Source of the DNA: Balneolaceae bacterium
Lineage (GTDB): Bacteria > Bacteroidota > Rhodothermia > Balneolales > Balneolaceae
Reading direction: 5' to 3'
Length of the DNA stretch: 64,000 bases
NCBI GenBank assembly: GCA_034521495.1
Contig: JAXHMK010000009.1
Location: forward strand, 675,001-739,000
The translations under genes were made by a program, and so were the position numbers. Shown piece by piece: positions 1-64,000 of this stretch. The notes beneath the pieces were generated by a model, which saw only the letters and a list, made by a program, of their open reading frames with translations, searched no databases and was not told where the DNA came from. Position 1 is the stretch's first letter, and the number at the start of each line of letters is the position of its first letter.

Positions 1-466
1 ATCTACCGTTTCCTGCCTGCAGTAGGTGAGTTCGTAGAGTTTATAGGGCAGTTCCGAAGCCAGTATCGAAATTTGGGGATCAGTCGGGTCGGCAGAAGCC
101 AGGATGATCAAGATCTTTGTCTGCTTTAAACGGAACGGTTTTCCGGTAGATCATCTCATCCACAACCTCATCGGGAATTTCATCCATCATACTGCGGATG
201 TTTTCGATCATTTTTTTAGAGGGCGAACCGTTTGGCAAAACTTCCCGGAAGGCATACAATCGGGAAATAGTTTTCATCACCTCATGACGGTCGGCATCAA
301 AATCTTCCACGATAATTGTACTGAGACGCCGCCGAATGGAAGCCGGTTCTTCCTGGTGGGTTTTTATCGCCTCCTTGAGTTGCTCCTGGTCAATAATACC
401 GTTCTCAACAAGGGCTTCTCCCAGCCTTTTCCGTACAAAAAATGTGTTTTTCTTTGCCGTATCCAT
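1..466 (-). pseudogene. PilB/GspE-type ATPase, N-terminal part, frameshifted and cut by the window edge
   Basis: The first 115 or so residues, starting at 466, resemble the MshEN domain at the N-terminus of type IV pilus/type II secretion assembly ATPases: an RLGEALVENGIIDQEQL opening, followed by a helical section. Near 100-110 the frame breaks. The next frame continues a typical MshEN strand pattern (KILIILASADPTDP, then ISILASELPYKLYEL) to position 1 without a stop. One extra base or two missing bases around 105 would restore one protein. The ATPase core (Walker A/B) would lie to the left of the window. The platform-protein and pilin-like genes upstream on the same strand support the assignment. 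It may be an assembly indel or a true break. Confidence 0.6.
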
Positions 467-677
467 AGTTGAAAATTGATTAACCCACGAACCAAAAAAA
501 TAGCAGATAAGAGCAGCATCTGCAGATAAAATAATATATGTAATTCTTACATAATCCCAATATAGGCGTTTTAAAGTAAAATAATAACCTATTGTTGTTG
601 ATGTTTACCTACTTGTTCCAAAGGTCTCCTTCGGAACCCATGAACAGGCTGGCGCAAGCGACCAACACAACAATAAG

Positions 678-746
678 CTGGCGCAAGCGTCCCCGCTTGT
701 GGCCCTTGTACTCTTGAGCACGAGCGTGGACGCTCGCGCTATCTCG
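678..746. repeat. Paired REP-like hairpins, family D (example copy)
   Basis: Two neighbouring palindromes. The first is GGCGCAAGCGTCCCCGCTTG(T), a GCGCAAGCG/CGCTTGTGC stem. The second is GAGCGTGGACGCTC, with the flanks AGC and GCT also pairing. The pair, or one half of it, recurs near 1468, 2181, 5485-5559, 5793-5870, 7665-7755, 7997-8070, 8455-8526, 9978, 10252-10323, 10707-10744, 14735-14960, 39869-39906 and 50387-50455, always between genes. The stem-loop form, intergenic location and copy number fit REP/BIME elements mobilised by a RAYT-type transposase. Confidence 0.8.
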
Positions 747-914
747 AAAACGGGTACTGTCTTGAAAAATGAGATCCCTCACGTCCGTTCGGAATGACAG
801 GTGGTTGGTTTGAATATTGCGACTCCACAACGTTTACCAATTTTGGCCTCGATGTTATTTATTATTTTGCTTGTTCCGAAGAAGACCTTCGACCCAATGA
901 AAAGTTAGGTCTAT

Positions 915-1110
915 CGGTCTTCGGCCTTGATTGGTGGAGGGATTGCATGGTTTGCAACACAGCACGGGAGAAATCGCTCTGCGCGCTCACCTTGTGAGCA
1001 TTCGCAGAGTGTACCCGTGCGTGTAAACCATGCCCCGGAAGCAATCACAGCCGGGAGTTTTTGAAACCTTTTGGCGGTCCAAAAGTAATAGGAAAGAAAT
1101 GTTATGAGGC
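915..1110. repeat. Class II long-stem structured repeat, copy 1
   Basis: Begins TCGGCCTTGA and ends with a CTTTTGGCGGTCCAAAAG palindrome. Between them a nested fold can be drawn: GGATTGC pairs with GCAATC, CATGGTTTGC with GTAAACCATG, GCACGGG with CCCGTGC, CTCTGCG with CGCAGAG, and the tip is GCTCACCTTGTGAGC. A second copy lies at 6465-6650. The GGCCTTGA start and CACAGCC near the end are shared with the MITE-like elements, so the classes may be related. Confidence 0.65.
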
Positions 1111-1256
1111 TTTTATGTTGTATCAAGACGTGTTTTATGAATCACAGCTGGTTGGTATGTTCAGCACGACAGACCAGTTATCAGATGAGTGTGTGAGCCA
1201 TATTTGAATTTCGGGTCGTGAATACTCATTCGATGACTCCACAACGCTTCTCAAAT

Positions 1257-1420
1257 CTGCCCCTCGATGTCGTTTATCATTATCAAGACGAATTTCTCGC
1301 CTCGGGGCACTTTTTTTGGTGGCTTCTATCCCACGGCTGCAAATCGTCGCTGCGCTCCTATTTTTGCCGTGGGCTATTGATATTTCACTCCTTTGGAGTG
1401 AGGGATTGCCGGGGCAATCC
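1257..1420. repeat. Multi-hairpin cassette, family E, copy 1
   Basis: A unit of about 165 bp made of successive hairpins: CCCACGGC pairing with GCCG(C/T)GGG, then TCACTCC(N)TTGGAGTGA, then GGATTGCCGGGGCAATCC. Other copies are at 5591-5753, 7795-7956 and 10044-10207. The last three are followed at similar distance by a family D pair and a 'GATCCCTCAC..CGTTCGGGATGACA' tail, giving a shared cassette of about 340 bp. No coding signal is conserved among copies. Confidence 0.7.
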
Positions 1421-1781
1421 TTTTTACATTTACACAGACTGGCGCAAGCGACCAACACAACAAAAAACTGGCGCAAGCGTCCCCGCTTGTGCCCCTTTCC
1501 CTGACTCGCGAGCATCTCGTTGATGAAAGGCAGAGTCTTATTTACAAGATTCTTCCTCGTCGGCAAAAGACGCCTCCTCGTCTGAATGACAGGGGTTGTG
1601 TTATAGATCGCGGCGTTTTAGGTTCAAAAGTAGAATAGGGTTTAGTCTTACGCCGCTGTGACTGTTCGCTGCCAAAGACGGCGTAGTGAGAAGTGTGGGT
1701 CTGGCAGGGCGTGTTATACGCCGTCGATAATACCCCGCCCCGCCTGTCATTCAGAGCCGACCGGCAGGGAGGCGAAGAATC

Positions 1782-2119
1782 GAGAAGTTACCCCGAAATT
1801 TACATTTCATAGTCTATATATTAAATATTATCAATACTTTATATATTTTTATAAATAGAAACTGAAAAAATGTGTGTAGGTCGGCCTTGAATAGTTGGCG
1901 GAAAAAAGGACTACGATTGAACCGTGAGGAGAATCCTTTCATACCGGCGAGAAACGGAATGTAAGGGCTATAAGCGAGATGGACCATTGAAAGGATTCCA
2001 CGGTGAACTCGTGTCCGCCGTCAACTATTCACAGCCTTGATTTTTTCGTTCTTTTGTATCAAGACAAAAGAATAAAGCATGTGCAACAAGGTTACATCAT
2101 AAAAATGGGGTAAGTCCTC
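1782..2119. mobile_element. MITE-like structured insertion, copy 1 (338 bp)
   Basis: The ends are inverted: GAGAAGTTACCCC at the left and, read from the other strand, GAGGACTTACCCC at the right. CGAAGAATC occurs on both sides (1773-1781 and 2120-2128), which looks like a 9-bp target duplication inside another dispersed repeat. No open frame of note. The interior carries a long stem: GAATAGTTG/CAACTATTC, GCGGA/TCCGC, ACCGTG/CACGGT and an 11-bp GAATCCTTTCA/TGAAAGGATTC helix closing a loop with ATACCGGC and GCTATAAGCGAGATGGACC. Homologous copies lie at 10839-11174 and 63314-63835. Confidence 0.7.
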
Positions 2120-2220
2120 CGAAGAATCTCCTTGATTAAAGGATAGAGTCTTGTTTATGAGATTCCCTTGGTCCTGATTTATGAGCACGAGCGTGGACGC
2201 TCGCGCTATCTCGTATTTCA

Positions 2221-2362
2221 CTCCTTCGGAACACCCGTTAGGAAGCTCCGCTTCTGGTAACCATTCGGAGGCCTGGATTCCTGTTGGTGGGTGTGATGGA
2301 TGAAAGGAAGCAGGAGCTTCAGATTAGCATTCCGAAGGGGGACCTTCGGAACGAGTAAAAAA
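2221..2362. repeat. CCGAAGG / GGAAGC hairpin group, family C
   Basis: A set of short palindromes on the pattern TTCCGAAGG..CCTTCGGAA and GGAAGC..GCTTCC, usually ending in ACGAGTAAA. Related groups are at 612-640, 6279-6433, 8247-8422, 12858-12910 and 13508-13560. The last two sit immediately on either side of the RAYT gene at 12970, suggesting this family is the substrate of that transposase (inference). Confidence 0.7.
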
Positions 2363-2389
2363 CCCAATCGGCAGCCGACGATCAGACCA

Positions 2390-3751
2390 CTACCCGGTCC
2401 CGTAACCACCGGCACCGCCGCCGTAATTCGGCTTGATGATGGCCGCCTCGGAGGATACAATGGTGATATAGAAGATGGCGAGAAAAATAATGAAGTTAAT
2501 AAACAGGCTGATCCAGTTGATGACCGATTCCATCTTGTAGGTGGTCTGCTTCTCGTAATAGTCGGCAAGCTGGCCGGAGTTCTCTTTCAGTGAACCGGAT
2601 TCTGCTCCCAAACGGAAACGGCTGAGCGCACTTTTGGGAAAGACCTGGGTGGCCTCCAGCGCTTCAATCAGCCCGGCACCATCTTCCAGCATTCTCCGAA
2701 TGGCAATCTCTTTGATCTGTTTTTCGATATAAGTATTCCGGCACGCCTCGGCGGCAATCCGGATCACCTCAATATTCTGGCCGGAGCCGCTGTAGAGGGT
2801 GTGAAAGACGCGTGAAAAAATTTCAATACTGGTTTTGTGGAGGAGATCTCCAATAATGGGCAATCTAATGAGATACTTGTCAATAATGAGGCGGCCTTTT
2901 TTATTTTTCCACATGATATAGGCAAACACAAAGGGCAGGATGTGGGCCAGGGTGACCGCTAACCAATGCGCCTGCAGCCAGTTACTTATGTTGAGAGCGT
3001 TTGCCGTTAGCGGGGGGAGTTCAATGTCGAACTCCAGGAACATCTCGGCGGTAATGGGGAATACATATCCGACAAAGAAAAGCAATGTTGCCATTACGGC
3101 CAGCAACGTAAATGTAGGCATGAAGAGAGCACGCCGTAAGTTTTTCTTAAAATCGGCATCCCGCTCCACAAACTTGGCCGTACTTTCAAAGACGGCGGCC
3201 ATGTTACCACTGGTAGAAGCAACCCCCAGCATGTAGGCGGCAAATTTTCCAAAGACATCTTTGTGCTTGCCGTACACCTCCGATCCCTCTTTTCCATCCC
3301 GCAGGTCTTTCTGGATGGTGCGGATCACCTCCTTCATCGACTTGTTGGTGGTGTCTTCGTAGAGGAGGGTTAAAATCTGGTCGAACGGGAGTTGCTGGCG
3401 GAGGAGGTCGGCCGAGAGGCGGATAAAAGTGACGACTTCATCCCGTGGGACCATTCCTTTAAAGTCGAACCACTTCTTGCGAACATAGTCAACCCGGTAT
3501 CCCATTTTTACGAGGGCACGCTCTACATCGTCTGCAGAGTACGCTTCCTGTTCTCCCTCTATGGCCCCGCTGCCGTTTTTTCGAACTTTGTAGAGGTATC
3601 GTTTCTTTTCGTCAATGGATTCAACTTTTAAAGAGCGGGTGTTGGCTAATTTTTGGACTCTCTCCTTGGCGGTTTTTTTAGAAGGGGCCTCAAATTCACG
3701 GAGGACGGTTTTGCCCTGTTGTGTTTTTCCTGTAAATCGAAATTGAGGCAT
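2390..3751 (-). CDS. Type IV pilus / type II secretion inner-membrane platform protein (PilC/GspF family)
   Basis: A 453-residue protein of the usual family length. An N-terminal cytoplasmic extension (FRFTGKTQQGK..., residues 1-100) is followed by two GspF domains (about 110-235 and 300-428). Membrane segments lie near 209-235, 266-284 and 405-428; the first GspF domain ends in the characteristic SGNMAAVFESTAKFVE stretch and the second contains ESGSLKENSGQLADYYE. It forms the membrane platform on which the assembly ATPase acts to polymerise pilin. The C-terminus ends in a glycine-rich tail. It is the only intact member of the pilus-like cluster here: the ATPase gene to the left and pilin genes to the right are broken. 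Confidence 0.9.
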   Translation of the reverse strand: MPQFRFTGKTQQGKTVLREFEAPSKKTAKERVQKLANTRSLKVESIDEKKRYLYKVRKNGSGAIEGEQEAYSADDVERALVKMGYRVDYVRKKWFDFKGMVPRDEVVTFIRLSADLLRQQLPFDQILTLLYEDTTNKSMKEVIRTIQKDLRDGKEGSEVYGKHKDVFGKFAAYMLGVASTSGNMAAVFESTAKFVERDADFKKNLRRALFMPTFTLLAVMATLLFFVGYVFPITAEMFLEFDIELPPLTANALNISNWLQAHWLAVTLAHILPFVFAYIMWKNKKGRLIIDKYLIRLPIIGDLLHKTSIEIFSRVFHTLYSGSGQNIEVIRIAAEACRNTYIEKQIKEIAIRRMLEDGAGLIEALEATQVFPKSALSRFRLGAESGSLKENSGQLADYYEKQTTYKMESVINWISLFINFIIFLAIFYITIVSSEAAIIKPNYGGGAGGYGTG

Positions 3752-3779
3752 AGTAATTATAATTGATTTTAAATTCTAA

Positions 3780-4290
3780 TAAATGAATTATTAATCACAA
3801 TTACTCTGGCTATTCTATGCATATAGATGAATCAATATTATATAACCAATTCCAGTATTCATGACATCTCTACAGACTGTAATTTCGAATATCTTCTCCA
3901 CCACTATCTGGCATCTCCAGTAATTGTTAGTGACTTGCATTTAGTACTGCTAATTACTATATGTGCCATTATCTATTAGTGATATCGTGGATGTTCCTGC
4001 GACATAACTTGTCACCAGGAATATTCTAGTAATGCTTAAAATTTCAGCATTGATAATTCATCAGTATCTGTAAAATCTCTATCCAGCTCCACCCATGCAT
4101 GATAGGTTTTTCCCAAACATGCTTGAACATTGAGATGCAGCTGTTATTAAGATCTTGCCTGAACAGCATCTCTATTTGCATTGTCATGCTCCATATACCT
4201 AATATATTAACAGCAATAATTGTAGCTAATACCTACAACAATTACAACTAAGTATTACCAAGTAAAAGTTGTTGCTGTCCCATAATTATA
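3780..4290 (-). pseudogene. Heavily decayed pilin-like gene copy
   Basis: No open frame remains, but 4080-4287 aligns by eye with the pilin-like gene at 4722-4949. Shared blocks include the start (GGGACAGCAACAACTTTTAC, read on the minus strand), the part corresponding to CGAACAGCATCTC and the GGAGCTGG.(A/C)AGAGATTTTAC segment, with numerous substitutions toward A/T. The stretch 3780-4080 would be its C-terminal half. This looks like an old tandem duplicate that lost selection. The alignment was done by eye. Confidence 0.6.
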
Positions 4291-4439
4291 ATTGAATTAA
4301 CAGATTTAATAATTGCATAAATTTAAATAAAGTGTAATGCTAAATAAAAAGTAATTTTATAATTAATAAGAAGTTAGCTTTAAATAAAATAAAGCCCAGA
4401 TATATTAGTCTTAGTCCATTTACAATGCAATTGATTATT

Positions 4440-4949
4440 TACAAGATTAAATTGTAACTACTGGAATTAGTCATTGTTGACCAATTCTTGTAGTTTGTAC
4501 CATCTCCATCAGTATATTTCTACTAGTCCAAGCTGAACTGGCACTTGCACTGGTATTTCTGGTTACCGTCACTGGTCCAGCTACCCTTCACTTCATTGGG
4601 ATTAGCAGTAACTGGCTAATCCGTTGCTGATCTGTAATATCATATCCAGCATTTTCATTCTCAATAAGATAGGTTCCTCCTGGAATATCACCTGGAATTC
4701 CTAATCGTTCGAGCAATAGCTTCAGTTATGCATAGCGGTATTGTAGTAAAATCTCTGCCTAGCTCCACCCATCATTTCAGGTCTTGAATAAATGCCTTGA
4801 GCTTGAGCTGCTGCAGCTAATAAATCCTGTCGAACAGCATCTCGATTTGCCTGTTCTGCAGCCGTTCCAAAAATATTAATAGCAACGACGGTGGCGATAC
4901 CCACGATAATCGTTACCAGGATTACGAGTAATAATTGTTGTTGACCCAT
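4440..4949 (-). pseudogene. Pilin-like protein, frameshifted after residue 75
   Basis: Starts at 4949 with MGQQQLLLVILVTIIVGIA, a hydrophobic helix directly at the N-terminus followed by an amphipathic helix (FGTAAEQANRDAVRQDLLA), the layout of a pilin or pseudopilin. There is no GFTLIE-type prepilin peptidase site. The frame stops at 4722 (YYNTAMHN), but the next frames continue sensible pilin-like sequence: LLERLGIPGDIPGGTYLIEN, then VTANPNEVKGSWTSDGNQ down to about 4480. So the gene appears to be about 150 residues, interrupted by at least two indels. Lies upstream of the PilC-like gene on the same strand. Confidence 0.55.
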
Positions 4950-5590
4950 TTTAAGTCACCTTTATTTGTTTTGTTATTGTTTAAATCGTTTTAACGATTG
5001 ATTGTTTGTTAAAAAAAGTTGAGAAAGAGCGGCTTAAAATTCTCTGCATGGTCTCTTCAGATTTGGTTTCTCCCGACAGAACACCATTCGATTTTACAGC
5101 CAACTTTCCATCCTCATAATATTAAAAAATATTAATATTAAAAAATTTTTATGTGAGAGCTGTCAATACTCTGCTCAATTTCGTTTTACAACTGCAAATA
5201 TCCATAAATATCTCGGTTTAAACGCAACATTGTTAAGAATAATTAATTTCCGGTACTGGAAATTCATCCGGTTACTCAAAATGTAAGCTAACACCCGGTA
5301 AACCTTCATATCTAATTAAATAGTTTTAATGCAATTGTGTGATTAGGATGCATCGCCGTTTCATTTGTTACAAGATTTCTTTCACATTCATTAAATAACG
5401 CACTAAAACCACCGTCATTGTGTAGTACGAAATAAATTTTTTGTTGGATGGGGTTGGGTATTTGAGGGGTTCTGGCTGGCTCTGGCTGGCGCAAGCGTCC
5501 CCGCTTGTGCCCCTGGTTCTGGTTTGTGAGCACGAGCGAGGACGCTCGCGCTATCTCGAAGACGAGACCATGTTGACGTTTGTTTTGCCT

Positions 5591-5753
5591 GCCCCTCGGC
5601 TTCGCTCATGATTATCAAGACAGATCTCCCGCCTCGGGGCACTTTTTTTTGGCCACTCTTTCCCACGGCTGCAAACACTTCACGGAGTTCGTGTTTTTGC
5701 CGCGGGCTATTGATAGTTCACTCCGTTGGAGTGAGGGATTGCCGGGGCAATCC
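5591..5753. repeat. Multi-hairpin cassette, family E, copy 2
   Basis: Same hairpin series as at 1257-1420 and followed by a family D pair (5793-5870) and the GATCCCTCAC tail ending near 5925. Nearly identical to the copy at 7795-7956, differing mainly by one-base indels, which suggests recent spread or gene conversion. Confidence 0.7.
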
Positions 5754-6464
5754 TTTTTACATTGGATACCAAGACGGCGTAATAATAAATTCTGGCTGGC
5801 GCAAGCGTCCCCGCTTGTGCCCTTGGTTCTGGTTTGTGAGCACGAGCGAGGACGCTCGCGCTATCTCGAAAACGGGGAGTGTCTTGAAAAAGAAGATCCC
5901 TCACATCCGTTCGGGATGACAAGGGTGCGGGGGGATGATACGCGGCGTTTATGGTTCAACAGCAGAATATAGGTGTGAGTGACGCCGCTGCGGGTGTGGG
6001 TTGCCTAAGACGGCGTAATAATAAGTGTGGAATTTGGCAGGGTGTGTTATACGCCGTTGATTACACCCCGCTCTGTCTGTCATTCAGAGCCGACCGGCAG
6101 GGAGGCGAAGAATCTCGTTGATGAAGGGCAGAGTCTTTTTTTACGAGATTCTTCCTCGTCGGCAAAAGACGCCTCCTCGTCTGAATGACAGGGGTTGAGT
6201 TATAGATCGCGGCCACCGACAAGTGTGTCGGGACAGGCGTTTATGGTCCAGAAGTAGAACTCCATTCCGTCTTTCTACTTGTTCCGAAGGTCTCCTTCGG
6301 AACACCCGTTTGGAAGCTCTGCTTCCGCTCAACCATCCGGAGGAGTGGATTTTTGTCAGCGGGTGTGATGGATGAATAGAAGCAGGAGCTTCAGTTATGC
6401 CGTTACGAAGGGGGACCTTCGTAACGAGTAAAAAACCTGATGATCAATTTTAGGTCCATTACAT

Positions 6465-6650
6465 TCGGCCTTGATGGGTGGAGGAGTGGCATGGGTTGCA
6501 GCACAGCACGGGAGAAATCGCTCTGCGCGCTCACCTTGTGAGCATTCGCAGAGTGTACCCGTGCGGGCAAACCATGCCCGGCAGCCATCACAGCCGAGAG
6601 GTTTTGGATACTTTTGACGGTTCAAAAGTATCAAGACAGAATTGAATAAG
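6465..6650. repeat. Class II long-stem structured repeat, copy 2
   Basis: Begins CGGCCTTGATGGGTGG and ends with TACTTTTGACGGTTCAAAAG. About 115 bp of the centre (GCACGGGAGAAATCGCTC onward) is almost identical to the copy at 915-1110, while the outer stem has changed: GGCATGGGTTGC faces GCAAACCATGCC here against CATGGTTTGC/GTAAACCATG there. No coding potential. Confidence 0.65.
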
Positions 6651-6821
6651 GTCGTTTATGTTGTTATAAGGCTTATTTTTAAATCTGGTAATCGGTAGGG
6701 AGCGGCCGCGACTGATGGATCTCCTTGATTAAAGGCAAAGTCTTTTTTTAAGAGATTCTTCCCCGTCGTCCCGAAAAGAAGGGACTCCTCGTAGAATATC
6801 ATTCTGTTGTGACGATCCTTT

Positions 6822-6952
6822 AGAAGGCTTTGCAAAACCGTAGGTATGCGTCAATCTGAACTCGATTCAGATTCTCCATTCGTCTTTATAGCCAGTATCA
6901 GGAGATCCTGAATCAAGTTCAGGATGACGGTCATAGTTTTGCAAAGCCTTCT
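6822..6952. repeat. 17-bp inverted repeat enclosing 131 bp
   Basis: AGAAGGCTTTGCAAAAC at 6822-6838 is the exact reverse complement of GTTTTGCAAAGCCTTCT at 6936-6952. The interior carries a weaker palindrome of the 'CTGAA(T/C)TCGATTCAG / CTGAATCAAGTTCAG' kind seen also near 25935. A small non-coding repeat, unclassified. Confidence 0.7.
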
Positions 6953-7029
6953 TTTAAAGCAACAATTTCAAGTGTTTTTAAAAGTTCTGTTTATTAGCTT
7001 ATCATTAAACAAACATCATATAAACCCGG

Positions 7030-7269
7030 ATGTCAGCTATGAAAGATTTTGACCGAATACAATATAATCCCGCAATTATGGGAGGGTTGCCGATTATCAG
7101 GGGTATGAGAGTTACAGTGGGCGCGATTGTAGGGCTTGTGGCATCTGGTTATACAACAGAACGGATTCTTGAACTTTATCCCTATCTCGAGAAAGAAGAT
7201 ATCACCCAGGCACTTCAATATGCGGCATGGCGATCAGATGAACTTGAACAGCCCTTAGACCCTGTATGA
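7030..7269 (+). CDS. DUF433 antitoxin
   Basis: A 79-residue protein with the DUF433 (VapB-like antitoxin) signature: an N-terminal 'P.IMGGLPIIRGMRVTVGAI' segment followed by a helix-turn-helix-like part (TTERILELYPYLEKEDITQALQYAAW). It presumably binds and neutralises the adjacent PIN-like toxin and autoregulates the pair. Its stop overlaps the toxin start in an ATGA junction, so the two are translationally coupled. A second in-frame ATG at 7039 is an alternative start. Confidence 0.85.
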   Translation: MSAMKDFDRIQYNPAIMGGLPIIRGMRVTVGAIVGLVASGYTTERILELYPYLEKEDITQALQYAAWRSDELEQPLDPV

Positions 7270-7644
7270 AGATTCTTATTGATATGAACCTTACACCTGA
7301 ATGGACGAAAGTTTTTCAGGAAGAGAGAATAGAATCAGTACACTGGTCTGAGATTGGAGAACCGACTGCTACTGATAATACAATTATGAAATATGCCAGG
7401 GAGCATGATTATCTTATTTTTACTCATGACCTCGATTTTGGGGATATCCTGGCAGCAACAGAAGCCAAAGGTCCCAGTGTTATCCAGGTTCGGACTTTAA
7501 ATCACGACCCCGGAATCTATTCAACATCTTTTAATTCGGGCATTGGAACGATTTAAAGAGCAAATTGAAAACGGATCGTTAATAACCATTTTGCCCGGAA
7601 GAATGAAAGTACGCATCCTGCCTTTGAAGAGGTCTGGAAAATGA
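7266..7644 (+). pseudogene. DUF5615 PIN-like toxin, frameshifted near its C-terminus
   Basis: Starts MKILIDMNL and keeps the PIN-like acidic residues (D6 region and the FTHDLDFGD motif near residues 57-65), typical of DUF5615 nucleases paired with DUF433 antitoxins. The open frame stops at 7556 after an atypical tail. Removing one C from the CCCC run near 7515 restores ESIQHLLIRALERFKEQIEN and a natural stop at 7642-7644, giving about 125 residues. It is either a sequencing indel or an inactivated toxin next to an intact antitoxin. Confidence 0.75.
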
Positions 7645-8654
7645 ATGGCTAAAGCCAGGTTTTGAGATGACGCAAGCGTCCTCGCTTGTTATCGACAGCC
7701 TTTGACACTCGTATATCCTGGATCTGTATAGCGCAAGCGTCCCCGCTTGTGCCAGGTACTGATTCAAGAAACCATGTTGTACGTTTGTTTTGCCTGCCCT
7801 CGACTTCGCTCATGATTATCAAGACAAGATCTCCCGCCTGGGGCACTCGTTTTGGCCACTCTGTCCCACGGCTGCAAACACTATCACGGAGTTCGTGTTT
7901 TTGCCGCGGGCTATCGATAGTTCACTCCGTTGGAGTGAGGGATTGCCGGGCAATGCTTTACATTGGATGCTCAAGACGGCGTAATAATATATTCTGGCTG
8001 GCGCAAGCGTCCTCGCTTGTGCCCCTGGTTCTGGTTTGTGAGCACGAGCGTGGACGCTCGCGCTATCTCGAAAACGGGGAGTGTCTTGAAAATGAGATCC
8101 CTCACGTCCGTTCGGGATGACAAGGTGGATCCTCGCGGCGTTTCAGATGGCATGATCCCATTGTCTTACGCCGTGCTGTGTTACGGTTGCTCAAGACAGT
8201 GGAATACTGTTATTGGCCAGCTCTTTCACGGCTGCAATATTGCTTCACTTGTTCCGAAGGTCTCCTTCGGAACACCCGTTTTTGGAAGCTCCGCTTCCGC
8301 TCAACCATCCGGAGGACTGGATTTTTGTTAGCGGGTGTGATGAATGAATAGAAGCAGGAGCTTCAGGGTTGCGTACCGAAGGAGACCTTCGGCACGAGTA
8401 AAGGGGGACCTTCGTAACGAGTAAACTGGCGTAGTTGTCTCATAAAACAAAGACTGGCGCAAGTGTCTCCACTTGTGCCCCTGGTACTGATTCGTGAGCA
8501 CGAGCGAGGACGCTCGCGCTATCTCGTTGATTGAAGACAGTGTCTTGTTTACGAAATTCTTCCTCGTCTGAATGACAGGTATTAATAGGTTTATTATTAA
8601 CCTGCCATCTTCGTATTTTCATAAAAATTTTTATTGTGATTTTAAACCAACTCT
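7645..8654. repeat. Intergenic repeat mosaic
   Basis: Contains family D hairpins (7665-7755, 7997-8070, 8455-8526), a family E cassette (7795-7956) and a family C group (8247-8422). The last 60 bp before the peptidase start at 8655 are AT-rich and unique and may hold its promoter, although no clear boxes were assigned. Confidence 0.7.
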
Positions 8655-9914
8655 ATGACATCAACATCTACAGCAGCAGGACAAGCGGTACAAAAATCAG
8701 AACTTCCCAACGGACTTAAAATTGTTACCGAGCACATTGATAGTATTAAAAGTATTTCTGCCGGAATCTGGGTAAAAACCGGGAGCCGGAATGAGAGTGA
8801 CAGGCAAGCGGGGATGACTCACTTCCTGGAGCATATGTTATTTAAAGGAACGGAGAACCGGTCCTCGTTTGAGATTGCCCAAAGTATGGAGTCAGTCGGC
8901 GGATACCTGAATGCGTTTACCTCTACGGAATATACCTGCTATTACGCCCGCTGCCTCGATTCCAAACTCAAAGAAGCGCTGGATGTGCTGAGCGATATGG
9001 TCCGCCACTCCACATTTCCCGAAGAGGAGATGCAGAAGGAGAAGAATGTGGTGCTGGAAGAGATGAAGATGTACAAAGACAGTCCCGATGATTTTATCCT
9101 GGAAGAGTTCAGCAACCAGATGTTTCCAGATCATCCCATCGGCCGGCCGGTTCTGGGATTTGAGGACACAGTGGTTTCCTTCACTCGCGAGGGTTTGTTT
9201 AATTACATCGACGAACGCTATAATCCTGATAATTTACTGGTTGCCGTGGCCGGAAATGTTCAGCATGAAGAAGTGGTTCGCCTTTGTACACAACTGTTAG
9301 ATATCGATTCAAACGGGGCAACGGTGAATGAACCACAACCGATTCCGCCCTATAATGTGACTCAAAATGAGCTGAGTAAACCGATTGAACAGGCCCACAT
9401 GATCTTGGGCCGGCGTGCGCTGAATTACGATCATCCCGATAAATACTTGCTGCTGCTGGCCAATACTGTGTTAGGAGGAGGGATGAGTTCGCGGCTTCAT
9501 CAAAATATTCGCGAAAAGTATGGCTACTGTTATTCCATCGGGCCGTTCAATCAATCCTATGTCGATTCCGGATTATTTGGCGTGTATATCGGTACGGATA
9601 GCGATTATGTGCCGCATGTCCGCGAACTGATCGTGAAAGAGTTCAGGCGTTTGCAGGAGGAAGCGATCCCGGAAAAAGAGCTCAGCGAAGCAAAAGCTCA
9701 TCTGAAAGGAAAGCTGTTGTTATCACAGGAGAATACAAGCAACCGGATGACGAGGATGGCAAAAAGCGAGATCTATTTCAACCGGTATATAACACTCGAT
9801 GAGCTTGTTGAAAATATCGACGCTGTGAACTCAGAAGATCTGCGAACATTCTCTGAAGAGTTTTTTGATCCGGAGATCTATTCGGAGACATTACTGGTGC
9901 CCGAGAAGAAATAG
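8655..9914 (+). CDS. M16 family zinc metallopeptidase (processing-peptidase type)
   Basis: A 419-residue protein resembling the single-domain-pair peptidases related to mitochondrial processing peptidase beta. The inverted zinc motif HxxEH is at residues 56-60 (HFLEHMLFKGT) with the third ligand in VVLEEM (E135/E136). The C-terminal half contains the GGGMSSRLHQNIREKYGYCYSI segment conserved in the family. It probably degrades peptides in the cytoplasm. No signal peptide is seen. It is flanked by repeat arrays on both sides, and a perfect 15-bp-stem hairpin (9923-9957) begins eight bases after the stop. Confidence 0.9.
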   Translation: MTSTSTAAGQAVQKSELPNGLKIVTEHIDSIKSISAGIWVKTGSRNESDRQAGMTHFLEHMLFKGTENRSSFEIAQSMESVGGYLNAFTSTEYTCYYARCLDSKLKEALDVLSDMVRHSTFPEEEMQKEKNVVLEEMKMYKDSPDDFILEEFSNQMFPDHPIGRPVLGFEDTVVSFTREGLFNYIDERYNPDNLLVAVAGNVQHEEVVRLCTQLLDIDSNGATVNEPQPIPPYNVTQNELSKPIEQAHMILGRRALNYDHPDKYLLLLANTVLGGGMSSRLHQNIREKYGYCYSIGPFNQSYVDSGLFGVYIGTDSDYVPHVRELIVKEFRRLQEEAIPEKELSEAKAHLKGKLLLSQENTSNRMTRMAKSEIYFNRYITLDELVENIDAVNSEDLRTFSEEFFDPEIYSETLLVPEKK

Positions 9915-9922
9915 CTTATGCC

Positions 9923-9957
9923 AGATCCGCGAAGTCTTTTTGAGACTTCGCGGATCT
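9923..9957. repeat. Family B hairpin (GATCCGCGAAG), copy 1
   Basis: A perfect 15-bp stem (AGATCCGCGAAGTCT facing AGACTTCGCGGATCT) with a 5-nt loop, starting right after the peptidase stop codon. Other copies are at 12789-12821, 13589-13621 and 14685-14717; three of the four lie within about 12 bp of a stop codon, so they may serve as 3'-end hairpins. Confidence 0.8.
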
Positions 9958-11276
9958 ATGACTTTTACTTGTCGTGATGGCGCAAGCGTCCCCGCTTGTG
10001 CCCCTGGTACTGATTCAAAAACCATGTTAACGTTTGTTTTGTCTGCCCCTCGACTTCGTTCATCATTACCAACCCACGTCCACCGTCTCGGGCACTCTTT
10101 TTGGGCATCTTTATCCCACGGCTGCAAATCGTCGCTGCGCTCTCCTATTTTTGCCGCGGGCTACTGATAGTTCACTCCTTTGGAGTGAGGGATTGCCGGG
10201 GCAATCCTTTTTTCATTGGATACCCAAGACGGCGTAATAATAAATTCTGTATGGCGCAAGCGTCCTCGCTTGTGCCCTTGGTTCTTGTTTGTGAGCACGA
10301 GCGTGGACGCTCGCGCTATCTCGAAAACGGGTACTGTCTTGAAAAATGAGATCCCTCACATCCGTTCGGGATGACAGGTGGTTGGTTTTGTTTATCGCGG
10401 CGTTTATGGTTCAACAACAGAATAACGTTTTGAGCAACGCCGCTGTGGTAATGTGTTGGCCAAGACGGCGTGGTGATAAGTGTGGAATTTGACAGGGTGG
10501 ATTATACGCTGTGGATAATATCAGGCCTCGCCCTGTCTGCTCATTCAGAGCCGTATCGATCAGGGCAGGCGAAGAATCTCGTTGATGAGGGACAAAGCCT
10601 TAGTTGAGTCTGGCAGATTCGAAACAGTTCCGGTACGATCGCGGCGAGGTACGAAGAATCCATCGCTACGCCATACATGAATCTGACAGTGGGTAATGCA
10701 TGGGCTCTCTGCCCCAAGGCACAAGCGGGGACGCTTGCGCCAGTAAAGAGTCAAAACGCCATCGATTCCAACCCACCGTCCCTTCATCCAGAAGGATCGG
10801 AGCGACTGTCCCGAAAGGGATGGCCAGGCCAAAGGATCGAGAAGTTACTCCGAAATTTACATTTCATAGTCTGTATATTAAATATTATCAATACTTTATA
10901 TATTTTTATAAATAGAAACTGAAAAACGTGTGTAGGTCGGCCTTGAATAGTTGGCGGAAAAAGGACTACGATAGAACCGTGAGAGATCGCTTGCAGACCG
11001 GTGAGAAACGGAATAAAAGGGCTATAAGCGAGATGGACCATTGAAAGGATTCCACGGTGAACTCGTGTCCGCCGTCAACTATTCACAGCCTTGATCTTTT
11101 CGTTCCTTTGCATCAAGACAGAAGGACATGGAGCGTATAATAAGTTTAGATCATAAAAATGGGGTAACGCCAGGCCAAAGGATCTTGTTGATCACAGCAA
11201 TTCTCTACAGTAAGTTGTATTTTTGAACTCTTTAAAAAGCTCCGGAAGAATTGAATTCAAAACATCAAAAGTATCT
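9958..11276. repeat. Intergenic repeat mosaic
   Basis: Holds family D hairpins (9978, 10252-10323, 10707-10744), a family E cassette (10044-10207) with its tail to about 10377, and the second MITE-like element (10839-11174). The only unique sequence is about 100 bp directly upstream of asnS. No gene recognised. Confidence 0.7.
10839..11174. mobile_element. MITE-like structured insertion, copy 2 (about 336 bp)
   Basis: Very close to the copy at 1782-2119 through most of its length. The left end is GAGAAGTTACTCC and the right end GGGGTAACGCCAG; GCCAAAGGATC occurs on both sides (10828-10838 and 11175-11185), fitting an 11-bp target duplication. The outer stem GAATAGTTG/CAACTATTC is kept. The inner helix seen in copy 1 is disrupted here: the 5' arm reads GATCGCTTGCAG while the 3' arm is unchanged (TGAAAGGATTC). 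The exact ends are uncertain by a few bases. Confidence 0.65.
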
Positions 11277-12779
11277 ATGAAAATCACCTATATTAAGAAT
11301 CTCGCCGACCATCAAGACCAAACCGTAACGCTAAAAGGCTGGATCTATAATATTCGCAGCAGCAAGGCGATCCATTTCCTGGAGGTACGAGACGGCAGCG
11401 GACTCTGTCAGTGTATCGTTTCTGCTGAGGAAGTTTCTGAGGAGGTGTTTGAAGCGGCAGGTGGATTGAAACAGGAGAGTTCACTTGAGATTACAGGAAA
11501 GGTTGTAAAAGATGACCGAAGTGTTGGGGGTTATGAACTTCATACGACAGATCTGAACGTTATTCAGATTGCAGAAAATTACCCGATTACGCCAAAAGAT
11601 CACGGGGTTGAATTTTTGATGGAAAACCGTCACCTGTGGTTGAGGAGTCAGCGGCAGTGGGCGGCGATGCAGGTTCGGAACACCATCCAGTTTGCTATTC
11701 ACCGGTTTTTCCAGAAGGAGGGATTTATCCAGATGGATGCACCCATTTTTACAGGAAATGCAGCCGAGGGAACAACCACCCTTTTTGAAACCGATTATTT
11801 TGATGAGAAAGCCTACCTCACACAATCGGGTCAGCTTTACGCCGAGGCGATGGCGATGGCTCACGGAAAAGTGTACACGTTTGGCCCCACATTTCGGGCT
11901 GAGAAAAGTAAAACCCGGCGTCATCTCACCGAATTCTGGATGATTGAACCGGAGATGGCCTTTTACGACCTGGCGATGAATATGGATCTGGCCGAATCGA
12001 TGCTGCAATTTATTGTGAAAACGGTACTGGATGAGAACGAGCCTGAGCTTGAAATTCTTGAACGCGATACGACTTATCTTGAAAAAGCAGCGAATGAGGA
12101 GTTTATTCGAATTTCCTATTCCGATGCTGTGGATCAGTTAAAAAGTAAGGAAACGGCTGACCTTCTCGATAAAATGGAAGTGGAGCGAAAAACCGAATTG
12201 GACGCTATTCAAACAGAGGAAAAGGAGATCAAAAAGGAGCATGGGTCAGCCAAGAAGTGGCGAAAAGCACAGATCGATGAGCGCATTAAAGAGATTCATG
12301 CACGGGTGGATCAGATTGAGGAGGATTTGAGGAATATTCCCGTTTGGAAAGAATCGGCTGCAAATTTTGAGTGGGGAACCGATTTTGGCGGCAGCGATGA
12401 AACGATTTTAACCATGCAGTACGATACTCCGCTTATGATTCACCGATATCCCGCAGAAGTGAAAGCATTTTATATGAAGCGTGATCCCGAAAATGATAAA
12501 CTTGCCCTGGCCCTGGACGTTCTGGCTCCTGAAGGCTACGGGGAGATCATTGGCGGAAGCGAACGGGAAGACAGCCTGGAAGTTCTGCAAGAGAGGATCG
12601 CAGAACACGATCTGCCGGAAGACCTGTTCAGCTGGTACCTCGACCTGCGAAAATTTGGATCCGTTCCACACGCCGGTTACGGACTGGGTCTGGAGAGAAC
12701 CGTTGCCTGGATTTGTGGATTACAGCATGTTCGTGAAACGATTCCGTTTCCACGGATGTTGGGTCGGTTACGGCCGTAA
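11277..12779 (+). CDS. asnS: Asparaginyl-tRNA synthetase
   Basis: Charges tRNA-Asn with asparagine. N-terminal OB-fold anticodon domain (about 1-110: VTLKGWIYNIRSSKAIHFL), then the class II catalytic core with motif 2 (FRAEKSKTRRHLTEFWM) and motif 3 (GYGLGLERTVAWICGLQHVR) near the C-terminus, ending PRMLGRLRP as usual. The start chosen is the ATG at 11277 (MKITYI), giving 500 residues; an upstream TTG at 11223 is less likely. A charged, coiled-coil-like insertion (roughly residues 295-360, rich in E/K) lies inside the catalytic domain and makes the protein longer than the common 465-480 residues. A family B hairpin follows the stop. Confidence 0.95.
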   Translation: MKITYIKNLADHQDQTVTLKGWIYNIRSSKAIHFLEVRDGSGLCQCIVSAEEVSEEVFEAAGGLKQESSLEITGKVVKDDRSVGGYELHTTDLNVIQIAENYPITPKDHGVEFLMENRHLWLRSQRQWAAMQVRNTIQFAIHRFFQKEGFIQMDAPIFTGNAAEGTTTLFETDYFDEKAYLTQSGQLYAEAMAMAHGKVYTFGPTFRAEKSKTRRHLTEFWMIEPEMAFYDLAMNMDLAESMLQFIVKTVLDENEPELEILERDTTYLEKAANEEFIRISYSDAVDQLKSKETADLLDKMEVERKTELDAIQTEEKEIKKEHGSAKKWRKAQIDERIKEIHARVDQIEEDLRNIPVWKESAANFEWGTDFGGSDETILTMQYDTPLMIHRYPAEVKAFYMKRDPENDKLALALDVLAPEGYGEIIGGSEREDSLEVLQERIAEHDLPEDLFSWYLDLRKFGSVPHAGYGLGLERTVAWICGLQHVRETIPFPRMLGRLRP

Positions 12780-12788
12780 GCTTTTTCA

Positions 12789-12821
12789 AGATCCGCGAAG
12801 TTTCAAAAACTTCGCGGATCT
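12789..12821. repeat. Family B hairpin, copy 2
   Basis: A perfect 15-bp stem (AGATCCGCGAAGTTT/AAACTTCGCGGATCT) with a CAA loop, 10 bp after the asnS stop. It forms the left outer arm of the symmetrical repeat arrangement around the RAYT gene. Confidence 0.8.
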
Positions 12822-12857
12822 AATTTCTTTCGTGACACTTACCAGCCCTGAGTCATA

Positions 12858-12910
12858 CTCGTTCCGAAGCTCTGCTTCGGAATGCCAAATGGAAGCTCCT
12901 GCTTCCGTAA
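12858..12910. repeat. Family C hairpins left of the RAYT gene
   Basis: TTCCGAAGCTCTGCTTCGGAA and GGAAGCTCCTGCTTCC palindromes about 60 bp upstream of the transposase start. A matching set lies directly after its stop (13508-13560). Confidence 0.75.
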
Positions 12911-12969
12911 TCCCTAAGATTCTGTAAGGTTTCCACGAAACTGAGTTCATACTATAAAGAACTCATATT

Positions 12970-13506
12970 ATGAGCAGAAGCCGCTACAAAATTTACGAAA
13001 CAGAATACCCCTACTTTCTTACGAGCAGTATAATTGACGGTATTCCACTGTTTTCCATTCCCGAAATCGCAGAATTGATACTTGATGGGTTCCAATTTCT
13101 TCAAGAATCAAGAGATGTTGATTTATATGCTTACGTGATCATGGAGAATCATATCCACTTTATTGCAAGCAATGATGATTTACCAAAAAAGTTAAAAAAC
13201 TTTAAGTCATTTGCAGCCAGACGAATTATAGATTTTCTTGAAAATGGAAACTATTATCAGTTGCTAAAATCTATAAAGCGAGCAAAGTTACAGCACAAAA
13301 ATCAGAGTAAATACCAGGTTTGGCAGGAGGGTTTTCATCCGAAACAGATAATTACTGCTGATATGATGGTGCAAAAAATAGAGTACATTCATAACAATCC
13401 AGTGAATCGAGGATATGTGGATCTGCCTGAACACTGGAGATATTCATCAGCGCGGAATTATTTAGAACTGGAGAGTTTGATAGCTGTTACGTTGTACGAA
13501 GAGTGA
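12970..13506 (+). CDS. REP-associated tyrosine transposase (RAYT, Y1/HUH type)
   Basis: A 178-residue single-domain HUH transposase. The metal-binding pair is H61/H63 (MENHIHFI) and the likely catalytic tyrosine is Y139 in KIEYIHNNPVNRGY, the signature of the RAYT/IS200-like family. Such proteins nick single-stranded DNA at the foot of REP hairpins. Here the gene is bracketed symmetrically: family B and family C hairpins on the left, then C and B on the right. That order suggests these hairpins are its cognate substrates. The gene is intact. Confidence 0.9.
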   Translation: MSRSRYKIYETEYPYFLTSSIIDGIPLFSIPEIAELILDGFQFLQESRDVDLYAYVIMENHIHFIASNDDLPKKLKNFKSFAARRIIDFLENGNYYQLLKSIKRAKLQHKNQSKYQVWQEGFHPKQIITADMMVQKIEYIHNNPVNRGYVDLPEHWRYSSARNYLELESLIAVTLYEE

Positions 13507-13507
13507 A

Positions 13508-13560
13508 TGGAAGCGGAGCTTCGGATTGGCGTGCCGAAGGAGGACCTTCGGCACGAGTAA
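13508..13560. repeat. Family C hairpins right of the RAYT gene
   Basis: GGAAGCGGAGCTTC and CCGAAGGAGGACCTTCGG followed by CACGAGTAAA, starting immediately after the RAYT stop codon at 13506. Confidence 0.75.
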
Positions 13561-13588
13561 AAAAATCATTAGAGTTTCAAAAAAGTAA

Positions 13589-13621
13589 AGATCCGCGAAG
13601 TTTTTGAAACTTCGCGGATCT
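13589..13621. repeat. Family B hairpin, copy 3
   Basis: The same AGATCCGCGAAG stem, ten bases beyond the 3' end of the minus-strand nitrilase gene. It could act as a 3'-end hairpin for that gene and also forms the right outer arm of the RAYT arrangement. Confidence 0.75.
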
Positions 13622-13630
13622 ACTCAAGAT

Positions 13631-14584
13631 TCATTCATTATCATCCTTCATCCACGCAGGCTGAATCTCTGATTCATGATCGGCTCCCAAGATCTCCCGG
13701 AACAGCTCCGGTTTTCGGGCATTTCTGTATCGATACCCGCCGGCGAGTTTTAGTTTGTCTGATGTGATGGTTGCCGTGGTCACTTCATCATCAAACGATT
13801 TGATTTCCGTTACCACATCACCATAGGGATCAAGAATCAGGGAATTTCCGTTTTTCAGATGTTCGCCATCATACCCAATCGGATTGGTGAAAGCGTAGTA
13901 AACACCATTGTCGAATGCGCGTGCAGGCAGCCAGCGCATCAGCCAGCCCATTCCTTTAGGGCCGTCGAACTCCATTCGAAGCGGAACAGGGTCCAAATGT
14001 CGATTTTCCCAGAGCTCATCATCCACATACCCGCGTCCGGGCATGGATGAGGGCGTACACATGGTAACATGCGGGGCAAACATGACCTCAGCGCCAAGTA
14101 AGGTTGTGGCTCGTACGTTCTCAATAACGTTATTGTCGTAGCAGATCAGGATTCCGCATCTCCAGTTGTTCCACTCAAAAACCGTGTACTCTTCTCCGGC
14201 CGACAGATATTCACTGATAAACGGGTGAATTTTTCGATGTTTCCCCAACACACCGGATTCATCCACACAGATGTAGGAGTTGTAATATTTGTCGCCCTCT
14301 TTTTCAACGAGTCCGGCAAGAATTGGGATATCAAATTTTTTGGAGAGGCGAATAAGCTCCTCCGTGCTTTTGCCATTGGGAATTTCTTCAGAAAGATCAT
14401 CGAGTTCTTGTTTGCTTAAATCCTTCAGATGGGTGTATGCGGTAATGCAAAGCTCATGAAAACTAACAATATCCGCTTCCTGATTTTTTGCTTTTTCGGT
14501 TAGTTTCTCAATGACTGAAAGATTGTACTCTTTATCTCCATCTTTCGGTTGAAACTGGGCTACGGCGATGTTTAATGTGCGCAT
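13631..14584 (-). CDS. Carbon-nitrogen hydrolase (nitrilase superfamily)
   Basis: A 317-residue amidase/nitrilase-fold enzyme with the catalytic triad E44 (FHELC), K118 (GKHRKIHPF) and C148 (CGILICYDN). It hydrolyses a C-N bond of an amide or carbamoyl substrate; the sequence alone does not fix which. The ARAFDNGVYYAFTNPIGYDG segment and the closing PELFREI are family-typical. No signal peptide. It stands alone, with repeats on both sides. Confidence 0.85.
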   Translation of the reverse strand: MRTLNIAVAQFQPKDGDKEYNLSVIEKLTEKAKNQEADIVSFHELCITAYTHLKDLSKQELDDLSEEIPNGKSTEELIRLSKKFDIPILAGLVEKEGDKYYNSYICVDESGVLGKHRKIHPFISEYLSAGEEYTVFEWNNWRCGILICYDNNVIENVRATTLLGAEVMFAPHVTMCTPSSMPGRGYVDDELWENRHLDPVPLRMEFDGPKGMGWLMRWLPARAFDNGVYYAFTNPIGYDGEHLKNGNSLILDPYGDVVTEIKSFDDEVTTATITSDKLKLAGGYRYRNARKPELFREILGADHESEIQPAWMKDDNE

Positions 14585-14999
14585 TGTGTGAATTGTAGCT
14601 ATTTGATGATTTCAGGTGTTAAACAAAATATAAAAATTAACCGCAGTGTACGCGGAGGTTTAGGTAATTTAAGCCTTGGTTATTAGATCCGCGAAGTTTC
14701 AAAAACTTCGCGGATCTTTCCATGCGATAATCAAAATAACGCAAGTGTCCATGGTCAACGAAGCCTTTGGCGTAGTAGACTCGTTTGTGCTCGTCAGTAC
14801 TGCTCAAAAGTGACGGACAAGCTGTCCGTCGTACTCCCGCCTGGCGCAAGTGTTAAGCGAAGCGTCACTTGTGCCCCTCGTCCTTTGCAAAAAAAACTTG
14901 GCACAAGTGACATCCTTGGATTACTCGAAATAGCGCAAGTGCCCCTCTTGTGCTCGTCAGTACAGTTTAAAAGTGACGGACAAGCTGTCCGTCGTACAT
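14585..14999. repeat. Intergenic repeats between nitrilase and hydrolase genes
   Basis: A family B hairpin (14685-14717), GCAAGTG-type hairpins (14735-14960) and two GACGGACAAGCTGTCCGTC palindromes (about 14813 and 14974), the latter related to the family A REPs around 57-61 kb. An 85-bp part (about 14842-14925) is repeated near 39869-39955. Confidence 0.7.
14685..14717. repeat. Family B hairpin, copy 4
   Basis: AGATCCGCGAAGTTT facing AAACTTCGCGGATCT, about 100 bp upstream of the nitrilase start; the only copy not next to a stop codon. Confidence 0.75.
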
Positions 15000-15751
15000 T
15001 TAGTCAATCTCGGAAAGCAACCCCTTCAACCGTTTCCAGGCTGCATCTCGGGCGGCTTTGGATGCTTCATCGGCATTGGGGTCGTCACCGGCTCGCATGA
15101 ATGCATGGCCGGCACCTTCGTAAATTTCATACTCATACGTTTTTCCATACTCATTCATCATCTTCTCGATGGCCGGAATTCCGGAGTTAATCCGCTGATC
15201 GTTCTCACCATAAAATCCATAAACCGGTGCACTGATTTGCTGGACGGCTTCGGGATCATCAGGTGCAGATCCGTAGAAAACCATAAAGGCTTCGGGCTGA
15301 TCGCTGTTCGTAGCATAACGAAAGGTTTGAGATCCGCCCCAGCAGAATCCGGCCACAACTACCGTTCCGGTTGAAGCGGGTACGTTGCTGATATATTCCC
15401 GCACGGCATGAAGATCTTGTGTGATCTGTTCAGGGATGAGGTGTGTAAAGGGCGTCTCTGGCGGCATCGGAAGATAGGAAAATCAGTGGTGCGTTCATAT
15501 TCATCACTAAAACCGGAAAGAAGATCGGGAGCAATGGCAATATAGCCAGCCTTGGCAACTTGATCGGTAAAACTTCTGGCCCAATCATTCAGCCCGCGAT
15601 TTTCGTGGATGACAATCACAGCAGGCGTCTCTTCATTGGTTTCGGGATAGGCTACAAAACTGTGAACGGTGCGTCCATCGTATTCAACATCCACCCACTC
15701 GTGATGACGCGGAGAGTTTTCGAGTTGTTCCATGGCATAATCTTGTGCCAT
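15000..15751 (-). pseudogene. Dienelactone hydrolase family protein, frameshifted
   Basis: Two overlapping frames together make one alpha/beta hydrolase. The first (from 15751) holds the VDVEYDGRTVHSFVAYPE start and the IHENRGL glutamate region. The second holds the nucleophile Cys in GFCWGGSQ, the aspartate in YGENDQRI and the histidine in GAGHAFMR. At least two indels are needed between 15440 and 15490, where the expected SSDAARDALYT and LIPEQITQDL segments lie in different frames. Upstream of the ATG an in-frame FLITSG stretch hints at a truncated signal peptide. It may be an assembly artefact, because all catalytic residues survive. Confidence 0.75.
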
Positions 15752-15970
15752 CAGCCCGGATGTGATGAGAAAACTTGATCAAAGTCAGAAGATAGTAGGG
15801 ATGACTTTTCGAGTAAGACGTAGGGGAGGATTACGAGCTGTAAGCATGGATCTGACATGTACATACTAAAAGCGACATTCTATGATTAATCATTCCCGCG
15901 GAAAGCATCAAGCCTGTTTACAATCTTTAAGGAGTAAAGCTATGGTACATTCAAATACCAGGAGTCATTG

Positions 15971-17252
15971 TTATTTGATAGTCGGAATCTGCCATTCCCC
16001 ACCTACTCCCCAGATTTTATTCTTGAAAACAGCATTCGGCATGTCCACTGCGCCCAAAGAAAGGAGGTGCCTGTTCCCAGTTGATCCCATCACTGCTGTA
16101 CCAGATCTCACCGATGGCACCACCTTCATCGCCTATAAATCCGCCGATAACCCACATTTTATCATCAAAGACAACGCAATCGAAACTCCAAAATATCAAA
16201 CCCGGTTCCTATATCATCAGTAGCCATGGTCCAGTCAATTCCATTTTCACTGTACCATACATCGTTAAAATGAATGTCTTCTCCGTCAGTTCTTTGCAAG
16301 CCACCGATGACCCATATTTTGTTATCAAAAACTACACTTTTATGGCCGACCCGCGGTTCAAAACCAGCATCATCCGTAGCTTGTGTCCATTGAACACCAT
16401 CTGTGCTATACCAGACATCATTTACAGTTGTACTTCTGATTCTAAATCCTGATGGATCACGTGCCCGCCAATCACCCACATTTTGTCATCAAAAACTACA
16501 CTTGAGTGATCATTACGTCTTCCAAGAGGAGTATTCTCAGCAGCTTCTACCCAATGACTCCCATCTTCGGTGTACCAAATATCTTTAAAAAATCTACCCA
16601 CAACGGTTCCCCGCCAATCAGCCACATTTTATCGTCGTAAACGAAGGCTGGTATGTTGCTACTCGTGGTGGGAACTCAGCTTCGTTCAGTCGCTAATTCC
16701 CAATTCAATGCCGTCTTCACTATACCACACATCTTTTTTTCCAAATCGATGCTGTAGGCCACCAAACATCCATAATTTACCCTTAAAAACTACCAGGGAA
16801 TGTTCCTGTCGTAAAAGCATTCCCATATTTTCATTTGCAATCAGACCACTCCCTTCAGTAAATGTAAATGAAAAGATCTCTCTGCTCTTGGTTTTTTCAC
16901 CTGAATCCCGGCTGGCGATGACTTGCCAGTAGTAGGTTGAGCCCGGCTCATAATCTATATCAGGTGTGTATTCAGGTCTCTCAAGACCGCGTGCTACTAC
17001 GTTTGTTGGTGGATTGTTTTTGTTCAACCGAACTTCATAGGTAATATCGGTATCGGCGGGATCTTCTGTTTCATGCCAGGAAAGCTGAGGTCGTGCATAA
17101 ATAACGGTCGATCCGTTTTGAGGTGCAATTAATGAAAAATCACCCGGGGGAATATTTTCTTCATCAGGATCAACCGGGGAGTCCGACCCACAGGAAATAA
17201 AGAGGGCCGAAAACAGAACAAGAATTAAAGAGAGAAATTTATAATCACTCAT
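15971..17252 (-). pseudogene. Kelch-repeat lipoprotein with several frameshifts
   Basis: The first 180 residues are intact: a lipoprotein signal with lipobox LFISC (C21), a fibronectin-III-like domain (about 35-130, IAPQNGSTVIYARPQLSWHE...) and the first kelch-like blade (HSLVVFKGKLWMFGGL, then DVWYSEDG). Further blades with the repeated pattern VVF(D)(D/N)KMWVIGG...DVWYS.DG..W are found in changing frames down to 15971 (KIWGVGGEW). At least four indels separate them. The intact protein would be an outer-membrane-anchored beta-propeller of roughly 420 residues. Whether it is a dead gene or a poorly assembled one cannot be told here. Confidence 0.7.
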
Positions 17253-17320
17253 GATGATAAGAGATGTGTTATGATCTGTTCTCTATATTAAAATTAATTC
17301 CTCAAAAAAAAATGCACAGT

Positions 17321-18331
17321 TTATAACTCCTGAATAATATTTTTCAACTCCTCTTGAGATTTAAAAAATTTCAAATTCTCACCCTCTTGTTCCTTCAGAC
17401 ATCCCTTTTTGGGGAGAATTATCGTTTTATCATAGCTTTTGGCAAGTGGAACTCCACCGGACGTCAAGACCTCCCTGTAATTGAATACGAGATAATCTGC
17501 GGCATTCATAAACTCCGGGACATGGGTTTCTTTAATGAACTGAGGTATTAAGATAACGTTATCCATGTTTTGGGTTGTTTTGCGGATCTTCTTGTAATAG
17601 GCCAACTGTCCTTTCTTTACCGGCCCGACTACAAGCAGTTTTTTATGATAGGGTTCCTCTTTAAAGATGTTGCAAACGTTATGGATCTGCTTGTAAGGGC
17701 TGATATGTCCAAACATCAAAAAAAGGCGATCCTGAATTTTGATCTGAACGTCGTAGCGGTGATTAATTGCTTCAATGGCAGCTGCCCGCGGCATCAATTG
17801 CGGGGGGAATCCGGGGTGAGGCCATATACGAAATTTTTTAGGTGAAACATTAAAGTAGATTGACAGATCGGGGATGACAGATTCGCACTCAACCACAAGC
17901 CGATCAGCTTTTTTTGCCAGCCATCGCCGGGCTTTTATATGCAGCCATTCGTTCGAACAGTCCGGTGGAATTTTGTTGTGGAGAGACCAAACCAGTTTAC
18001 CACCTAATAAAAGATAGATCTGAATACAAAAGAGTTTAAAAAGATACCCGAAGATCGATCCAAAACCTGAAAATTGAATCCAGTGATAGTGAAGAATAGA
18101 GTCGTGTTTAATTAGTTGGTGAAGAATAAATTTTAGATGCCCGGCTGTGCTGACATCAAATATTATATAATCGGAAGAATCGAGTAGTTTTTTATAGAAC
18201 AGGTAGAGGTAATCCGATTTCTTGTGGGTGTACCGAATCCGGGGGGCTACAAAGAGTGTAACCGGTTTGGATTGGCTGATGAGCCCCTCATAGAGTTCTT
18301 CCACTGCTTCCAGTTTTTTGTTGTAATTCAT
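17321..18331 (-). CDS. Glycosyltransferase, GT4-like
   Basis: A 336-residue protein with a GT-B layout: an N-terminal acceptor half containing 'HYHWIQFSG' and KLVWSLHNKIP, and a C-terminal donor half with LFLMFGHISPYKQI, KKLLVVGPV and the FNYREVLTSGG segment that resembles the nucleotide-sugar binding loop. The normal EX7E glutamates are not obvious. It follows the PorV-like gene by 14 bp on the same strand, so it may be cotranscribed. The substrate is unknown; transfer of a hexose to a surface glycan or glycoprotein is a guess. Confidence 0.7.
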   Translation of the reverse strand: MNYNKKLEAVEELYEGLISQSKPVTLFVAPRIRYTHKKSDYLYLFYKKLLDSSDYIIFDVSTAGHLKFILHQLIKHDSILHYHWIQFSGFGSIFGYLFKLFCIQIYLLLGGKLVWSLHNKIPPDCSNEWLHIKARRWLAKKADRLVVECESVIPDLSIYFNVSPKKFRIWPHPGFPPQLMPRAAAIEAINHRYDVQIKIQDRLFLMFGHISPYKQIHNVCNIFKEEPYHKKLLVVGPVKKGQLAYYKKIRKTTQNMDNVILIPQFIKETHVPEFMNAADYLVFNYREVLTSGGVPLAKSYDKTIILPKKGCLKEQEGENLKFFKSQEELKNIIQEL

Positions 18332-18345
18332 AGCCGACCCGACAA

Positions 18346-19386
18346 TCAGAAATAATATTGAACTCCAAAGGAATGGACGGTGCCAAATCCTGTAGAAAAG
18401 GGTACCAGAGCATAATTAACACGAACCGATTCAATTTCAAGCCCCATCCCAACACTGTATGGACGCTCTGTTGGCCCCCACCGGTAACCACCTTGTATAA
18501 ATAAAAGATCTCCTATATTCAGATCCATTGCAAGAGTAAAATATCCGTTATTTTCATTACTTCCGGTAAAATCACCACCGGAACTCTCCTGAATGGGCTG
18601 GTGCCAGTCGGCGATCAGATTCACCAAAACAGGCAGATCATTTTGACCGGGACTGTTAAACTGAATTAAACTTGCAGATAAACCGGCATTAAATGAAGAG
18701 GGCAGAGGCGTTGATTCTGCATCCAGGCTTTCCATTTTACCAATGTTTTTGACTGCGGCTGCCGTCCGGATTTTATCATCCAAAAAACTTGTGGTGATTC
18801 CCGCATTAAACGCATAACCAGATGCCCGAAACTGGAACACCTCTTCTCTTAAATATTGGCCGGTTACACCAATGGAGAATGGACCGATTTTTTGTGCAAT
18901 AGCTCCGGAAAGAGATAAGTATCGTATGGAGAAATTTCCAGCGGAGGGTCCGGGTTGATCTCTTGCTTCAAAACCATCACTCCCGGATGAGTAAACACCA
19001 AATGCGTAAGCGCGGTTATCTTTAACAAGGTTCAACGCTGCAAACTGATTGTTGACATTGGCAATCCAAAGAGTGTAGCTGACATCGAGGCTTGATTGTT
19101 CATCCAAAACCAGCAACGAGGGATTGGAGTAGATTGCAGATGCCCCGGTTGCTGAAGCAGTGGTTGCCTCAGACATAGAAAGCATGCGGGAGGAGGGGCC
19201 GATGTTCAGAAAATCGAGTCCGCTGCCGGTATCCTGGGCATTGGTTATCGGGACTAAAAAGAGTGTAGTGAATATTAGGAGAATTAAGATTGATAGTTTT
19301 GTGCGTTGTGAAAGAAAGTACCTGGTTAAGGATCTGACAGACGAAAAATGACCATCATTTGGCAAAGAGCGTTGTTTCGCCCTCAC
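18346..19386 (-). CDS. PorV/PorQ-type outer-membrane beta-barrel protein
   Basis: About 346 residues with a hydrophobic signal segment ending ITNAQ near residue 50. The family start FLNIGPSSRMLSMSEATTA(S) and ASAIYSNPSLL are characteristic of the UPF0164/PorV-PorQ group, followed by alternating barrel strands and a C-terminal aromatic (YYF). In type IX secretion such proteins accompany secreted substrates at the cell surface. The first 25 residues overlap a dispersed repeat, so the true start may be further inside. It is separated from the next PorV-like gene upstream by about 250 bp of repeat. Confidence 0.8.
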   Translation of the reverse strand: MRAKQRSLPNDGHFSSVRSLTRYFLSQRTKLSILILLIFTTLFLVPITNAQDTGSGLDFLNIGPSSRMLSMSEATTASATGASAIYSNPSLLVLDEQSSLDVSYTLWIANVNNQFAALNLVKDNRAYAFGVYSSGSDGFEARDQPGPSAGNFSIRYLSLSGAIAQKIGPFSIGVTGQYLREEVFQFRASGYAFNAGITTSFLDDKIRTAAAVKNIGKMESLDAESTPLPSSFNAGLSASLIQFNSPGQNDLPVLVNLIADWHQPIQESSGGDFTGSNENNGYFTLAMDLNIGDLLFIQGGYRWGPTERPYSVGMGLEIESVRVNYALVPFSTGFGTVHSFGVQYYF

Positions 19387-19625
19387 CCCTTAGCCCCTCC
19401 CCCGCGGGAGAGGGGTAACGAAGGGACTTTGGAGGGAGAGAGCGAAACGATGAATGGTCTGAGACCAGAAATTTTTTAATACTAAACAGATACAAAGGAA
19501 ATCTTCTTAAAGAGTGAAAGAGCACGTATAGGAGTCTCGTCATTCCGGCCCCCGAGCCGGAATCCCCAATCTTATATAACGCAAGGAGATTCCGGGTCAA
19601 GCCCGGAATGACAGTTACTTTATAC
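19360..19625. repeat. GC-rich dispersed repeats between the two barrel genes
   Basis: CCTCACCCCTTAGCCCCTCC with CCGCGGGAGAGGGG, then CGAAACGATGAATGGTCT, recurs nearly unchanged at about 40765-40855. Next to it lies a GTCATTCCGG..CCGGAATGAC palindrome pair (about 19539-19613). A minus-strand open frame across it is only a translation of the repeat. Confidence 0.7.
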
Positions 19626-19638
19626 TTCATCGATTCAA

Positions 19639-20679
19639 TCATAAATTCAGCCTGATTGCAAACACGTGCATGGTTGAAAGTCCCGAGGGCTCCCTAACAA
19701 ATGCATAATCGATAGAGGGTGCCAGCGTATCATAGGGTAAATGTATGGAAAATCCGGCAGCAGGTTGGAGGTCATTTTCTTCGCCCAAATTGTTAAGCTG
19801 CATTCCGGCTCGAAGCGTAAAGCGTTCATGCAGATGGTAACTCGTTCCTGTTCTGATAAAATGACTGGATGAAGTTTTTTCTGTTCGGTTGACCGATTGA
19901 CTTTGTTCACCCTCTGTTTCCAGTGTATCAAAGGAGTGCCGCCGGTTTTCAAAATCAAAACTGATCAGCCATTGACCGGTCATTTGATAAGAGATTCCCC
20001 CGATGATTCGAAGAGGGAAAAATTGTTGGTTGTCAGAAGCATCGGTTCCGTAAAGATCTGATGTATTGAACCGGTAGGATGCCAGCAAATCCTGAACGGT
20101 GATTCCAATATTTATTTTTGGTTTGGGTTTTATGAGAATACCCAAATCAACTCCTAAGCCTGATGTTGTAGGCAATTCGGGATGATATCGGGCGAGGTTA
20201 TACTTAAACCCAATTCCCGCCCGGAATGAATCAGAAAATCGAAGTCCAAAATTTCCTGTGAGCTGAAATTCGTTTGTGGAAAGATTTTCGGTATGATATC
20301 CGCTTAAATCCCGCCCGTCGATATTTCCAACACGGCTGTGCAACAGGCTGACTGAAAGACCGGCGGATGGAGGGAGTTGAAAATGTGAATGTACCATATT
20401 AAGCCGGCGGTCAAACGGGAGAATGGCGGTGCCGGCGTCAACCTGAATGAGATCAGATTCTATGGCAGCGAATGCAGGATTATAGTAACCATAACTTCCT
20501 TCACTGGTGACCGATGTCATCGCATTTCCCATTCCCATTCCGCGAGGTGAAAAACCAATTCTTGAAAATGAACCGGCAAATCCACCACTATTGTTTTGTG
20601 CATTCAGATTTAAGATCAGCCCTGAAAACAGGAGGATTACCATAGAAATAAGTGATATGGATTTCAATCTTTTCATCAA
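19639..20679 (-). CDS. PorV/PorQ-type outer-membrane beta-barrel protein
   Basis: 346 residues with a signal peptide (cleavage after LNLNAQ near residue 27) and the PorV-family opening FSRIGFSPRGMGMGNAMTSV followed by SYGYYNPAF. The rest is alternating beta strands with a C-terminal FAIRLNL strand. It starts inside the stop of the upstream secreted propeller gene (4-bp overlap), which ties the two together: the barrel may help place or secrete that protein at the surface (inference). A paralogue follows downstream. Confidence 0.8.
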   Translation of the reverse strand: MMKRLKSISLISMVILLFSGLILNLNAQNNSGGFAGSFSRIGFSPRGMGMGNAMTSVTSEGSYGYYNPAFAAIESDLIQVDAGTAILPFDRRLNMVHSHFQLPPSAGLSVSLLHSRVGNIDGRDLSGYHTENLSTNEFQLTGNFGLRFSDSFRAGIGFKYNLARYHPELPTTSGLGVDLGILIKPKPKINIGITVQDLLASYRFNTSDLYGTDASDNQQFFPLRIIGGISYQMTGQWLISFDFENRRHSFDTLETEGEQSQSVNRTEKTSSSHFIRTGTSYHLHERFTLRAGMQLNNLGEENDLQPAAGFSIHLPYDTLAPSIDYAFVREPSGLSTMHVFAIRLNL

Positions 20680-22298
20680 TCAAGCAGGAGAATTTTGCCG
20701 TTCATAAATCCATTGGATGTTTCGATGGAGTAGAAATAGGTGCCGTTGGAGGCTATTCTTCCTGTTTCGGTTTGCCCGTTCCAGGTTGTTTCATACGCTC
20801 CGGATGATGAAACGGCCGGAACCCGAATTGTTTTGACCGGGTTCATTCCAAAATCAAAAATGCGAATAGTTGCAGGGCCGGGCTCTTCCATCTCATATTT
20901 AATGCGGATCAGTGAATGCTGTGTCGGCGAGAAGGGATTTGGATAGGCATAGGTATTTACATTTGGTGCATCCGGTTGATATCGATTTCCGCCGGAGAGT
21001 GGAACTTCAACCCGAAGAATTCTCCATGATTCTCCACCGTCAGATGTGGAGGCAATTCCGTCCGATGTTCCCACCCATAGATTATCTTCCGTGGAAGCGA
21101 CGGCAAAATATCGGGCATCCGGTTTGATGAACGTATTGGGACTCGAGATTTGTGATATGCGTTCCCAGTTCTCACCATCATCATTCGAAATATACAATCC
21201 GTTATCTGCTGCTATATAAATATTGCCATCAAAAAAACCGATGTCATTGGCCCGAACGCCTTCCAGGAATGGGTGAAAAGTTTCTCCCTGGTCATCTGTA
21301 TAAATCACGCCATATGCATCACGGTTTTCGGAATCGGTGATCCAGTTTGTCATCCAGATTCGGTCTGTATCCGGTTGTTGGCGAATTGTAATGATCCAGT
21401 TTGACAGGAGACCACCCGATATGTCGGGATTCCACGAAATGTGCTTCCACCTGATCTGATCGACTGGGGCCGTCAATGCATTTTCCGAGATGTTAATACC
21501 TGCTGCCGTTCCCACCCAAACCCGCTGTTGATCGTCAATTAACAGGCCAAAACCGAGTAGGTTATTATCAAACCGGGGATCGTATCGATTAATAATTTCA
21601 TCCCCGGTTGTTACTGATACCCAACCATATGATTCTCCCGGATTGAGATTTGATACATTCGATGGCGGCAAGATAATTCGTTCCCAGGTTTGGCCGTTAT
21701 CCCGGCTTCGCAAAACCCCGGATGCCCAGTTCGTTGAGAATAGCGTCTGGTCGTGAAAATCCACCTCGTAGGGCGGGGATTGTTCGGGAACGGTGATGCG
21801 AGTTCGGATGTAGGTTTCATCTCCGTATTGGAATTCAATATCGCAGGGCGGTCCTATTGAAGCGGCATCACAAGATTCGTCGGCACGATCATCCAAAGGA
21901 AATGAGATGAACGACCAATCACCACCTGAATTATTTGATTGATAATACCCCTGGGCTGCATTTACAGTTGAACCTCCCCGGGTTGAGGTAAATCCCAATC
22001 CGGCAAAAATTCTGGTTTCATGAACTTCTAAAGAGAAAACTCGTCCGCGTCCGTTAAATACGCTGTCGGCATTAGTGGGCACAAATATCTCCCCGGTCAA
22101 TTCATTAAAGGCGTTCAGTCCCGGGCCGATCCACACCGTTTGGCCGCTGGCTTCAAGTGTTGAGTTTGAGTTTTGGCGAATGGTTAAAAACCGGTCTTCG
22201 GCAGGGCCATATGTTTGACCAAATAGAACAGAAGGTGAGACGAAGATGCAGAGGCAAATCAAATAGACATTGAAATAAATATAAGTTCCGTTCTGCAT
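20676..22298 (-). CDS. Secreted BNR/sortilin-type beta-propeller with C-terminal T9SS-like sorting domain
   Basis: 540 residues. A signal peptide ends near LFGQ (residue 28). The body has repeated blades with SxDxGxxW-type Asp boxes (SRDNGQTWE, SNDDGENWE, TSDGGESWR, TDDQGETFH). From about residue 450 there is an Ig-like C-terminal domain starting YPNPFSP and ending with a KILLLD strand, typical of FlgD-Ig/T9SS type A sorting domains. The protein is probably exported through type IX secretion to the cell surface. It is translationally coupled to two PorV/PorQ-like barrels downstream, so it is probably the founding gene of this operon. Confidence 0.8.
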   Translation of the reverse strand: MQNGTYIYFNVYLICLCIFVSPSVLFGQTYGPAEDRFLTIRQNSNSTLEASGQTVWIGPGLNAFNELTGEIFVPTNADSVFNGRGRVFSLEVHETRIFAGLGFTSTRGGSTVNAAQGYYQSNNSGGDWSFISFPLDDRADESCDAASIGPPCDIEFQYGDETYIRTRITVPEQSPPYEVDFHDQTLFSTNWASGVLRSRDNGQTWERIILPPSNVSNLNPGESYGWVSVTTGDEIINRYDPRFDNNLLGFGLLIDDQQRVWVGTAAGINISENALTAPVDQIRWKHISWNPDISGGLLSNWIITIRQQPDTDRIWMTNWITDSENRDAYGVIYTDDQGETFHPFLEGVRANDIGFFDGNIYIAADNGLYISNDDGENWERISQISSPNTFIKPDARYFAVASTEDNLWVGTSDGIASTSDGGESWRILRVEVPLSGGNRYQPDAPNVNTYAYPNPFSPTQHSLIRIKYEMEEPGPATIRIFDFGMNPVKTIRVPAVSSSGAYETTWNGQTETGRIASNGTYFYSIETSNGFMNGKILLLD

Positions 22299-22767
22299 TA
22301 CAAAAAAGTAGGAGTGTGGGGTGTTGAAATCAAATAATTTAAAAAGAGTGTGAACAATTATCGGGTTGTAAGTCTATAACAGAAAATCTATAAGTATTCA
22401 TTTTAAATATTGGGTTGATATGCAAGCCCGGAGCCGGAAACGGTTTCGGGTTTTTTATTTTGGAGTGAGAAGTGAAAACGCAAAAGGCAAAAGTTTTCGG
22501 CTGACGATTGTTTCTTTCGTCTGCTGAATTAACGGCAATGACTGAGATGTCAATAACCTGAATCTGATGTACTTTTCACTTTTGCGTTTTGCCTTTTCAC
22601 TTCTTACAAATAATTATCTTTCCTCAAAATTAATTCTCTACCTTACAGAAAAGAAAAAAGCCTCCGGTCAAAGAGGCCCTTTTTTGATTTAGCAATCTAT
22701 AGAGTGGGCACAGTGTGCCCATCCTTTTTTATAAAGCAATCATAACATCATGGAATACATCGCGTTG
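22299..22767. other. Intergenic region between propeller and ftsZ genes
   Basis: Contains an inverted pair about 29 bp long (22467-22495 AGAAGTGAAAACGCAAAAGG region against 22578-22607), enclosing about 80 bp, and the ftsZ-side terminator at 22650-22687. The AT-rich 100 bp upstream of 22298 may contain the propeller promoter. No gene seen. Confidence 0.6.
22650..22687 (-). terminator. Terminator downstream of ftsZ
   Basis: On the minus strand GGGCCTC, a short loop, then GGAGGC followed by TTTTTTC: a GC-rich stem with a U-run about 80 bp after the ftsZ stop. It would end the long division-gene transcript. A run of T also follows on the other strand, so it may work both ways. Confidence 0.7.
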
Positions 22768-24108
22768 TTAGTCCATGATTTTTCGGAGGAATGCAGGCTG
22801 TTCGCTATCCCGTTTGTCGATTCGTTCAGATCTGTCATTCAGTCCTGATGAATCGTCGTTACTGGCTTTGCGTTGTTCCTGCTTAGGTTCTGTTAACTCT
22901 TCATCTGCTTCCTTATCATCGTTTGTTCGAATATGCTTTAGACTTCTGCGATGAATGGCTGGTGAATCCAGGTTCTTCAGGTTTTTCTCACCTTTATAGA
23001 AGTTGTCATCCAGCGGCCGTCTTTTTTGAGCAATTTCACTTGCCTTGGGCAGCATGTTCGATGGTTTCTTTTTGCTTACCGAATCATTTTTGCTGGATGA
23101 AGAAGATTGAGATTGTGATTTAACACTGTTCTCTTCAAACTCAAAACCGGTGGCTATAACGGTTACCCGCAGCTGATCCTCGAACGACTCATCCAAAACA
23201 CTACCGAGAATAATCTCTGCATCTTCTCCGGCTTCCTGCTGGATGATTCGTGTAGCTGTTGTGGTTTCCTGAATACCAAGATTCGATCCGGACGAGATAT
23301 TTACCAGAACATTTCGTGCTCCGCGAATACTCACTCCGTCAAGCAGGGGAGAGTTGATCGCTTCGCGGGCGGCTATTTCTGCCCGGTCAGGTCCGCTTGC
23401 AGTAGCCGATCCCATAATTGCAGCCCCCCCGTCAATCATCGTAGTGCGCACATCCGCAAAGTCCAGGTTGATCAGTCCCGGCATCAGAATCAAATCAGAA
23501 ATTCCACGGGTTGCGTTGTATAACACCTGGTTGGCATTATCAAACGCTTCAACGAGGGTTGTGTTTTCATCGGCAATATCCAGTAATCGTTCATTGGGAA
23601 TCACAATTACGGTATCGCAGTTTTTCTTCAGCTCGGCAATACCTTCCACGGCATATTTCATCCGTACTTTTCCTTCAACAAGGAAGGGAGTGGTTACAAT
23701 ACCGACTGTTAAAATTCCTTTTCGTTTGGCAATTCCGGCCACAACGGGAGCTCCGCCTGTTCCGGTTCCGCCGCCCATTCCTGCCGTGATGAAAATCATA
23801 TCGGCATTATCAACGGCTTCATCCAGTTCATGGCGATTTTCCTCAACAGCCTCGCGGCCAATTTCGGGTCTTGCTCCGGCTCCTAATCCAGATGTCAGAT
23901 TGGCTCCAACCTGGATGGAGATATCGGCATCATTATTCTTAAGTGCCTGCGCGTCTGTATTCAGTGCAATGTACTCCACACTGTCTAATCCTTTTTTGAT
24001 CATGTTGTTGATGGCATTACCACCGCCACCGCCAACACCGATCACTTTGATCTTCGCATTATCCTGACCCTTCTCGTCAAAACTAAAGCGTGAGGTTATG
24101 TATTCCAT
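22768..24108 (-). CDS. ftsZ: Cell division protein FtsZ
   Basis: Tubulin-like GTPase that forms the division ring. 446 residues: the GTP-binding core (1-320) with GVGGGGGNAINNM at the start, the tubulin signature GGGTGTG near residue 112 and the NLDFADV region, then a long charged, low-complexity linker (about 330-425) and the conserved C-terminal peptide (PAFLRKIMD) that binds FtsA. It is the last gene of the division cluster, separated from ftsA by about 270 bp containing palindromic repeats, which may mean an extra promoter or processing site. Confidence 0.97.
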   Translation of the reverse strand: MEYITSRFSFDEKGQDNAKIKVIGVGGGGGNAINNMIKKGLDSVEYIALNTDAQALKNNDADISIQVGANLTSGLGAGARPEIGREAVEENRHELDEAVDNADMIFITAGMGGGTGTGGAPVVAGIAKRKGILTVGIVTTPFLVEGKVRMKYAVEGIAELKKNCDTVIVIPNERLLDIADENTTLVEAFDNANQVLYNATRGISDLILMPGLINLDFADVRTTMIDGGAAIMGSATASGPDRAEIAAREAINSPLLDGVSIRGARNVLVNISSGSNLGIQETTTATRIIQQEAGEDAEIILGSVLDESFEDQLRVTVIATGFEFEENSVKSQSQSSSSSKNDSVSKKKPSNMLPKASEIAQKRRPLDDNFYKGEKNLKNLDSPAIHRRSLKHIRTNDDKEADEELTEPKQEQRKASNDDSSGLNDRSERIDKRDSEQPAFLRKIMD

Positions 24109-24179
24109 AGTTAACTCCGTTTATGATTGCTATCTGTAATGATTATTTATTGCTTCTTTCTTGTTTGTTTTTTTGAACT

Positions 24180-24335
24180 GTAAGGGCAATTCATCTGTTC
24201 AGCGACCTGACAGAGTGCGATTGCTCCTGTCAGAGTCGCGAGCAGCTGCTGCGAAATGAATTTGCTTTTGACTAACAACTCTGACAGGATCCCGACAAGC
24301 CTGTCGGGAGCTTTGTCAGGTTGTTTAATTCGATC
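24180..24335. repeat. CTGACAG palindromes between ftsA and ftsZ
   Basis: CCTGACAGAGTGCGATTGCT-type blocks facing GCTCCTGTCAGAG, and an ATCCCGACAAGCCTGTCGGGA hairpin. Related sequence occurs between ftsA and ftsQ (25786-25900). These dispersed hairpins interrupt an otherwise compact operon. Confidence 0.65.
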
Positions 24336-24381
24336 CGCTAAACAGCTATATGAATTATTCTTACACATCTGTTTTTGATTG

Positions 24382-25641
24382 CTAAAGTTCTTTAAACCAA
24401 CTTTTCATCCGTTCGGTAATACTGTTCATCACCTTCTCCACTCCGGTTCCTTTTGATGATGACGGAACCATTTCGTTCTCCACACCTTCTGCTTTCAGCG
24501 CGTGTAGTACTAATCCCACACTGGTTGCATAGATGGGGCTGTTTACTTCTTCGATCAGTCCGCCGGCTAACCCGAGTGGACGTCCAATTTTGGAATCCAT
24601 TCCGAGCACTTCATTGGCTAACGGACAGATATTCTTGATGAGTGATCCGCCCCCGGTGACCACAATTCCTGCACTTAAGGAATCGGCATAACCGCTGCGT
24701 TTCACTTCGATCGCTACGATCTCCAGGATCTCTTCCATTCTGGCCTGGATGATTTTTGCCAAAATACTTTTTGTAATCTCCTTGGGCGGCCGGCCCGCAA
24801 TTCCGGGAATGGTGATCGACTCGTCATCTTCAATCAGATCTACAAAACACTCGCCGTGCTGGTGCTTCAATTTTTGAGCCTGGTCATCCAATACACTCAA
24901 ACCGATTTTGATATCGTCAGTCACTTTCTTCCCGGCAATGGCGATCACTGCGGTGTGACGAATGGTATTCTCCTGGAACACAGCGAGATCCGTTGTACCG
25001 CCTCCGATATCAACCAAAACCACACCAGCCTCTTTCTCTTCATCATCCAAAACTGCATAGGAGGAGGCGAGAGGTTCGAGGATGATATCCGCAACCTGGT
25101 AACCGGCGCGCTCCACACATCGGTAGAGGTTTTTCGCTGCCGAAACCAGGCCTGTGATAATGTGCACTTCGGCTTCCATTCGCATCCCGCTCATGCCAAC
25201 CGGATCGCTGATTCCGTCCTGGCCATCCACCACAAACTCCTGTGGAATGACATGTAAAATCTGTTGATCGGGCGGAAGCATAATCTGCTGGCAATCCTTC
25301 AAAATCCGCTCCACATCCTGCACGGTAATCTCTTTGTCTTTATTGTTGATGGTAATGACACCCTTGCTGCGAATACTCCGGATATGATCGCCGGCAATTC
25401 CTACATTCACGGAATTTACCTCAATCCCCGAAGCGAGTTCGGCCTGTTCAATGGCTGTTTTTATGGCATTTACCGTCTTGTCGATATTTACCACAACCCC
25501 ACGGTTTAATCCTTCACTGGGAGCTTTACCAACGCCCAGGATGTGGATTCGATCCTGTGCATTGATCGATGCCACTACAGCACAAACTTTGGTCGTGCCG
25601 ATGTCGAGTCCTACAACAATTCGTTCATTTTCCTGTTCCAT
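24382..25641 (-). CDS. ftsA: Cell division protein FtsA
   Basis: Actin-like ATPase that anchors FtsZ to the membrane. Starting at the ATG at 25641 it is 419 residues: RIVVGLDIGTTKVCAVV (phosphate-1 loop), the 1C subdomain, VLVDIGGGTTDLAVF (phosphate-2 loop), GIVVTGGGSLI (adenosine loop), and a C-terminal amphipathic helix (SITERMKSWFKEL) that serves as membrane anchor. The frame is open for 65 more codons upstream, but that part is unrelated repeat sequence and is rejected as coding. Confidence 0.95.
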   Translation of the reverse strand: MEQENERIVVGLDIGTTKVCAVVASINAQDRIHILGVGKAPSEGLNRGVVVNIDKTVNAIKTAIEQAELASGIEVNSVNVGIAGDHIRSIRSKGVITINNKDKEITVQDVERILKDCQQIMLPPDQQILHVIPQEFVVDGQDGISDPVGMSGMRMEAEVHIITGLVSAAKNLYRCVERAGYQVADIILEPLASSYAVLDDEEKEAGVVLVDIGGGTTDLAVFQENTIRHTAVIAIAGKKVTDDIKIGLSVLDDQAQKLKHQHGECFVDLIEDDESITIPGIAGRPPKEITKSILAKIIQARMEEILEIVAIEVKRSGYADSLSAGIVVTGGGSLIKNICPLANEVLGMDSKIGRPLGLAGGLIEEVNSPIYATSVGLVLHALKAEGVENEMVPSSSKGTGVEKVMNSITERMKSWFKEL

Positions 25642-26004
25642 ATGCGATCCTGATCTGTTTTTGATTGCTAAACTTTTTTGATAATGTGAGTTCGATTTAA
25701 ATTTTTTTGGGTTAAGATTCCGAACGTTCTTACTGTCGTCCTGAGTTTGGTACGTGTTTGTGGTTTGAGTCAAACAACCTGACAGAGCGCCGTGCTTTTC
25801 GGTTCCTGTCAGAGTTGTGGTATAAGGGCAATTCAATTCGAAAACCGTCCCATGCGACTCTGGCAGGAGCTATCGCACTCTGCCAGGTCGCTAAACACAA
25901 ACTTAACTCAGGATCTCCGTCCGAAATTGAAGTCTGGAGATTCTGAATCGAGTTCAGAATGACCTTTTTAGAATCTATGTCTGTAATGTCCAATTCACGT
26001 TGAT
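25642..26004. repeat. Repeat-bearing gap between ftsA and ftsQ
   Basis: Contains CCTGACAGAG..CCTGTCAGAG (25786-25816), CTCTGGCAGGAGCTATCGCA with its partner, and an ATTCTGAATC..GTTCAGAATGAC palindrome (25935-25965). No gene or clear promoter seen. Confidence 0.6.
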
Positions 26005-26736
26005 TTAAGAATTTCGTGTTATAATTTGATCTTCAAAGCGAAGGTCGATGCGGGTGAACGCACCGATTCCTTTTTTGGATACTACGTTGGTATAAAAAGC
26101 TTCCCAGTTTTCTATTTTTTCCCGGAACTGGTCCCGGCCAAATAACAATTTCACTCCGTTCTCATAAGTGAGGGCGACTACACCTTCACTGTCATTCCAG
26201 GAGACTTCACTGATGGTGATCCAGCCGAGTTCATTTTCCTGTGCTGCGATCAAAAATTCTTCAACTTGTTGGTATTGATCAGACTTCAAGGTGTCACTCA
26301 AAGACCGAGCTGAAAATCCATAAACCAGCGGTACGTCTTTTACTTTTTCCGGGATGATGGGAAGTTTGAATCCGCCTTCTGCCACATAGACTCGTCGGTT
26401 TCCATCCACCAGTATGGCAAACGGTTCTCGTTCAGTAATCTTAAATGTCAGAGTCCCAAGCATACCCATATTTACTGTGGCGTCTTTCACATAAGGCAGT
26501 GTTTTCAACTCCATGAAAAGACTGTCTAAAGAGACACTGTCTGCCAGCATACCTACCGGTGATGTCAGAGCCTGCTCCAGGGATTCAGTTTCCGTAAAGT
26601 GATTTCCCTCAAATTCCACGGCATCAATCCGTGTATTTTTTTCGAGGTAAAGTCCGCCAAAAACAGCACCTGTCAGTAGTACGACCGACAGCAGAATCCA
26701 GACGGCATTTTTCAGTTTATTTGATCTCTTCGCCAT
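26005..26736 (-). CDS. ftsQ: Cell division protein FtsQ
   Basis: 243 residues: a short basic cytoplasmic tail, one membrane helix (about 11-30, WILLSVVLLTGAVFGGLYL), a POTRA domain (about 36-105, IDAVEFEGNHFTETESL) and a beta domain. It links early and late divisome proteins through its periplasmic part. It lies one base after murC on the same strand, so the two are cotranscribed. Sequence similarity to proteobacterial FtsQ is low outside POTRA; the position in the cluster supports the name. Confidence 0.88.
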   Translation of the reverse strand: MAKRSNKLKNAVWILLSVVLLTGAVFGGLYLEKNTRIDAVEFEGNHFTETESLEQALTSPVGMLADSVSLDSLFMELKTLPYVKDATVNMGMLGTLTFKITEREPFAILVDGNRRVYVAEGGFKLPIIPEKVKDVPLVYGFSARSLSDTLKSDQYQQVEEFLIAAQENELGWITISEVSWNDSEGVVALTYENGVKLLFGRDQFREKIENWEAFYTNVVSKKGIGAFTRIDLRFEDQIITRNS

Positions 26737-26737
26737 C

Positions 26738-28156
26738 TTAATTACCTCCCTCGGTCACAAGTTCAAGAAACTCTTCGCCATATTTATACACATCGCCCGC
26801 ACCCATGGTGATGACGATATCACCTTTGTTTAAAATCTCTTTTAGCGTTTCAGGCAGATCTGATTTCTCTTCGACATAGTGGACATTTTTGTGGCCGAAA
26901 TTTTTGGCCGTATCAGAAATTAATTGACCGGTCACGCCTTCAATCGGTTTTTCCCGCGATGGATATACATCTGTTACCACCAAGACCTCCGCATCAAAAA
27001 AGGAGAGGCCAAATTCTTTGTACAGTTCCTGTGTTCGCGAGTAGAGATGAGGTTGAAATACTGCAACAAGTCTTCGGTCTTTCCAACCCTTTTTAGCGGC
27101 TTGTATACTTGCCTGTACTTCGGTTGGATGATGAGCGTAATCATCAATCACAATCAGTTCGTCGGTATTATATTTTACCTGGAATCGTCGGAAAACACCC
27201 TGGAATCGTTCCAAACCTGATTTGATCTTCTCAAATGAAATTCCGAGTTCAAGCCCTACTGCAATAGCAGCTAACGCATTTTTCACATTATGATCACCGG
27301 GAACACCTAACTGAATTTCTCCAAGTTCTTCTCCCGAAAAGATTACTGTAAAAGTGCTATTCATTGTTTGATGTGATACATCCACTGCCCGAACCTGTGC
27401 CTGTGGGTTGTAGCCGTAACTTATAATTCGCTTCTTAATATTTGGCAGAACACTTCGCACCTCAGGGTCATCAAGACAAACGACAACAGCACCGTAAAAA
27501 GGCACTTTGTTTGCAAATTCAGTAAAAGCCTGCTTTACATCATCCAGGTCTTCGTAGATATCCATATGCTCCTCTTCAATGTTGGTGATAACCACCAGGG
27601 AAGGGGAGAGGCGTAAAAATGTCCGGTCGTACTCATCGGCTTCAACGATAATGATATCACCTTTGCCAACTACGGCATTTGTCTTCGCAAAACTGTGAAC
27701 CCGGCCGCCGACGATAATGGTTGGATCGAACTGTCCATCCTGCACAACATGACCGGTCAGAGTTGTAGTTGTTGTCTTACCATGTGTACCGGCCACACCA
27801 ATTCCATATTTGGTGCGCATCAATTCAGCCAACATCTCAGAGCGTTTAATAACCGGAATTTTTTGATTGATGGCCTCGCGCGTTTCTACATTTTCATCCG
27901 CTTTTACGGCACTGGTGTAAACCACAACATCCGCATCTTCAATATTAGATGCTTTATGCTCGTAATAAACAGTTGCCCCCAGTTCTTCCAGCCGGTCTGT
28001 TGTCTCTGACTTATTTTGATCGGATCCACTTACCTCATATCCGCGAAGAATCAGAATCTCGGCCATTCCACTCATGCCAATCCCACCGATGCCCACCATG
28101 TGGATGTGGCGGGTTCGTCCAAAAACGGGTTGTGTTTGAATGGAGTTACTCATCAA
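26738..28156 (-). CDS. murC: UDP-N-acetylmuramate--L-alanine ligase
   Basis: Adds L-alanine to UDP-MurNAc, the first step of the stem peptide. 472 residues with the N-terminal UDP-binding Rossmann part (HMVGIGGIGMSGMAEIL), the ATP loop GTHGKTTT at 123-130, the central EADEYDRTFL motif and the C-terminal DDYAHHPTEV signature. Overlaps murG by 4 bp. All motifs are intact. Confidence 0.96.
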   Translation of the reverse strand: MMSNSIQTQPVFGRTRHIHMVGIGGIGMSGMAEILILRGYEVSGSDQNKSETTDRLEELGATVYYEHKASNIEDADVVVYTSAVKADENVETREAINQKIPVIKRSEMLAELMRTKYGIGVAGTHGKTTTTTLTGHVVQDGQFDPTIIVGGRVHSFAKTNAVVGKGDIIIVEADEYDRTFLRLSPSLVVITNIEEEHMDIYEDLDDVKQAFTEFANKVPFYGAVVVCLDDPEVRSVLPNIKKRIISYGYNPQAQVRAVDVSHQTMNSTFTVIFSGEELGEIQLGVPGDHNVKNALAAIAVGLELGISFEKIKSGLERFQGVFRRFQVKYNTDELIVIDDYAHHPTEVQASIQAAKKGWKDRRLVAVFQPHLYSRTQELYKEFGLSFFDAEVLVVTDVYPSREKPIEGVTGQLISDTAKNFGHKNVHYVEEKSDLPETLKEILNKGDIVITMGAGDVYKYGEEFLELVTEGGN

Positions 28157-29313
28157 TGTTGCTTCTCTAAGAATGAAAAAATTTCGTTTTTGATATCCTC
28201 GGCTGCATTTGGTTTTGCCAGTGATTTCATTGCCGATGACATCTTCTCGAGTTCTTCCTCATCTCGAATCAGTTCTGTAACTGTTTCATAAAAAGACTGC
28301 TTTAACTTCGACTCCTCTATTAGTTTTGCGGCACCAACATCAACCAGAGATTTAGCATTTTTGGTTTGATGGTCGCCTGCCACATTAGGAGAGGGAACCA
28401 GGATTGCCGGCTGACCAATCGCCTCAAGTTCACTGCATGTTCCGGCACCGGCGCGTGTTACAACCAGGTCGACCGCAGCATAAGCCGCCGACATATCATC
28501 GATGTATGGAAATAATCGAAGGTTTGGATACTTCTCGGGATCTACTTTTTCTACAAGTCCGTCATAATATTTAGGACCACACTGCCAAATAATTTGCAGA
28601 TTGGCTGAATTATGAAGTAAAGGAGTTTCAAGCAACATGATATCATTCAGGGCTTTTGCCCCGCCACTTCCGCCAAGAATCAGAAGGACCGGGTAATCAT
28701 CTGAAAAATTGAAAGATTCTAAAGCCTCATCTTTGTCAGAAACTTTTACCTGGCCTCGAACCGGATTCCCGGTCAGTTTAATTTTGTCTTCAGGAAGATG
28801 TTTTTTTGCATCGTCAAAAGCGGTAAAAATGGTTTCGGCGTGTTTTGCCAGCATTCGGTTCGTTACTCCGGGAAAACTGTTTTGCTCCTGCAGGAAAAGA
28901 GGTATACCCATCTTCACGGCAACCCATCCCACCGGACCGGAAGCAAATCCGCCGCAGGCAATTACGATATCGGGGTTGAATGATTTCAAAATGGAAAAAC
29001 TCTGAATGATACTTGTGATAAGTTTGATCGGGAAGAGAAGATTCTGAATTGTCAATCTCCTGTGAATTCCGCTGATCCAAATACTTTTAATTTCATATCC
29101 ATATTTCGGAACGGTTTCCCACTCCATCCGGTCCCGGGTTCCCACAAACAGAAAATCCGCGTCTGGCTTTGATTTCTTGATCGCATCTGCAATGGCAATC
29201 GCCGGATATACATGACCACCCGTACCACCGGCTGCCATGAGCACACGAAGTGGACCCACGGCAGCGGTGAGGGTGTCTGTAGATGATATGTTCTTTGCAA
29301 CGGTTCCGATCAT
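28153..29313 (-). CDS. murG: UDP-GlcNAc--undecaprenyl-PP-MurNAc-pentapeptide GlcNAc transferase
   Basis: Converts lipid I to lipid II at the inner face of the membrane. 386 residues; GGTGGHVYPA (from residue 29) is the N-terminal G loop, ACGGFASGPVG and ILGGSGGAKALN are the next conserved loops, and TRAGAGTCSELEAIGQPAILVPSP is the donor-binding region. It has about 20 extra residues before the usual start; the chosen start overlaps ftsW by 4 bp. Confidence 0.96.
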   Translation of the reverse strand: MIGTVAKNISSTDTLTAAVGPLRVLMAAGGTGGHVYPAIAIADAIKKSKPDADFLFVGTRDRMEWETVPKYGYEIKSIWISGIHRRLTIQNLLFPIKLITSIIQSFSILKSFNPDIVIACGGFASGPVGWVAVKMGIPLFLQEQNSFPGVTNRMLAKHAETIFTAFDDAKKHLPEDKIKLTGNPVRGQVKVSDKDEALESFNFSDDYPVLLILGGSGGAKALNDIMLLETPLLHNSANLQIIWQCGPKYYDGLVEKVDPEKYPNLRLFPYIDDMSAAYAAVDLVVTRAGAGTCSELEAIGQPAILVPSPNVAGDHQTKNAKSLVDVGAAKLIEESKLKQSFYETVTELIRDEEELEKMSSAMKSLAKPNAAEDIKNEIFSFLEKQH

Positions 29314-30503
29314 CCGTTATAGAATCTTGTTTTGATGTTTGAAATATGTCTCGAAATATTCAGCAGCATACCTGCCATCACTCCGGCAAAAACCATACTT
29401 GAACCTCCATAGCTCACAAACGGCATTGGCAGTCCGGTTACCGGAAGGAGACCTGTTGCCACTCCTGCATTTACAAATGCATAGATGGAGATTAAAAGGG
29501 TACAACCCAAAGCCATAAGTGTACCGAGCAGGTCGGGCGCTTGCCGGGCAATGACGGCAATTCCCCGATACAGAATGAGCAGGTAAGCTAAAATCACACT
29601 GAAAGATCCAACAAGCCCGTACTCTTCTGCGATGATGGCAAAAATAAAGTCGTTATAGGGAGCAGGCAGAAAGTCGCGCTGTGTACTCTTGCCGATTCCA
29701 ACACCGAAAAATTGTCCCTGGGCAATAGCTATATGTGCTTGTTGAGCCTGGTATCCCTCGGCAGATTCAAAATTTTTATCATTAATTTCAGTGATTTGAG
29801 CAACATATTGATCGATCCGGCTTTTTCGCTCAGGTGATACGTAAATCATGACAGAGCCACCAATCAAACCAATCAGTACCAAGGCTGTTAATTGCGGAAT
29901 GCTTATTCTGCCAACAAACATCATCAGAATGCAAATGCCCAGTAATAGTGCCGCACTGCTAAAGTCCTCAGTTGCAACCAGTAAAAAGGTTACAAACACC
30001 CAAAATAAGATCGGCAGAAATGCGCGGTTAAAATCTTTGATGTATTCCTGTTTTTCGTACAAGAGAACGGCTACATGGAGAATGAGTGCAATGGCCGCAA
30101 ATGATGTCGGCTGAAATGAAATGCTGCCGATCGTGAGCGAACGTTGAGCACCCCAGGTTACATCACCATAAATATGCATGACGATAAGAAGTCCCCAGCT
30201 GACAAGTAATGCCACACGGCTAAATCTTGCCAGCACACGGTAGTTTATTTTCGAGATAAAGATCATCACAAAAAAGGCTATTACCAGCTTGATCGCATGG
30301 CCAGACACCAGCTTCACCGCAGTTGTTTCATGAGACTGAGCAAAGAAAGCGATGGAGGAATACACTGCCAGGCAGCCAAAAATCATCAACCCGATGATCG
30401 TAACCAGCAATACCTGGTCGCTGCTCCGGTCCGGCGCATCCAGCTCATCTTTGGTCGTACCAAAAATGGATCCAACTTTGCTATTTGGTGTGGTGTAGTA
30501 CAA
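29310..30503 (-). CDS. ftsW: Lipid II polymerase / division protein FtsW (SEDS family)
   Basis: 397 residues with about ten membrane helices and a cytoplasmic N-terminus. SEDS motifs are visible: the GHAIKLVIAF and YRVLARFSR regions, the HIAIAQGQFFGVGIGKSTQRDFLPAPYNDFIFAIIAEEYG stretch (split here as HIAIAQGQ and PAPYNDFIFA) and GLLPVTGLPMPFVSYGG near the end. It polymerises glycan strands with the class B PBP encoded upstream in the cluster. The 114-bp gap to murD holds TTACTGG triplets and a family D fragment. Confidence 0.95.
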   Translation of the reverse strand: MYYTTPNSKVGSIFGTTKDELDAPDRSSDQVLLVTIIGLMIFGCLAVYSSIAFFAQSHETTAVKLVSGHAIKLVIAFFVMIFISKINYRVLARFSRVALLVSWGLLIVMHIYGDVTWGAQRSLTIGSISFQPTSFAAIALILHVAVLLYEKQEYIKDFNRAFLPILFWVFVTFLLVATEDFSSAALLLGICILMMFVGRISIPQLTALVLIGLIGGSVMIYVSPERKSRIDQYVAQITEINDKNFESAEGYQAQQAHIAIAQGQFFGVGIGKSTQRDFLPAPYNDFIFAIIAEEYGLVGSFSVILAYLLILYRGIAVIARQAPDLLGTLMALGCTLLISIYAFVNAGVATGLLPVTGLPMPFVSYGGSSMVFAGVMAGMLLNISRHISNIKTRFYNG

Positions 30504-30617
30504 ATTCAGTTATCAGTTATGGTTACTGGTTACTGGTTACTGCGTTACGTGGTGTAAGGTTACGTTGTTCAAGACATGCAAGACTCAGGACAGCGCAAGC
30601 ATCTACTTGTACTTTGA

Positions 30618-31976
30618 CTACAGATCCAAAACAGCCTGCTTAAACTCATTTCCGCGATGTTCAAAATTGTCAAACATATCGAAGGAGGAACATGCCGGGC
30701 TCAGAAGTACAACTTCGCCTCGTTTGGCTTTATCTCTGGCCAGTTTTACAGCCTGTTTTAATGTTTCGGTTTCCCGGTAATTGGGTGCAACCTCGCCAAG
30801 CTTTTCTTTAATAACAGGCCTTGCTTCGCCGATAGCCACAATCGTATGTACCTTTTCCCGTATTTGATGTTCAAGTACGGACCAGTCATTCCCCTTATCG
30901 CGACCGCCGAGAATCAAAACAACGGGAACATTATAGGTTTGGAGGGCAAACCAAACAGCGTTTACATTTGTAGCTTTGCTGTCGTTGACGTATCGAACGC
31001 CTTTCAGAGTTCGAACTGTCTCAAGACGGTGCTCCACACCTTCAAAAGTTCGGAGGCTTTCACGAATAAATCTGTTTTTGATCTCCGAGGCGCGGGCAGC
31101 CAAAGCTGTAGCCATGCCGTTCTGTAGATTGTGTTTTCCGCTTAAACCGATTTCGCCAATTTGCATGAGTTGTTCCTCTTTATTGTTGATTTTTAAAATC
31201 AGTTCGCCATCCCTCACAAAAGCACCATTTGAAATTTCACGATCACTGGAAAATGCCAGTAAACGGGGTGCCCGTTCCTTTTTTGATAACTCCTCTGCAT
31301 GATCCGAGAGGATGGGATCGTCGCCGTTGTAGATGAACCAGTTCGAATCATCCTGATTTTCAGTGATTCGTAACTTGGATTGTGCATACAGATTAAAATC
31401 GTTTTGATATCGGTCCAGGTGATCCGCCGTAATGTTCAAAATGATGCTTACATCCGGTTTGAAACGGTCGATATGATCGAGCTGAAAACTGCTGACTTCC
31501 AGCAGAGCTGTAACATCTTTTGCGGTTTCGTCAATGCGATCAGAAAACGCCGTGCCGATATTTCCGGCCAGCAGATGCTTCTTATTAGCCACTTTCCATG
31601 TATGAGCCAGCCAATTTGCAACAGTTGTCTTGCCGTTACTTCCAGTCACTGCTACAATAGGGGACCGATTGAACCAACTTGCGACTTCAATTTCTGAGAA
31701 AACCTTTTTACCCGCATTCAGATAGTTCTGAGCGATTTTTGATGATGTTGGTACACCCGGGCTCAAAACAAGAAAATCTCCATTCATCGCTTTTTCCGAA
31801 TGTTGATTTTGTTCGAAATCAATCGATTCAGCATGCAGTTGATCTGCAAATTTCTGATGGATAGACCCGAAGTCTGTCACAAATGGAATGGCACCATTGC
31901 TATTCAAAAGTTTGGCTACAGCCACACCACTTCTGGCGGCACCTGCAATTACGATATGTTTGTTCTCTACATTCAT
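30618..31976 (-). CDS. murD: UDP-N-acetylmuramoylalanine--D-glutamate ligase
   Basis: Adds D-glutamate in stem-peptide synthesis. From the ATG at 31976 it is 452 residues: NAD-fold start HIVIAGAARSGVAVA, ATP loop GSNGKTT at 112-118, NITADHLDRY and the C-terminal LSPACSSFDMFDNFEHRG motif. The start overlaps the mraY stop by one base (TAATG), so translation is coupled; the open frame upstream is not used. Confidence 0.95.
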   Translation of the reverse strand: MNVENKHIVIAGAARSGVAVAKLLNSNGAIPFVTDFGSIHQKFADQLHAESIDFEQNQHSEKAMNGDFLVLSPGVPTSSKIAQNYLNAGKKVFSEIEVASWFNRSPIVAVTGSNGKTTVANWLAHTWKVANKKHLLAGNIGTAFSDRIDETAKDVTALLEVSSFQLDHIDRFKPDVSIILNITADHLDRYQNDFNLYAQSKLRITENQDDSNWFIYNGDDPILSDHAEELSKKERAPRLLAFSSDREISNGAFVRDGELILKINNKEEQLMQIGEIGLSGKHNLQNGMATALAARASEIKNRFIRESLRTFEGVEHRLETVRTLKGVRYVNDSKATNVNAVWFALQTYNVPVVLILGGRDKGNDWSVLEHQIREKVHTIVAIGEARPVIKEKLGEVAPNYRETETLKQAVKLARDKAKRGEVVLLSPACSSFDMFDNFEHRGNEFKQAVLDL

Positions 31977-33112
31977 TATCGCAGTTTCAGGGTTAAGAGG
32001 CTTATAATTCCAAGCAGAATGGCAATGATCCAAAAGCGAATAACGATTTTTGATTCCGGCCATCCCAGTTTTTCAAAATGGTGGTGGATTGGAGTCATCA
32101 AATAGACTCTGCGGCCTTCGCCATATTTCCACTTTGTGTATTTGAAATAACTGGTTTGAATAATCACAGAAACTGTTTCGGCTACAAAAACTCCACAGAT
32201 AATAGGTAGCAGTAATTCTTTATGAATCATGATTGCCATTGCACCCAAAGCCCCGCCCAGTGCAAGTGAACCCGTATCACCCATAAAAACAGAAGCGGGA
32301 TAGGTGTTATACCATAAAAAACCAAGACAAGCCCCCACCAGCGAAGCCGCAAATATGGTTAGTTCACCGGAGCCGGGCAGGTACATAATGTTCAAAAATT
32401 CAGAAAAGTCGGTCCGGCCGGAGACATACGCAAAAATCCCCAAAATTACTCCGGCAATGGCAGAGGTACCGGAAAGCAAACCGTCAAGTCCATCCGTAAG
32501 ATTTGCCGCGTTGCTCACACCTGTGATGATAAAAATCACAACCGGGATATATATCAGCCATCCAATCTGCTCGCCGAGAAAGGCATAATCAATGTTCACA
32601 TCTTTAAGAAAAGGTACGGTGGTAAGCGTGTTGTAATCACTGAATGCAGGCCAGAAATAGAGCGTAGCTCCAAGAATAATTCCCACAAATACCTGACCAA
32701 ACACTTTTACCCAGCCATGAAGCCCGGATTTGTTTTGCCGGACTACTTTAATGTAATCATCCAAAAAACCGACCAAACCAAGAACGACTGTTACAAATAC
32801 TATCATCCAGGTGTAGATGCTGTACATGTTCATCCAGAGTATCGCCGGAATTACTGTAGCTAAAATGATAATCACACCACCCATGGTAGGTGTATTTACT
32901 TTGTTCAGATGTGTATGGAGTCCTATGTCCTCACGTATCACTTCCTTGAGCTGCATTTTTATAAGCCATTGAATGATCTTACGCCCAATAATCAGGCTGA
33001 TAATTAACGCCGTTGCAGCTGCAAAAGCCGTGCGTGTTGTGATAAAATCAAATGCATCAAACCCGGGAGGTGCATACATATCATTTAACCATGCAAGCAG
33101 TTCGTATAACAT
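31976..33112 (-). CDS. mraY: Phospho-N-acetylmuramoyl-pentapeptide transferase
   Basis: Integral membrane enzyme that moves phospho-MurNAc-pentapeptide from UDP to undecaprenyl phosphate, forming lipid I. 378 residues, about ten helices. Conserved loops: TPTMGGV, GFLDDYIKVVRQNKSGL (catalytic Asp pair), NLTDGLDGL and MTPIHHHFEKLGWPE. Its stop and the murD start share a base, and it starts immediately after murE, where murF would normally stand. Confidence 0.97.
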   Translation of the reverse strand: MLYELLAWLNDMYAPPGFDAFDFITTRTAFAAATALIISLIIGRKIIQWLIKMQLKEVIREDIGLHTHLNKVNTPTMGGVIIILATVIPAILWMNMYSIYTWMIVFVTVVLGLVGFLDDYIKVVRQNKSGLHGWVKVFGQVFVGIILGATLYFWPAFSDYNTLTTVPFLKDVNIDYAFLGEQIGWLIYIPVVIFIITGVSNAANLTDGLDGLLSGTSAIAGVILGIFAYVSGRTDFSEFLNIMYLPGSGELTIFAASLVGACLGFLWYNTYPASVFMGDTGSLALGGALGAMAIMIHKELLLPIICGVFVAETVSVIIQTSYFKYTKWKYGEGRRVYLMTPIHHHFEKLGWPESKIVIRFWIIAILLGIISLLTLKLR

Positions 33113-34599
33113 CAGACAGCCCCCTCTTTTTTCGCTTGATCATTCCATTTATTCAGAGCTTGCTGTACTACTTCGTGATCATCAAAATGAATTCGATCAC
33201 CATTAATTTCCTGGTAGGTTTCGTGTCCTTTTCCTGCAATTAAAACTATAGAACCAGCTTTGGATGAAACTACAGCCTCCTGAATCGCTTCCCGGCGATC
33301 TGTAATTCTTGTGATATCTGAAGGTTTTCTGAATCCTTCCATGATATCGTCAATAATAGAATTGGGATCTTCAGATCGAGGATTATCAGAGGTCACAATC
33401 ACGCGATTTGCAAAAGAGTCGGCAATCTTAGCCATTTTCGGCCGCTTTGATCTGTCGCGATCTCCCCCGCAACCAAAGACACAAACCAGTTTTTGATGCC
33501 GGGTTTTCAACTCTCTGAGTGTGGACAGTACATTTTCAAGCGCATTTGGTGTATGCGCATAATCCACAAATACAATGGGTTCATTCCGGATGGAGGAATC
33601 TTTGTTCACTCTTTCCATGCGACCCGGTGCACCGTGGCACTCTTTCAAAATTTCAGCGGCAGCTCTGCCGTCAATTCCCAGGGCCGTGCATGTTAATAGT
33701 GCCTCCACCACATTATAAGCGTTAAATCGGCCGACCAGTGGAGTTTCGATGTTCGTTTCGTCAATCGAGAGAGTCATACCGGTGGCATCTGATTTTAAAA
33801 TCTTAGCCTGAAGTAAACCCTTGTCCTCAAAACTGAAACTCAGCACTTTGGCGGGAGTGGAGTTTGTCATCCATTCCCCTCGTTCATCATCGGCATTTGT
33901 AATTGCCCAGCTTTTACTGTCCAGCGAGTTAAAAAGTCTCTTTTTAGCTGAGGCGTACTCGTTCATTGTTTCATGATAATCCAGGTGATCATGACTCAGA
34001 TTGGTAAATACTGCTACTTTAAAGGAGATTCCTTTTGTTCTTCTCTGATCCAATGCATGCGATGAGACTTCCATTACGAGATATTCGCTTCCAGCGTCCA
34101 CCATTTCTCGCATAGCTTCCGCCAATTCAATAGGGTCGGCCGTGGTTAACCGGCTGGGCGATGTTTGTTGCAATACTCTTTTTTCAATTGTACCGAGAAG
34201 TGAAGCTTTGTAATTCAGTTTTGTTAAAATCTGCCAAATTAATGTGGCAACAGTTGTTTTTCCATTTGTGCCCGTTACACCGATAACTGTCAGTTTATCA
34301 GCGGGATCTCCTTCCATTCTTTGAGCGAGCTTGCCCAATAGTCTTCGTGTTTTTTTAACCCGGAAGACAGCTACATTTTCATCCAGCTCCAACTCTTTTT
34401 GTGATATGATGACCGCTGCTCCGCGCTCAATTGCCTCACCTATAAAATTGTGGCCGTCTGATTTGGTGCCTTTTATAGCGATAAAAATATCACCGGGTTC
34501 AATCTCCCTGGAATCCTGCCGTAGTTTCCCTATGGTTTCCGGTTCAGGACCGGAAACGGAAATCGGCTCACAAAATGCTATGAGTTCCTGGAAGTTCAT
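33112..34599 (-). CDS. murE: UDP-MurNAc-tripeptide synthetase (meso-diaminopimelate type)
   Basis: 495 residues with ATP loop GTNGKTT (110-116), the carbamylated-lysine region and the DNPR motif at 405-408 (TSDNPRSEDP). DNPR is the signature of enzymes adding meso-diaminopimelate rather than lysine, so the cell wall is predicted to be DAP type. It overlaps mraY by one base and follows ftsI by 3 bp. No murF is found next to it. Confidence 0.95.
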   Translation of the reverse strand: MNFQELIAFCEPISVSGPEPETIGKLRQDSREIEPGDIFIAIKGTKSDGHNFIGEAIERGAAVIISQKELELDENVAVFRVKKTRRLLGKLAQRMEGDPADKLTVIGVTGTNGKTTVATLIWQILTKLNYKASLLGTIEKRVLQQTSPSRLTTADPIELAEAMREMVDAGSEYLVMEVSSHALDQRRTKGISFKVAVFTNLSHDHLDYHETMNEYASAKKRLFNSLDSKSWAITNADDERGEWMTNSTPAKVLSFSFEDKGLLQAKILKSDATGMTLSIDETNIETPLVGRFNAYNVVEALLTCTALGIDGRAAAEILKECHGAPGRMERVNKDSSIRNEPIVFVDYAHTPNALENVLSTLRELKTRHQKLVCVFGCGGDRDRSKRPKMAKIADSFANRVIVTSDNPRSEDPNSIIDDIMEGFRKPSDITRITDRREAIQEAVVSSKAGSIVLIAGKGHETYQEINGDRIHFDDHEVVQQALNKWNDQAKKEGAV

Positions 34600-34602
34600 G
34601 GT

Positions 34603-36747
34603 TTAATTAGACACTATTGATTGTGATTGATTCATGGATTTCGCTTTTCCGCGAACTGTTACGGATTTACCTTTCTCCATTAAATCTCCGGCCCTGGGAA
34701 ACTGTGTGTAAATAGTTCCGGACCCGATTGTTTCAATTTCAAAGCCCCGGCTGAGTAACAGATAAGTGGCTTGTCTCATATTGAGATTCGTGAGATCAGG
34801 TATTTGAGCATAACCCTCCGGAATAGAATCCGCTGTTTGATCAGTTAACTTGATTTCCAACGGTTTGTTCGGATCAATTTCTTCGCCGGGTGCCGGGTTC
34901 TGTTCCGCTACAAACCTTCCATCTCCGGATTTCTGAAAAGGAATGCCGTTTTCTTTCAACAGGGTTGAGGCTTTCTCGTACAATAATCCTGTTAATTTGG
35001 GTGCTACAGTTGGTGCATTCTCTGTAATAACCTGCCGGGGTGCAGATTTTTGAATGGCGTTATCCATGCCAGAAACCCGGGTTGCAATTTCTTTGAAAAT
35101 AGATCCCGCGGTAAATCCGCCGTAAATACTCGTTTTTGGCTCATCTAACAGTACCAGGATCACATGTTTTGGATCTTCAACCGGGAAAAAACCAACAAAG
35201 GAAGCCCGGTATTTTGTTTGATACCGGCCATCTTTAAATTTTTGAGCTGTTCCTGTTTTACCGGCAATTCGTAATCCGTCAACTGTTGCCCATCCGGCAG
35301 TCCCCGAATCAGAAACAACGTCTTCCAGGATGGGAATCAATTTTTCTATCGTCTTCTTTTTGGCGACTCGGCGAACGCTTTTGGGTTTTCGTTGCTGGAA
35401 AATATCTCCAAACTCATCCCGAATTGATTCAACTACATATGGTTTCATCATCAAGCCGTTGTTTGCAATTGCAGCATAGGCCTGCACCAACTGAATGGGA
35501 GTTACCTGTACTTCGTACCCAATAGACATCCAGGGAAGTGTTACTAAACTCCATTCATAAGGGCGCTGAAGTCGTCCCTCGGTTTCCCCGGGGAGATCGA
35601 TCTGTGTGGGAGTGCCAAACCCAAGGTTTCGCGCATACTGATAAAATGATTCCGGTTCCATTCTCATCGCAATTTCGGATGTGGCAATGTTAGATGATTT
35701 TGAGATCACCTCAGGGAAGCTCAAAGTGCCAAGCGGATCATGATCGCGCATTGTCTGCCCATGAATCATTTTGTAGCCCTTATCAGGCGTTTCAAATTTT
35801 TCGTCAAAATCAACTAAACCCTGTTCGATGGCCGCAATTGCGGTAGTAATTTTAAAGGTAGAACCCGGTTCAATCTGATCGGATACAGCATAATTTCTTC
35901 GGTTTTCATTTTGAATTGTAGCCGGAGAGTTCGGGTTGAAATAGGGAAAATTAGCCATCGCTTCAATTGCCCCGGTTTTGGGATTCATAATAATTACAGT
36001 ACCCTTTTCGGCCATATGACGCTCAATACCGGCCTCTAACTCCTCTTCGGCAATGGCCTGAATCTGCGAGTTGATGGTGGTATGAAGGGAGTAGCCCTGT
36101 TCCGGTTGCTTTCGGGGAGCGCCCACATAGGCAAAGATATTGTTGAATGGATCTTTGCGAACCTGTTGAAGTCCATCTGTTCCTTTCAACAGATCGTTGT
36201 ATTCAGATTCCAGCCCGGCCATGCCCTTTAACTCATGATTTACAAAACCCAATACATGCGAAGCAAGGGATCCAAAATTATAATTTCGCCGATACTCTTC
36301 TTCTAAAATCAACCCGCGAATATCCAGCAGGTTCAGGTCTTCATAGGTTTGAACGGGAACGCTTCTCTCTAAAACCACGTACTGCGAGCGTGCCGAAGAG
36401 TTTAGAATTTTTCTCTTGTAATAGTTGGTGCTTCGGGTTGTGTGGTTGCTGAGTGTTTCGGCAATTCGTTGAATATTTTGAGAGGTCCGGCCTACAGTTT
36501 GAGGATCAACCGCCACCTTATAAATAACTTGATTGGTTGCCAGCACAGATCCGGTAACATCATATATATTACCCCGTTGAGCCGGAATGGACAGGTAATC
36601 GATCGCTTGTGAATTCCAGAGTTCACGCAGTCCGTCTCCTTCTGCAACATTTACACGAAGCAGTTGAAGTAAAATGCTCGTCGGCAGCAATAGCAGAAAT
36701 CCGAAGAGCAGAAACATCCGGCCCATAATTGAACTGCGATCATTCAT
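34603..36747 (-). CDS. ftsI: Division-specific penicillin-binding protein (FtsI/PBP3 type) with PASTA domains
   Basis: 714 residues: N-terminal membrane anchor (about 10-32), dimerisation domain, and a transpeptidase domain with S296-T-F-K299, S351-x-N353 and K497-T-G. Two PASTA domains follow (about 585-650, APKLTGLLYEKAS; 655-705, IPDLTNLNMRQATYLLL), which is the Bacillus/Bacteroidota-type layout rather than that of E. coli. It crosslinks septal peptidoglycan together with FtsW. It overlaps the ftsL-like gene by 4 bp. Confidence 0.96.
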   Translation of the reverse strand: MNDRSSIMGRMFLLFGFLLLLPTSILLQLLRVNVAEGDGLRELWNSQAIDYLSIPAQRGNIYDVTGSVLATNQVIYKVAVDPQTVGRTSQNIQRIAETLSNHTTRSTNYYKRKILNSSARSQYVVLERSVPVQTYEDLNLLDIRGLILEEEYRRNYNFGSLASHVLGFVNHELKGMAGLESEYNDLLKGTDGLQQVRKDPFNNIFAYVGAPRKQPEQGYSLHTTINSQIQAIAEEELEAGIERHMAEKGTVIIMNPKTGAIEAMANFPYFNPNSPATIQNENRRNYAVSDQIEPGSTFKITTAIAAIEQGLVDFDEKFETPDKGYKMIHGQTMRDHDPLGTLSFPEVISKSSNIATSEIAMRMEPESFYQYARNLGFGTPTQIDLPGETEGRLQRPYEWSLVTLPWMSIGYEVQVTPIQLVQAYAAIANNGLMMKPYVVESIRDEFGDIFQQRKPKSVRRVAKKKTIEKLIPILEDVVSDSGTAGWATVDGLRIAGKTGTAQKFKDGRYQTKYRASFVGFFPVEDPKHVILVLLDEPKTSIYGGFTAGSIFKEIATRVSGMDNAIQKSAPRQVITENAPTVAPKLTGLLYEKASTLLKENGIPFQKSGDGRFVAEQNPAPGEEIDPNKPLEIKLTDQTADSIPEGYAQIPDLTNLNMRQATYLLLSRGFEIETIGSGTIYTQFPRAGDLMEKGKSVTVRGKAKSMNQSQSIVSN

Positions 36748-37193
36748 TCTTTATCTGTACGAATATATATGATTTGGTCTGCCGGCCCGGCATTCACAAA
36801 TCCAAGCTCACGCGCTTTTTGGTAGATTACTTTGGGACCGGTCAAACGTTCGTATGCAAGTCTTTTGTCCTGATATATTCGTAACGCCTTGTTGTACTCA
36901 GCTTCAAGCTGGTTGACCTCGGTCAACGTCTGCTGAGTATTGAAGACATGGCTGATGTAAAGAATCCCGCAGATTCCAATCACGAAAACTGCGAGAACAA
37001 TCTTCCAGGGGGTAAAAGCCGGAAGGTTTGATATTTTATTTTTTGGGTCTGTTTTAATACGTCTGCCAAAGGTGGGGGCAGAGCCGTCTGTATTAAATCC
37101 TTTTTTAAAGAAGTTCTTCTTCTTGTTTTTTGCCGGTTGTCCGCCGGAAATTCCTTTTCGCTTATTTTTTGAAGGAGTTAATACGTTCATCAA
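36744..37193 (-). CDS. ftsL: FtsL-like divisome protein
   Basis: 149 residues: a long basic, disordered cytoplasmic N-terminus (1-60), one membrane helix (about 63-82, WKIVLAVFVIGICGILYI) and a periplasmic coiled coil (about 90-120) ending in a short conserved tail (RELGFVNAGPADQIIYI). Its size, topology and place between rsmH and ftsI fit FtsL, which couples FtsQ/B to FtsW-FtsI. The sequence is poorly conserved, so the name rests mainly on context. Confidence 0.8.
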   Translation of the reverse strand: MMNVLTPSKNKRKGISGGQPAKNKKKNFFKKGFNTDGSAPTFGRRIKTDPKNKISNLPAFTPWKIVLAVFVIGICGILYISHVFNTQQTLTEVNQLEAEYNKALRIYQDKRLAYERLTGPKVIYQKARELGFVNAGPADQIIYIRTDKE

Positions 37194-38122
37194 TCCTCCT
37201 TCACTTTTTCGGCTACACGAAGTTTCGCACTTCTTGAAGCCGGGTTTTTTTCAATCTCTTCATCAGAGGGAGTAATAATCTGTTTTGTAATGACATTGAT
37301 CGGCTTTACGGGATTTCCAAAGAAATCTTTTTCAATCTTACCTTCAAAATTGCCGCTTCTAAAAAAGTTCTTCACAATTCTGTCTTCCAGCGAGTGGTAG
37401 GAGATCGCCACAATTCGTCCGCCGGATTTCAGGATCTCGAGAGACTCTTCAAGTCCTTGTTTCAAAACATCCAGTTCACGATTTACCTCAATCCGAATAG
37501 CCTGGAAAACCCTGGCCACCGTCTTGATGGTATGCCTTCCATAAATCACATTTTCGATAGATTCACGAAGTTCACCGGTTGTTTCGATGGGTCGTTTATC
37601 AATAATTTCTTTTGCAATCTGCCGGCTGAGGCGCTCTTCACCATAGTGATAGATGATATCCCGCAATTTTTTATAGTCGTACGTATTTACTACATCGTGG
37701 GCAGAAACGCCGCTAAGGTCACTCATTCGCATATCGAGCGGACCATCTTCCTGGAAACTAAACCCGCGTTCGGCTTCTTTGATCTGATGTGTGGAAACTC
37801 CTAAATCAAACAGAATGCCGGAAATTTTACCGTGATATTTGGGAGGGATTAAAGTAGTAAGATGCCCGAAATTACCGGAAATGGTTTCCAGTCGCGGGTC
37901 ATCTCCCAATCGTTGTTTGGTCGCTTCCAGCGCTTCGGGGTCTTGGTCGAGCCCTATAAGTTTAGCATCATCAGAAAGTGTTTCGAGAATTTTTTCACTG
38001 TGTCCACCTCCCCCGATGGTAGCATCTATATATATACCACTCTCATCCGTCACCAGGAACTCCACGGTGGGTTGCAGCAAAACGGGTGTATGGGGATGAT
38101 ATGTTGTCATATTAGTCTCCAC
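37190..38122 (-). CDS. rsmH: 16S rRNA (cytosine-1402-N4) methyltransferase
   Basis: 310-residue SAM-dependent methyltransferase (old name MraW). HTPVLLQPTVEFL opens the protein, DATIGGGGHSEKIL is the SAM-binding loop, and GILFDLGVSTHQI and RIVAISYHSLEDRIVKNFF are conserved catalytic regions. It modifies the ribosomal P site. It overlaps mraZ by 11 bp and ftsL by 4 bp. Confidence 0.96.
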   Translation of the reverse strand: METNMTTYHPHTPVLLQPTVEFLVTDESGIYIDATIGGGGHSEKILETLSDDAKLIGLDQDPEALEATKQRLGDDPRLETISGNFGHLTTLIPPKYHGKISGILFDLGVSTHQIKEAERGFSFQEDGPLDMRMSDLSGVSAHDVVNTYDYKKLRDIIYHYGEERLSRQIAKEIIDKRPIETTGELRESIENVIYGRHTIKTVARVFQAIRIEVNRELDVLKQGLEESLEILKSGGRIVAISYHSLEDRIVKNFFRSGNFEGKIEKDFFGNPVKPINVITKQIITPSDEEIEKNPASRSAKLRVAEKVKED

Positions 38123-38576
38123 TTTCTTCTTCGTCCCCCATTACTTCTTCAAAAAGGTCGGCATATGCTTCGTCATCAAGCATTGAGTCAATTTCATCGA
38201 GCTTCTCGGGCGACCATAATTCAATTCGTTCACCACTCCCGATAAAAATGGCTGTTCCGTCTATCTGAGACCACTCCTTCAAATGTTGCGGGAGAGAGAT
38301 GCGGTGTTGCTTGTCGAGGGTAACATCTTCGGCGTATCTCAGAATGTTTCTTTTCACTGTGCGGCCTTTACGGCTAAAGCTGTTGATTTTGTCGAGCTTG
38401 TCTTCAACCTCTTTCCATTCGTTTTGTGGGTATAAGTAAAGGCAGGGATCAACACCGCGGAGAAGTGTGTACCGGTCTTCAGCTTCGGGACTCACAGTTT
38501 TGCGTAGCTTGGCCGGGAAAGCAACACGGCCTTTGTTATCTACACTGTGTTCATATTGCCCTTTGAAGCTTGGCAC
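38112..38576 (-). CDS. mraZ: Transcriptional regulator MraZ
   Basis: 154 residues made of two SpoVT-AbrB-like repeats with DNKGRVAFPAKLR (about 14-26) and the DKQHRISLPQHLK counterpart (about 88-100). MraZ is a ring-forming DNA-binding protein that represses its own operon by binding repeated GTGGG boxes. It starts with GTG at 38576. Three such boxes spaced exactly 10 bp lie 68-92 bp upstream. First gene of the division cluster. Confidence 0.96.
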   Translation of the reverse strand: MPSFKGQYEHSVDNKGRVAFPAKLRKTVSPEAEDRYTLLRGVDPCLYLYPQNEWKEVEDKLDKINSFSRKGRTVKRNILRYAEDVTLDKQHRISLPQHLKEWSQIDGTAIFIGSGERIELWSPEKLDEIDSMLDDEAYADLFEEVMGDEEESGD

Positions 38577-38643
38577 GGGTTTTCTCTATTTTTTGATTGC
38601 TAAAACTTCTGGGAAGTAAGTATTTGATTTGATGCTAACTCAA

Positions 38644-38668
38644 CCCACTATCCCCCACTTCTCCCCAC
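38644..38668 (-). promoter_or_regulatory. MraZ operator: three GTGGG boxes at 10-bp spacing
   Basis: On the minus strand (mraZ coding direction) GTGGG occurs at 38668-38664, 38658-38654 and 38648-38644, each repeat beginning 10 bp after the last. This is the established layout of MraZ binding sites upstream of mraZ in other bacteria. A fourth position (38678-38674) is degenerate. It predicts autoregulation of the cluster. Confidence 0.85.
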
Positions 38669-38804
38669 AATGTACCCTATTGCCCCCTAATATGTCAAGA
38701 AAAAAGATTTTAATTTTTTAAAAGAGATGGAGACGGTTCAGGTAAAAAACTGCCTTTATTTTATCAGAAGCCACCTTTATGTATATGAAATGCGTTTTTA
38801 AATG

Positions 38805-38821
38805 AAAGTGGAAGAAAGTGG
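38805..38821 (+). promoter_or_regulatory. Possible second MraZ site (AAAGTGG pair)
   Basis: AAAGTGGAAGAAAGTGG: two AAAGTGG units 10 bp apart on the plus strand, about 230 bp upstream of mraZ. It matches the mollicute-type MraZ motif in form. It points away from mraZ, toward the small genes at 39 kb. With only two units it could be chance. Confidence 0.35.
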
Positions 38822-39104
38822 GAGTAAGTTATTAAATAAGTAACTCGGTGGTTTTGAGCATCATTCACAGCCGAATCATCTTTTACGTGTATGAAATTGT
38901 CCTCCATTTAGGTTCACTTTTCGTATGGAATAGAATAAAAATAAATACCGGAGCTGTTTTATTTTCCGGAAAGACATATTAAAAGAGGAGAATAATTGAG
39001 AGAACTCTGTCTATTTCTTCGCATATACATGGTAATAGCCACTGAGACTGTTCTTCAACAGGCAGTGGAAAATAAACTACTATCAACAAAACAGAGAGGT
39101 ATTT

Positions 39105-39401
39105 ATGAGAATATTAGTCATAATCACGGGATTTGTAATCAGTTTGTTGGCGTTCACTCCGCAGGAAGCCACAGCCCAGCGAAATTTAATGCAGGATGAA
39201 GAACCTATTGAATATTCGGTAGAGGTTAACCGAGGAGCCTATCGATCAATGGTTCAGAGAGTTGGAGACCGTGGAATTTCCGAACGTGAATTTGGTGAAT
39301 GGGTAGCAAAGAATAGTTCTCTTCGTAAAAGACCAGGAAGAATTAAAATTGTAAACCGGCAGATGATAACCGTTATCAACGAAAATGGACGGGTTGTTTG
39401 A
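39105..39401 (+). CDS. Small secreted protein of unknown function
   Basis: 98 residues with a clear signal peptide (cleavage after ATAQ, residue 25). The mature part is short and basic (RGAYRSMVQRVGDRGISEREFGEWVAKNSS in two parts: YRSMVQRVGDRG and FGEWVAKNSSL). No family recognised. The gene after it overlaps by 17 bp in another frame. Confidence 0.55.
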   Translation: MRILVIITGFVISLLAFTPQEATAQRNLMQDEEPIEYSVEVNRGAYRSMVQRVGDRGISEREFGEWVAKNSSLRKRPGRIKIVNRQMITVINENGRVV

Positions 39402-39693
39402 GCAATCTGAAAGAAGAGTACCCGGGGATCAGTTTGTACCCGGTGATCAATTTGTGCCCGGTGATCAATTTGTGCCTGGTGATCAATTTGTGCCCAGTGG
39501 TTTACGGAGCCAGTTTATTCAATCACAGAGTGAATTGCAGAGACATTGGTACAATTTAGCCGCAGGGCATTTATGGGAATCGGAGCCAAAAGGCGATGAA
39601 GGGTACGTTATATTTTTTACTGTTACACCAGATGCTGACAGCTTTGAACAGCCAGTAAAACCAGGTGGTGTTGCATTTGTTGTTTGGATCTGA
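39385..39693 (+). CDS. Hypothetical protein with VPGDQF tandem repeats
   Basis: 102 residues. Residues 12-37 are a tandem repeat of the six-residue unit VPGDQF (four full copies and a degenerate one), encoded by an 18-bp DNA repeat. After it comes a unique part (RHWYNLAAGHLWES...) ending PGGVAFVVWI. No signal peptide and no recognised family. It overlaps the preceding gene by 17 bp, so it may be coupled to it, or the two may be one gene broken by a frameshift. The repeat number would be expected to vary between strains. Confidence 0.45.
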   Translation: MDGLFEQSERRVPGDQFVPGDQFVPGDQFVPGDQFVPSGLRSQFIQSQSELQRHWYNLAAGHLWESEPKGDEGYVIFFTVTPDADSFEQPVKPGGVAFVVWI

Positions 39694-39798
39694 AAAAGCT
39701 ACAAGATCTCATTGTATTACAAAATATGACAGGTCAGGATAGTATTCGAAGAAGGTCGTAAAAGCGAACAGTACAAAACTTAGTTATCAATTCATCTT

Positions 39799-39832
39799 TA
39801 AAAAACCGGGATTAAAAAATTCCGGTTTTTCT
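39799..39832 (+). terminator. Terminator after the VPGDQF gene
   Basis: AAAAAACCGG, a 12-nt AT-rich loop, then CCGGTTTTTC: a stem with A and T runs about 105 bp after the stop, consistent with an intrinsic terminator that could act in either direction. Confidence 0.65.
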
Positions 39833-40138
39833 TTGAATTAGCTGGTGAGGACAATAAAACAGACACCGACTGGCGCAAGTGTTAAGCGAAGCGTCACTTG
39901 TGCCCCTTTCCTTTTGTAAAAAACATGGGCAGAAGTGACATCCTTGACTTACGGATGGTAGAATCATTCTTCCTGGAAGACAAACCCTGCATTATTTCAA
40001 TGTATGCTTTCAAATACCGGATTTAACACTTGTGCCAGGTGGGTCTTAAATTTAAATGAACGACTTTAATGCAATCTTTCGCATGTATATGTAGAGACAA
40101 ATTGTAAATAGGAATATGAACATTCAACCATTCTAAAA
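39833..40138. repeat. Intergenic region with a family D-like repeat
   Basis: Contains a GCGCAAGTGTTAAGCGAAGC hairpin unit at 39869-39955 that matches 14842-14925 over about 85 bp. The remainder, before the small secreted-protein gene, is unique and AT-rich. Confidence 0.6.
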
Positions 40139-40564
40139 ATGAAAAATCTCACTTCAATTTTACTGTTGATCTTTTTTACTACAATATTGTTTTCAGAGGT
40201 GCATGCCCAGGAGAGGGTGAAGTCTGAGAAATATGTCATGCAAACGGATCAGCTGATCCGGCAAGTAAAGAATATTCAAACTTATCTTAGCAGAGAAACT
40301 AAATTTAAAAAAGCTTTTCCAGATGCAAGTAAAAAAATTGAAGAACATAGTTTCGCAAGAACCAGCTATTTTTTAAAAGCAAAGAAAGCGTTTCAAAATG
40401 ATGAGATGGAAGTTGCAGTGAAATCACTCCGGTCAGCCCGGGAGATTATTAAGGGTGATGTCGGCCTGCTGAGGGAAGTTAGGGATCGGGAGGTAACATC
40501 AGAGATCCTGAGGCTTGAAAGAGAGTTGGGCAGAAGTGTTGACAGTATGCTTCGGGATTTTTGA
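40139..40564 (+). CDS. Small secreted helical protein of unknown function
   Basis: 141 residues with a signal peptide (cleavage after VHAQ, residue 24). The mature protein is strongly charged and predicted mostly helical (QTDQLIRQVKNIQTYLSRE, KKAFQNDEMEVAVKSLRSA), possibly a helical bundle or coiled coil in the periplasm. It resembles no family I recognise. Stands alone between repeat regions. Confidence 0.6.
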   Translation: MKNLTSILLLIFFTTILFSEVHAQERVKSEKYVMQTDQLIRQVKNIQTYLSRETKFKKAFPDASKKIEEHSFARTSYFLKAKKAFQNDEMEVAVKSLRSAREIIKGDVGLLREVRDREVTSEILRLERELGRSVDSMLRDF

Positions 40565-41149
40565 TATATTAATGCATAGCTGTCCAAGACATTTAAAGAA
40601 TGAGAAGAAATCTGTCTTTTATATCTCTGAAAGAAGGTATTTATAAGATAACAAAACCAAACCCCTTAATTGAGGTTTTCTAACAGCTAATCATATTGAT
40701 CAGCATTGTATCTGTTTGGCGATCTGTAAATAAAAATCGAACCACTGGTAAAACCGGTGTGTCACCCTCACCCCTTCGCCCCTCTCCCGCGGGAGAGGGG
40801 TTGGGGGAGAGGGCGAAACGATGAATGGTCTTGAACCGAGCGTCTTTTCGCACTAAATAAGTACTGCGCATTCGCTGATCAGTGAGAAACGTTTTGGACA
40901 GCCTCTCAGTGTGTGCTGACAGGTTTCGACCGACATTGCATCATCGACATGACAATAGGATATATATGAACTTTAATGAACAATAAAACAAATAGAACAA
41001 ACAAAATATCAAATAGAATGAAACATCTATTAACCCGACGGGTAAATACCTATAATTACTCAGCAGCATATTCGATACTCAGTGCTTTGAATATTTAATG
41101 CGTTGGGGCGTTTGGGCTAACATTCTCATATACAAGCGTAGATTTTCGG
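40565..41149. repeat. Intergenic region with the GC-rich CCGCGGGAGAGGGG repeat
   Basis: 40765-40855 repeats the GC-rich unit seen at 19380-19470, including CGAAACGATGAATGGTCT. No gene seen in the rest. The last 100 bp adjoin the dead transposase and may contain its 3' end. Confidence 0.6.
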
Positions 41150-42060
41150 TTAACGTAGACTGGTCTTTGGAGCAAACTGAGCATCCCCTTGTTTGAGGTC
41201 ACAGCGCGATGTCCTGGATTTTTTTCCGGGGAGTCCAGGCAAAAAGAACGGGCAATTTGGTCTTAGTGCTCCTGCACCCATTACGGTGACCGGGCGACTG
41301 TGATGAACCCGCAGATTATCGGCAATCACATCGTTTCCTGGAGTTGGTTTGGTACCGTGCTGCCGCAGAAATTCGATAAACCACTCTGAATTCATCGTAT
41401 CTGGATCGGTAGTGAATTGAACTTGCCCTGATTGGTGGTAGAGATCATGTAACCGACAATCGTTGGCCATGCTCTTTCGGACCGGTGTTTGACCTTGGGG
41501 CATATGAGCGCCCATGCTGGCAGCTATTTTCGCGCCCGTTTCATCAGGCCCGGTGGATCTCGGCATCCTCCCGCTGAGCTTGCTTTTGATAGCAGGGTAG
41601 GTGTTCTGCCAACCGCTGTTTAACTTCGGCCGGGCGTTGCTCATAGGCTGGTTTGGCCGGCTTTTGGGGAGTAAATCCCATTTCTTCAATAATCGCCATC
41701 GTGTTAATCGCCAGCGAAACGTCGAACCACTTTACCGACTCCTGAACGGCTTTACGGTCCAGTAAAGCGTCATCCAGCTTAAGCTGATGGGGCATCGTAT
41801 TCGATCAGCATCTTCTGAATAGCTTTTTCCTGAGAAGCACTTAGTAGTTCGCTTCAGAGGGGGCGCCTGGCTTTCGGTCAACCAGGCAGTTCCCCGGGCA
41901 GTGTAACTCCACCAGTTGTGGGCGTATTTGTTGACACCAAGCAGTTGGGCTACGTCGCCTTTTTTGATCCCCTGTTTGGTGGTGCGGAATCCCGCGTGCG
42001 TAAAACCGTGGCACTGGCTGGCGTTTAAATCTTGTTTTTTCCATACCCGAAAATATCTAC
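41150..42060 (-). pseudogene. Decayed IS630-family transposase
   Basis: Fragments of one transposase in several frames. An N-terminal helix-turn-helix (GIKKGDVAQLLGVNKYAHNW at about 41990-41930) is followed by the linker MGFTPQKPAKPAYEQRP and CYQKQAQREDAEIH (41544-41795 frame), then DETGAKIAASMGAHMPQGQTP (in the overlapping 41150-41689 frame, written here as DETGAKIAASMGA and HMPQGQTPV). Next come GNDVIADNLRVHHSR and a short end. These are the order and motifs of IS630-type DDE enzymes. At least three frameshifts make it non-functional. Terminal repeats were not found. Confidence 0.7.
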
Positions 42061-42079
42061 CACTTTCCCCATCATAATT

Positions 42080-42717
42080 ATGAATATTTATCGCCGGGTT
42101 AATACGATTACCTTTAACAATCCGTTTTTACTCTTCTGTTTTCGCTATTTGGAATTGCGTGCCAGGACCGCAGTTTTGGAATAAAGGGAGGAGCGGCTGC
42201 ATATCAAATAACCAATGATGTTGGAAGCTCCTCATCAACATCAGATCGGAAAATTGGATTTGAAGCTGGTATCTTTGGTGAATTTCCTATCAACCGGTTG
42301 CTTTCAATACAACCGGAAGCCGTTTTTGTTCAAAAAGGAGGTGAGGAAACCAGCGAGCAATTTGGGAACTCATCCATAACTCTTAATTATGTTGATGTAC
42401 CTCTTTTACTTAAAATAAATGCACCGGTAGATGGTATGCTTCAACCCTATATTTTTGGCGGACCGTATGCCGGATATCTGATTGAAGCCACTTCAGAGAC
42501 TGAAAGCGAAAGCATGGAATTGACAGAATTTCTAAATGAATTTCATTACGGTTTAAAGGTAGGCCTCGGCATAAATATTGGATCTTTTTTAATCGATGCA
42601 CGATACGATATGGGATTAGCCAATATTTATAAAGAAGATGAAGAACTTGAGGGAATTGACAGCAATTTCGAAATTACAACAGCGGGTTTTATACTCAGTG
42701 TAGGTCTCAGATTTTAG
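42080..42717 (+). pseudogene. Small outer-membrane beta-barrel (PorT-like), frameshifted in the signal region
   Basis: The body from about 42170 reads FGIKGGAAAYQITNDVG, IGFEAGIFGEFPINRLLSIQ, QPYIFGGPYAGYLIE, ends GFILSVGLRF, and matches the 'outer membrane protein beta-barrel' group common in Bacteroidota. An upstream ATG at 42080 (MNIYRRVNTITF) leads into a hydrophobic signal-like stretch (SVFTLLFSLFGIAC) only after a one-base frame change near 42115. With an uninterrupted start it would be about 212 residues. Alternatively, translation begins at an internal start, leaving it without a signal. Confidence 0.65.
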
Positions 42718-42780
42718 CAACCATTTCTTGATATCAAGGCGAGAAGAGCCTCTGTTGAGTAAGTTGAACAGGAGGTTTTT

Positions 42781-43860
42781 TTATGCTATCGAAAGAATAT
42801 CAGCTAAAATTCCGGCAGCCGTCACTTCCTTTCCTGCACCGGGTCCCTGAATAACCAAGGGCTGATCGTAATATCGTTTCGTCTTTATCTGAACCAGGTT
42901 ATTGGTATCCGTAAGTTGCCCCAGTGTGGATGATTTTGGTACTTCACTGATTCCCACCTTTATATTTCCATTCCGTAACTTGCCAGTGTATCGAAGTGTA
43001 TTTCCAGCCTGCTCAGCTTTGGAGACTCGTTCACTCCAGTCTTTATCAAACTTGTAAAGTTCCTCGAGAAATGTCGTGGCATCAACATCTTTTAAGGGAT
43101 CGGACAACAAGTACATTCAACTTCCAGTTCATCCCGCTCAAGTTTGTAGCCGCAGATTCTTGCCAGATTAAAAATTTTCGGCAACGTCTTCGCCTGAAAG
43201 ATCATCCCGCGGATCAGGTTCGGCATAACCAAGGCTTCGTGCTTTAATCACAGATTCACTAAAACTGTTTCCTTTGTCCAGTTCAGAAAACAGGTAGGTC
43301 ATGGTTCCGGAAACAACCCCGCTTATTTCAATGATTTCATCCCCGGTTTGAATCAGGCTTTTAATTGGATTTACGATCGGTAAACCTGCTCCAACATTGG
43401 TTTCATATAAAAATTGAACATTTTTCTCTGAAGCAAGAGCGTGCAAAGATTCAAAATCCTCCTGACTTTGAGTGTTAGCCAGTTTGCTGGGTGTAACTAC
43501 GTGGATATTCTCCTTTAACAATTTTGGATAGATCTTTGTGGTTTCCAGGCTGCCGGTTGCATCAACAAAAATAACAGAGCCTTTAGTGTAAGATGTTAAT
43601 TTACTGGTGATCGATTTCCAATCCTTTTTGGGGGCTTTTAGCAGTTTTTTTAGTGTGTATTCGGTTTGAGAATGATCGTACCAAAGCATATGCTTTCGGT
43701 TACAAACACCGAGTACACGGAGTGATTTATGAGAACCGTTTTTAGAAATTTGTTTCAATAGCGTGCTGCCAACCGCACCAACGCCGGCTATAAAAATTTT
43801 CTTCACCTGTTTGGCTTGATCGGGGTTCGCTTGTTTATATGCTTTCAATTGTGATGACAT
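42781..43860 (-). pseudogene. hom: Homoserine dehydrogenase, frameshifted
   Basis: Reduces aspartate semialdehyde to homoserine, precursor of methionine and threonine. The N-terminal part (from 43860) has the NAD-binding GVGAVGS and the catalytic region FLYETNVGAGLPIVNPIKSL, ending SLGYAEPDPRDDLSGEDVA. At 43168 the frame changes to KIFNLARICGYKLERDELEVE, and again near 43125 into LKDVDATTFLEELYKFD and the final GPGAGKEVTAAGILADIL. Joined, it is about 360 residues, similar to the dehydrogenase half of ThrA; no aspartokinase part is present. Last gene of the methionine operon, 5 bp after metX. Confidence 0.8.
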
Positions 43861-43865
43861 AATTT

Positions 43866-44914
43866 TTAATAACTCAGGGTCTGTTTCTCTTTTACAAAGG
43901 GTTTGATAATCTCATTGATCTGTTCAAATTCAATCAGGAATGCATCATGACCATACGACGATTTAATTTCTTTATATTCTGCGTTTTTCAATAATTCCGC
44001 TAACTCTTTTTGTTCATGAACCGGGTAGAGATGATCAGTATTGATACCAATTACTTTTACAGGTTTTTGAATTTGCCCAAGCACCTCTTTAAAAGATCCG
44101 CGATTGCGGGATACATCGTGCGAATCCATCGCTTCTGTTAAAATGATGTACGAGTGCGCATCAAACCTGCCGGCCAGTTTTTCGCCCTGGTAATCCAGGT
44201 ACGACTCCACCTGGAACTGGGAGGTGTTCCCCTGGAAGTTTCCGCCCGAATTTTCTGTCATAATCTGAAGGAGCCCGATAGGTGATCATTGCCATCATTC
44301 GTGCGGTTGCAAGGCCTTTTTTGGGACCTTCGCCTCTATTATAATGACCGTTTTTCCAATTGGGATCGGCATAAATAACCCGCCGCTGGGCATGACTAAT
44401 TCCAATTGCCCAGGGGCTATGCGATTTCCCCATGGCAATAAGTGCGGCAGATTGAATCCGCTCATCCATAATCACGAATTCCAATGCCTGCATACCGCCG
44501 AGTGAGCCGCCAAGTACCAGCTCAATGCCGGTAATTCCAAGCTGATCTAAAAACTGCTGTTGAAACCGAACCATATCGCGGACGGTAATTTTCGGGAATG
44601 AATTTCTGTACGGATCACCGGTTTTTGGATGAACAGACCAAGGTCCAACCGATCCGTATGGGCTGCCGGGCACATTAATGCAGATGATAAAATTCTTTTC
44701 GGGATCGCAAACTTTCCCTTTACCAAAGATTCCGGGAAACCATTCATCAGCTGCTGCGTGGCCGGTCAGGGCGTGGCAGATCAATATCACATTGTTCTTC
44801 TCTTTATTCAGAGAACCCCATGTTTTATAGGCCACATCCGGGTTCATCAAACCGAAACCCGGACTCTGTGATAAATGCCTTTTTTAATTTTTCTATGGTT
44901 ATTCCTTCGTTCAT
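43866..44914 (-). pseudogene. metX: Homoserine O-acetyltransferase (MetX), frameshifted twice
   Basis: Activates homoserine for direct sulfhydrylation by the MetY product. The ATG at 44914 (MNEGITIEKLKKAFITESGF) is followed by one extra base near 44860. The main part then has NVILICHALTGHAA, the nucleophile motif GGSLGGMQALEF and AIGISHAQRR. A second frame change at about 44245 (one extra G in GGG) leads to the C-terminal part with FDAHSYIILTEAMDSHD, the INTDHLYP aspartate region and the SSYGHDAFL histidine. All catalytic residues exist across the frames. Homopolymer indels may be sequencing errors. Confidence 0.85.
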
Positions 44915-44968
44915 TTCCTTTTCATTCTTAAATATTCCCACCGGCTTAAAACCGGCAGGAACTTACAC

Positions 44969-45511
44969 TCAAAACTTCTTGAAATCTACCTGGCCATCAA
45001 TTTTTACAGGATTACTTATGATATCATGAACCGGGCATCGATCTACCGAAAGCTTTTCAAGAGCTTTAAGTTTTTCTGTATCTGTTTCATTCGTTTCAAT
45101 TGTTGTTTTATAGGAGACAGATTTAAAACCGGCACGTTCTTCCGAAAGATTCAGGAAACCATGCAGGTCCAGATCACCGTCCACTTCAACATGTACCGCT
45201 TTTATATCGATATCTAATACTGTGGCATAGGCCTTAATTACAATTTCCTGGCAAGCTGCAAATGCACCTAAAACATATTCTACCGGGTTCGGTCCTTCAT
45301 TTGTCCCGCCAAATTCAGCTGGTTCGTCTGAAATAAATTCAAAGTTCCTGATTTTTATGTTCGACAAAAATCCGTTTTCAAGTGTGGAGTTTGCTTTAAA
45401 TGTGGCATCTGCCTGTCCGGGATTTTCCTGGATTCCCTGGATTAGATTCAAAAGTGAATCTTTCAGTTTATCGTTGTTAACATTATTAATTACTGTTTCT
45501 GCTGTACTCAT
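44969..45511 (-). CDS. OsmC family protein
   Basis: 180 residues with the two conserved cysteines of the OsmC/Ohr fold, C87 (AFAACQEIVIKAYA) and C159 (SVDRCPVHDII). Family members reduce peroxides or handle reactive sulfur species. It lies between metY and metX in the methionine operon and is the only intact member. That position suggests a role linked to sulfide or persulfide, but this is inference. The 121-bp gap to metY contains a strong hairpin. Confidence 0.85.
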   Translation of the reverse strand: MSTAETVINNVNNDKLKDSLLNLIQGIQENPGQADATFKANSTLENGFLSNIKIRNFEFISDEPAEFGGTNEGPNPVEYVLGAFAACQEIVIKAYATVLDIDIKAVHVEVDGDLDLHGFLNLSEERAGFKSVSYKTTIETNETDTEKLKALEKLSVDRCPVHDIISNPVKIDGQVDFKKF

Positions 45512-45581
45512 TACTTTGTATTTTAATATTACTCTAAAGTGTATGCCGGATCCCTAAAAAGGATACAGCATACTGTTAATT

Positions 45582-45622
45582 AGCAGCAGGACTCCCGCCC
45601 GGAGTCCTGCTTTTTTTATTTA
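45582..45622 (+). terminator. Strong hairpin with T-run, plus-strand orientation
   Basis: AGCAGGACTCC, CGCC loop, GGAGTCCTGCT followed by TTTTTTT on the plus strand, between the minus-strand genes metY and osmC. In the operon direction the T-run precedes the hairpin, so it would terminate only antisense transcripts. In the operon mRNA it may work as a stabilising or processing hairpin. Confidence 0.65.
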
Positions 45623-45631
45623 AGTTGTTGT

Positions 45632-46967
<1,336 letters not shown>

Positions 46968-46989
46968 TTAATGTTAATTGAAGGTCTGT

Positions 46990-47130
46990 ATTTAGTCCCC
47001 CTTTGAAGGGGTAAGATCAGCTGCAAGTATTTGTAGCTGATCGAGGGGGATGACTTTGTCAATCGCGAACATCCCTCTGAGTTTCTCAAGAACAATTGAG
47101 AAACTCTGTCTCCCTTCAAAGGGAGATGTT
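46990..47130. repeat. Long imperfect inverted repeat between riboswitch terminator and metY
   Basis: CCCCCTTTGAAGGGG near 46998 and CCCTTCAAAGGGAG near 47111, with GATCAGCTGCAAG..TTGTAGCTGATC and GAGTTTCTCAAG..TTGAGAAACTC inside. The CCCTTTGAAGGG core is the same sequence into which the element at 63314 has inserted. It is a dispersed repeat within the metY leader. Confidence 0.6.
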
Positions 47131-47137
47131 CATCAAA

Positions 47138-47196
47138 CAAAAAAAGCCTCTTCCGAATATCCGTCCCTTTGGGAAAGATGTTCAGAAGAGGCTTTT
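47138..47196 (-). terminator. Expression-platform terminator of the SAM-I riboswitch
   Basis: On the minus strand AAAAGCCTCTTC and GAAGAGGCTTTTTTT form a 12-bp stem ending in a U-run. The loop carries ATCTTTCCC (47179-47171), an exact complement of GGGAAAGAT (47230-47222) at the 3' edge of the aptamer. The two pairings exclude each other: antitermination without SAM, termination with SAM. Confidence 0.88.
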
Positions 47197-47217
47197 ACTT
47201 ACTATATGCCTTATCGT

Positions 47218-47341
47218 CTTATCTTTCCCAAACTCGATGCAAGATCGAATTGGGCAGGATTTAGCACCTGACTTTCGATAGAAACTATCGAAACGGTTGC
47301 TAAGGTTTCTCAGGGCCTGTCCCTCCACCTTTCTGGATAAG
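47218..47341 (-). ncRNA. SAM-I riboswitch (S-box aptamer)
   Basis: The minus strand reads CTTATCCAGAAAGGTGGAGG, then GACAGGCCCTGAGAAACCTT, AGCAACC, a hairpin (TTTCGATAG/CTATCGAAA), then GTCAGGTGCTAAATCCTGCC and GATAAG, which closes P1 with the initial CTTATC. These are the conserved blocks of the S-box/SAM-I class. It lies upstream of metY and is followed by a terminator with alternative pairing to the P1 region, so high SAM should shut off the metY-osmC-metX-hom operon. Confidence 0.92.
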
Positions 47342-47383
47342 AATTCAATTTTTTAAAGAACTCATCCGCGGTTTGCGGTTAAC

Positions 47384-47415
47384 AAAAAAGCCCTGCTGGC
47401 TACCAGAGGGCTTTT
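47384..47415 (-). terminator. Attenuator terminator following the cysteine-codon leader
   Basis: Minus strand: AAAGCCCT.CTGG, TAG loop, CCAG.AGGGCTTT followed by TTTG; an 8+4 bp stem with one bulged C. Its 5' arm contains CCCTCTG (47410-47404), exactly complementary to CAGAGGG (47446-47440) just after the leader-peptide stop, giving an antiterminator alternative. Confidence 0.75.
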
Positions 47416-47448
47416 AAATTTCTTTGAAAAATTTGAGGTCCCTCTGCA

Positions 47449-47475
47449 TTATGTGCTACAACAACAAAAACACAT
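47449..47475 (-). CDS. Cysteine-rich leader peptide (attenuator uORF)
   Basis: A 27-nt reading frame on the minus strand encodes M-C-F-C-C-C-S-T-stop, four cysteine codons in eight. Its stop lies 2 nt before CAGAGGG, which can pair with the 5' arm of the terminator at 47384-47415. A ribosome finishing the peptide would cover CAGAGGG and allow termination. One stalled on Cys codons would leave it free to form the antiterminator. This is the classical amino-acid attenuation layout, sensing charged tRNA-Cys, ahead of the SAM-I riboswitch. No Shine-Dalgarno site is evident. Confidence 0.65.
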   Translation of the reverse strand: MCFCCCST

Positions 47476-47523
47476 TTTGCAGAAGAGTGAAATTATATTT
47501 TGGTTCAAATTTTTCATCACCGA

Positions 47524-47553
47524 ATAATACGTTAGAATTGTCTACAGTTGCAA
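47524..47553 (-). promoter_or_regulatory. Candidate promoter of the methionine operon leader
   Basis: On the minus strand TTGCAA (47553-47548), an 18-bp spacer, and TATTAT (47529-47524). Transcription would start near 47515, about 40 nt upstream of the leader-peptide ATG. The sequence resembles a primary-sigma-factor promoter; no experimental support. Confidence 0.5.
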
Positions 47554-47784
47554 GATTTTTTTCTCACTATTCAAAAAGGCTGCAATCCGAATCTTAAAAC
47601 GGTTTTTTGTGATGATTTCCAATCGGTTCAGATATTCAACATTTCCACCTGTTTCCTGGTCAATGGATAGATTCTGCGAAAATCAGATACTGGTCGATTT
47701 TCGATAGCTGTCTTCAAAAGGTAATGTATCTCCGCTAACAGAGAAATTACATTATTTCAGCAAAACTTACAGAGGGGACTGAAT

Positions 47785-47985
47785 TACATTACGGCAAGCA
47801 GAATTCAAATTGTTGATGTTGAAAATGGCGAAGTGTTAAATGACAAAGATTGGATGGATTTTCTAATCTACCAGTTTGATGGTTTAGCAAATCCGATCGA
47901 TATTACGGAGGGACCGGACGGCCGTTTGTTTATCAACGATTTTTTCCAGGGGCATATCTATTCAATTTCTTATACCGATTCGTAA
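47785..47985 (+). pseudogene. C-terminal remnant of a PQQ/sorbosone-dehydrogenase-like beta-propeller
   Basis: A frame without a start ends ...GLANPIDITEGPDGRLFIND, FFQGHIYSISYTDS, stop at 47983-47985. The PxDxxxGPDGxLYxxD pattern with a following G.IY.I is the repeat signature of secreted sugar-dehydrogenase-like propellers. Only about 65 residues remain and the sequence upstream does not continue it, so this is a gene remnant at the edge of the methionine locus. Confidence 0.6.
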
Positions 47986-48088
47986 ACAGATCTCTAACGA
48001 AATTATAACATTTTTTTCGATCCCATCTGATTTACAGTGATTTTACGTACGTTCTTGTGAAATCCTCAATCTAAATATCGAACAATTT

Positions 48089-49153
48089 ATGACAGCCGTT
48101 AACGGAACCATTTCACACAGTGTAAAAGAGTATTATGGTAAAGTGCTGCAAGGTACAAAAGACCTGAAAACCACCGCCTGTTGTACGACGGATTCAGTTC
48201 CTTCCCGATACAAAAAAATCTTTGAGTTAATTGAGGATGATATTTTAGACCGGTTTTACGGTTGTGGATCACCAATACCGGATGAATTGGCGGGCAAGAC
48301 AGTTTTAGATTTGGGATGTGGAAGCGGCCGTGATTCATACCTTGTCTCGAAGCTGGTGGGTGCCGAAGGTCGGGTCATCGGGGTAGATATGACGGATGAA
48401 CAACTGGATGTGGCAAATCGAAATCTGGATCAACAGATGGAAAATTTTGGATTCAGTGAACCAAATATTGAGTTTAAAAAGGGGTACATAGAAAATCTGA
48501 ATGAACTTGGTATTGAGGATAATTCCGTAGATGTAGTGATCTCTAACTGTGTGATTAATCTATCTCCTGATAAAAGATCCGTATACAGTGAAATTTTCCG
48601 TGTTCTTAAACCGGGCGGCGAGTTGTATTTTTCTGATGTCTTTGCAGATCGGCGGATACCGGAGCACCTCAAAGAAGATCCTGTTCTGTATGGGGAATGT
48701 TTATCTGGTGCAATGTACACGGAAGATTTCAGAAGAATGCTTAAAGAGATTGGGTGCCCCGATTATCGAATGCTGACCAGCAGTAGAATTGATATTGAAA
48801 ATGAAGAGATTGAGCAAAAAGTGGGAATGATTAATTTTTATTCCATTACAATTCGAGCTTTTAAGTTGGATTCATTAGAAGATATATGTGAGGATTACGG
48901 ACAGGTAGCCACCTATCATGGTACAATTGAGAACCATCCGCACAGTTTTGACCTGGATGATCATCATACGTTTTACACAGGAAAGCCGATGCTTGTTTGT
49001 GGAAATACGGCGGCTATGGTAGGAGAGACCCGGTTCAAAGATCACTTTACGGTAACCGGCGACCGGTCGGTACACTATGGTGCGTTCGATTGCGGGGAGA
49101 CACCGGTTGCATCTGAAACGGGTGATGATACACCGGCTGCTGCTTGCTGTTGA
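48089..49153 (+). CDS. arsM: Arsenite methyltransferase (ArsM)
   Basis: 354 residues. SAM-binding motif VLDLGCGSGRDSYL (72-85) with the acidic D100 (VIGVDMT). The arsenic-binding cysteines are visible: C59 (FYGCGSP), C154 (ISNCVINL) and C204 (YGECLSGA), with a C31-C32 pair. It methylates trivalent arsenic to volatile or less reactive species in the cytoplasm. It ends with a CC pair. A C-terminal extension (about 260-354) beyond the catalytic core is shared by longer ArsM proteins. No ars repressor or efflux gene lies next to it. Confidence 0.92.
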   Translation: MTAVNGTISHSVKEYYGKVLQGTKDLKTTACCTTDSVPSRYKKIFELIEDDILDRFYGCGSPIPDELAGKTVLDLGCGSGRDSYLVSKLVGAEGRVIGVDMTDEQLDVANRNLDQQMENFGFSEPNIEFKKGYIENLNELGIEDNSVDVVISNCVINLSPDKRSVYSEIFRVLKPGGELYFSDVFADRRIPEHLKEDPVLYGECLSGAMYTEDFRRMLKEIGCPDYRMLTSSRIDIENEEIEQKVGMINFYSITIRAFKLDSLEDICEDYGQVATYHGTIENHPHSFDLDDHHTFYTGKPMLVCGNTAAMVGETRFKDHFTVTGDRSVHYGAFDCGETPVASETGDDTPAAACC

Positions 49154-49479
49154 TATTTTCGATTGATGAACGTTTAAGGTCAATTCATGAATTGCTCTTG
49201 CACCCCATTCTTTGGTACCCCCTGAGTAATGTTACAATCTTTAAAAAAGTATAGTAATTCATGTAGCCACAAAAACACGAAATCACAAAATTATTTGTGC
49301 TTTTGTGGCCTCTTTTCAAGTGCTCTATTAGATTTATTTATTGATCCTGGCACTATATGAATTTACTGGTTGCTACACTATCGCGGGTGTGTAATTCGTG
49401 CGACGCTGGTCCAGGTTACCTCAAAGAGATCCCTTACGGTGCAAACTTGAATCAGTTAGGGATACCCAAATTGAATGAT
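49154..49479. other. Intergenic region between arsM and era, with hairpin
   Basis: 49266-49309 forms an inverted repeat, GCCACAAAAACAC facing GTGCTTTTGTGGC, followed by CTCTTTT. It sits between convergent genes and may terminate arsM or both. Nothing else recognised. Confidence 0.6.
49266..49309. terminator. Bidirectional terminator-like hairpin
   Basis: A 13-nt arm on each side with one or two mismatches and an AT-rich loop, located between the convergent arsM and era genes. Confidence 0.5.
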
Positions 49480-50361
49480 CTAATACCCCAAGTTCCTCAC
49501 CCAATTTTCATCTTCTCTCCATTTTTCGCGTACTTTTACGTGGAGATCGAGAAATACTTTTTTGCCAATAAACTCCTGAATAGCTTTTCGAGCCTCGATA
49601 CCCAGCTTTTTAATAGCTTTGCCGCCTTTCCCAATCAGCATTCCTTTTTGTGATTTTCGATTGACGATGATATTCGCAGAAATTCTGTCAATGTCGATAT
49701 CTGCATCATATGAGACAATATCCACTGTGCATGAGTATGGAATCTCCTGTTGGAATTGCAGATAGAGTTGTTCGCGAATCAATTCGGAGACAAAAAACCG
49801 GACAGGATGTTCACTTAAGTCTTCTTTTGGGTAGAAAGGCGGGCCAGGTTGAAGGTGTGATCGAATATCTTCCAGCAGTTCTGTTATGCCTTCACCGTTC
49901 AGTGCAGATACAAAATGTGTGGATGAGATACTCAGTTTATCTTCAATTTCATCGGCTTTCAGTTCGCCGGTTTTATTCTTCACCCGATCCATTTTGTTTA
50001 CTACCAGGATCGTTGGCTTATTGATCGATTTAAGCAGTTCAATCACTTCATGGGTTGGATATTTGTCAGTGGGGTCAAAAATAAACAGGAGCACATCTGC
50101 ATCGGCCCGCGCGCGGTTGACGGTATTCATCATTGCCCGCTGCAACTCATATTTTGGAGTAATTACTCCCGGCGTATCCAGGAATATAATTTGAGTATTA
50201 TCATCCGAATAGATTCCCACCACCTGGTGACGAGTAGTCTGGGCTTTGTGAGTTGTAATGGAGATCTTGCTGCCGAGAATCCGATTCATAAGTGTAGATT
50301 TTCCAGCATTCGGTTTCCCGATGATGGCTGCATAACCGGATTTGTGAGGTTGTTCAGTCAA
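49480..50361 (-). CDS. era: GTPase Era
   Basis: 293 residues. G1 GKPNAGKST (15-23), G3 DTPGV, G4 NKMD and G5 SALNGEG give the GTPase domain. A C-terminal KH domain (GKGGKAIKKLGIEARK...) binds the 3' end of 16S rRNA. Era works in 30S ribosome maturation. The motif set is complete and the ending WVRNLGY is usual. Monocistronic here; a GCAAGCG hairpin repeat lies directly upstream (50387-50455). Confidence 0.96.
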   Translation of the reverse strand: MTEQPHKSGYAAIIGKPNAGKSTLMNRILGSKISITTHKAQTTRHQVVGIYSDDNTQIIFLDTPGVITPKYELQRAMMNTVNRARADADVLLFIFDPTDKYPTHEVIELLKSINKPTILVVNKMDRVKNKTGELKADEIEDKLSISSTHFVSALNGEGITELLEDIRSHLQPGPPFYPKEDLSEHPVRFFVSELIREQLYLQFQQEIPYSCTVDIVSYDADIDIDRISANIIVNRKSQKGMLIGKGGKAIKKLGIEARKAIQEFIGKKVFLDLHVKVREKWREDENWVRNLGY

Positions 50362-50607
50362 ATTTTTTATTTGTTAAAAACTAAGATAGCGCAAGCGTCT
50401 CGCTTGTGCTCGAGTTTGATTTAATGAGGGGCACAAGTGAGACACTTGCGCCATTTTTATTTTCTGATTCTTGAGTGAGGATCAGGGGTGTGTTTCGTTG
50501 ATTCAGGTACTATGCGAAATCCAAGCTTGATAGTCAGGAACCCACCCCGAGTTTGACACGAACGGCTTCGCCATAGTGTCTTCACTCTCCCTTCCCAAGA
50601 GGGGAAA

Positions 50608-51327
50608 TCACTTATTCATAATTTTTAAATATTCTTTAACGGTTCGCTCCAGCCCCCAGAAAACTGATTTTGAAATGAGGGCATGCCCAATGGATATATC
50701 CTCGAGATGTGAGACATGTTCAATCAAGAGCGGTAAATTCTCGAGGTTTAAACCGTGACCGGCATTTACAGTCATTCCCAAATCGTGAGTTAAATCAGCG
50801 GCTTTTGCCAGGCGTGCAAGTTCGGTTTGTTGAATTTCTTTATTTGGAGCATTCGCAAAAGTGCCTGTGTGCAATTCAATGGCATCTGTGCCAAGTTTGT
50901 GGGCTAATTCAATATCCTCCGGATTTGGATCCAGAAAGAGGCTGATCTTAATCCCGGTCCCCTCAAATGCGGGGAATACACGGTTTTTAAAGTCATCGTA
51001 CACAACCTTCATATCCAGTCCGCCCTCAGTTGTGAGTTCTTCGCGCCCTTCGGGCACTAATGTACAGAGGTGTGGTTTTACATCTGTACAGATTTCGATC
51101 ATCTCATCAGATGCAGCCATTTCAAAATCTAATGTTCCCTGCACCGTTTTATTCAGTTGGTAGACATCTTCATCACGAATATGGCGCCGGTCATGACGAA
51201 GATGAAAAACGATGCCGGCAGCACCGGCTTTCTCACAAACAGAAGCGGCTTCAACCGGATCAGGGTATCCTTCACCTCGAGCGTTACGCAATGTGGCAAC
51301 ATGGTCAATATTTACAAGTAACTGCAT
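50608..51327 (-). CDS. pdxJ: Pyridoxine 5'-phosphate synthase
   Basis: 239 residues, the full length for this TIM-barrel enzyme of the DXP-dependent vitamin B6 pathway. It condenses aminoacetone phosphate with deoxyxylulose phosphate. NIDHVATLRNARG (6-18), FHLRHDRRHIRDEDV (41-55), the GTDAIELHTG segment and VNAGHGLNLEN are conserved, with H45 and H47 region active-site residues. Divergent from the NlpC/P60 gene, with 82 bp between them for both promoters. Confidence 0.96.
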   Translation of the reverse strand: MQLLVNIDHVATLRNARGEGYPDPVEAASVCEKAGAAGIVFHLRHDRRHIRDEDVYQLNKTVQGTLDFEMAASDEMIEICTDVKPHLCTLVPEGREELTTEGGLDMKVVYDDFKNRVFPAFEGTGIKISLFLDPNPEDIELAHKLGTDAIELHTGTFANAPNKEIQQTELARLAKAADLTHDLGMTVNAGHGLNLENLPLLIEHVSHLEDISIGHALISKSVFWGLERTVKEYLKIMNK

Positions 51328-51409
51328 TGAAAATTTTTACTTTCAGAAATCAAAATTATTGAGAATATTTAAGACATTATCATCCTGAAGATACAATATC
51401 CCCGTAAAA

Positions 51410-51991
51410 ATGTTTAACTCGTTCCCATCTCAAAAGACAGTTTTATTTATGCTGTTGGGCGTGCTCTGTTTTTACCTTACGGGCTGCGGTATCCAAAAAA
51501 GAACGATCTCTTCTGAATCGCCTGAAGAGGGATCAACCTCACAGAATAAATCTGAAGTTCAGCAAAAAAGTGAAGAATCTCCACCTGCGGCAATGAACAT
51601 CTCCTCTTCGTATGAGAATATCACCAGTATTCAAAAACAGTTGCAAAATGCGCATCAGCAATGGAAGGGAACTCCCTACAGATATGGAGGAGAAACCAGT
51701 AATGGAATCGATTGTTCAGCATTTACTCAGCAAGTTTTTCGTGACTTTTTCGATTTAGATCTTCCAAGACACACCCGTAATCAACTGCAGGAGGGGGCCA
51801 GCATTCGAAGGAGATCAATCAAAACCGGTGACCTTATCTTTTTTAAAACCGGACGAAGATCATTGCATGTGGGTATCTCGGTAGGGGATGGAGACTTTCT
51901 GCATGCTTCGGTTTCATCGGGAGTGATGATTTCCAATATTGGAGACCGCTATTGGGCAACCCGTTACCTCGGCGCCAGAAGAGTTTTGTAA
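51410..51991 (+). CDS. NlpC/P60 family lipoprotein endopeptidase
   Basis: 193 residues. Lipoprotein signal with lipobox YLTGC (C26), a Ser/Glu/Gln-rich linker (30-65), and an NlpC/P60 domain with catalytic C102 (NGIDCSAFTQ), H153 (SLHVGISV) and H165 (DFLHAS). It is predicted to cut D-Glu-DAP bonds in peptidoglycan from the outer or inner membrane, as Spr/MepS proteins do, consistent with the DAP-type wall predicted from MurE. Confidence 0.9.
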   Translation: MFNSFPSQKTVLFMLLGVLCFYLTGCGIQKRTISSESPEEGSTSQNKSEVQQKSEESPPAAMNISSSYENITSIQKQLQNAHQQWKGTPYRYGGETSNGIDCSAFTQQVFRDFFDLDLPRHTRNQLQEGASIRRRSIKTGDLIFFKTGRRSLHVGISVGDGDFLHASVSSGVMISNIGDRYWATRYLGARRVL

Positions 51992-52475
51992 CACGTTTAT
52001 CAATTGAATGAAAAAATAACCATGCACTCTCCAAAGATGCTCCAGTTCTGACTGTATTTCTGTACGCCCAAACTATTCCCGCAAATCGATCCCTGGTGAC
52101 AGGACCGTATGAATTTTGAAGGTTTTAATCACGTAAAAGCTTTTTAGAGTCTTTTTTGTAAATGATAAAAGGAACCCGCATTTTTCAATGCAACAGCAGT
52201 TTAACCCGAATTATTCACGAAAAAGTATAAAAAATGCGTTAAGACACTGATATTATTACATGTATCGGGAAATGATGGTAGCTCAATTTTGAGTGTTGTG
52301 GCAAATGGCTACGAAATTTGCCCGTGCACTGCGTTGAAGTTGAAAAGCTTTACTCAGGGTACTCAGGTACCCTTCCGTCACCATTTCCTCTTCGCCTTGT
52401 GCACAACCAAATTTCTTGGTGCATAATCCGGGTTAAAATTGCTGAAATTTAGTAAATCAATTTAGTCTGCCTTAT
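51992..52475. other. Intergenic region upstream of xylB with an insertion-like repeat
   Basis: Contains a 238-bp element with 19-bp imperfect terminal inverted repeats (52200-52437). The 38 bp between it and xylB are AT-rich. No gene or operator recognised. Confidence 0.6.
52200..52437. mobile_element. Non-coding element with 19-bp terminal inverted repeats
   Basis: The left end TTTAACCCGAATTATTCAC and the right end (reverse strand) TTTAACCCGGATTATGCAC differ at two positions. The inside contains GGGTACTCAGGTACCC and other small palindromes but no gene. It looks like a MITE or the ends of a deleted insertion sequence; no target duplication was found by eye. Confidence 0.55.
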
Positions 52476-53969
52476 ATGAGTAAGAAAGTATTATTAGGAT
52501 TTGATGTTGGAAGTTCATTTGTAAAAGGTTCTGTTATTGATGCTGATGATGGCGATTTAATCGCCTCTGCTTCCGCTCCCGATAAAGAGATGTCTATGCA
52601 CTCTCCACAACCAGGCATGGCAGAGCAGGATCCAGAGGTTTGGTGGGAGCAGATAAAATCAATAACACAGCAGCTGCTCGCCTCAAATAAGTTTAACAAA
52701 GAAGATGTAGCTGGTATCGGGATATCATACCAAATGCATGGATTGGTTGCAGTAGATAAAGATAAAAATGTACTCCGATCATCTATAATTTGGTGTGACA
52801 GCCGGGCTGCATCGATCGGGCGTGAGGCTTTTCAGGATTTGGGGGAAGATTTTTGCCTGGAGAATTACCTGAATTCGCCGGGAAATTTCACTGCATCGAA
52901 GTTGAAATGGGTGAAGGATAATGAGCCGAAAATCTACAAGAAAATCTGGAAAATTATGCTTCCCGGTGATTATATCGGGATGAAACTGACTGGAGAAGTT
53001 TGTACTACAAAATCGGGCCTTTCCGAAGGAATTTTCTGGGATTATAGTCAACATGATCTGGCTCAGTCGTTATTAGAGCACTATGGAATTTCAGCAGATC
53101 TGCTTCCCAAAGCTTATAATTCGTTTGATGATCACGGGACTTTAAGTGAATCTGCTGCTGCTGAATTAAGTTTAAAAGCCGGTACGCCGGTATCCTACAG
53201 GGCGGGAGATCAACCCAATAATGCGTTTTCCTTAAATGTTATCGATCCCGGTGAAGTTGCGGCTACAGCGGGAACGTCCGGTGTGATTTATGGAGTGATT
53301 GATAAACCGGTGACGGATCCAAAATCGAGAGTAAATACGTTTATTCATGTGAATCATGAAGAGCAAAAAGAGCGCTATGGGATGTTACTTTGTATTAATG
53401 GGACCGGAATTCTAAACAGCTGGAACAAAAAACAGTTAGCTGATGACGATCTTTCTTATGATGAGATGAATGAAATGGCAGCACAGATTGAGATCGGATC
53501 AGAAGGATTAAACGTCTTGCCATTTGGAAATGGCGCGGAGCGGGTTTTAGAAGATCAAAATTTAGGTGCGCATTTTAGTGGAATTGATTTTCACCGGCAT
53601 ACCAAAGCCCATATGTTTCGGGCAGCTCAGGAGGGAATTGTATTCTCTCTCTACTATGGTTTGCAAATTATGGAGAAAACCGGAATTGAATGTAAAACTG
53701 TAAAAGCCGGGCATGCCAACATGTTTTTGAGTCCTGTATTCAGAGAAGCATTTGTAAATACCACCGGAGCTACATTAGAATTGTACAATACGGATGGAGC
53801 CCAGGGTGCTGCACGAGGAGCTGGTGTTGGTGCTGGCGTTTATAACTCTATTGAAGAAGCATTTGAGGGACTTAAACAAATCGAAACCGTTTCACCCAAT
53901 GAAGAGAAAATGAATCGATACCGGCAAAGGTATTACAATTGGGTTCAAACATTACAATCAAAACTATAA
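52476..53969 (+). CDS. xylB: Xylulokinase
   Basis: Phosphorylates D-xylulose to xylulose 5-phosphate. 497 residues of the FGGY kinase family: [12 protein letters not shown] (phosphate-binding start), the [14 protein letters not shown] segment, [10 protein letters not shown], a TSGVIYG region and the C-terminal [14 protein letters not shown] motif. It forms an operon with xylA, which starts 10 bp after it. Confidence 0.94.
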
Positions 53970-53979
53970 ACACAAACTG

Positions 53980-55293
53980 ATGAGCGAAGAATATTTTCCA
54001 TCGATCGATAAAATTGAATATGAAGGGCCGGATACGGATAACCACCTGGCATTTCGGTATTATGATGAATCGAAAAAAGTAGCCGGTAAAACCATGAAGG
54101 AACATTTCCGGTTTGCTGTGGCCTACTGGCATTCATTTTGTAATGAGAATAGTGATCCGTTTGGAGTGGGAACAAGAACATTTCCCTGGGACAAAAGCAG
54201 CGATCCGGTAGATAACGCCAAGTTTCGCCTGGATGCTGCATTTGAATTTTTTACCAAACTGGGAACGCCCTACTACTGTTTTCATGATCGTGATTTGGCA
54301 CCGGAAGGGGTGACGATTCACGACTCAGAAAAAAACCTTATTGAACTGGTTTCAAAAGCCAAAAAGTACCAGGAAGATACAGGTGTGAAGTTGTTGTGGG
54401 GAACAGCAAATCTGTTCAGCCATCCGCGATATATGAACGGGGCCGCAACCAATCCCGATTTTGATGTGGTTTGCCACGCCGCCGCACAGGTAAAAGCCGC
54501 CCTCGATGCCACTGTAGAACTGGATGGCGAAAACTATGTATTCTGGGGCGGACGCGAAGGATACATGAAATTGCTGAATACACAACTAAAACGCGAACAA
54601 GATCACCTTGGTGAATTTCTGCGTTCAGCCCGCGACTATGGACGAAAGATCGGGTTTGAAGGGAACTTCCTGATTGAGCCGAAACCGATGGAGCCCACAA
54701 AGCAACAGTACGATTTTGATTCCGCAACCGTCATTGGATTTTTGCGAGAGCAGGATCTACTGGACGATTTTAAACTGAATATTGAAGCCAACCATGCCAC
54801 CCTTGCCAGCCACAGTTTTGCACATGATTTGGCAATTGCGGCGGAACGAGGTTTGCTCGGAAGTATTGATGCCAACCGGGGAGATGCTCAAAATGGCTGG
54901 GATACCGACTACTTTCCAACCGATCTTTATGATGCCACCGAAGCGATGATTGTGGTTCTGGAGAATGGTGGAATTGCACCCGGTGGTTTCAATTTTGATG
55001 CAAAAATCCGCCGAAATTCAACCGATCTGGACGATCTTTTCCATGCCCATATCGGTGGAATGGATACTTTTGCAAGAGCATTAATCACTGCTGATAAAAT
55101 TATGAATGATTCCGACTTCAAAGAGATCCGGTATGGACGTTATTCATCCTTTGATGAAGGAAATGGCAAGTTATTTGAAGAAGGGAATCTGTCTCTCGAG
55201 GAACTTAGAACGTTTGCTATTGAATCAGGCGAGCCTGAGGTAATTAGCGGCAAGCAGGAACTGCTGGAGAATATTGTGAATCGGCATATTTAA
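53980..55293 (+). CDS. xylA: Xylose isomerase
   Basis: Converts D-xylose to D-xylulose, substrate of the kinase encoded directly upstream. 437 residues, class II type. Active-site segments: [11 protein letters not shown] (His/Asp), [23 protein letters not shown] (metal-binding Glu), [17 protein letters not shown] and [16 protein letters not shown]. Every metal ligand region is present. No transporter or xylR regulator is adjacent, so only the core isomerase-kinase pair is here. Confidence 0.96.
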
Positions 55294-55460
55294 TAGGAAG
55301 TCCCCTCTTGAGAGGGGATTTAGGGGTGTGTTCATTACATCAATTGAAAAATTATCATAGCTGAATTCACGTAGACACACCGCTGATGTTTACGCTGAAC
55401 GCTTCAACATCTGTCCCCTCTCAAGAGGGGAGATTCATTACGAAAACGTAAATAAAGAAA
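55294..55460. repeat. CCCCTCTTGAGAGGGG inverted pair after xylA
   Basis: AGTCCCCTCTTGAGAGGGGA (55301-55320) and its near copy GTCCCCTCTCAAGAGGGGAG (55412-55431) flank about 90 bp containing GGGGTGTGTT. The same arrangement appears near 50480-50610 and at the right end of the window. A dispersed double-hairpin repeat. Confidence 0.6.
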
Positions 55461-55462
55461 TA

Positions 55463-55498
55463 AAAAAAGGAGGCAACCTTTTGGCTGTCTCCTTTTTC
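55463..55498. terminator. Shared terminator between xylA and icd
   Basis: AAAAAAAGGAG..CAACC, TTTT loop, GG..CTGTCTCCTTTTT: an imperfect stem with A and T runs on both sides, 20 bp from the icd stop. Suited to stop convergent transcription from both genes. Confidence 0.65.
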
Positions 55499-55518
55499 TG
55501 TTTGTGGTACGGAATAAA

Positions 55519-56766
55519 TTACATTCCTTTTACGATCTCTTCGCCAAATTCTGAACATTTCAGGAGTGTTGCATCATCCATGAGACGTTCGAAATCGTAG
55601 GTTACGCGTTTGTTGCTGATCGCTTTTTCGATTCCTTTCTCAATCAGGTCAGCCGCTTCTTTCCAGCCCATGTAACGAAGCATCATTACAGCGGAGAGAA
55701 TCAGAGAACCGGGATTAACTTTATCCTGACCAGTATATTTTGGAGCCGTTCCGTGTGTTGCTTCAAAAACGGCAATCCCGGAATTATAATTGATGTTAGC
55801 ACCCGGCGCGATTCCGATTCCGCCAACACAAGCTGCAAGGGCATCAGACACGTAATCACCATTCAGGTTCATGGTTGCGATTACATCGTACTCATCCGGT
55901 CGCGTGAGTATTTGCTGCAAGAATGCATCGGCAATTACATCTTTGATTACGATACCATTCGGCAGTTTACACCAGGGGCCCTCGCCAATCACTTCGGCAT
56001 CGAACTCTTCTCTGGCAACTTCATATCCCCAGTTTTTGAAGCTCCCCTCGGTAAATTTCATAATGTTTCCTTTATGAACCAAGGTCACGCTCTCGCGTCC
56101 TTCTTCAATAGCATAATTGATCGCAGAACGAACCAGCCGTTTAGATCCCTCAATAGAGATCGGCTTGATTCCCAAAGATGATGTTTCCGGGAAACGGATG
56201 CTTGTAACACCAAGTTCATCAATCAAAAAATCTTTCAGTTTTTTGTTTTCAGCTGTTCCTGTCTGGTACTCAATTCCCGCGTAGATATCTTCGGTGTTTT
56301 CCCGAAAGATGACCATATCGGTTTTTTCCGGATGTTTTACAGGTGAAGGAGTACCGGTGTAATATTTCACAGGTCGAACACATGCGAACAGGTCCAGTTT
56401 TTGGCGGATTGCTACATTCAGTGAACGAATACCTCCGCCAACAGGTGTAGTCAGCGGTCCCTTAATTCCTACAAGATATTCCCGGAAAGCGGTTAATGTA
56501 TCTTCGGGCAGCCATGTATCATCGCCATATTCTTCTACGGCTTTTTCGCCGGCGTACACTTCAAACCAGTTAATTTTTTTCTTTCCGTTATAGGCTTTTT
56601 CAACAGCGCTGTCTACAACGTGTTTCATGGTGGGTGATATGTCAATTCCAATACCGTCGCCTTCAATAAACGGTATAATCGGATCGTCTCCGACAATAAG
56701 GGATCCGTCTTCATTTTTCTTGATGACGGAGCCAACAGAAGGTTTATCTAATTTTTCAAAACTCAT
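55519..56766 (-). CDS. icd: NADP-dependent isocitrate dehydrogenase
   Basis: TCA-cycle enzyme, isocitrate to 2-oxoglutarate. 415 residues, close in size and motifs to the E. coli enzyme. [23 protein letters not shown] contains the substrate-binding serine that is phosphorylated in E. coli (written here as [13 protein letters not shown]). [17 protein letters not shown] holds the metal aspartates, and [17 protein letters not shown] has the Lys-Tyr pair that favours NADP. Monocistronic. Confidence 0.95.
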
Positions 56767-57398
56767 TCGATTTAGTCATTAATTTTGGGTTAGCATTTTC
56801 AATAAAGTAAAATAATGAATTTAGATTGGATTTGTTATTAAATGTACGCCGGACAGCTTGTCCGGCACCTCAGCCTGTGGTCATTGGGAAAAATGGGAAA
56901 TTACGATTTGTCGCGATAAACGTGTCCTATTATCAAAAAGAGTGGATGCAAACAAGTGTATCAGTAACGGGCAAGCTGCCCGTTGTACGTACGCCGGACA
57001 GCTTGTCCGGCACCTCGGCCTGTGGTCATTGGCAGAAATGGAAGTAGGTTGTCCGTAACATGCCTTATCGTGATGATACAAGTGTATCAGTAACGGCAGC
57101 TGCCCGTTAGTACGCCGGACAGCTGTCCGGCACCCGCTGTGGTCATCGGGAAAAATGGGAAATAAGATTAGTCGCGATAAACGTGTCCCATTATCAAAAA
57201 GAGTGGGATGCAAGCAAGTGTATCAGTAACGGGCAGGCTGCCCGTTGTACAGTACGCCGGACAGCTTGTCCGGCCTCAAATCTGTGATAACTGGAAAGCT
57301 GTGAAATTAAGATTTACCACAATGAATATGTTCCATTACTCAAAAAAAGATGGATCCAATCGAATGGAGCAGTCATGTGCAGGCTGCCTGTTGTGCAT
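56767..57398. repeat. REP family A array upstream of the second RAYT
   Basis: Several copies of a paired palindrome: AACGGGCAAGCTGCCCGTT followed by GTAC and GCCGGACAGCTTGTCCGGC. Copies lie near 56845, 56967-57012, 57092-57132 and 57227-57275, separated by about 100 bp of related spacer. No gene. Confidence 0.8.
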
Positions 57399-58202
57399 TT
57401 AGAAATCTCCCAAAAATTCAGCCTTACAATATGTATGTTCCCAATCCTGCCATCTCTTAACCAACTTAGCTTTAACAGGATTGTATATTGTATAACGAAT
57501 CATATTTTCCAGTTCTGAGTTATTTCTGATCAGATGATCATAACTTTCAGAGTGCCAAAAGGCACCATTTCTATCCAGTGCTTTATTTGCCTGAAGAGCT
57601 GAATAAGATTTCAAATTCTTTAGAATTCTGGTGACGGGCGGGAGTGTGTGCTCAATATTTTCTTCGTGATCTTTTTGAAGGTGGCGAAAAACAATATGGA
57701 CATGATTACTCATGATACAGTATGCATACAAATCGTATTTTCGCTTATCTCGAAAATGAATGGACTCTTTGATGATTTCAGCAATTTCCGGTTTTTGTAA
57801 CCATCTTGGCCCTGTGCTGCTGTTGTCTAACAGGTCTTCATATTTTTTAAAAAATTTTGATTCAAGCTTTTTTTGAAGTTCCTTTTTATTGTCTGGATTT
57901 TCTGATATCGCTTGATGATGCCGTTTTCTCATTTGTTGTAAATCCTTGACAACCTGGACGGGCAGGGAACCTGCTAAACGGAACGTGACAAAATATTCGG
58001 CTCCGGAAATTTGCCAATGTGGTAGTTTTCTCTTGTAGTATTCCAAAATACTGGCTCTTCGTTTTCTGAAATATTTAATATTAGATTTTGTCTGATTGAA
58101 AGCAAAAAAGGTATATCCATATCCACATATATTGATAGAATGGAGTTGGTCAGTAACGGGCAGGCTGCCCGTTGTACGTACGCCGGACAGCCTGTCCGGC
58201 AC
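57399..58202 (-). CDS. REP-associated tyrosine transposase (RAYT), second type
   Basis: Up to 267 residues. The HUH pair is in IMSNHVHIVFRH and the tyrosine candidate in ENMIRYTIYNPVKAKLV. A long insert (about residues 85-160) separates it from the RAYT at 12970, to which it is only distantly similar. The first 20 codons are family A REP sequence, so the real start is probably further in, before YYKRKLPHWQISGAEYFV; no ATG is available there, so a TTG or ATT start is likely. Arrays of family A repeats lie on both sides. Confidence 0.82.
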   Translation of the reverse strand: MPDRLSGVRTTGSLPVTDQLHSINICGYGYTFFAFNQTKSNIKYFRKRRASILEYYKRKLPHWQISGAEYFVTFRLAGSLPVQVVKDLQQMRKRHHQAISENPDNKKELQKKLESKFFKKYEDLLDNSSTGPRWLQKPEIAEIIKESIHFRDKRKYDLYAYCIMSNHVHIVFRHLQKDHEENIEHTLPPVTRILKNLKSYSALQANKALDRNGAFWHSESYDHLIRNNSELENMIRYTIYNPVKAKLVKRWQDWEHTYCKAEFLGDF

Positions 58203-58623
58203 CTCGGCCTGTGGTCATTGGGAAAAATGGGAAATTACGATTTGTCACGATAACAGTCCATTATCAAAGTGAATGCAAAAATGTTCAGTAACGGGCAAGC
58301 TGCCCGTTGTACGTACGCCGGACAGCTTGTCCGGCACTCAGCTGTGGTCTGGGAAAATGGGAAAGTACGATTTGTCGCGATAGACGTGTCCTATTATCAA
58401 AAAGAGTGGGATGCAAACAAGTGTATCAGTAACGGGCAAGCTGCCCGTTGTACAGTACGCCGGACAGCTTGTCCGGCACCTCGGCGTGTGGTCATTGACA
58501 GAAATGGGAGTTATGGTTCGATACCATAAACATGCAGCTTTACCTACGTGTATGGAATGAGAAGAGTGTATCAGTAACTGGCAGGTTGCCCGTTGTACTT
58601 TTCTTGAAAAAAACTGAAAATCC
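58145..58623. repeat. REP family A array downstream of coordinates of the RAYT
   Basis: Copies of the ACGGGCAAGCTGCCCGT / GCCGGACAGCTTGTCCGGC pair at about 58155-58202, 58289-58337, 58431-58479 and a half copy at 58575-58598. Together with the array at 56.8-57.3 kb it encloses the RAYT gene. Confidence 0.8.
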
Positions 58624-58689
58624 GTGTCTCAAATTGTATCTTTAAAACATATTCTGAACCGAGTCGTTTTAAAGCCAAAACCGAGTACT

Positions 58690-58893
58690 ATGTTCAAACC
58701 CATGTTCGGCTTCAGGGCCAAACCCAGAAAATTTGATATGCCAACGCGGTACTATGATCCTGAGAAGGAGAAAAAGCGAAGGCAGCGAATGAAATTTGAA
58801 ACGAAACGAAAGCGCCATCGTGCTCAGAATATTCGTGTCGTATTGTATGCAGTTGGCTTAATCATGGTTATTTGGATCATTACAGCTCTGTAA
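58690..58893 (+). CDS. Small basic membrane protein upstream of mutL
   Basis: 67 residues from the ATG at 58690 (a GTG at 58624 is an alternative). A very basic N-terminal half (EKEKKRRQRMKFETKRKRHR) is followed by one membrane helix (VVLYAVGLIMVIWIITAL) at the C-terminus: a tail-anchored layout. Function unknown. It ends 30 bp before mutL, so the two are probably cotranscribed. Confidence 0.6.
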   Translation: MFKPMFGFRAKPRKFDMPTRYYDPEKEKKRRQRMKFETKRKRHRAQNIRVVLYAVGLIMVIWIITAL

Positions 58894-58923
58894 GCATCAC
58901 CTCTAAAATTTGAATTAAGTTTT

Positions 58924-60756
58924 TTGAATCAACAAGGAGAAATTGGGCAGTCGGTTATTCGAACCATGCCCCCCGAACTTTCCAATAAAATTGCCGCCGG
59001 CGAGGTTATTCAGCGTCCCGCATCTGTGGCGAAAGAACTTCTCGACAATGCCATTGATGCCGGAGCCGATCACATCAAACTGATTGTTCTGCAGGCCGGC
59101 CGTACACTTATCCAGGTTGTTGATAACGGATGCGGAATGTCGGAGGAGGATGCCCGGCTCTGTTTCGAACGGCATGCCACATCAAAAATAGAATCGGTTG
59201 ATGACCTCTTTCGTGTTCGAACCATGGGATTTCGCGGAGAAGCGATGGCATCGATTGCGTCCGTCTCTCAGATTGAGATGAAGACCAAGCGGGTGGAAGA
59301 TGATGCCGGAACACTTCTTGAAATATGGGGTGGCGAAGAGAAACGGTTTGAGCCGGTGGCAGTAGATGACGGAACCTCCGTTGCCGTTCGAAACCTGTTC
59401 TACAATGTACCGGCCCGCCGCCAATTCCTGAAAACCGATGCAACCGAGCTGAAGCATATCATCCAGGCGTTTCAAAACAGCGCACTTGCCAATACAAATA
59501 TTGAGTTCGAACTGCATGCCGATGGCGACCGGATGTATCATCTTCCGAAACAGGATCTGACTGAACGGATTCCTGCACTTTTTGGGAAACAGTACAAGGC
59601 CAGCCTGATTCCTTTCGAGGAGGAAACCAGCTATGTAAAAATTCACGGCATGCTGGTGGATCCAAAACTGGCCAAAAAAAGCCGGGGAGAGCAGTTTCTG
59701 TTTGTGAACGGCCGGCCCTTTCAGCATCGATACCTGACCTATGTTATTCTGAGTCTTTTTGATACATGGACACGTCAGAATGAGTATCCGTTTTATGCGA
59801 TCTATTTTGAGATTGATCCAACCCAGGTGGATGTAAACGTGCATCCCGCCAAACTGGAAGTAAAATTTGATGACGAGCGAAGTATCATACAGTTGGCACG
59901 ATCTGTCATTAAAAAAGCGATCAATGAATATTTTGCCGTTCCGGATATCGAGACGTCTGAGCGGGTTGAAAATGATTTTGATCTCTCGCTCGATCAATTC
60001 AATAATCGCAGCGATAAGCGAGGAAAAAACGGGGGGCAAACCAACCCCATTAACATCCCATCCAGGATTAACTTTCGAAAATCCGGAATCGATGGAGAAG
60101 AATCGGCAGAGCGATTGTATGGCGGTACAGATACTGAAGGAGATTATACTGAAGAAGATCAAAAACACTCTTCGAAAAATCAGAGTCAGTCGCGTGACAG
60201 AGGCTTCTGGCAGCTTCATAACCGGTACATTTTAACCCAAACCCGGACCGGCTTATGCGTAATCGATCAGCATGCAGCTCACAAACGAATTATTTTTGAA
60301 AAGGCGATGAGCGCTACGGAGGAGTCATTACCGGGAACACAGCAACTGCTTTTTGCACAAACGGTTGAATTAAATGCAACTGAGTTTTCACTTCTGAAAG
60401 AGCTGTTGCCTATTATTCAACGAATGGGTTTTAGCATCCAGCTATTGAGCGGAAATACGGCGATTATCAATGGTGTTCCTGCGGATATTGAGATTGGTGA
60501 CGAAAAAGCAGTACTCCGGGATATGCTTCAGCAGTACCGGGAGCTCAGTAAAAAACCATCCCTCGATGCCCGAAAACGGGTAGCTATTGCATTTGCATCT
60601 CGAACGGCTATTCCGCGGGGAAAGAAACTTACCGAACAAGAGATGGAGATGTTGATCGATCAGCTTTTTGCCTGTGAAGAACCCTATCACGATCCGCTTG
60701 AAAAACCAACACTGGTTACCATGTCTATGGATGAGATGAAGCGGCGGTTTCGGTAA
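58924..60756 (+). CDS. mutL: DNA mismatch repair protein MutL
   Basis: 610 residues, starting at a TTG at 58924 (no ATG is available before the conserved LSNKIAAGEVIQRPASV). The GHKL ATPase domain has E/N-box ELLDNAIDAGAD, DNGCGMS, RHATSKI and GFRGEAM; a linker follows (about 345-420); and a C-terminal dimerisation domain. The endonuclease motif DQHA-xx-E-xxxx-E reads DQHAAHKRIIFE (near residue 448), with Lys where the first Glu is expected. The CPHGRP motif is also absent. Links MutS recognition to downstream repair. Confidence 0.93.
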   Translation: MNQQGEIGQSVIRTMPPELSNKIAAGEVIQRPASVAKELLDNAIDAGADHIKLIVLQAGRTLIQVVDNGCGMSEEDARLCFERHATSKIESVDDLFRVRTMGFRGEAMASIASVSQIEMKTKRVEDDAGTLLEIWGGEEKRFEPVAVDDGTSVAVRNLFYNVPARRQFLKTDATELKHIIQAFQNSALANTNIEFELHADGDRMYHLPKQDLTERIPALFGKQYKASLIPFEEETSYVKIHGMLVDPKLAKKSRGEQFLFVNGRPFQHRYLTYVILSLFDTWTRQNEYPFYAIYFEIDPTQVDVNVHPAKLEVKFDDERSIIQLARSVIKKAINEYFAVPDIETSERVENDFDLSLDQFNNRSDKRGKNGGQTNPINIPSRINFRKSGIDGEESAERLYGGTDTEGDYTEEDQKHSSKNQSQSRDRGFWQLHNRYILTQTRTGLCVIDQHAAHKRIIFEKAMSATEESLPGTQQLLFAQTVELNATEFSLLKELLPIIQRMGFSIQLLSGNTAIINGVPADIEIGDEKAVLRDMLQQYRELSKKPSLDARKRVAIAFASRTAIPRGKKLTEQEMEMLIDQLFACEEPYHDPLEKPTLVTMSMDEMKRRFR

Positions 60757-61340
60757 CGTACGCCGGACAGCTTGTCCGGCACGACAGGCTCGAGTTATGG
60801 CAGCGAACGGGGGTTGTGATTTTGAACGAGAATCAGGCATCCTGTTCTACACTCATCAATTAAATTGAGTTCATTAGTAACGGGCAAGCTGCCCGTTGTA
60901 CGTACGCCGGACAGCTTGTCCGGCACGACAGGCTTGAGTTATGGCGGTGAACGGGGGTTGTGATTTTGAACGAGAATCAGGCATCCTGTTCTACACTTAT
61001 CAATTAAATTGAGTTCATTAGTAACGGGCAAGCTGCCCGTTGTACGTACGCCGGACAGCTTGTCCGGCACGACAGGCTCGAGTTATGGCAGCGAACGGGG
61101 GGTGTGATTTTGAACGAGAATCAGGCATTCTGTTCTACACTTATCAATTAAATTGAGTTCATTAGTAACGGGCAAGCTGCCCGTTGTACGTACGCCGGAC
61201 AGCTTGTCCGGCTCTTTAGTCCATGAATGCAGGCAGAAAACAGGAATGAAGAAGTGGTAGGTTAGTTTAGTACCCAATCTCGATGATGGAGATAGAATGG
61301 AGTTAACCAGTAACGGGTAATTTTCCTGTTATACGAAATA
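60752..61340. repeat. 144-bp-period tandem array containing family A REPs
   Basis: GCCGGACAGCTTGTCCGGC recurs at intervals of exactly 144 bp: the CGCCGG start falls at 60761, 60905, 61049 and 61193. Each unit also contains a copy of GTAACGGGCAAGCTGCCCGT and the same 90-bp spacer (GAACGAGAATCAGGCAT...). About three and a half units lie between mutL and the DUF3524 gene. No spacers differ as in CRISPR. Confidence 0.85.
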
Positions 61341-61413
61341 AAAAAGTTGCTTCTGAGTTCTCGACTCGTTTATTTCGGGGTACTTTCAACAGATCATCTA
61401 CAGGAGTTTTTTC

Positions 61414-62544
61414 GTGAATATACTTGCAGTTGAACCTTTTTATAACGGATCTCACCGGGCTTTTTTGAAAGGTCTTCAGGAACACTCAGCTCACAATATC
61501 ATCCCGATAAAACTGGATTATCGACGATGGAAATGGCGTATGCACGGCGATTCTGTAAAACTTGCAGAGATGTCCGCCGAAATAGTTGAAGATATTGATC
61601 TTTTGTTGGTGAGTAGTATGACCAACCTGCCGGCGTTTCTTGCGCTTACAAATCCCCGCTTTGCGCATACGCCCAAAGTGATGATTATGCACGAAAATCA
61701 GCTTACACAGCCGATGCCGGAGGGTGAAGATCGTGATATAACCTATTGCTATATCAACTATCTGAGTATGCTGTCGGCTGATAAACTTCTGTTCTCAACA
61801 AAGTTTCACCTGAATGATCTTTTGGAGGCGTTACCCACGTTCCTGGAGAACTTTCCGGATGATAAACATTACAATACGGTGGACAAGATCCAGGAAAAGA
61901 GCCAGGTGATGTACCCCGGTTTAGATCTTTCGGTTTTTGACCAACAACCAGATACGCGGCAAAACAATAAACGACCTGTAATTGTATGGAATCAACGTTG
62001 GCAGTTTGATCGAAATCCCTCCATGTTTTTTAAAGTGTTGAACCGCCTGAACGATATAGACCTGGAGTTTGATCTGATTTTAGCGGGTGATACTAAACAC
62101 AAAAAACCGGAAGAGTTTGAAAAAGCATGGAAACGGTTTGGAGATCAGATCACCCATTTTGGCTATGTGGAAAATGTTGAAAGGTATAGCAAACTTCTTC
62201 ACTCGGGAGATATCGTAGTTTCAACGGCCACATACGAGTTTTTCTGTGTGGCGATCATGGAAGCGATCTACTGTGGGTGTCATCCGCTGGTTCCCAATCG
62301 ATTACACTATCCCGAACTAATTCCCGAGAGTCTCCATAATCCACTATTGCATGCCCCGGTTTTGTATGATACCGAAGACGACCTGTTTCGCAATCTGAAA
62401 AATTTACTTACTGGCGAGACAAAACCGTTACCCAAGGCCTCTCTTCAAAATATCAACAAACATCTGGACTGGAGCCAGATGATTGATCGTTATGACTCTC
62501 TTTTTGATGAGTTGAAGGAAACAAAGAGTGTGGCTTCATTTTAA
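61414..62544 (+). CDS. DUF3524 glycosyltransferase (tRNA-queuosine mannosyltransferase type)
   Basis: 376 residues from a GTG start with AGGAG eight bases before it. NILAVEPFYNGSHRAFLKG at the start, then IKLDYRRWKWRMHGDS, MIMHENQLTQPMP and VWNQRWQFDRNP are the hallmarks of the DUF3524/GTDC1 family. Its human member attaches mannose to queuosine in tRNA-Asp. The C-terminal half has the GT-B donor fold with FGYVENVERYSKLLHSGDIVVSTATYEFF (given here only in part) and AIMEAIYCGCHPLVP. The bacterial substrate is inferred from the family. Confidence 0.82.
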   Translation: MNILAVEPFYNGSHRAFLKGLQEHSAHNIIPIKLDYRRWKWRMHGDSVKLAEMSAEIVEDIDLLLVSSMTNLPAFLALTNPRFAHTPKVMIMHENQLTQPMPEGEDRDITYCYINYLSMLSADKLLFSTKFHLNDLLEALPTFLENFPDDKHYNTVDKIQEKSQVMYPGLDLSVFDQQPDTRQNNKRPVIVWNQRWQFDRNPSMFFKVLNRLNDIDLEFDLILAGDTKHKKPEEFEKAWKRFGDQITHFGYVENVERYSKLLHSGDIVVSTATYEFFCVAIMEAIYCGCHPLVPNRLHYPELIPESLHNPLLHAPVLYDTEDDLFRNLKNLLTGETKPLPKASLQNINKHLDWSQMIDRYDSLFDELKETKSVASF

Positions 62545-62566
62545 ATCGATTGGTTGAACTCAGCCG

Positions 62567-63034
62567 TTAAAAAATTCTGAATAACGGACGTGCATCAAAT
62601 GGAGAGAACGGCCAGGGGATGGTAATCAGGATGAGTATCAGCCCGATGGTGAACCATACGGCGATCGATTTAAATTTCTTCACATCTTCTGTAAGCCGTT
62701 TGGCTTTGGCCGAACCGATGGTGATAAAGACAACCGCAAGGATCATTAAAATACTGTGTTCCATTCCGTAAAACCGAAGGGCAGATTGCTGAACAGCCTC
62801 ACCAAAATTACTGAAGAGTTGCCTTATGACGGGGCTAATGCCATAGAGTACAAGGCCCACAAGCAGCTGAACGTGTACAATGATAACCGTGATATTTCGA
62901 ATTTTATCATGGCGAGGAGTGTATGTAAGATTTGAAAACCACCCTTTGTATGCCAGGAACATTGTATAGATTAAACTGATTAAAACAAACCAGCGAAGAA
63001 GGGAGTGAAGAATTAAAAAGATGGAATAGAACAT
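62567..63034 (-). CDS. Four-helix membrane protein of the small 'cytochrome b-like' Bacteroidota family
   Basis: 155 residues with four predicted membrane helices (about 5-28, 46-68, 88-110, 128-146). Conserved-looking features are HSLLRWFVL near the start, GLVLYGISP, RFYGMEHSILMILA and ITIGSAKAKR. Homologues are often called 'cytochrome B' without evidence. The histidines in helices 1, 2 and 3 could bind haem, but that is unproven. Convergent with the DUF3524 gene. Confidence 0.65.
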   Translation of the reverse strand: MFYSIFLILHSLLRWFVLISLIYTMFLAYKGWFSNLTYTPRHDKIRNITVIIVHVQLLVGLVLYGISPVIRQLFSNFGEAVQQSALRFYGMEHSILMILAVVFITIGSAKAKRLTEDVKKFKSIAVWFTIGLILILITIPWPFSPFDARPLFRIF

Positions 63035-63303
63035 GTCAGGTTTTCAACTTGGATTGATTCATAGTTATTGCGGGGATAAACTAAGCATAATTGCTAAGGG
63101 ATGCCGACTCTTTGGCCCAAAATTTTTACAAGTTGTATTTCTCGTGATGAGGTGATATTCCTACCCGCATGTTTTTTGGCGAATACTTTCGGTTTCTACG
63201 AAGGGTAGAGTGTGTATGTAGAAAAATGATGTACAGGGAAAGTAATTCTTAATCCTAAGTGGTTTAATTCCCCGACCTTCTGGGTCGGAAAAGATTAAAG
63301 TCC
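63035..63303. other. Intergenic sequence upstream of the membrane protein
   Basis: AT-rich region that probably contains the promoter of the minus-strand membrane protein. Near 63270-63285 there is a CCCGACC..GGGTCGG hairpin. No gene seen. Confidence 0.5.
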
Positions 63304-63313
63304 CCCTTTGAAG

Positions 63314-63835
63314 CTGACATTACCCATAAAATCTCAATTTTTGAGATGATATCTTTACCAAGGTTTATTGGAAAGGTTGAGTATCATTCATAATAATAGG
63401 CTATCAACCGTAATGTTCACCTTGTTCATCCCGACGCTTCGGGACAAAAGAACCAAAAATTCAAGGCGGTGAAAGAATTGGCGGCGGTCACTGAATCTCT
63501 GCTACCTTTTATCAATGGTCCACCGCGTTTATAGCTTGTTAACATCGTTAAGAGCCGGTATGATAAAAGGTCTCCGCAGATCTTCAGGCTCCCTCAATCC
63601 GCCAATTCTTTCGAGGCCGGAGTTGTTCTGACCCTAAAATAAATCAACTCTAAAACAGCAATGAATAGATGTTGAAGCACCTATTATTCATCTTTCAAAA
63701 AGCGTATTGCAAATCTATTTTTAAAATGATAAACGGATATTTTTCGAAAATATACCTAACAGCTTTACGTCAAGCATTACCAATACTTTACATAGACTAA
63801 ATTAGTCATATTTGAAATTACATGGGTAATGTCAG
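63314..63835. mobile_element. MITE-like structured insertion, copy 3 (522 bp) with TIRs and 10-bp target duplication
   Basis: Begins CTGACATTACCCAT and ends ATGGGTAATGTCAG, a perfect 14-bp inverted repeat. CCCTTTGAAG lies on both sides (63304-63313 and 63836-63845). Removing the element and one copy restores the palindrome TCCCCCTTTGAAGGGGGA. Inside, on the minus strand, is a 14-bp stem GAAAGAATTGGCGG/CCGCCAATTCTTTC and an 11-bp stem ACCTTTTATCA/TGATAAAAGGT around a loop with ATACCGGC and GCTATAA..GGTGGACC. The design matches copy 1 at 1782 although the stem sequences differ. No gene inside. Confidence 0.82.
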
Positions 63836-64000
63836 CCCTTTGAAGGGGGAAAGCGAGCAGAGTGAGCTGGGGGGATGACTATCTGAGTTTTGAATTGACA
63901 AAGTCTTGGTTCTGAAGCATTACACCCCTCCCGGCTAAAGCCGTACTCCCCTCAAGGGGAGATTGATCATCCCCCATTGCCCTCCCGAAGTGTCGGGACA
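63836..64000. repeat. CCCTTTGAAGGGG-type dispersed repeat at the right edge
   Basis: The continuation of the palindromic repeat split by the element at 63314: CCCTTTGAAGGGGGA, then TGAGCTGGGGGGATGACT and CTCCCCTCAAGGGGAG (63948-63963). It belongs to the same group as the sequence in the metY leader (46990-47130) and the pair after xylA. Confidence 0.6.

Follow-up and report, generated by a model that had tools for sequence, protein, structure and literature searches.

A predicted two-stage attenuator upstream of the metY operon of Balneolaceae: a cysteine- and methionine-rich leader peptide in series with a SAM-I riboswitch

Why should the leader of a single methionine operon carry two intrinsic terminators, one after the other? 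The question is raised by the minus strand between positions 47553 and 47138 of the window, by which we mean the whole stretch of 64,000 nucleotides from a Balneolaceae bacterium that was analysed. A first-pass annotation had read this region as two complete terminator/antiterminator switches in series, the first governed by a short cysteine-rich leader peptide and the second by a SAM-I riboswitch. The follow-up supports this as the best reading, both pairings being present in the window and kept in the family. Judging from sequence comparison, the metY operon is very probably controlled by a two-stage attenuator in which a leader read by the ribosome is followed by a SAM-I element.

The genes downstream of the leader/SAM-I region were identified by profile matches as, in order, metY, an OsmC-like gene, metX and a homoserine dehydrogenase gene, all on the minus strand. 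The metY gene (O-acetylhomoserine sulfhydrylase, 45632-46949) is spread over two overlapping frames that match TIGR01326 with E values of 3.9e-113 and 2.7e-83, each half staying under the whole-protein cut-off of the model. It is followed by the OsmC-like gene at 44969-45511 (NF041052, 88.3 bits for a cut-off of 95), by metX (homoserine O-acetyltransferase, 43866-44850, two frames matching TIGR01392 with E values of 1.5e-79 and 4.2e-40) and by the homoserine dehydrogenase gene (42781-43860, two frames matching the homoserine dehydrogenase part of NF006959). Either indels in the assembly or genuine frameshifts are suggested by the fact that metY, metX and the homoserine dehydrogenase gene (42781-46949) are each broken across two frames; sulfite reductase in this genome, unlike these three, has an open frame.

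The leader peptide originally put forward, M-C-F-C-C-C-S-T, proved to be the end of a longer one. Its codons and the TAA that follows them are present (47475-47449), but the presumed start, the ATG at 47475, is codon 15 of an ORF of 22 codons plus stop (MKNLNQNIISLFCKMCFCCCST, 47449-47517, minus strand) that begins at 47517, and this longer form is the one common to the relatives. It contains five Cys codons and only one internal Met codon. Since the frame splits in the operon genes had raised concern over indel errors, it matters that two leaders from the same genus (MKNLTNNIDYCICIMCMCCCST in G066 and MKKFNENIACCFCIMCMCCCST in G068) equal that of the window in length and layout; the ORF shows no sign of an assembly indel.

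The promoter-like sequence TTGCAA-18-TATTAT is present where it had been claimed, a direct reading and a consensus scan both giving a -35/-33-like TTGCAA at 47553-47548 and, after an 18-nt spacer, a -10/-7-like TATTAT at 47529-47524, 6 nt before the leader start codon. The match would by itself be weak evidence; the scan of the 701 bases from 46940 to 47640 on both strands yielded four sites where 1.3 are expected. Recurrence in relatives is better evidence: in many genera the start codon of the leader is preceded by a TTGC-like element some 36 nt away and by a TA-rich one at -13 to -7, though even the best positions carry no more than about 0.5-1.0 bit. Judged by these elements, transcription would begin at the leader ATG or close to it in the genus of the window and several others, so that the leader may be a leaderless Cys-rich ORF there. 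This does not hold for genera g3, g7 and g16, in which the TA-rich element seems, by eye, to lie 25-30 nt upstream.

To what extent does such a leader accompany the metY riboswitch in the family? RF00162 was searched in 92 Balneolaceae genomes and matched in 82 of them at 104 places, all of which were fetched. Sorted by the gene downstream, 82 places matched MetY; 80 were kept as metY elements and 24 as others, the latter including one with a protein of 28% identity to MetY (G037) and one with a partial MetY (G081). Leaders were scored by the number of Cys codons in the last 14 codons of an ORF with its stop 55-175 nt before the aptamer; a criterion of at least three Cys over the whole ORF misses leaders with two. 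ORFs with at least two Cys codons by this rule precede 73 of the 80 metY elements as against 3 of the 24 others, and those with at least three precede 67 and none, respectively, while dinucleotide shuffles of the metY upstream sequences contain them in 14.4% (at least two) and 2.4% (at least three) of cases. The idea that the leader is a chance ORF was rejected on these counts. One further leader with a TTG start (G059) brings the total to 74 of the 80 metY-linked elements, and the six without a leader comprise all five metY elements of genus g19 and that of G061. The expectation that the Cys codons would be kept in the metY leaders of relatives is thus borne out within the family.

A start codon was assigned in 72 leaders (ATG in 65, GTG in 6 and TTG in 1), G051 and G062 being left out by rule. 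These leaders are 18-28 residues long (median 24) and hold 2-7 Cys (median 4) and 1-5 internal Met codons (median 3), at least one of the latter being found in all 72. Cys and Met account for 18.8% and 13.9% of the leader codons, versus 1.3% and 2.3% in eight ORFs of the window. ATG occurs 213 times in the leader frame versus 0 and 9 times in the other two frames. Of this frame test only the Met part was used, as the Cys part is confounded by ATGTGT, which makes a TGT in the +1 frame (172 TGY there versus 283 in the leader frame). Differences between leaders fall on codon positions 1, 2 and 3 in the numbers 274, 281 and 374, counted over 96 non-independent pairs, the third-position excess being modest.

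The first terminator lies at 47384-47415 (minus strand) and consists of a hairpin of -17.1 kcal/mol followed by a U run. As the first-pass annotation had it, the sequence CAGAGGG is found 2 nt after the leader stop codon (47446-47440) and its exact complement CCCTCTG in the 5′ arm of the terminator (47410-47404). We refer to these strands as A, the putative antiterminator, and B; in the genome of the window their pairing is better than that of shuffles with p=0.026. A script found terminator 1 in 71 of the 74 leaders and did not detect it in G042, G069 and G073, which were left out of the A:B test. Among the 71, the A:B duplex is better than with shuffled A at p≤0.05 in 64 and at p≤0.01 in 43 leaders, and a combined p of 3e-17 results when each of the 16 genera is represented by a single genome; genus g2 stands out by weak pairing (p≤0.05 in 2 of 8). 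These figures were obtained with a wide search window adopted for all leaders, a narrower one having given 46 of 71 at p≤0.05 and 0 of 12 in genus g3, where it was too short. From genus to genus, B changes in step with both of its partners, A and C. Picking A:B as the best duplex favours pairing, but this choice does not explain the joint change of the A, B and C strands. At column 5, 28 of the 71 leaders have G-C-G (in the order A-B-C) and 23 have A-T-A, and at another column C-G-C occurs in 41 and A-T-A in 10. The covariation was established by anchored counting; a MAFFT alignment misplaced the terminator arm in some rows. Pairing of the CAGAGGG/CCCTCTG type is therefore conserved in relatives, as seen both beyond shuffles and in three-way covariation.

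The geometry was computed for the 69 leaders present in both sets, with an assumed ribosome footprint of 13 nt counted from the start of the A-site codon. A stall at one or more of the Cys codons would leave all of strand A free in 69 of 69 leaders, and in 66 this would be so for at least three Cys codons, while a ribosome whose A site holds the stop codon would leave no pair of A free in 60 of the 69 and at most 34% of them free in 68. For the leader of the window, stalling at any of the five Cys codons would keep A accessible, and a ribosome at the stop codon would cover it fully. Strand A sits at the leader stop codon, and its position tracks the stop. These geometric relations also bear on the suggestion that the ORF is not translated for sensing at all, and that what precedes the terminator is either fortuitous sequence or an RNA-binding one such as a protein-bound repeat. 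The ATGTGT-like repeats do resemble a nucleotide motif. However, start codons are kept in the leaders, Cys is written both as TGT (214 codons) and as TGC (97), and strand A follows the stop codon, so that we consider this suggestion scarcely credible. A conserved Cys/Met-rich ORF, an intrinsic terminator and a mutually exclusive antiterminator are all found, and the leader together with terminator 1 displays the main sequence features of a ribosome-mediated (leader-peptide) transcription attenuator.

Strand A has a second potential partner within the leader. In the predicted minimum free energy fold, the stretch at 47486-47469 (segment 1, inside the ORF) pairs with 47457-47440, which includes CAGAGGG (segment 2), and encloses Cys codons. 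The region is more stable than shuffles in 40 of 71 relatives, and a 1:2 protector hairpin like those of the trp and his leaders is partly supported as a predicted structure in the window.

Which tRNA would the leader read? It had been proposed that the first switch responds to charged tRNA-Cys. The part of this proposal that concerns Cys is supported, the codons being kept, whereas Cys alone does not describe the leaders: since internal Met codons are found in 72 of 72, the switch probably reads tRNA-Met in addition to tRNA-Cys. It is conceivable, though we think it doubtful, that stage 1 senses cysteine only and that the Met codons (as ATGTGT or ATGATG) are kept for pairing with the stop region in the protector hairpin. 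Such a role would suit the leader of the window with its single internal Met codon and the MFE folds of several g1 leaders, in which the Met-rich stretch pairs with the stop region, and some Met codons may indeed be kept for RNA pairing instead of sensing. Against cysteine as the sole signal, internal Met is as consistent as Cys across the leaders and the excess of ATG is confined to the leader frame. The same Cys/Met mix also appears in a second set of leaders with a different nucleotide context, which are found upstream of sulfite reductase genes.

These came from a codon pattern search, which uncovered a similar leader in genus g3, ahead of genes for a rhodanese-type sulfurtransferase and sulfite reductase; seven of the 14 loci of the first pattern are sulfite reductase leaders of this genus, and L197-L199 look like chance matches. 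The protein is an assimilatory sulfite reductase according to NF010029 (733 bits for a cut-off of 457; Pfam was also run). Sulfite reductase was searched in 89 genomes and matched in 21, of which one match was weak, leaving 20 good loci. A Cys/Met-rich leader lies upstream in 19 of the 20, the remaining locus having no upstream sequence, and at other points of the 1500 bases several of the loci also contain chance ORFs that satisfy this Cys rule. The A:B pairing reaches p≤0.05 in 17 of the 18 leaders tested (L283, a short locus, was skipped). While the mix of Cys and Met is the same (e.g. MCCMICCMMM), the nucleotide context and the A strand differ from those of the metY leaders. The genome of the window has its own sulfite reductase leader, MNQQMVTTNFSATAHRNMCCMICCMMMPGKVVEKIC (L272/L285), about 100 kb from the window and without a SAM-I element. 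Among the 24 loci that two codon patterns retrieved from this genome, in a pattern search rather than a full scan, a strong terminator follows only the metY and sulfite reductase leaders. The sulfite reductase loci thus give strong independent support to the view that genes which make or use sulfide carry the Cys/Met leader as a sensor of sulfur amino acids.

Turning to the second switch, the covariance-model search assigns the aptamer at 47216-47343 (minus strand) to the SAM-I class, as annotated, by its score and consensus structure: it matches RF00162 over model positions 1-108 with 82.4 bits (gathering score 44.4, E value 6.5e-18) and is the only RF00162 match found in the genome of the window. 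The 3′ edge of the aptamer carries the predicted antiterminator strand TTTGGGAAAGAT (47232-47221), which can form 12 bp with ATCTTTCCCAAA (47179-47168) in terminator 2 (47139-47196, minus strand, about -33 kcal/mol), a pairing better than that of shuffles with p=0.01. A simple consensus scan did not list this terminator. The exact complement of the P1 edge that had been described in terminator 2 is therefore there, but in the predicted fold it occupies the upper 5′ arm and not the loop. Of the 80 metY elements of the family, 78 have a strong terminator after the aptamer, with antiterminator pairing at p≤0.05 in 63 of the 78 and not significant in 15. The expression platform expected of a SAM-I riboswitch, namely a terminator and an antiterminator that uses the P1 edge, is accordingly found here. 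Two other classes of element were considered and rejected: a T-box, for which the window has no match at the Rfam gathering score, and a tandem riboswitch with two aptamers, the window containing one Rfam riboswitch only. The region would work like a two-input gate without being a member of the latter class.

That the two switches act on one transcript could be disputed if SAM-I alone controlled metY, the attenuator residing on a separate short transcript and the metY promoter lying between the two or just before metY. A SAM-I element can work alone, since g19 and most of the hits sampled in other orders (see below) have a metY SAM-I element with no leader, and the consensus scan gives a weak promoter-like site at the metY start (46977-46948). 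This is one of only two minus-strand sites in the scanned 46940-47640 interval, the other being that before the leader, and none was found between the leader stop and the aptamer. The promoter-like elements that recur in relatives lie upstream of the leader, and the distance from its stop codon to the aptamer is conserved, with a median of 104 nt and a range of 72-157 nt over 72 leaders. We therefore regard separate transcription as quite improbable and a single leader transcript with both switches as the better account.

The two-stage attenuator may be imagined to operate as follows. The terminators, antiterminators, conserved codons and ribosome geometry can be read in the sequences, whereas we infer that the leader is translated, that ribosomes stall on it, that transcripts terminate in the cell, and which ligands are sensed. 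The short leader would be transcribed and translated at once, possibly from a leaderless 5′ AUG. When Cys-tRNA or Met-tRNA is scarce, the ribosome would stall on the Cys/Met codons and leave strand A free to capture the 5′ arm of terminator 1, and transcription would go on. With both tRNAs plentiful, a ribosome at the stop codon would cover A and allow terminator 1 to form. A polymerase that has passed this point would meet the second switch: at high SAM levels P1 should be held closed and terminator 2 should form, while at low SAM levels the aptamer 3′ edge would pair with the terminator 2 5′ arm and metY would be transcribed. As two off-switches in series, the arrangement would permit expression of the operon only when a shortage of a sulfur amino acid coincides with low SAM.

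The division of labour between the stages is suggested by where each occurs by itself. In the three loci examined, the second SAM-I element of relatives, a leader-free one, lies upstream of a methionine synthase (MetH)-like gene, which was profile-confirmed in two. Because stage 1 stands alone at sulfite reductase and SAM-I alone at the methionine synthase-like gene, stage 1 probably reports a general need for sulfur amino acids, to which stage 2 would add a control of its own for the methionine branch. The sulfur regulon of the order can thus be outlined, with the leader alone on sulfite reductase, both switches on metY and SAM-I alone on the methionine synthase-like gene. In total, 22 such second SAM-I elements were noted in several genera (e.g. 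L002, L005 and L023); they usually start with TGCTTAT, are not linked to metY and have no Cys leader.

How far does the arrangement extend beyond the family? RF00162 matches are found in 211 of 244 genomes of the class, and 60 hits outside Balneolaceae were fetched among the matches listed, 21 from the same order and 39 from other orders. The 21 loci from other families of the order all precede metY; 15 have a leader with at least two Cys and 12 one with at least three Cys in the last 14 codons. The A:B test, confined to these 21 loci, was passed in 11, of which 10 are among the 15 with at least two Cys. Of the 39 sampled hits in other orders (30 of them before metY), only 7 show at least two Cys (4 of the 30) and 1 at least three, although the scan there also allowed TTG starts and a wider window. 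Since a comparable ORF precedes just one of the 39, the leader seems to have been added within the order Balneolales to an older metY SAM-I element. Drawing these lines together, we lean towards a fuller scheme, with moderate confidence: a three-input gate for tRNA-Cys, tRNA-Met and SAM, in which a dual Cys/Met leader stands in series with SAM-I, and which belongs to a wider regulon where the leader by itself controls sulfite reductase. The leader would meter the supply of sulfide and the SAM switch its use for methionine, and the leader would have been added within Balneolales, upstream of a SAM-I metY element that is older and found across the class. A mixed Cys/Met leader would then be a dual sulfur amino-acid sensor.

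The closest known relatives are the T-box(Met)/SAM-I tandems, which likewise place two serial RNA switches on methionine genes, read tRNA charging and SAM, and allow expression if uncharged tRNA coincides with low SAM. The paper describing them tabulates two cases with the T-box first and seven with SAM-I first, some of the examples being on metX and metY; the terms leader peptide, uORF and attenuat do not occur in its main text. Their T-box RNA reads tRNA-Met without a ribosome, whereas here a translated leader would read Cys and probably Met. As the present arrangement mirrors these tandems, two unrelated tRNA-reading devices, the T-box and the translated leader, appear to have been coupled to the same riboswitch in the same pathway. 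A second parallel concerns SAM-I and adenosylcobalamin (AdoCbl) aptamers, which form a tandem NOR gate on metE (PMC9481103). It also consists of two serial off-switches of which one is SAM-I, but both inputs are small-molecule aptamers. The Clostridium acetobutylicum ubiG operon (PMC9943018) is similarly a sulfur amino-acid operon with a SAM-type RNA signal and, going by the title of Andre et al. 2008, a T-box. Its SAM riboswitch acts on an antisense RNA from the 3′ end and not serially in the leader.

With regard to the leader itself, the polycysteine leaderless sORF attenuators of mycobacteria (Canestrari et al. 2020, as cited in PMC9094748 and PMC13236596) are comparable in that a short Cys-rich ORF precedes sulfur genes, and the start here may be leaderless as well. 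A survey of Actinobacteria (PMC1262725) reports Cys leader peptides, with no conserved terminator hairpins in the mycobacterial regions; the locus studied here differs from those regions by its intrinsic terminator and conserved antiterminator, its Met codons and the SAM-I element downstream. The uORFC-8-2 motif before cysS in Rhodobacterales (PMC8632094), which has tandem Cys codons and an intrinsic terminator, is likewise predicted to act by ribosome-mediated attenuation. That motif, in contrast, precedes a cysteinyl-tRNA synthetase gene and has two conserved Cys codons, and the passages available mention no serial riboswitch; nor does the accessible text of PMC2965389 mention the arrangement. 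A search of the open PMC literature, outside which most subscription papers lie, retrieved no description of a SAM riboswitch coupled in series to a leader-peptide attenuator. As far as such open-literature searches show, this would be the first such combination described. Because the combination is conserved in dozens of species, its logic is open to comparison and to reporter tests.

Some further observations were made around metY genes. In other Bacteroidota (Pontibacter, Pedobacter, Hymenobacter, Chryseolinea, Mucilaginibacter and others), where 58 of 80 metY upstream regions were scanned for Cys-rich ORFs, multi-Cys ORFs, often with the Cys in runs, lie 68-246 nt before the metY match (L056, L059, L064, L079, L080, L081, L086, L091, L093, L096, L100, L101, L108 and L109). 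No GAGGGA motif was seen near these ORFs in a crude check for SAM-I, and no convincing intrinsic terminator followed them in 15 loci, so that we do not claim the same mechanism there; another mechanism is possible. In some relatives of the window (e.g. L017, L029, L111 and L168), a gene of about 160-190 codons, which in L111 encodes a CoA-binding domain protein (PF13380), separates the SAM-I element from metY. In the window metY follows 267 nt after the SAM-I element without such a gene. An arsenite methyltransferase-like gene (48089-49153, plus strand; NF008823, under its cut-off) is divergent to the metY operon. Finally, a match to the Rfam sRNA whalefall-1 (RF01762) lies at 47068-47129 on the minus strand, between the SAM terminator and metY. 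The element is present in 36 of 89 genomes, with 19 matches in the genome of the window and up to 54 in one relative. Because its copies are many and often form close inverted pairs in the family, it looks like a dispersed palindromic repeat here, not an sRNA gene.
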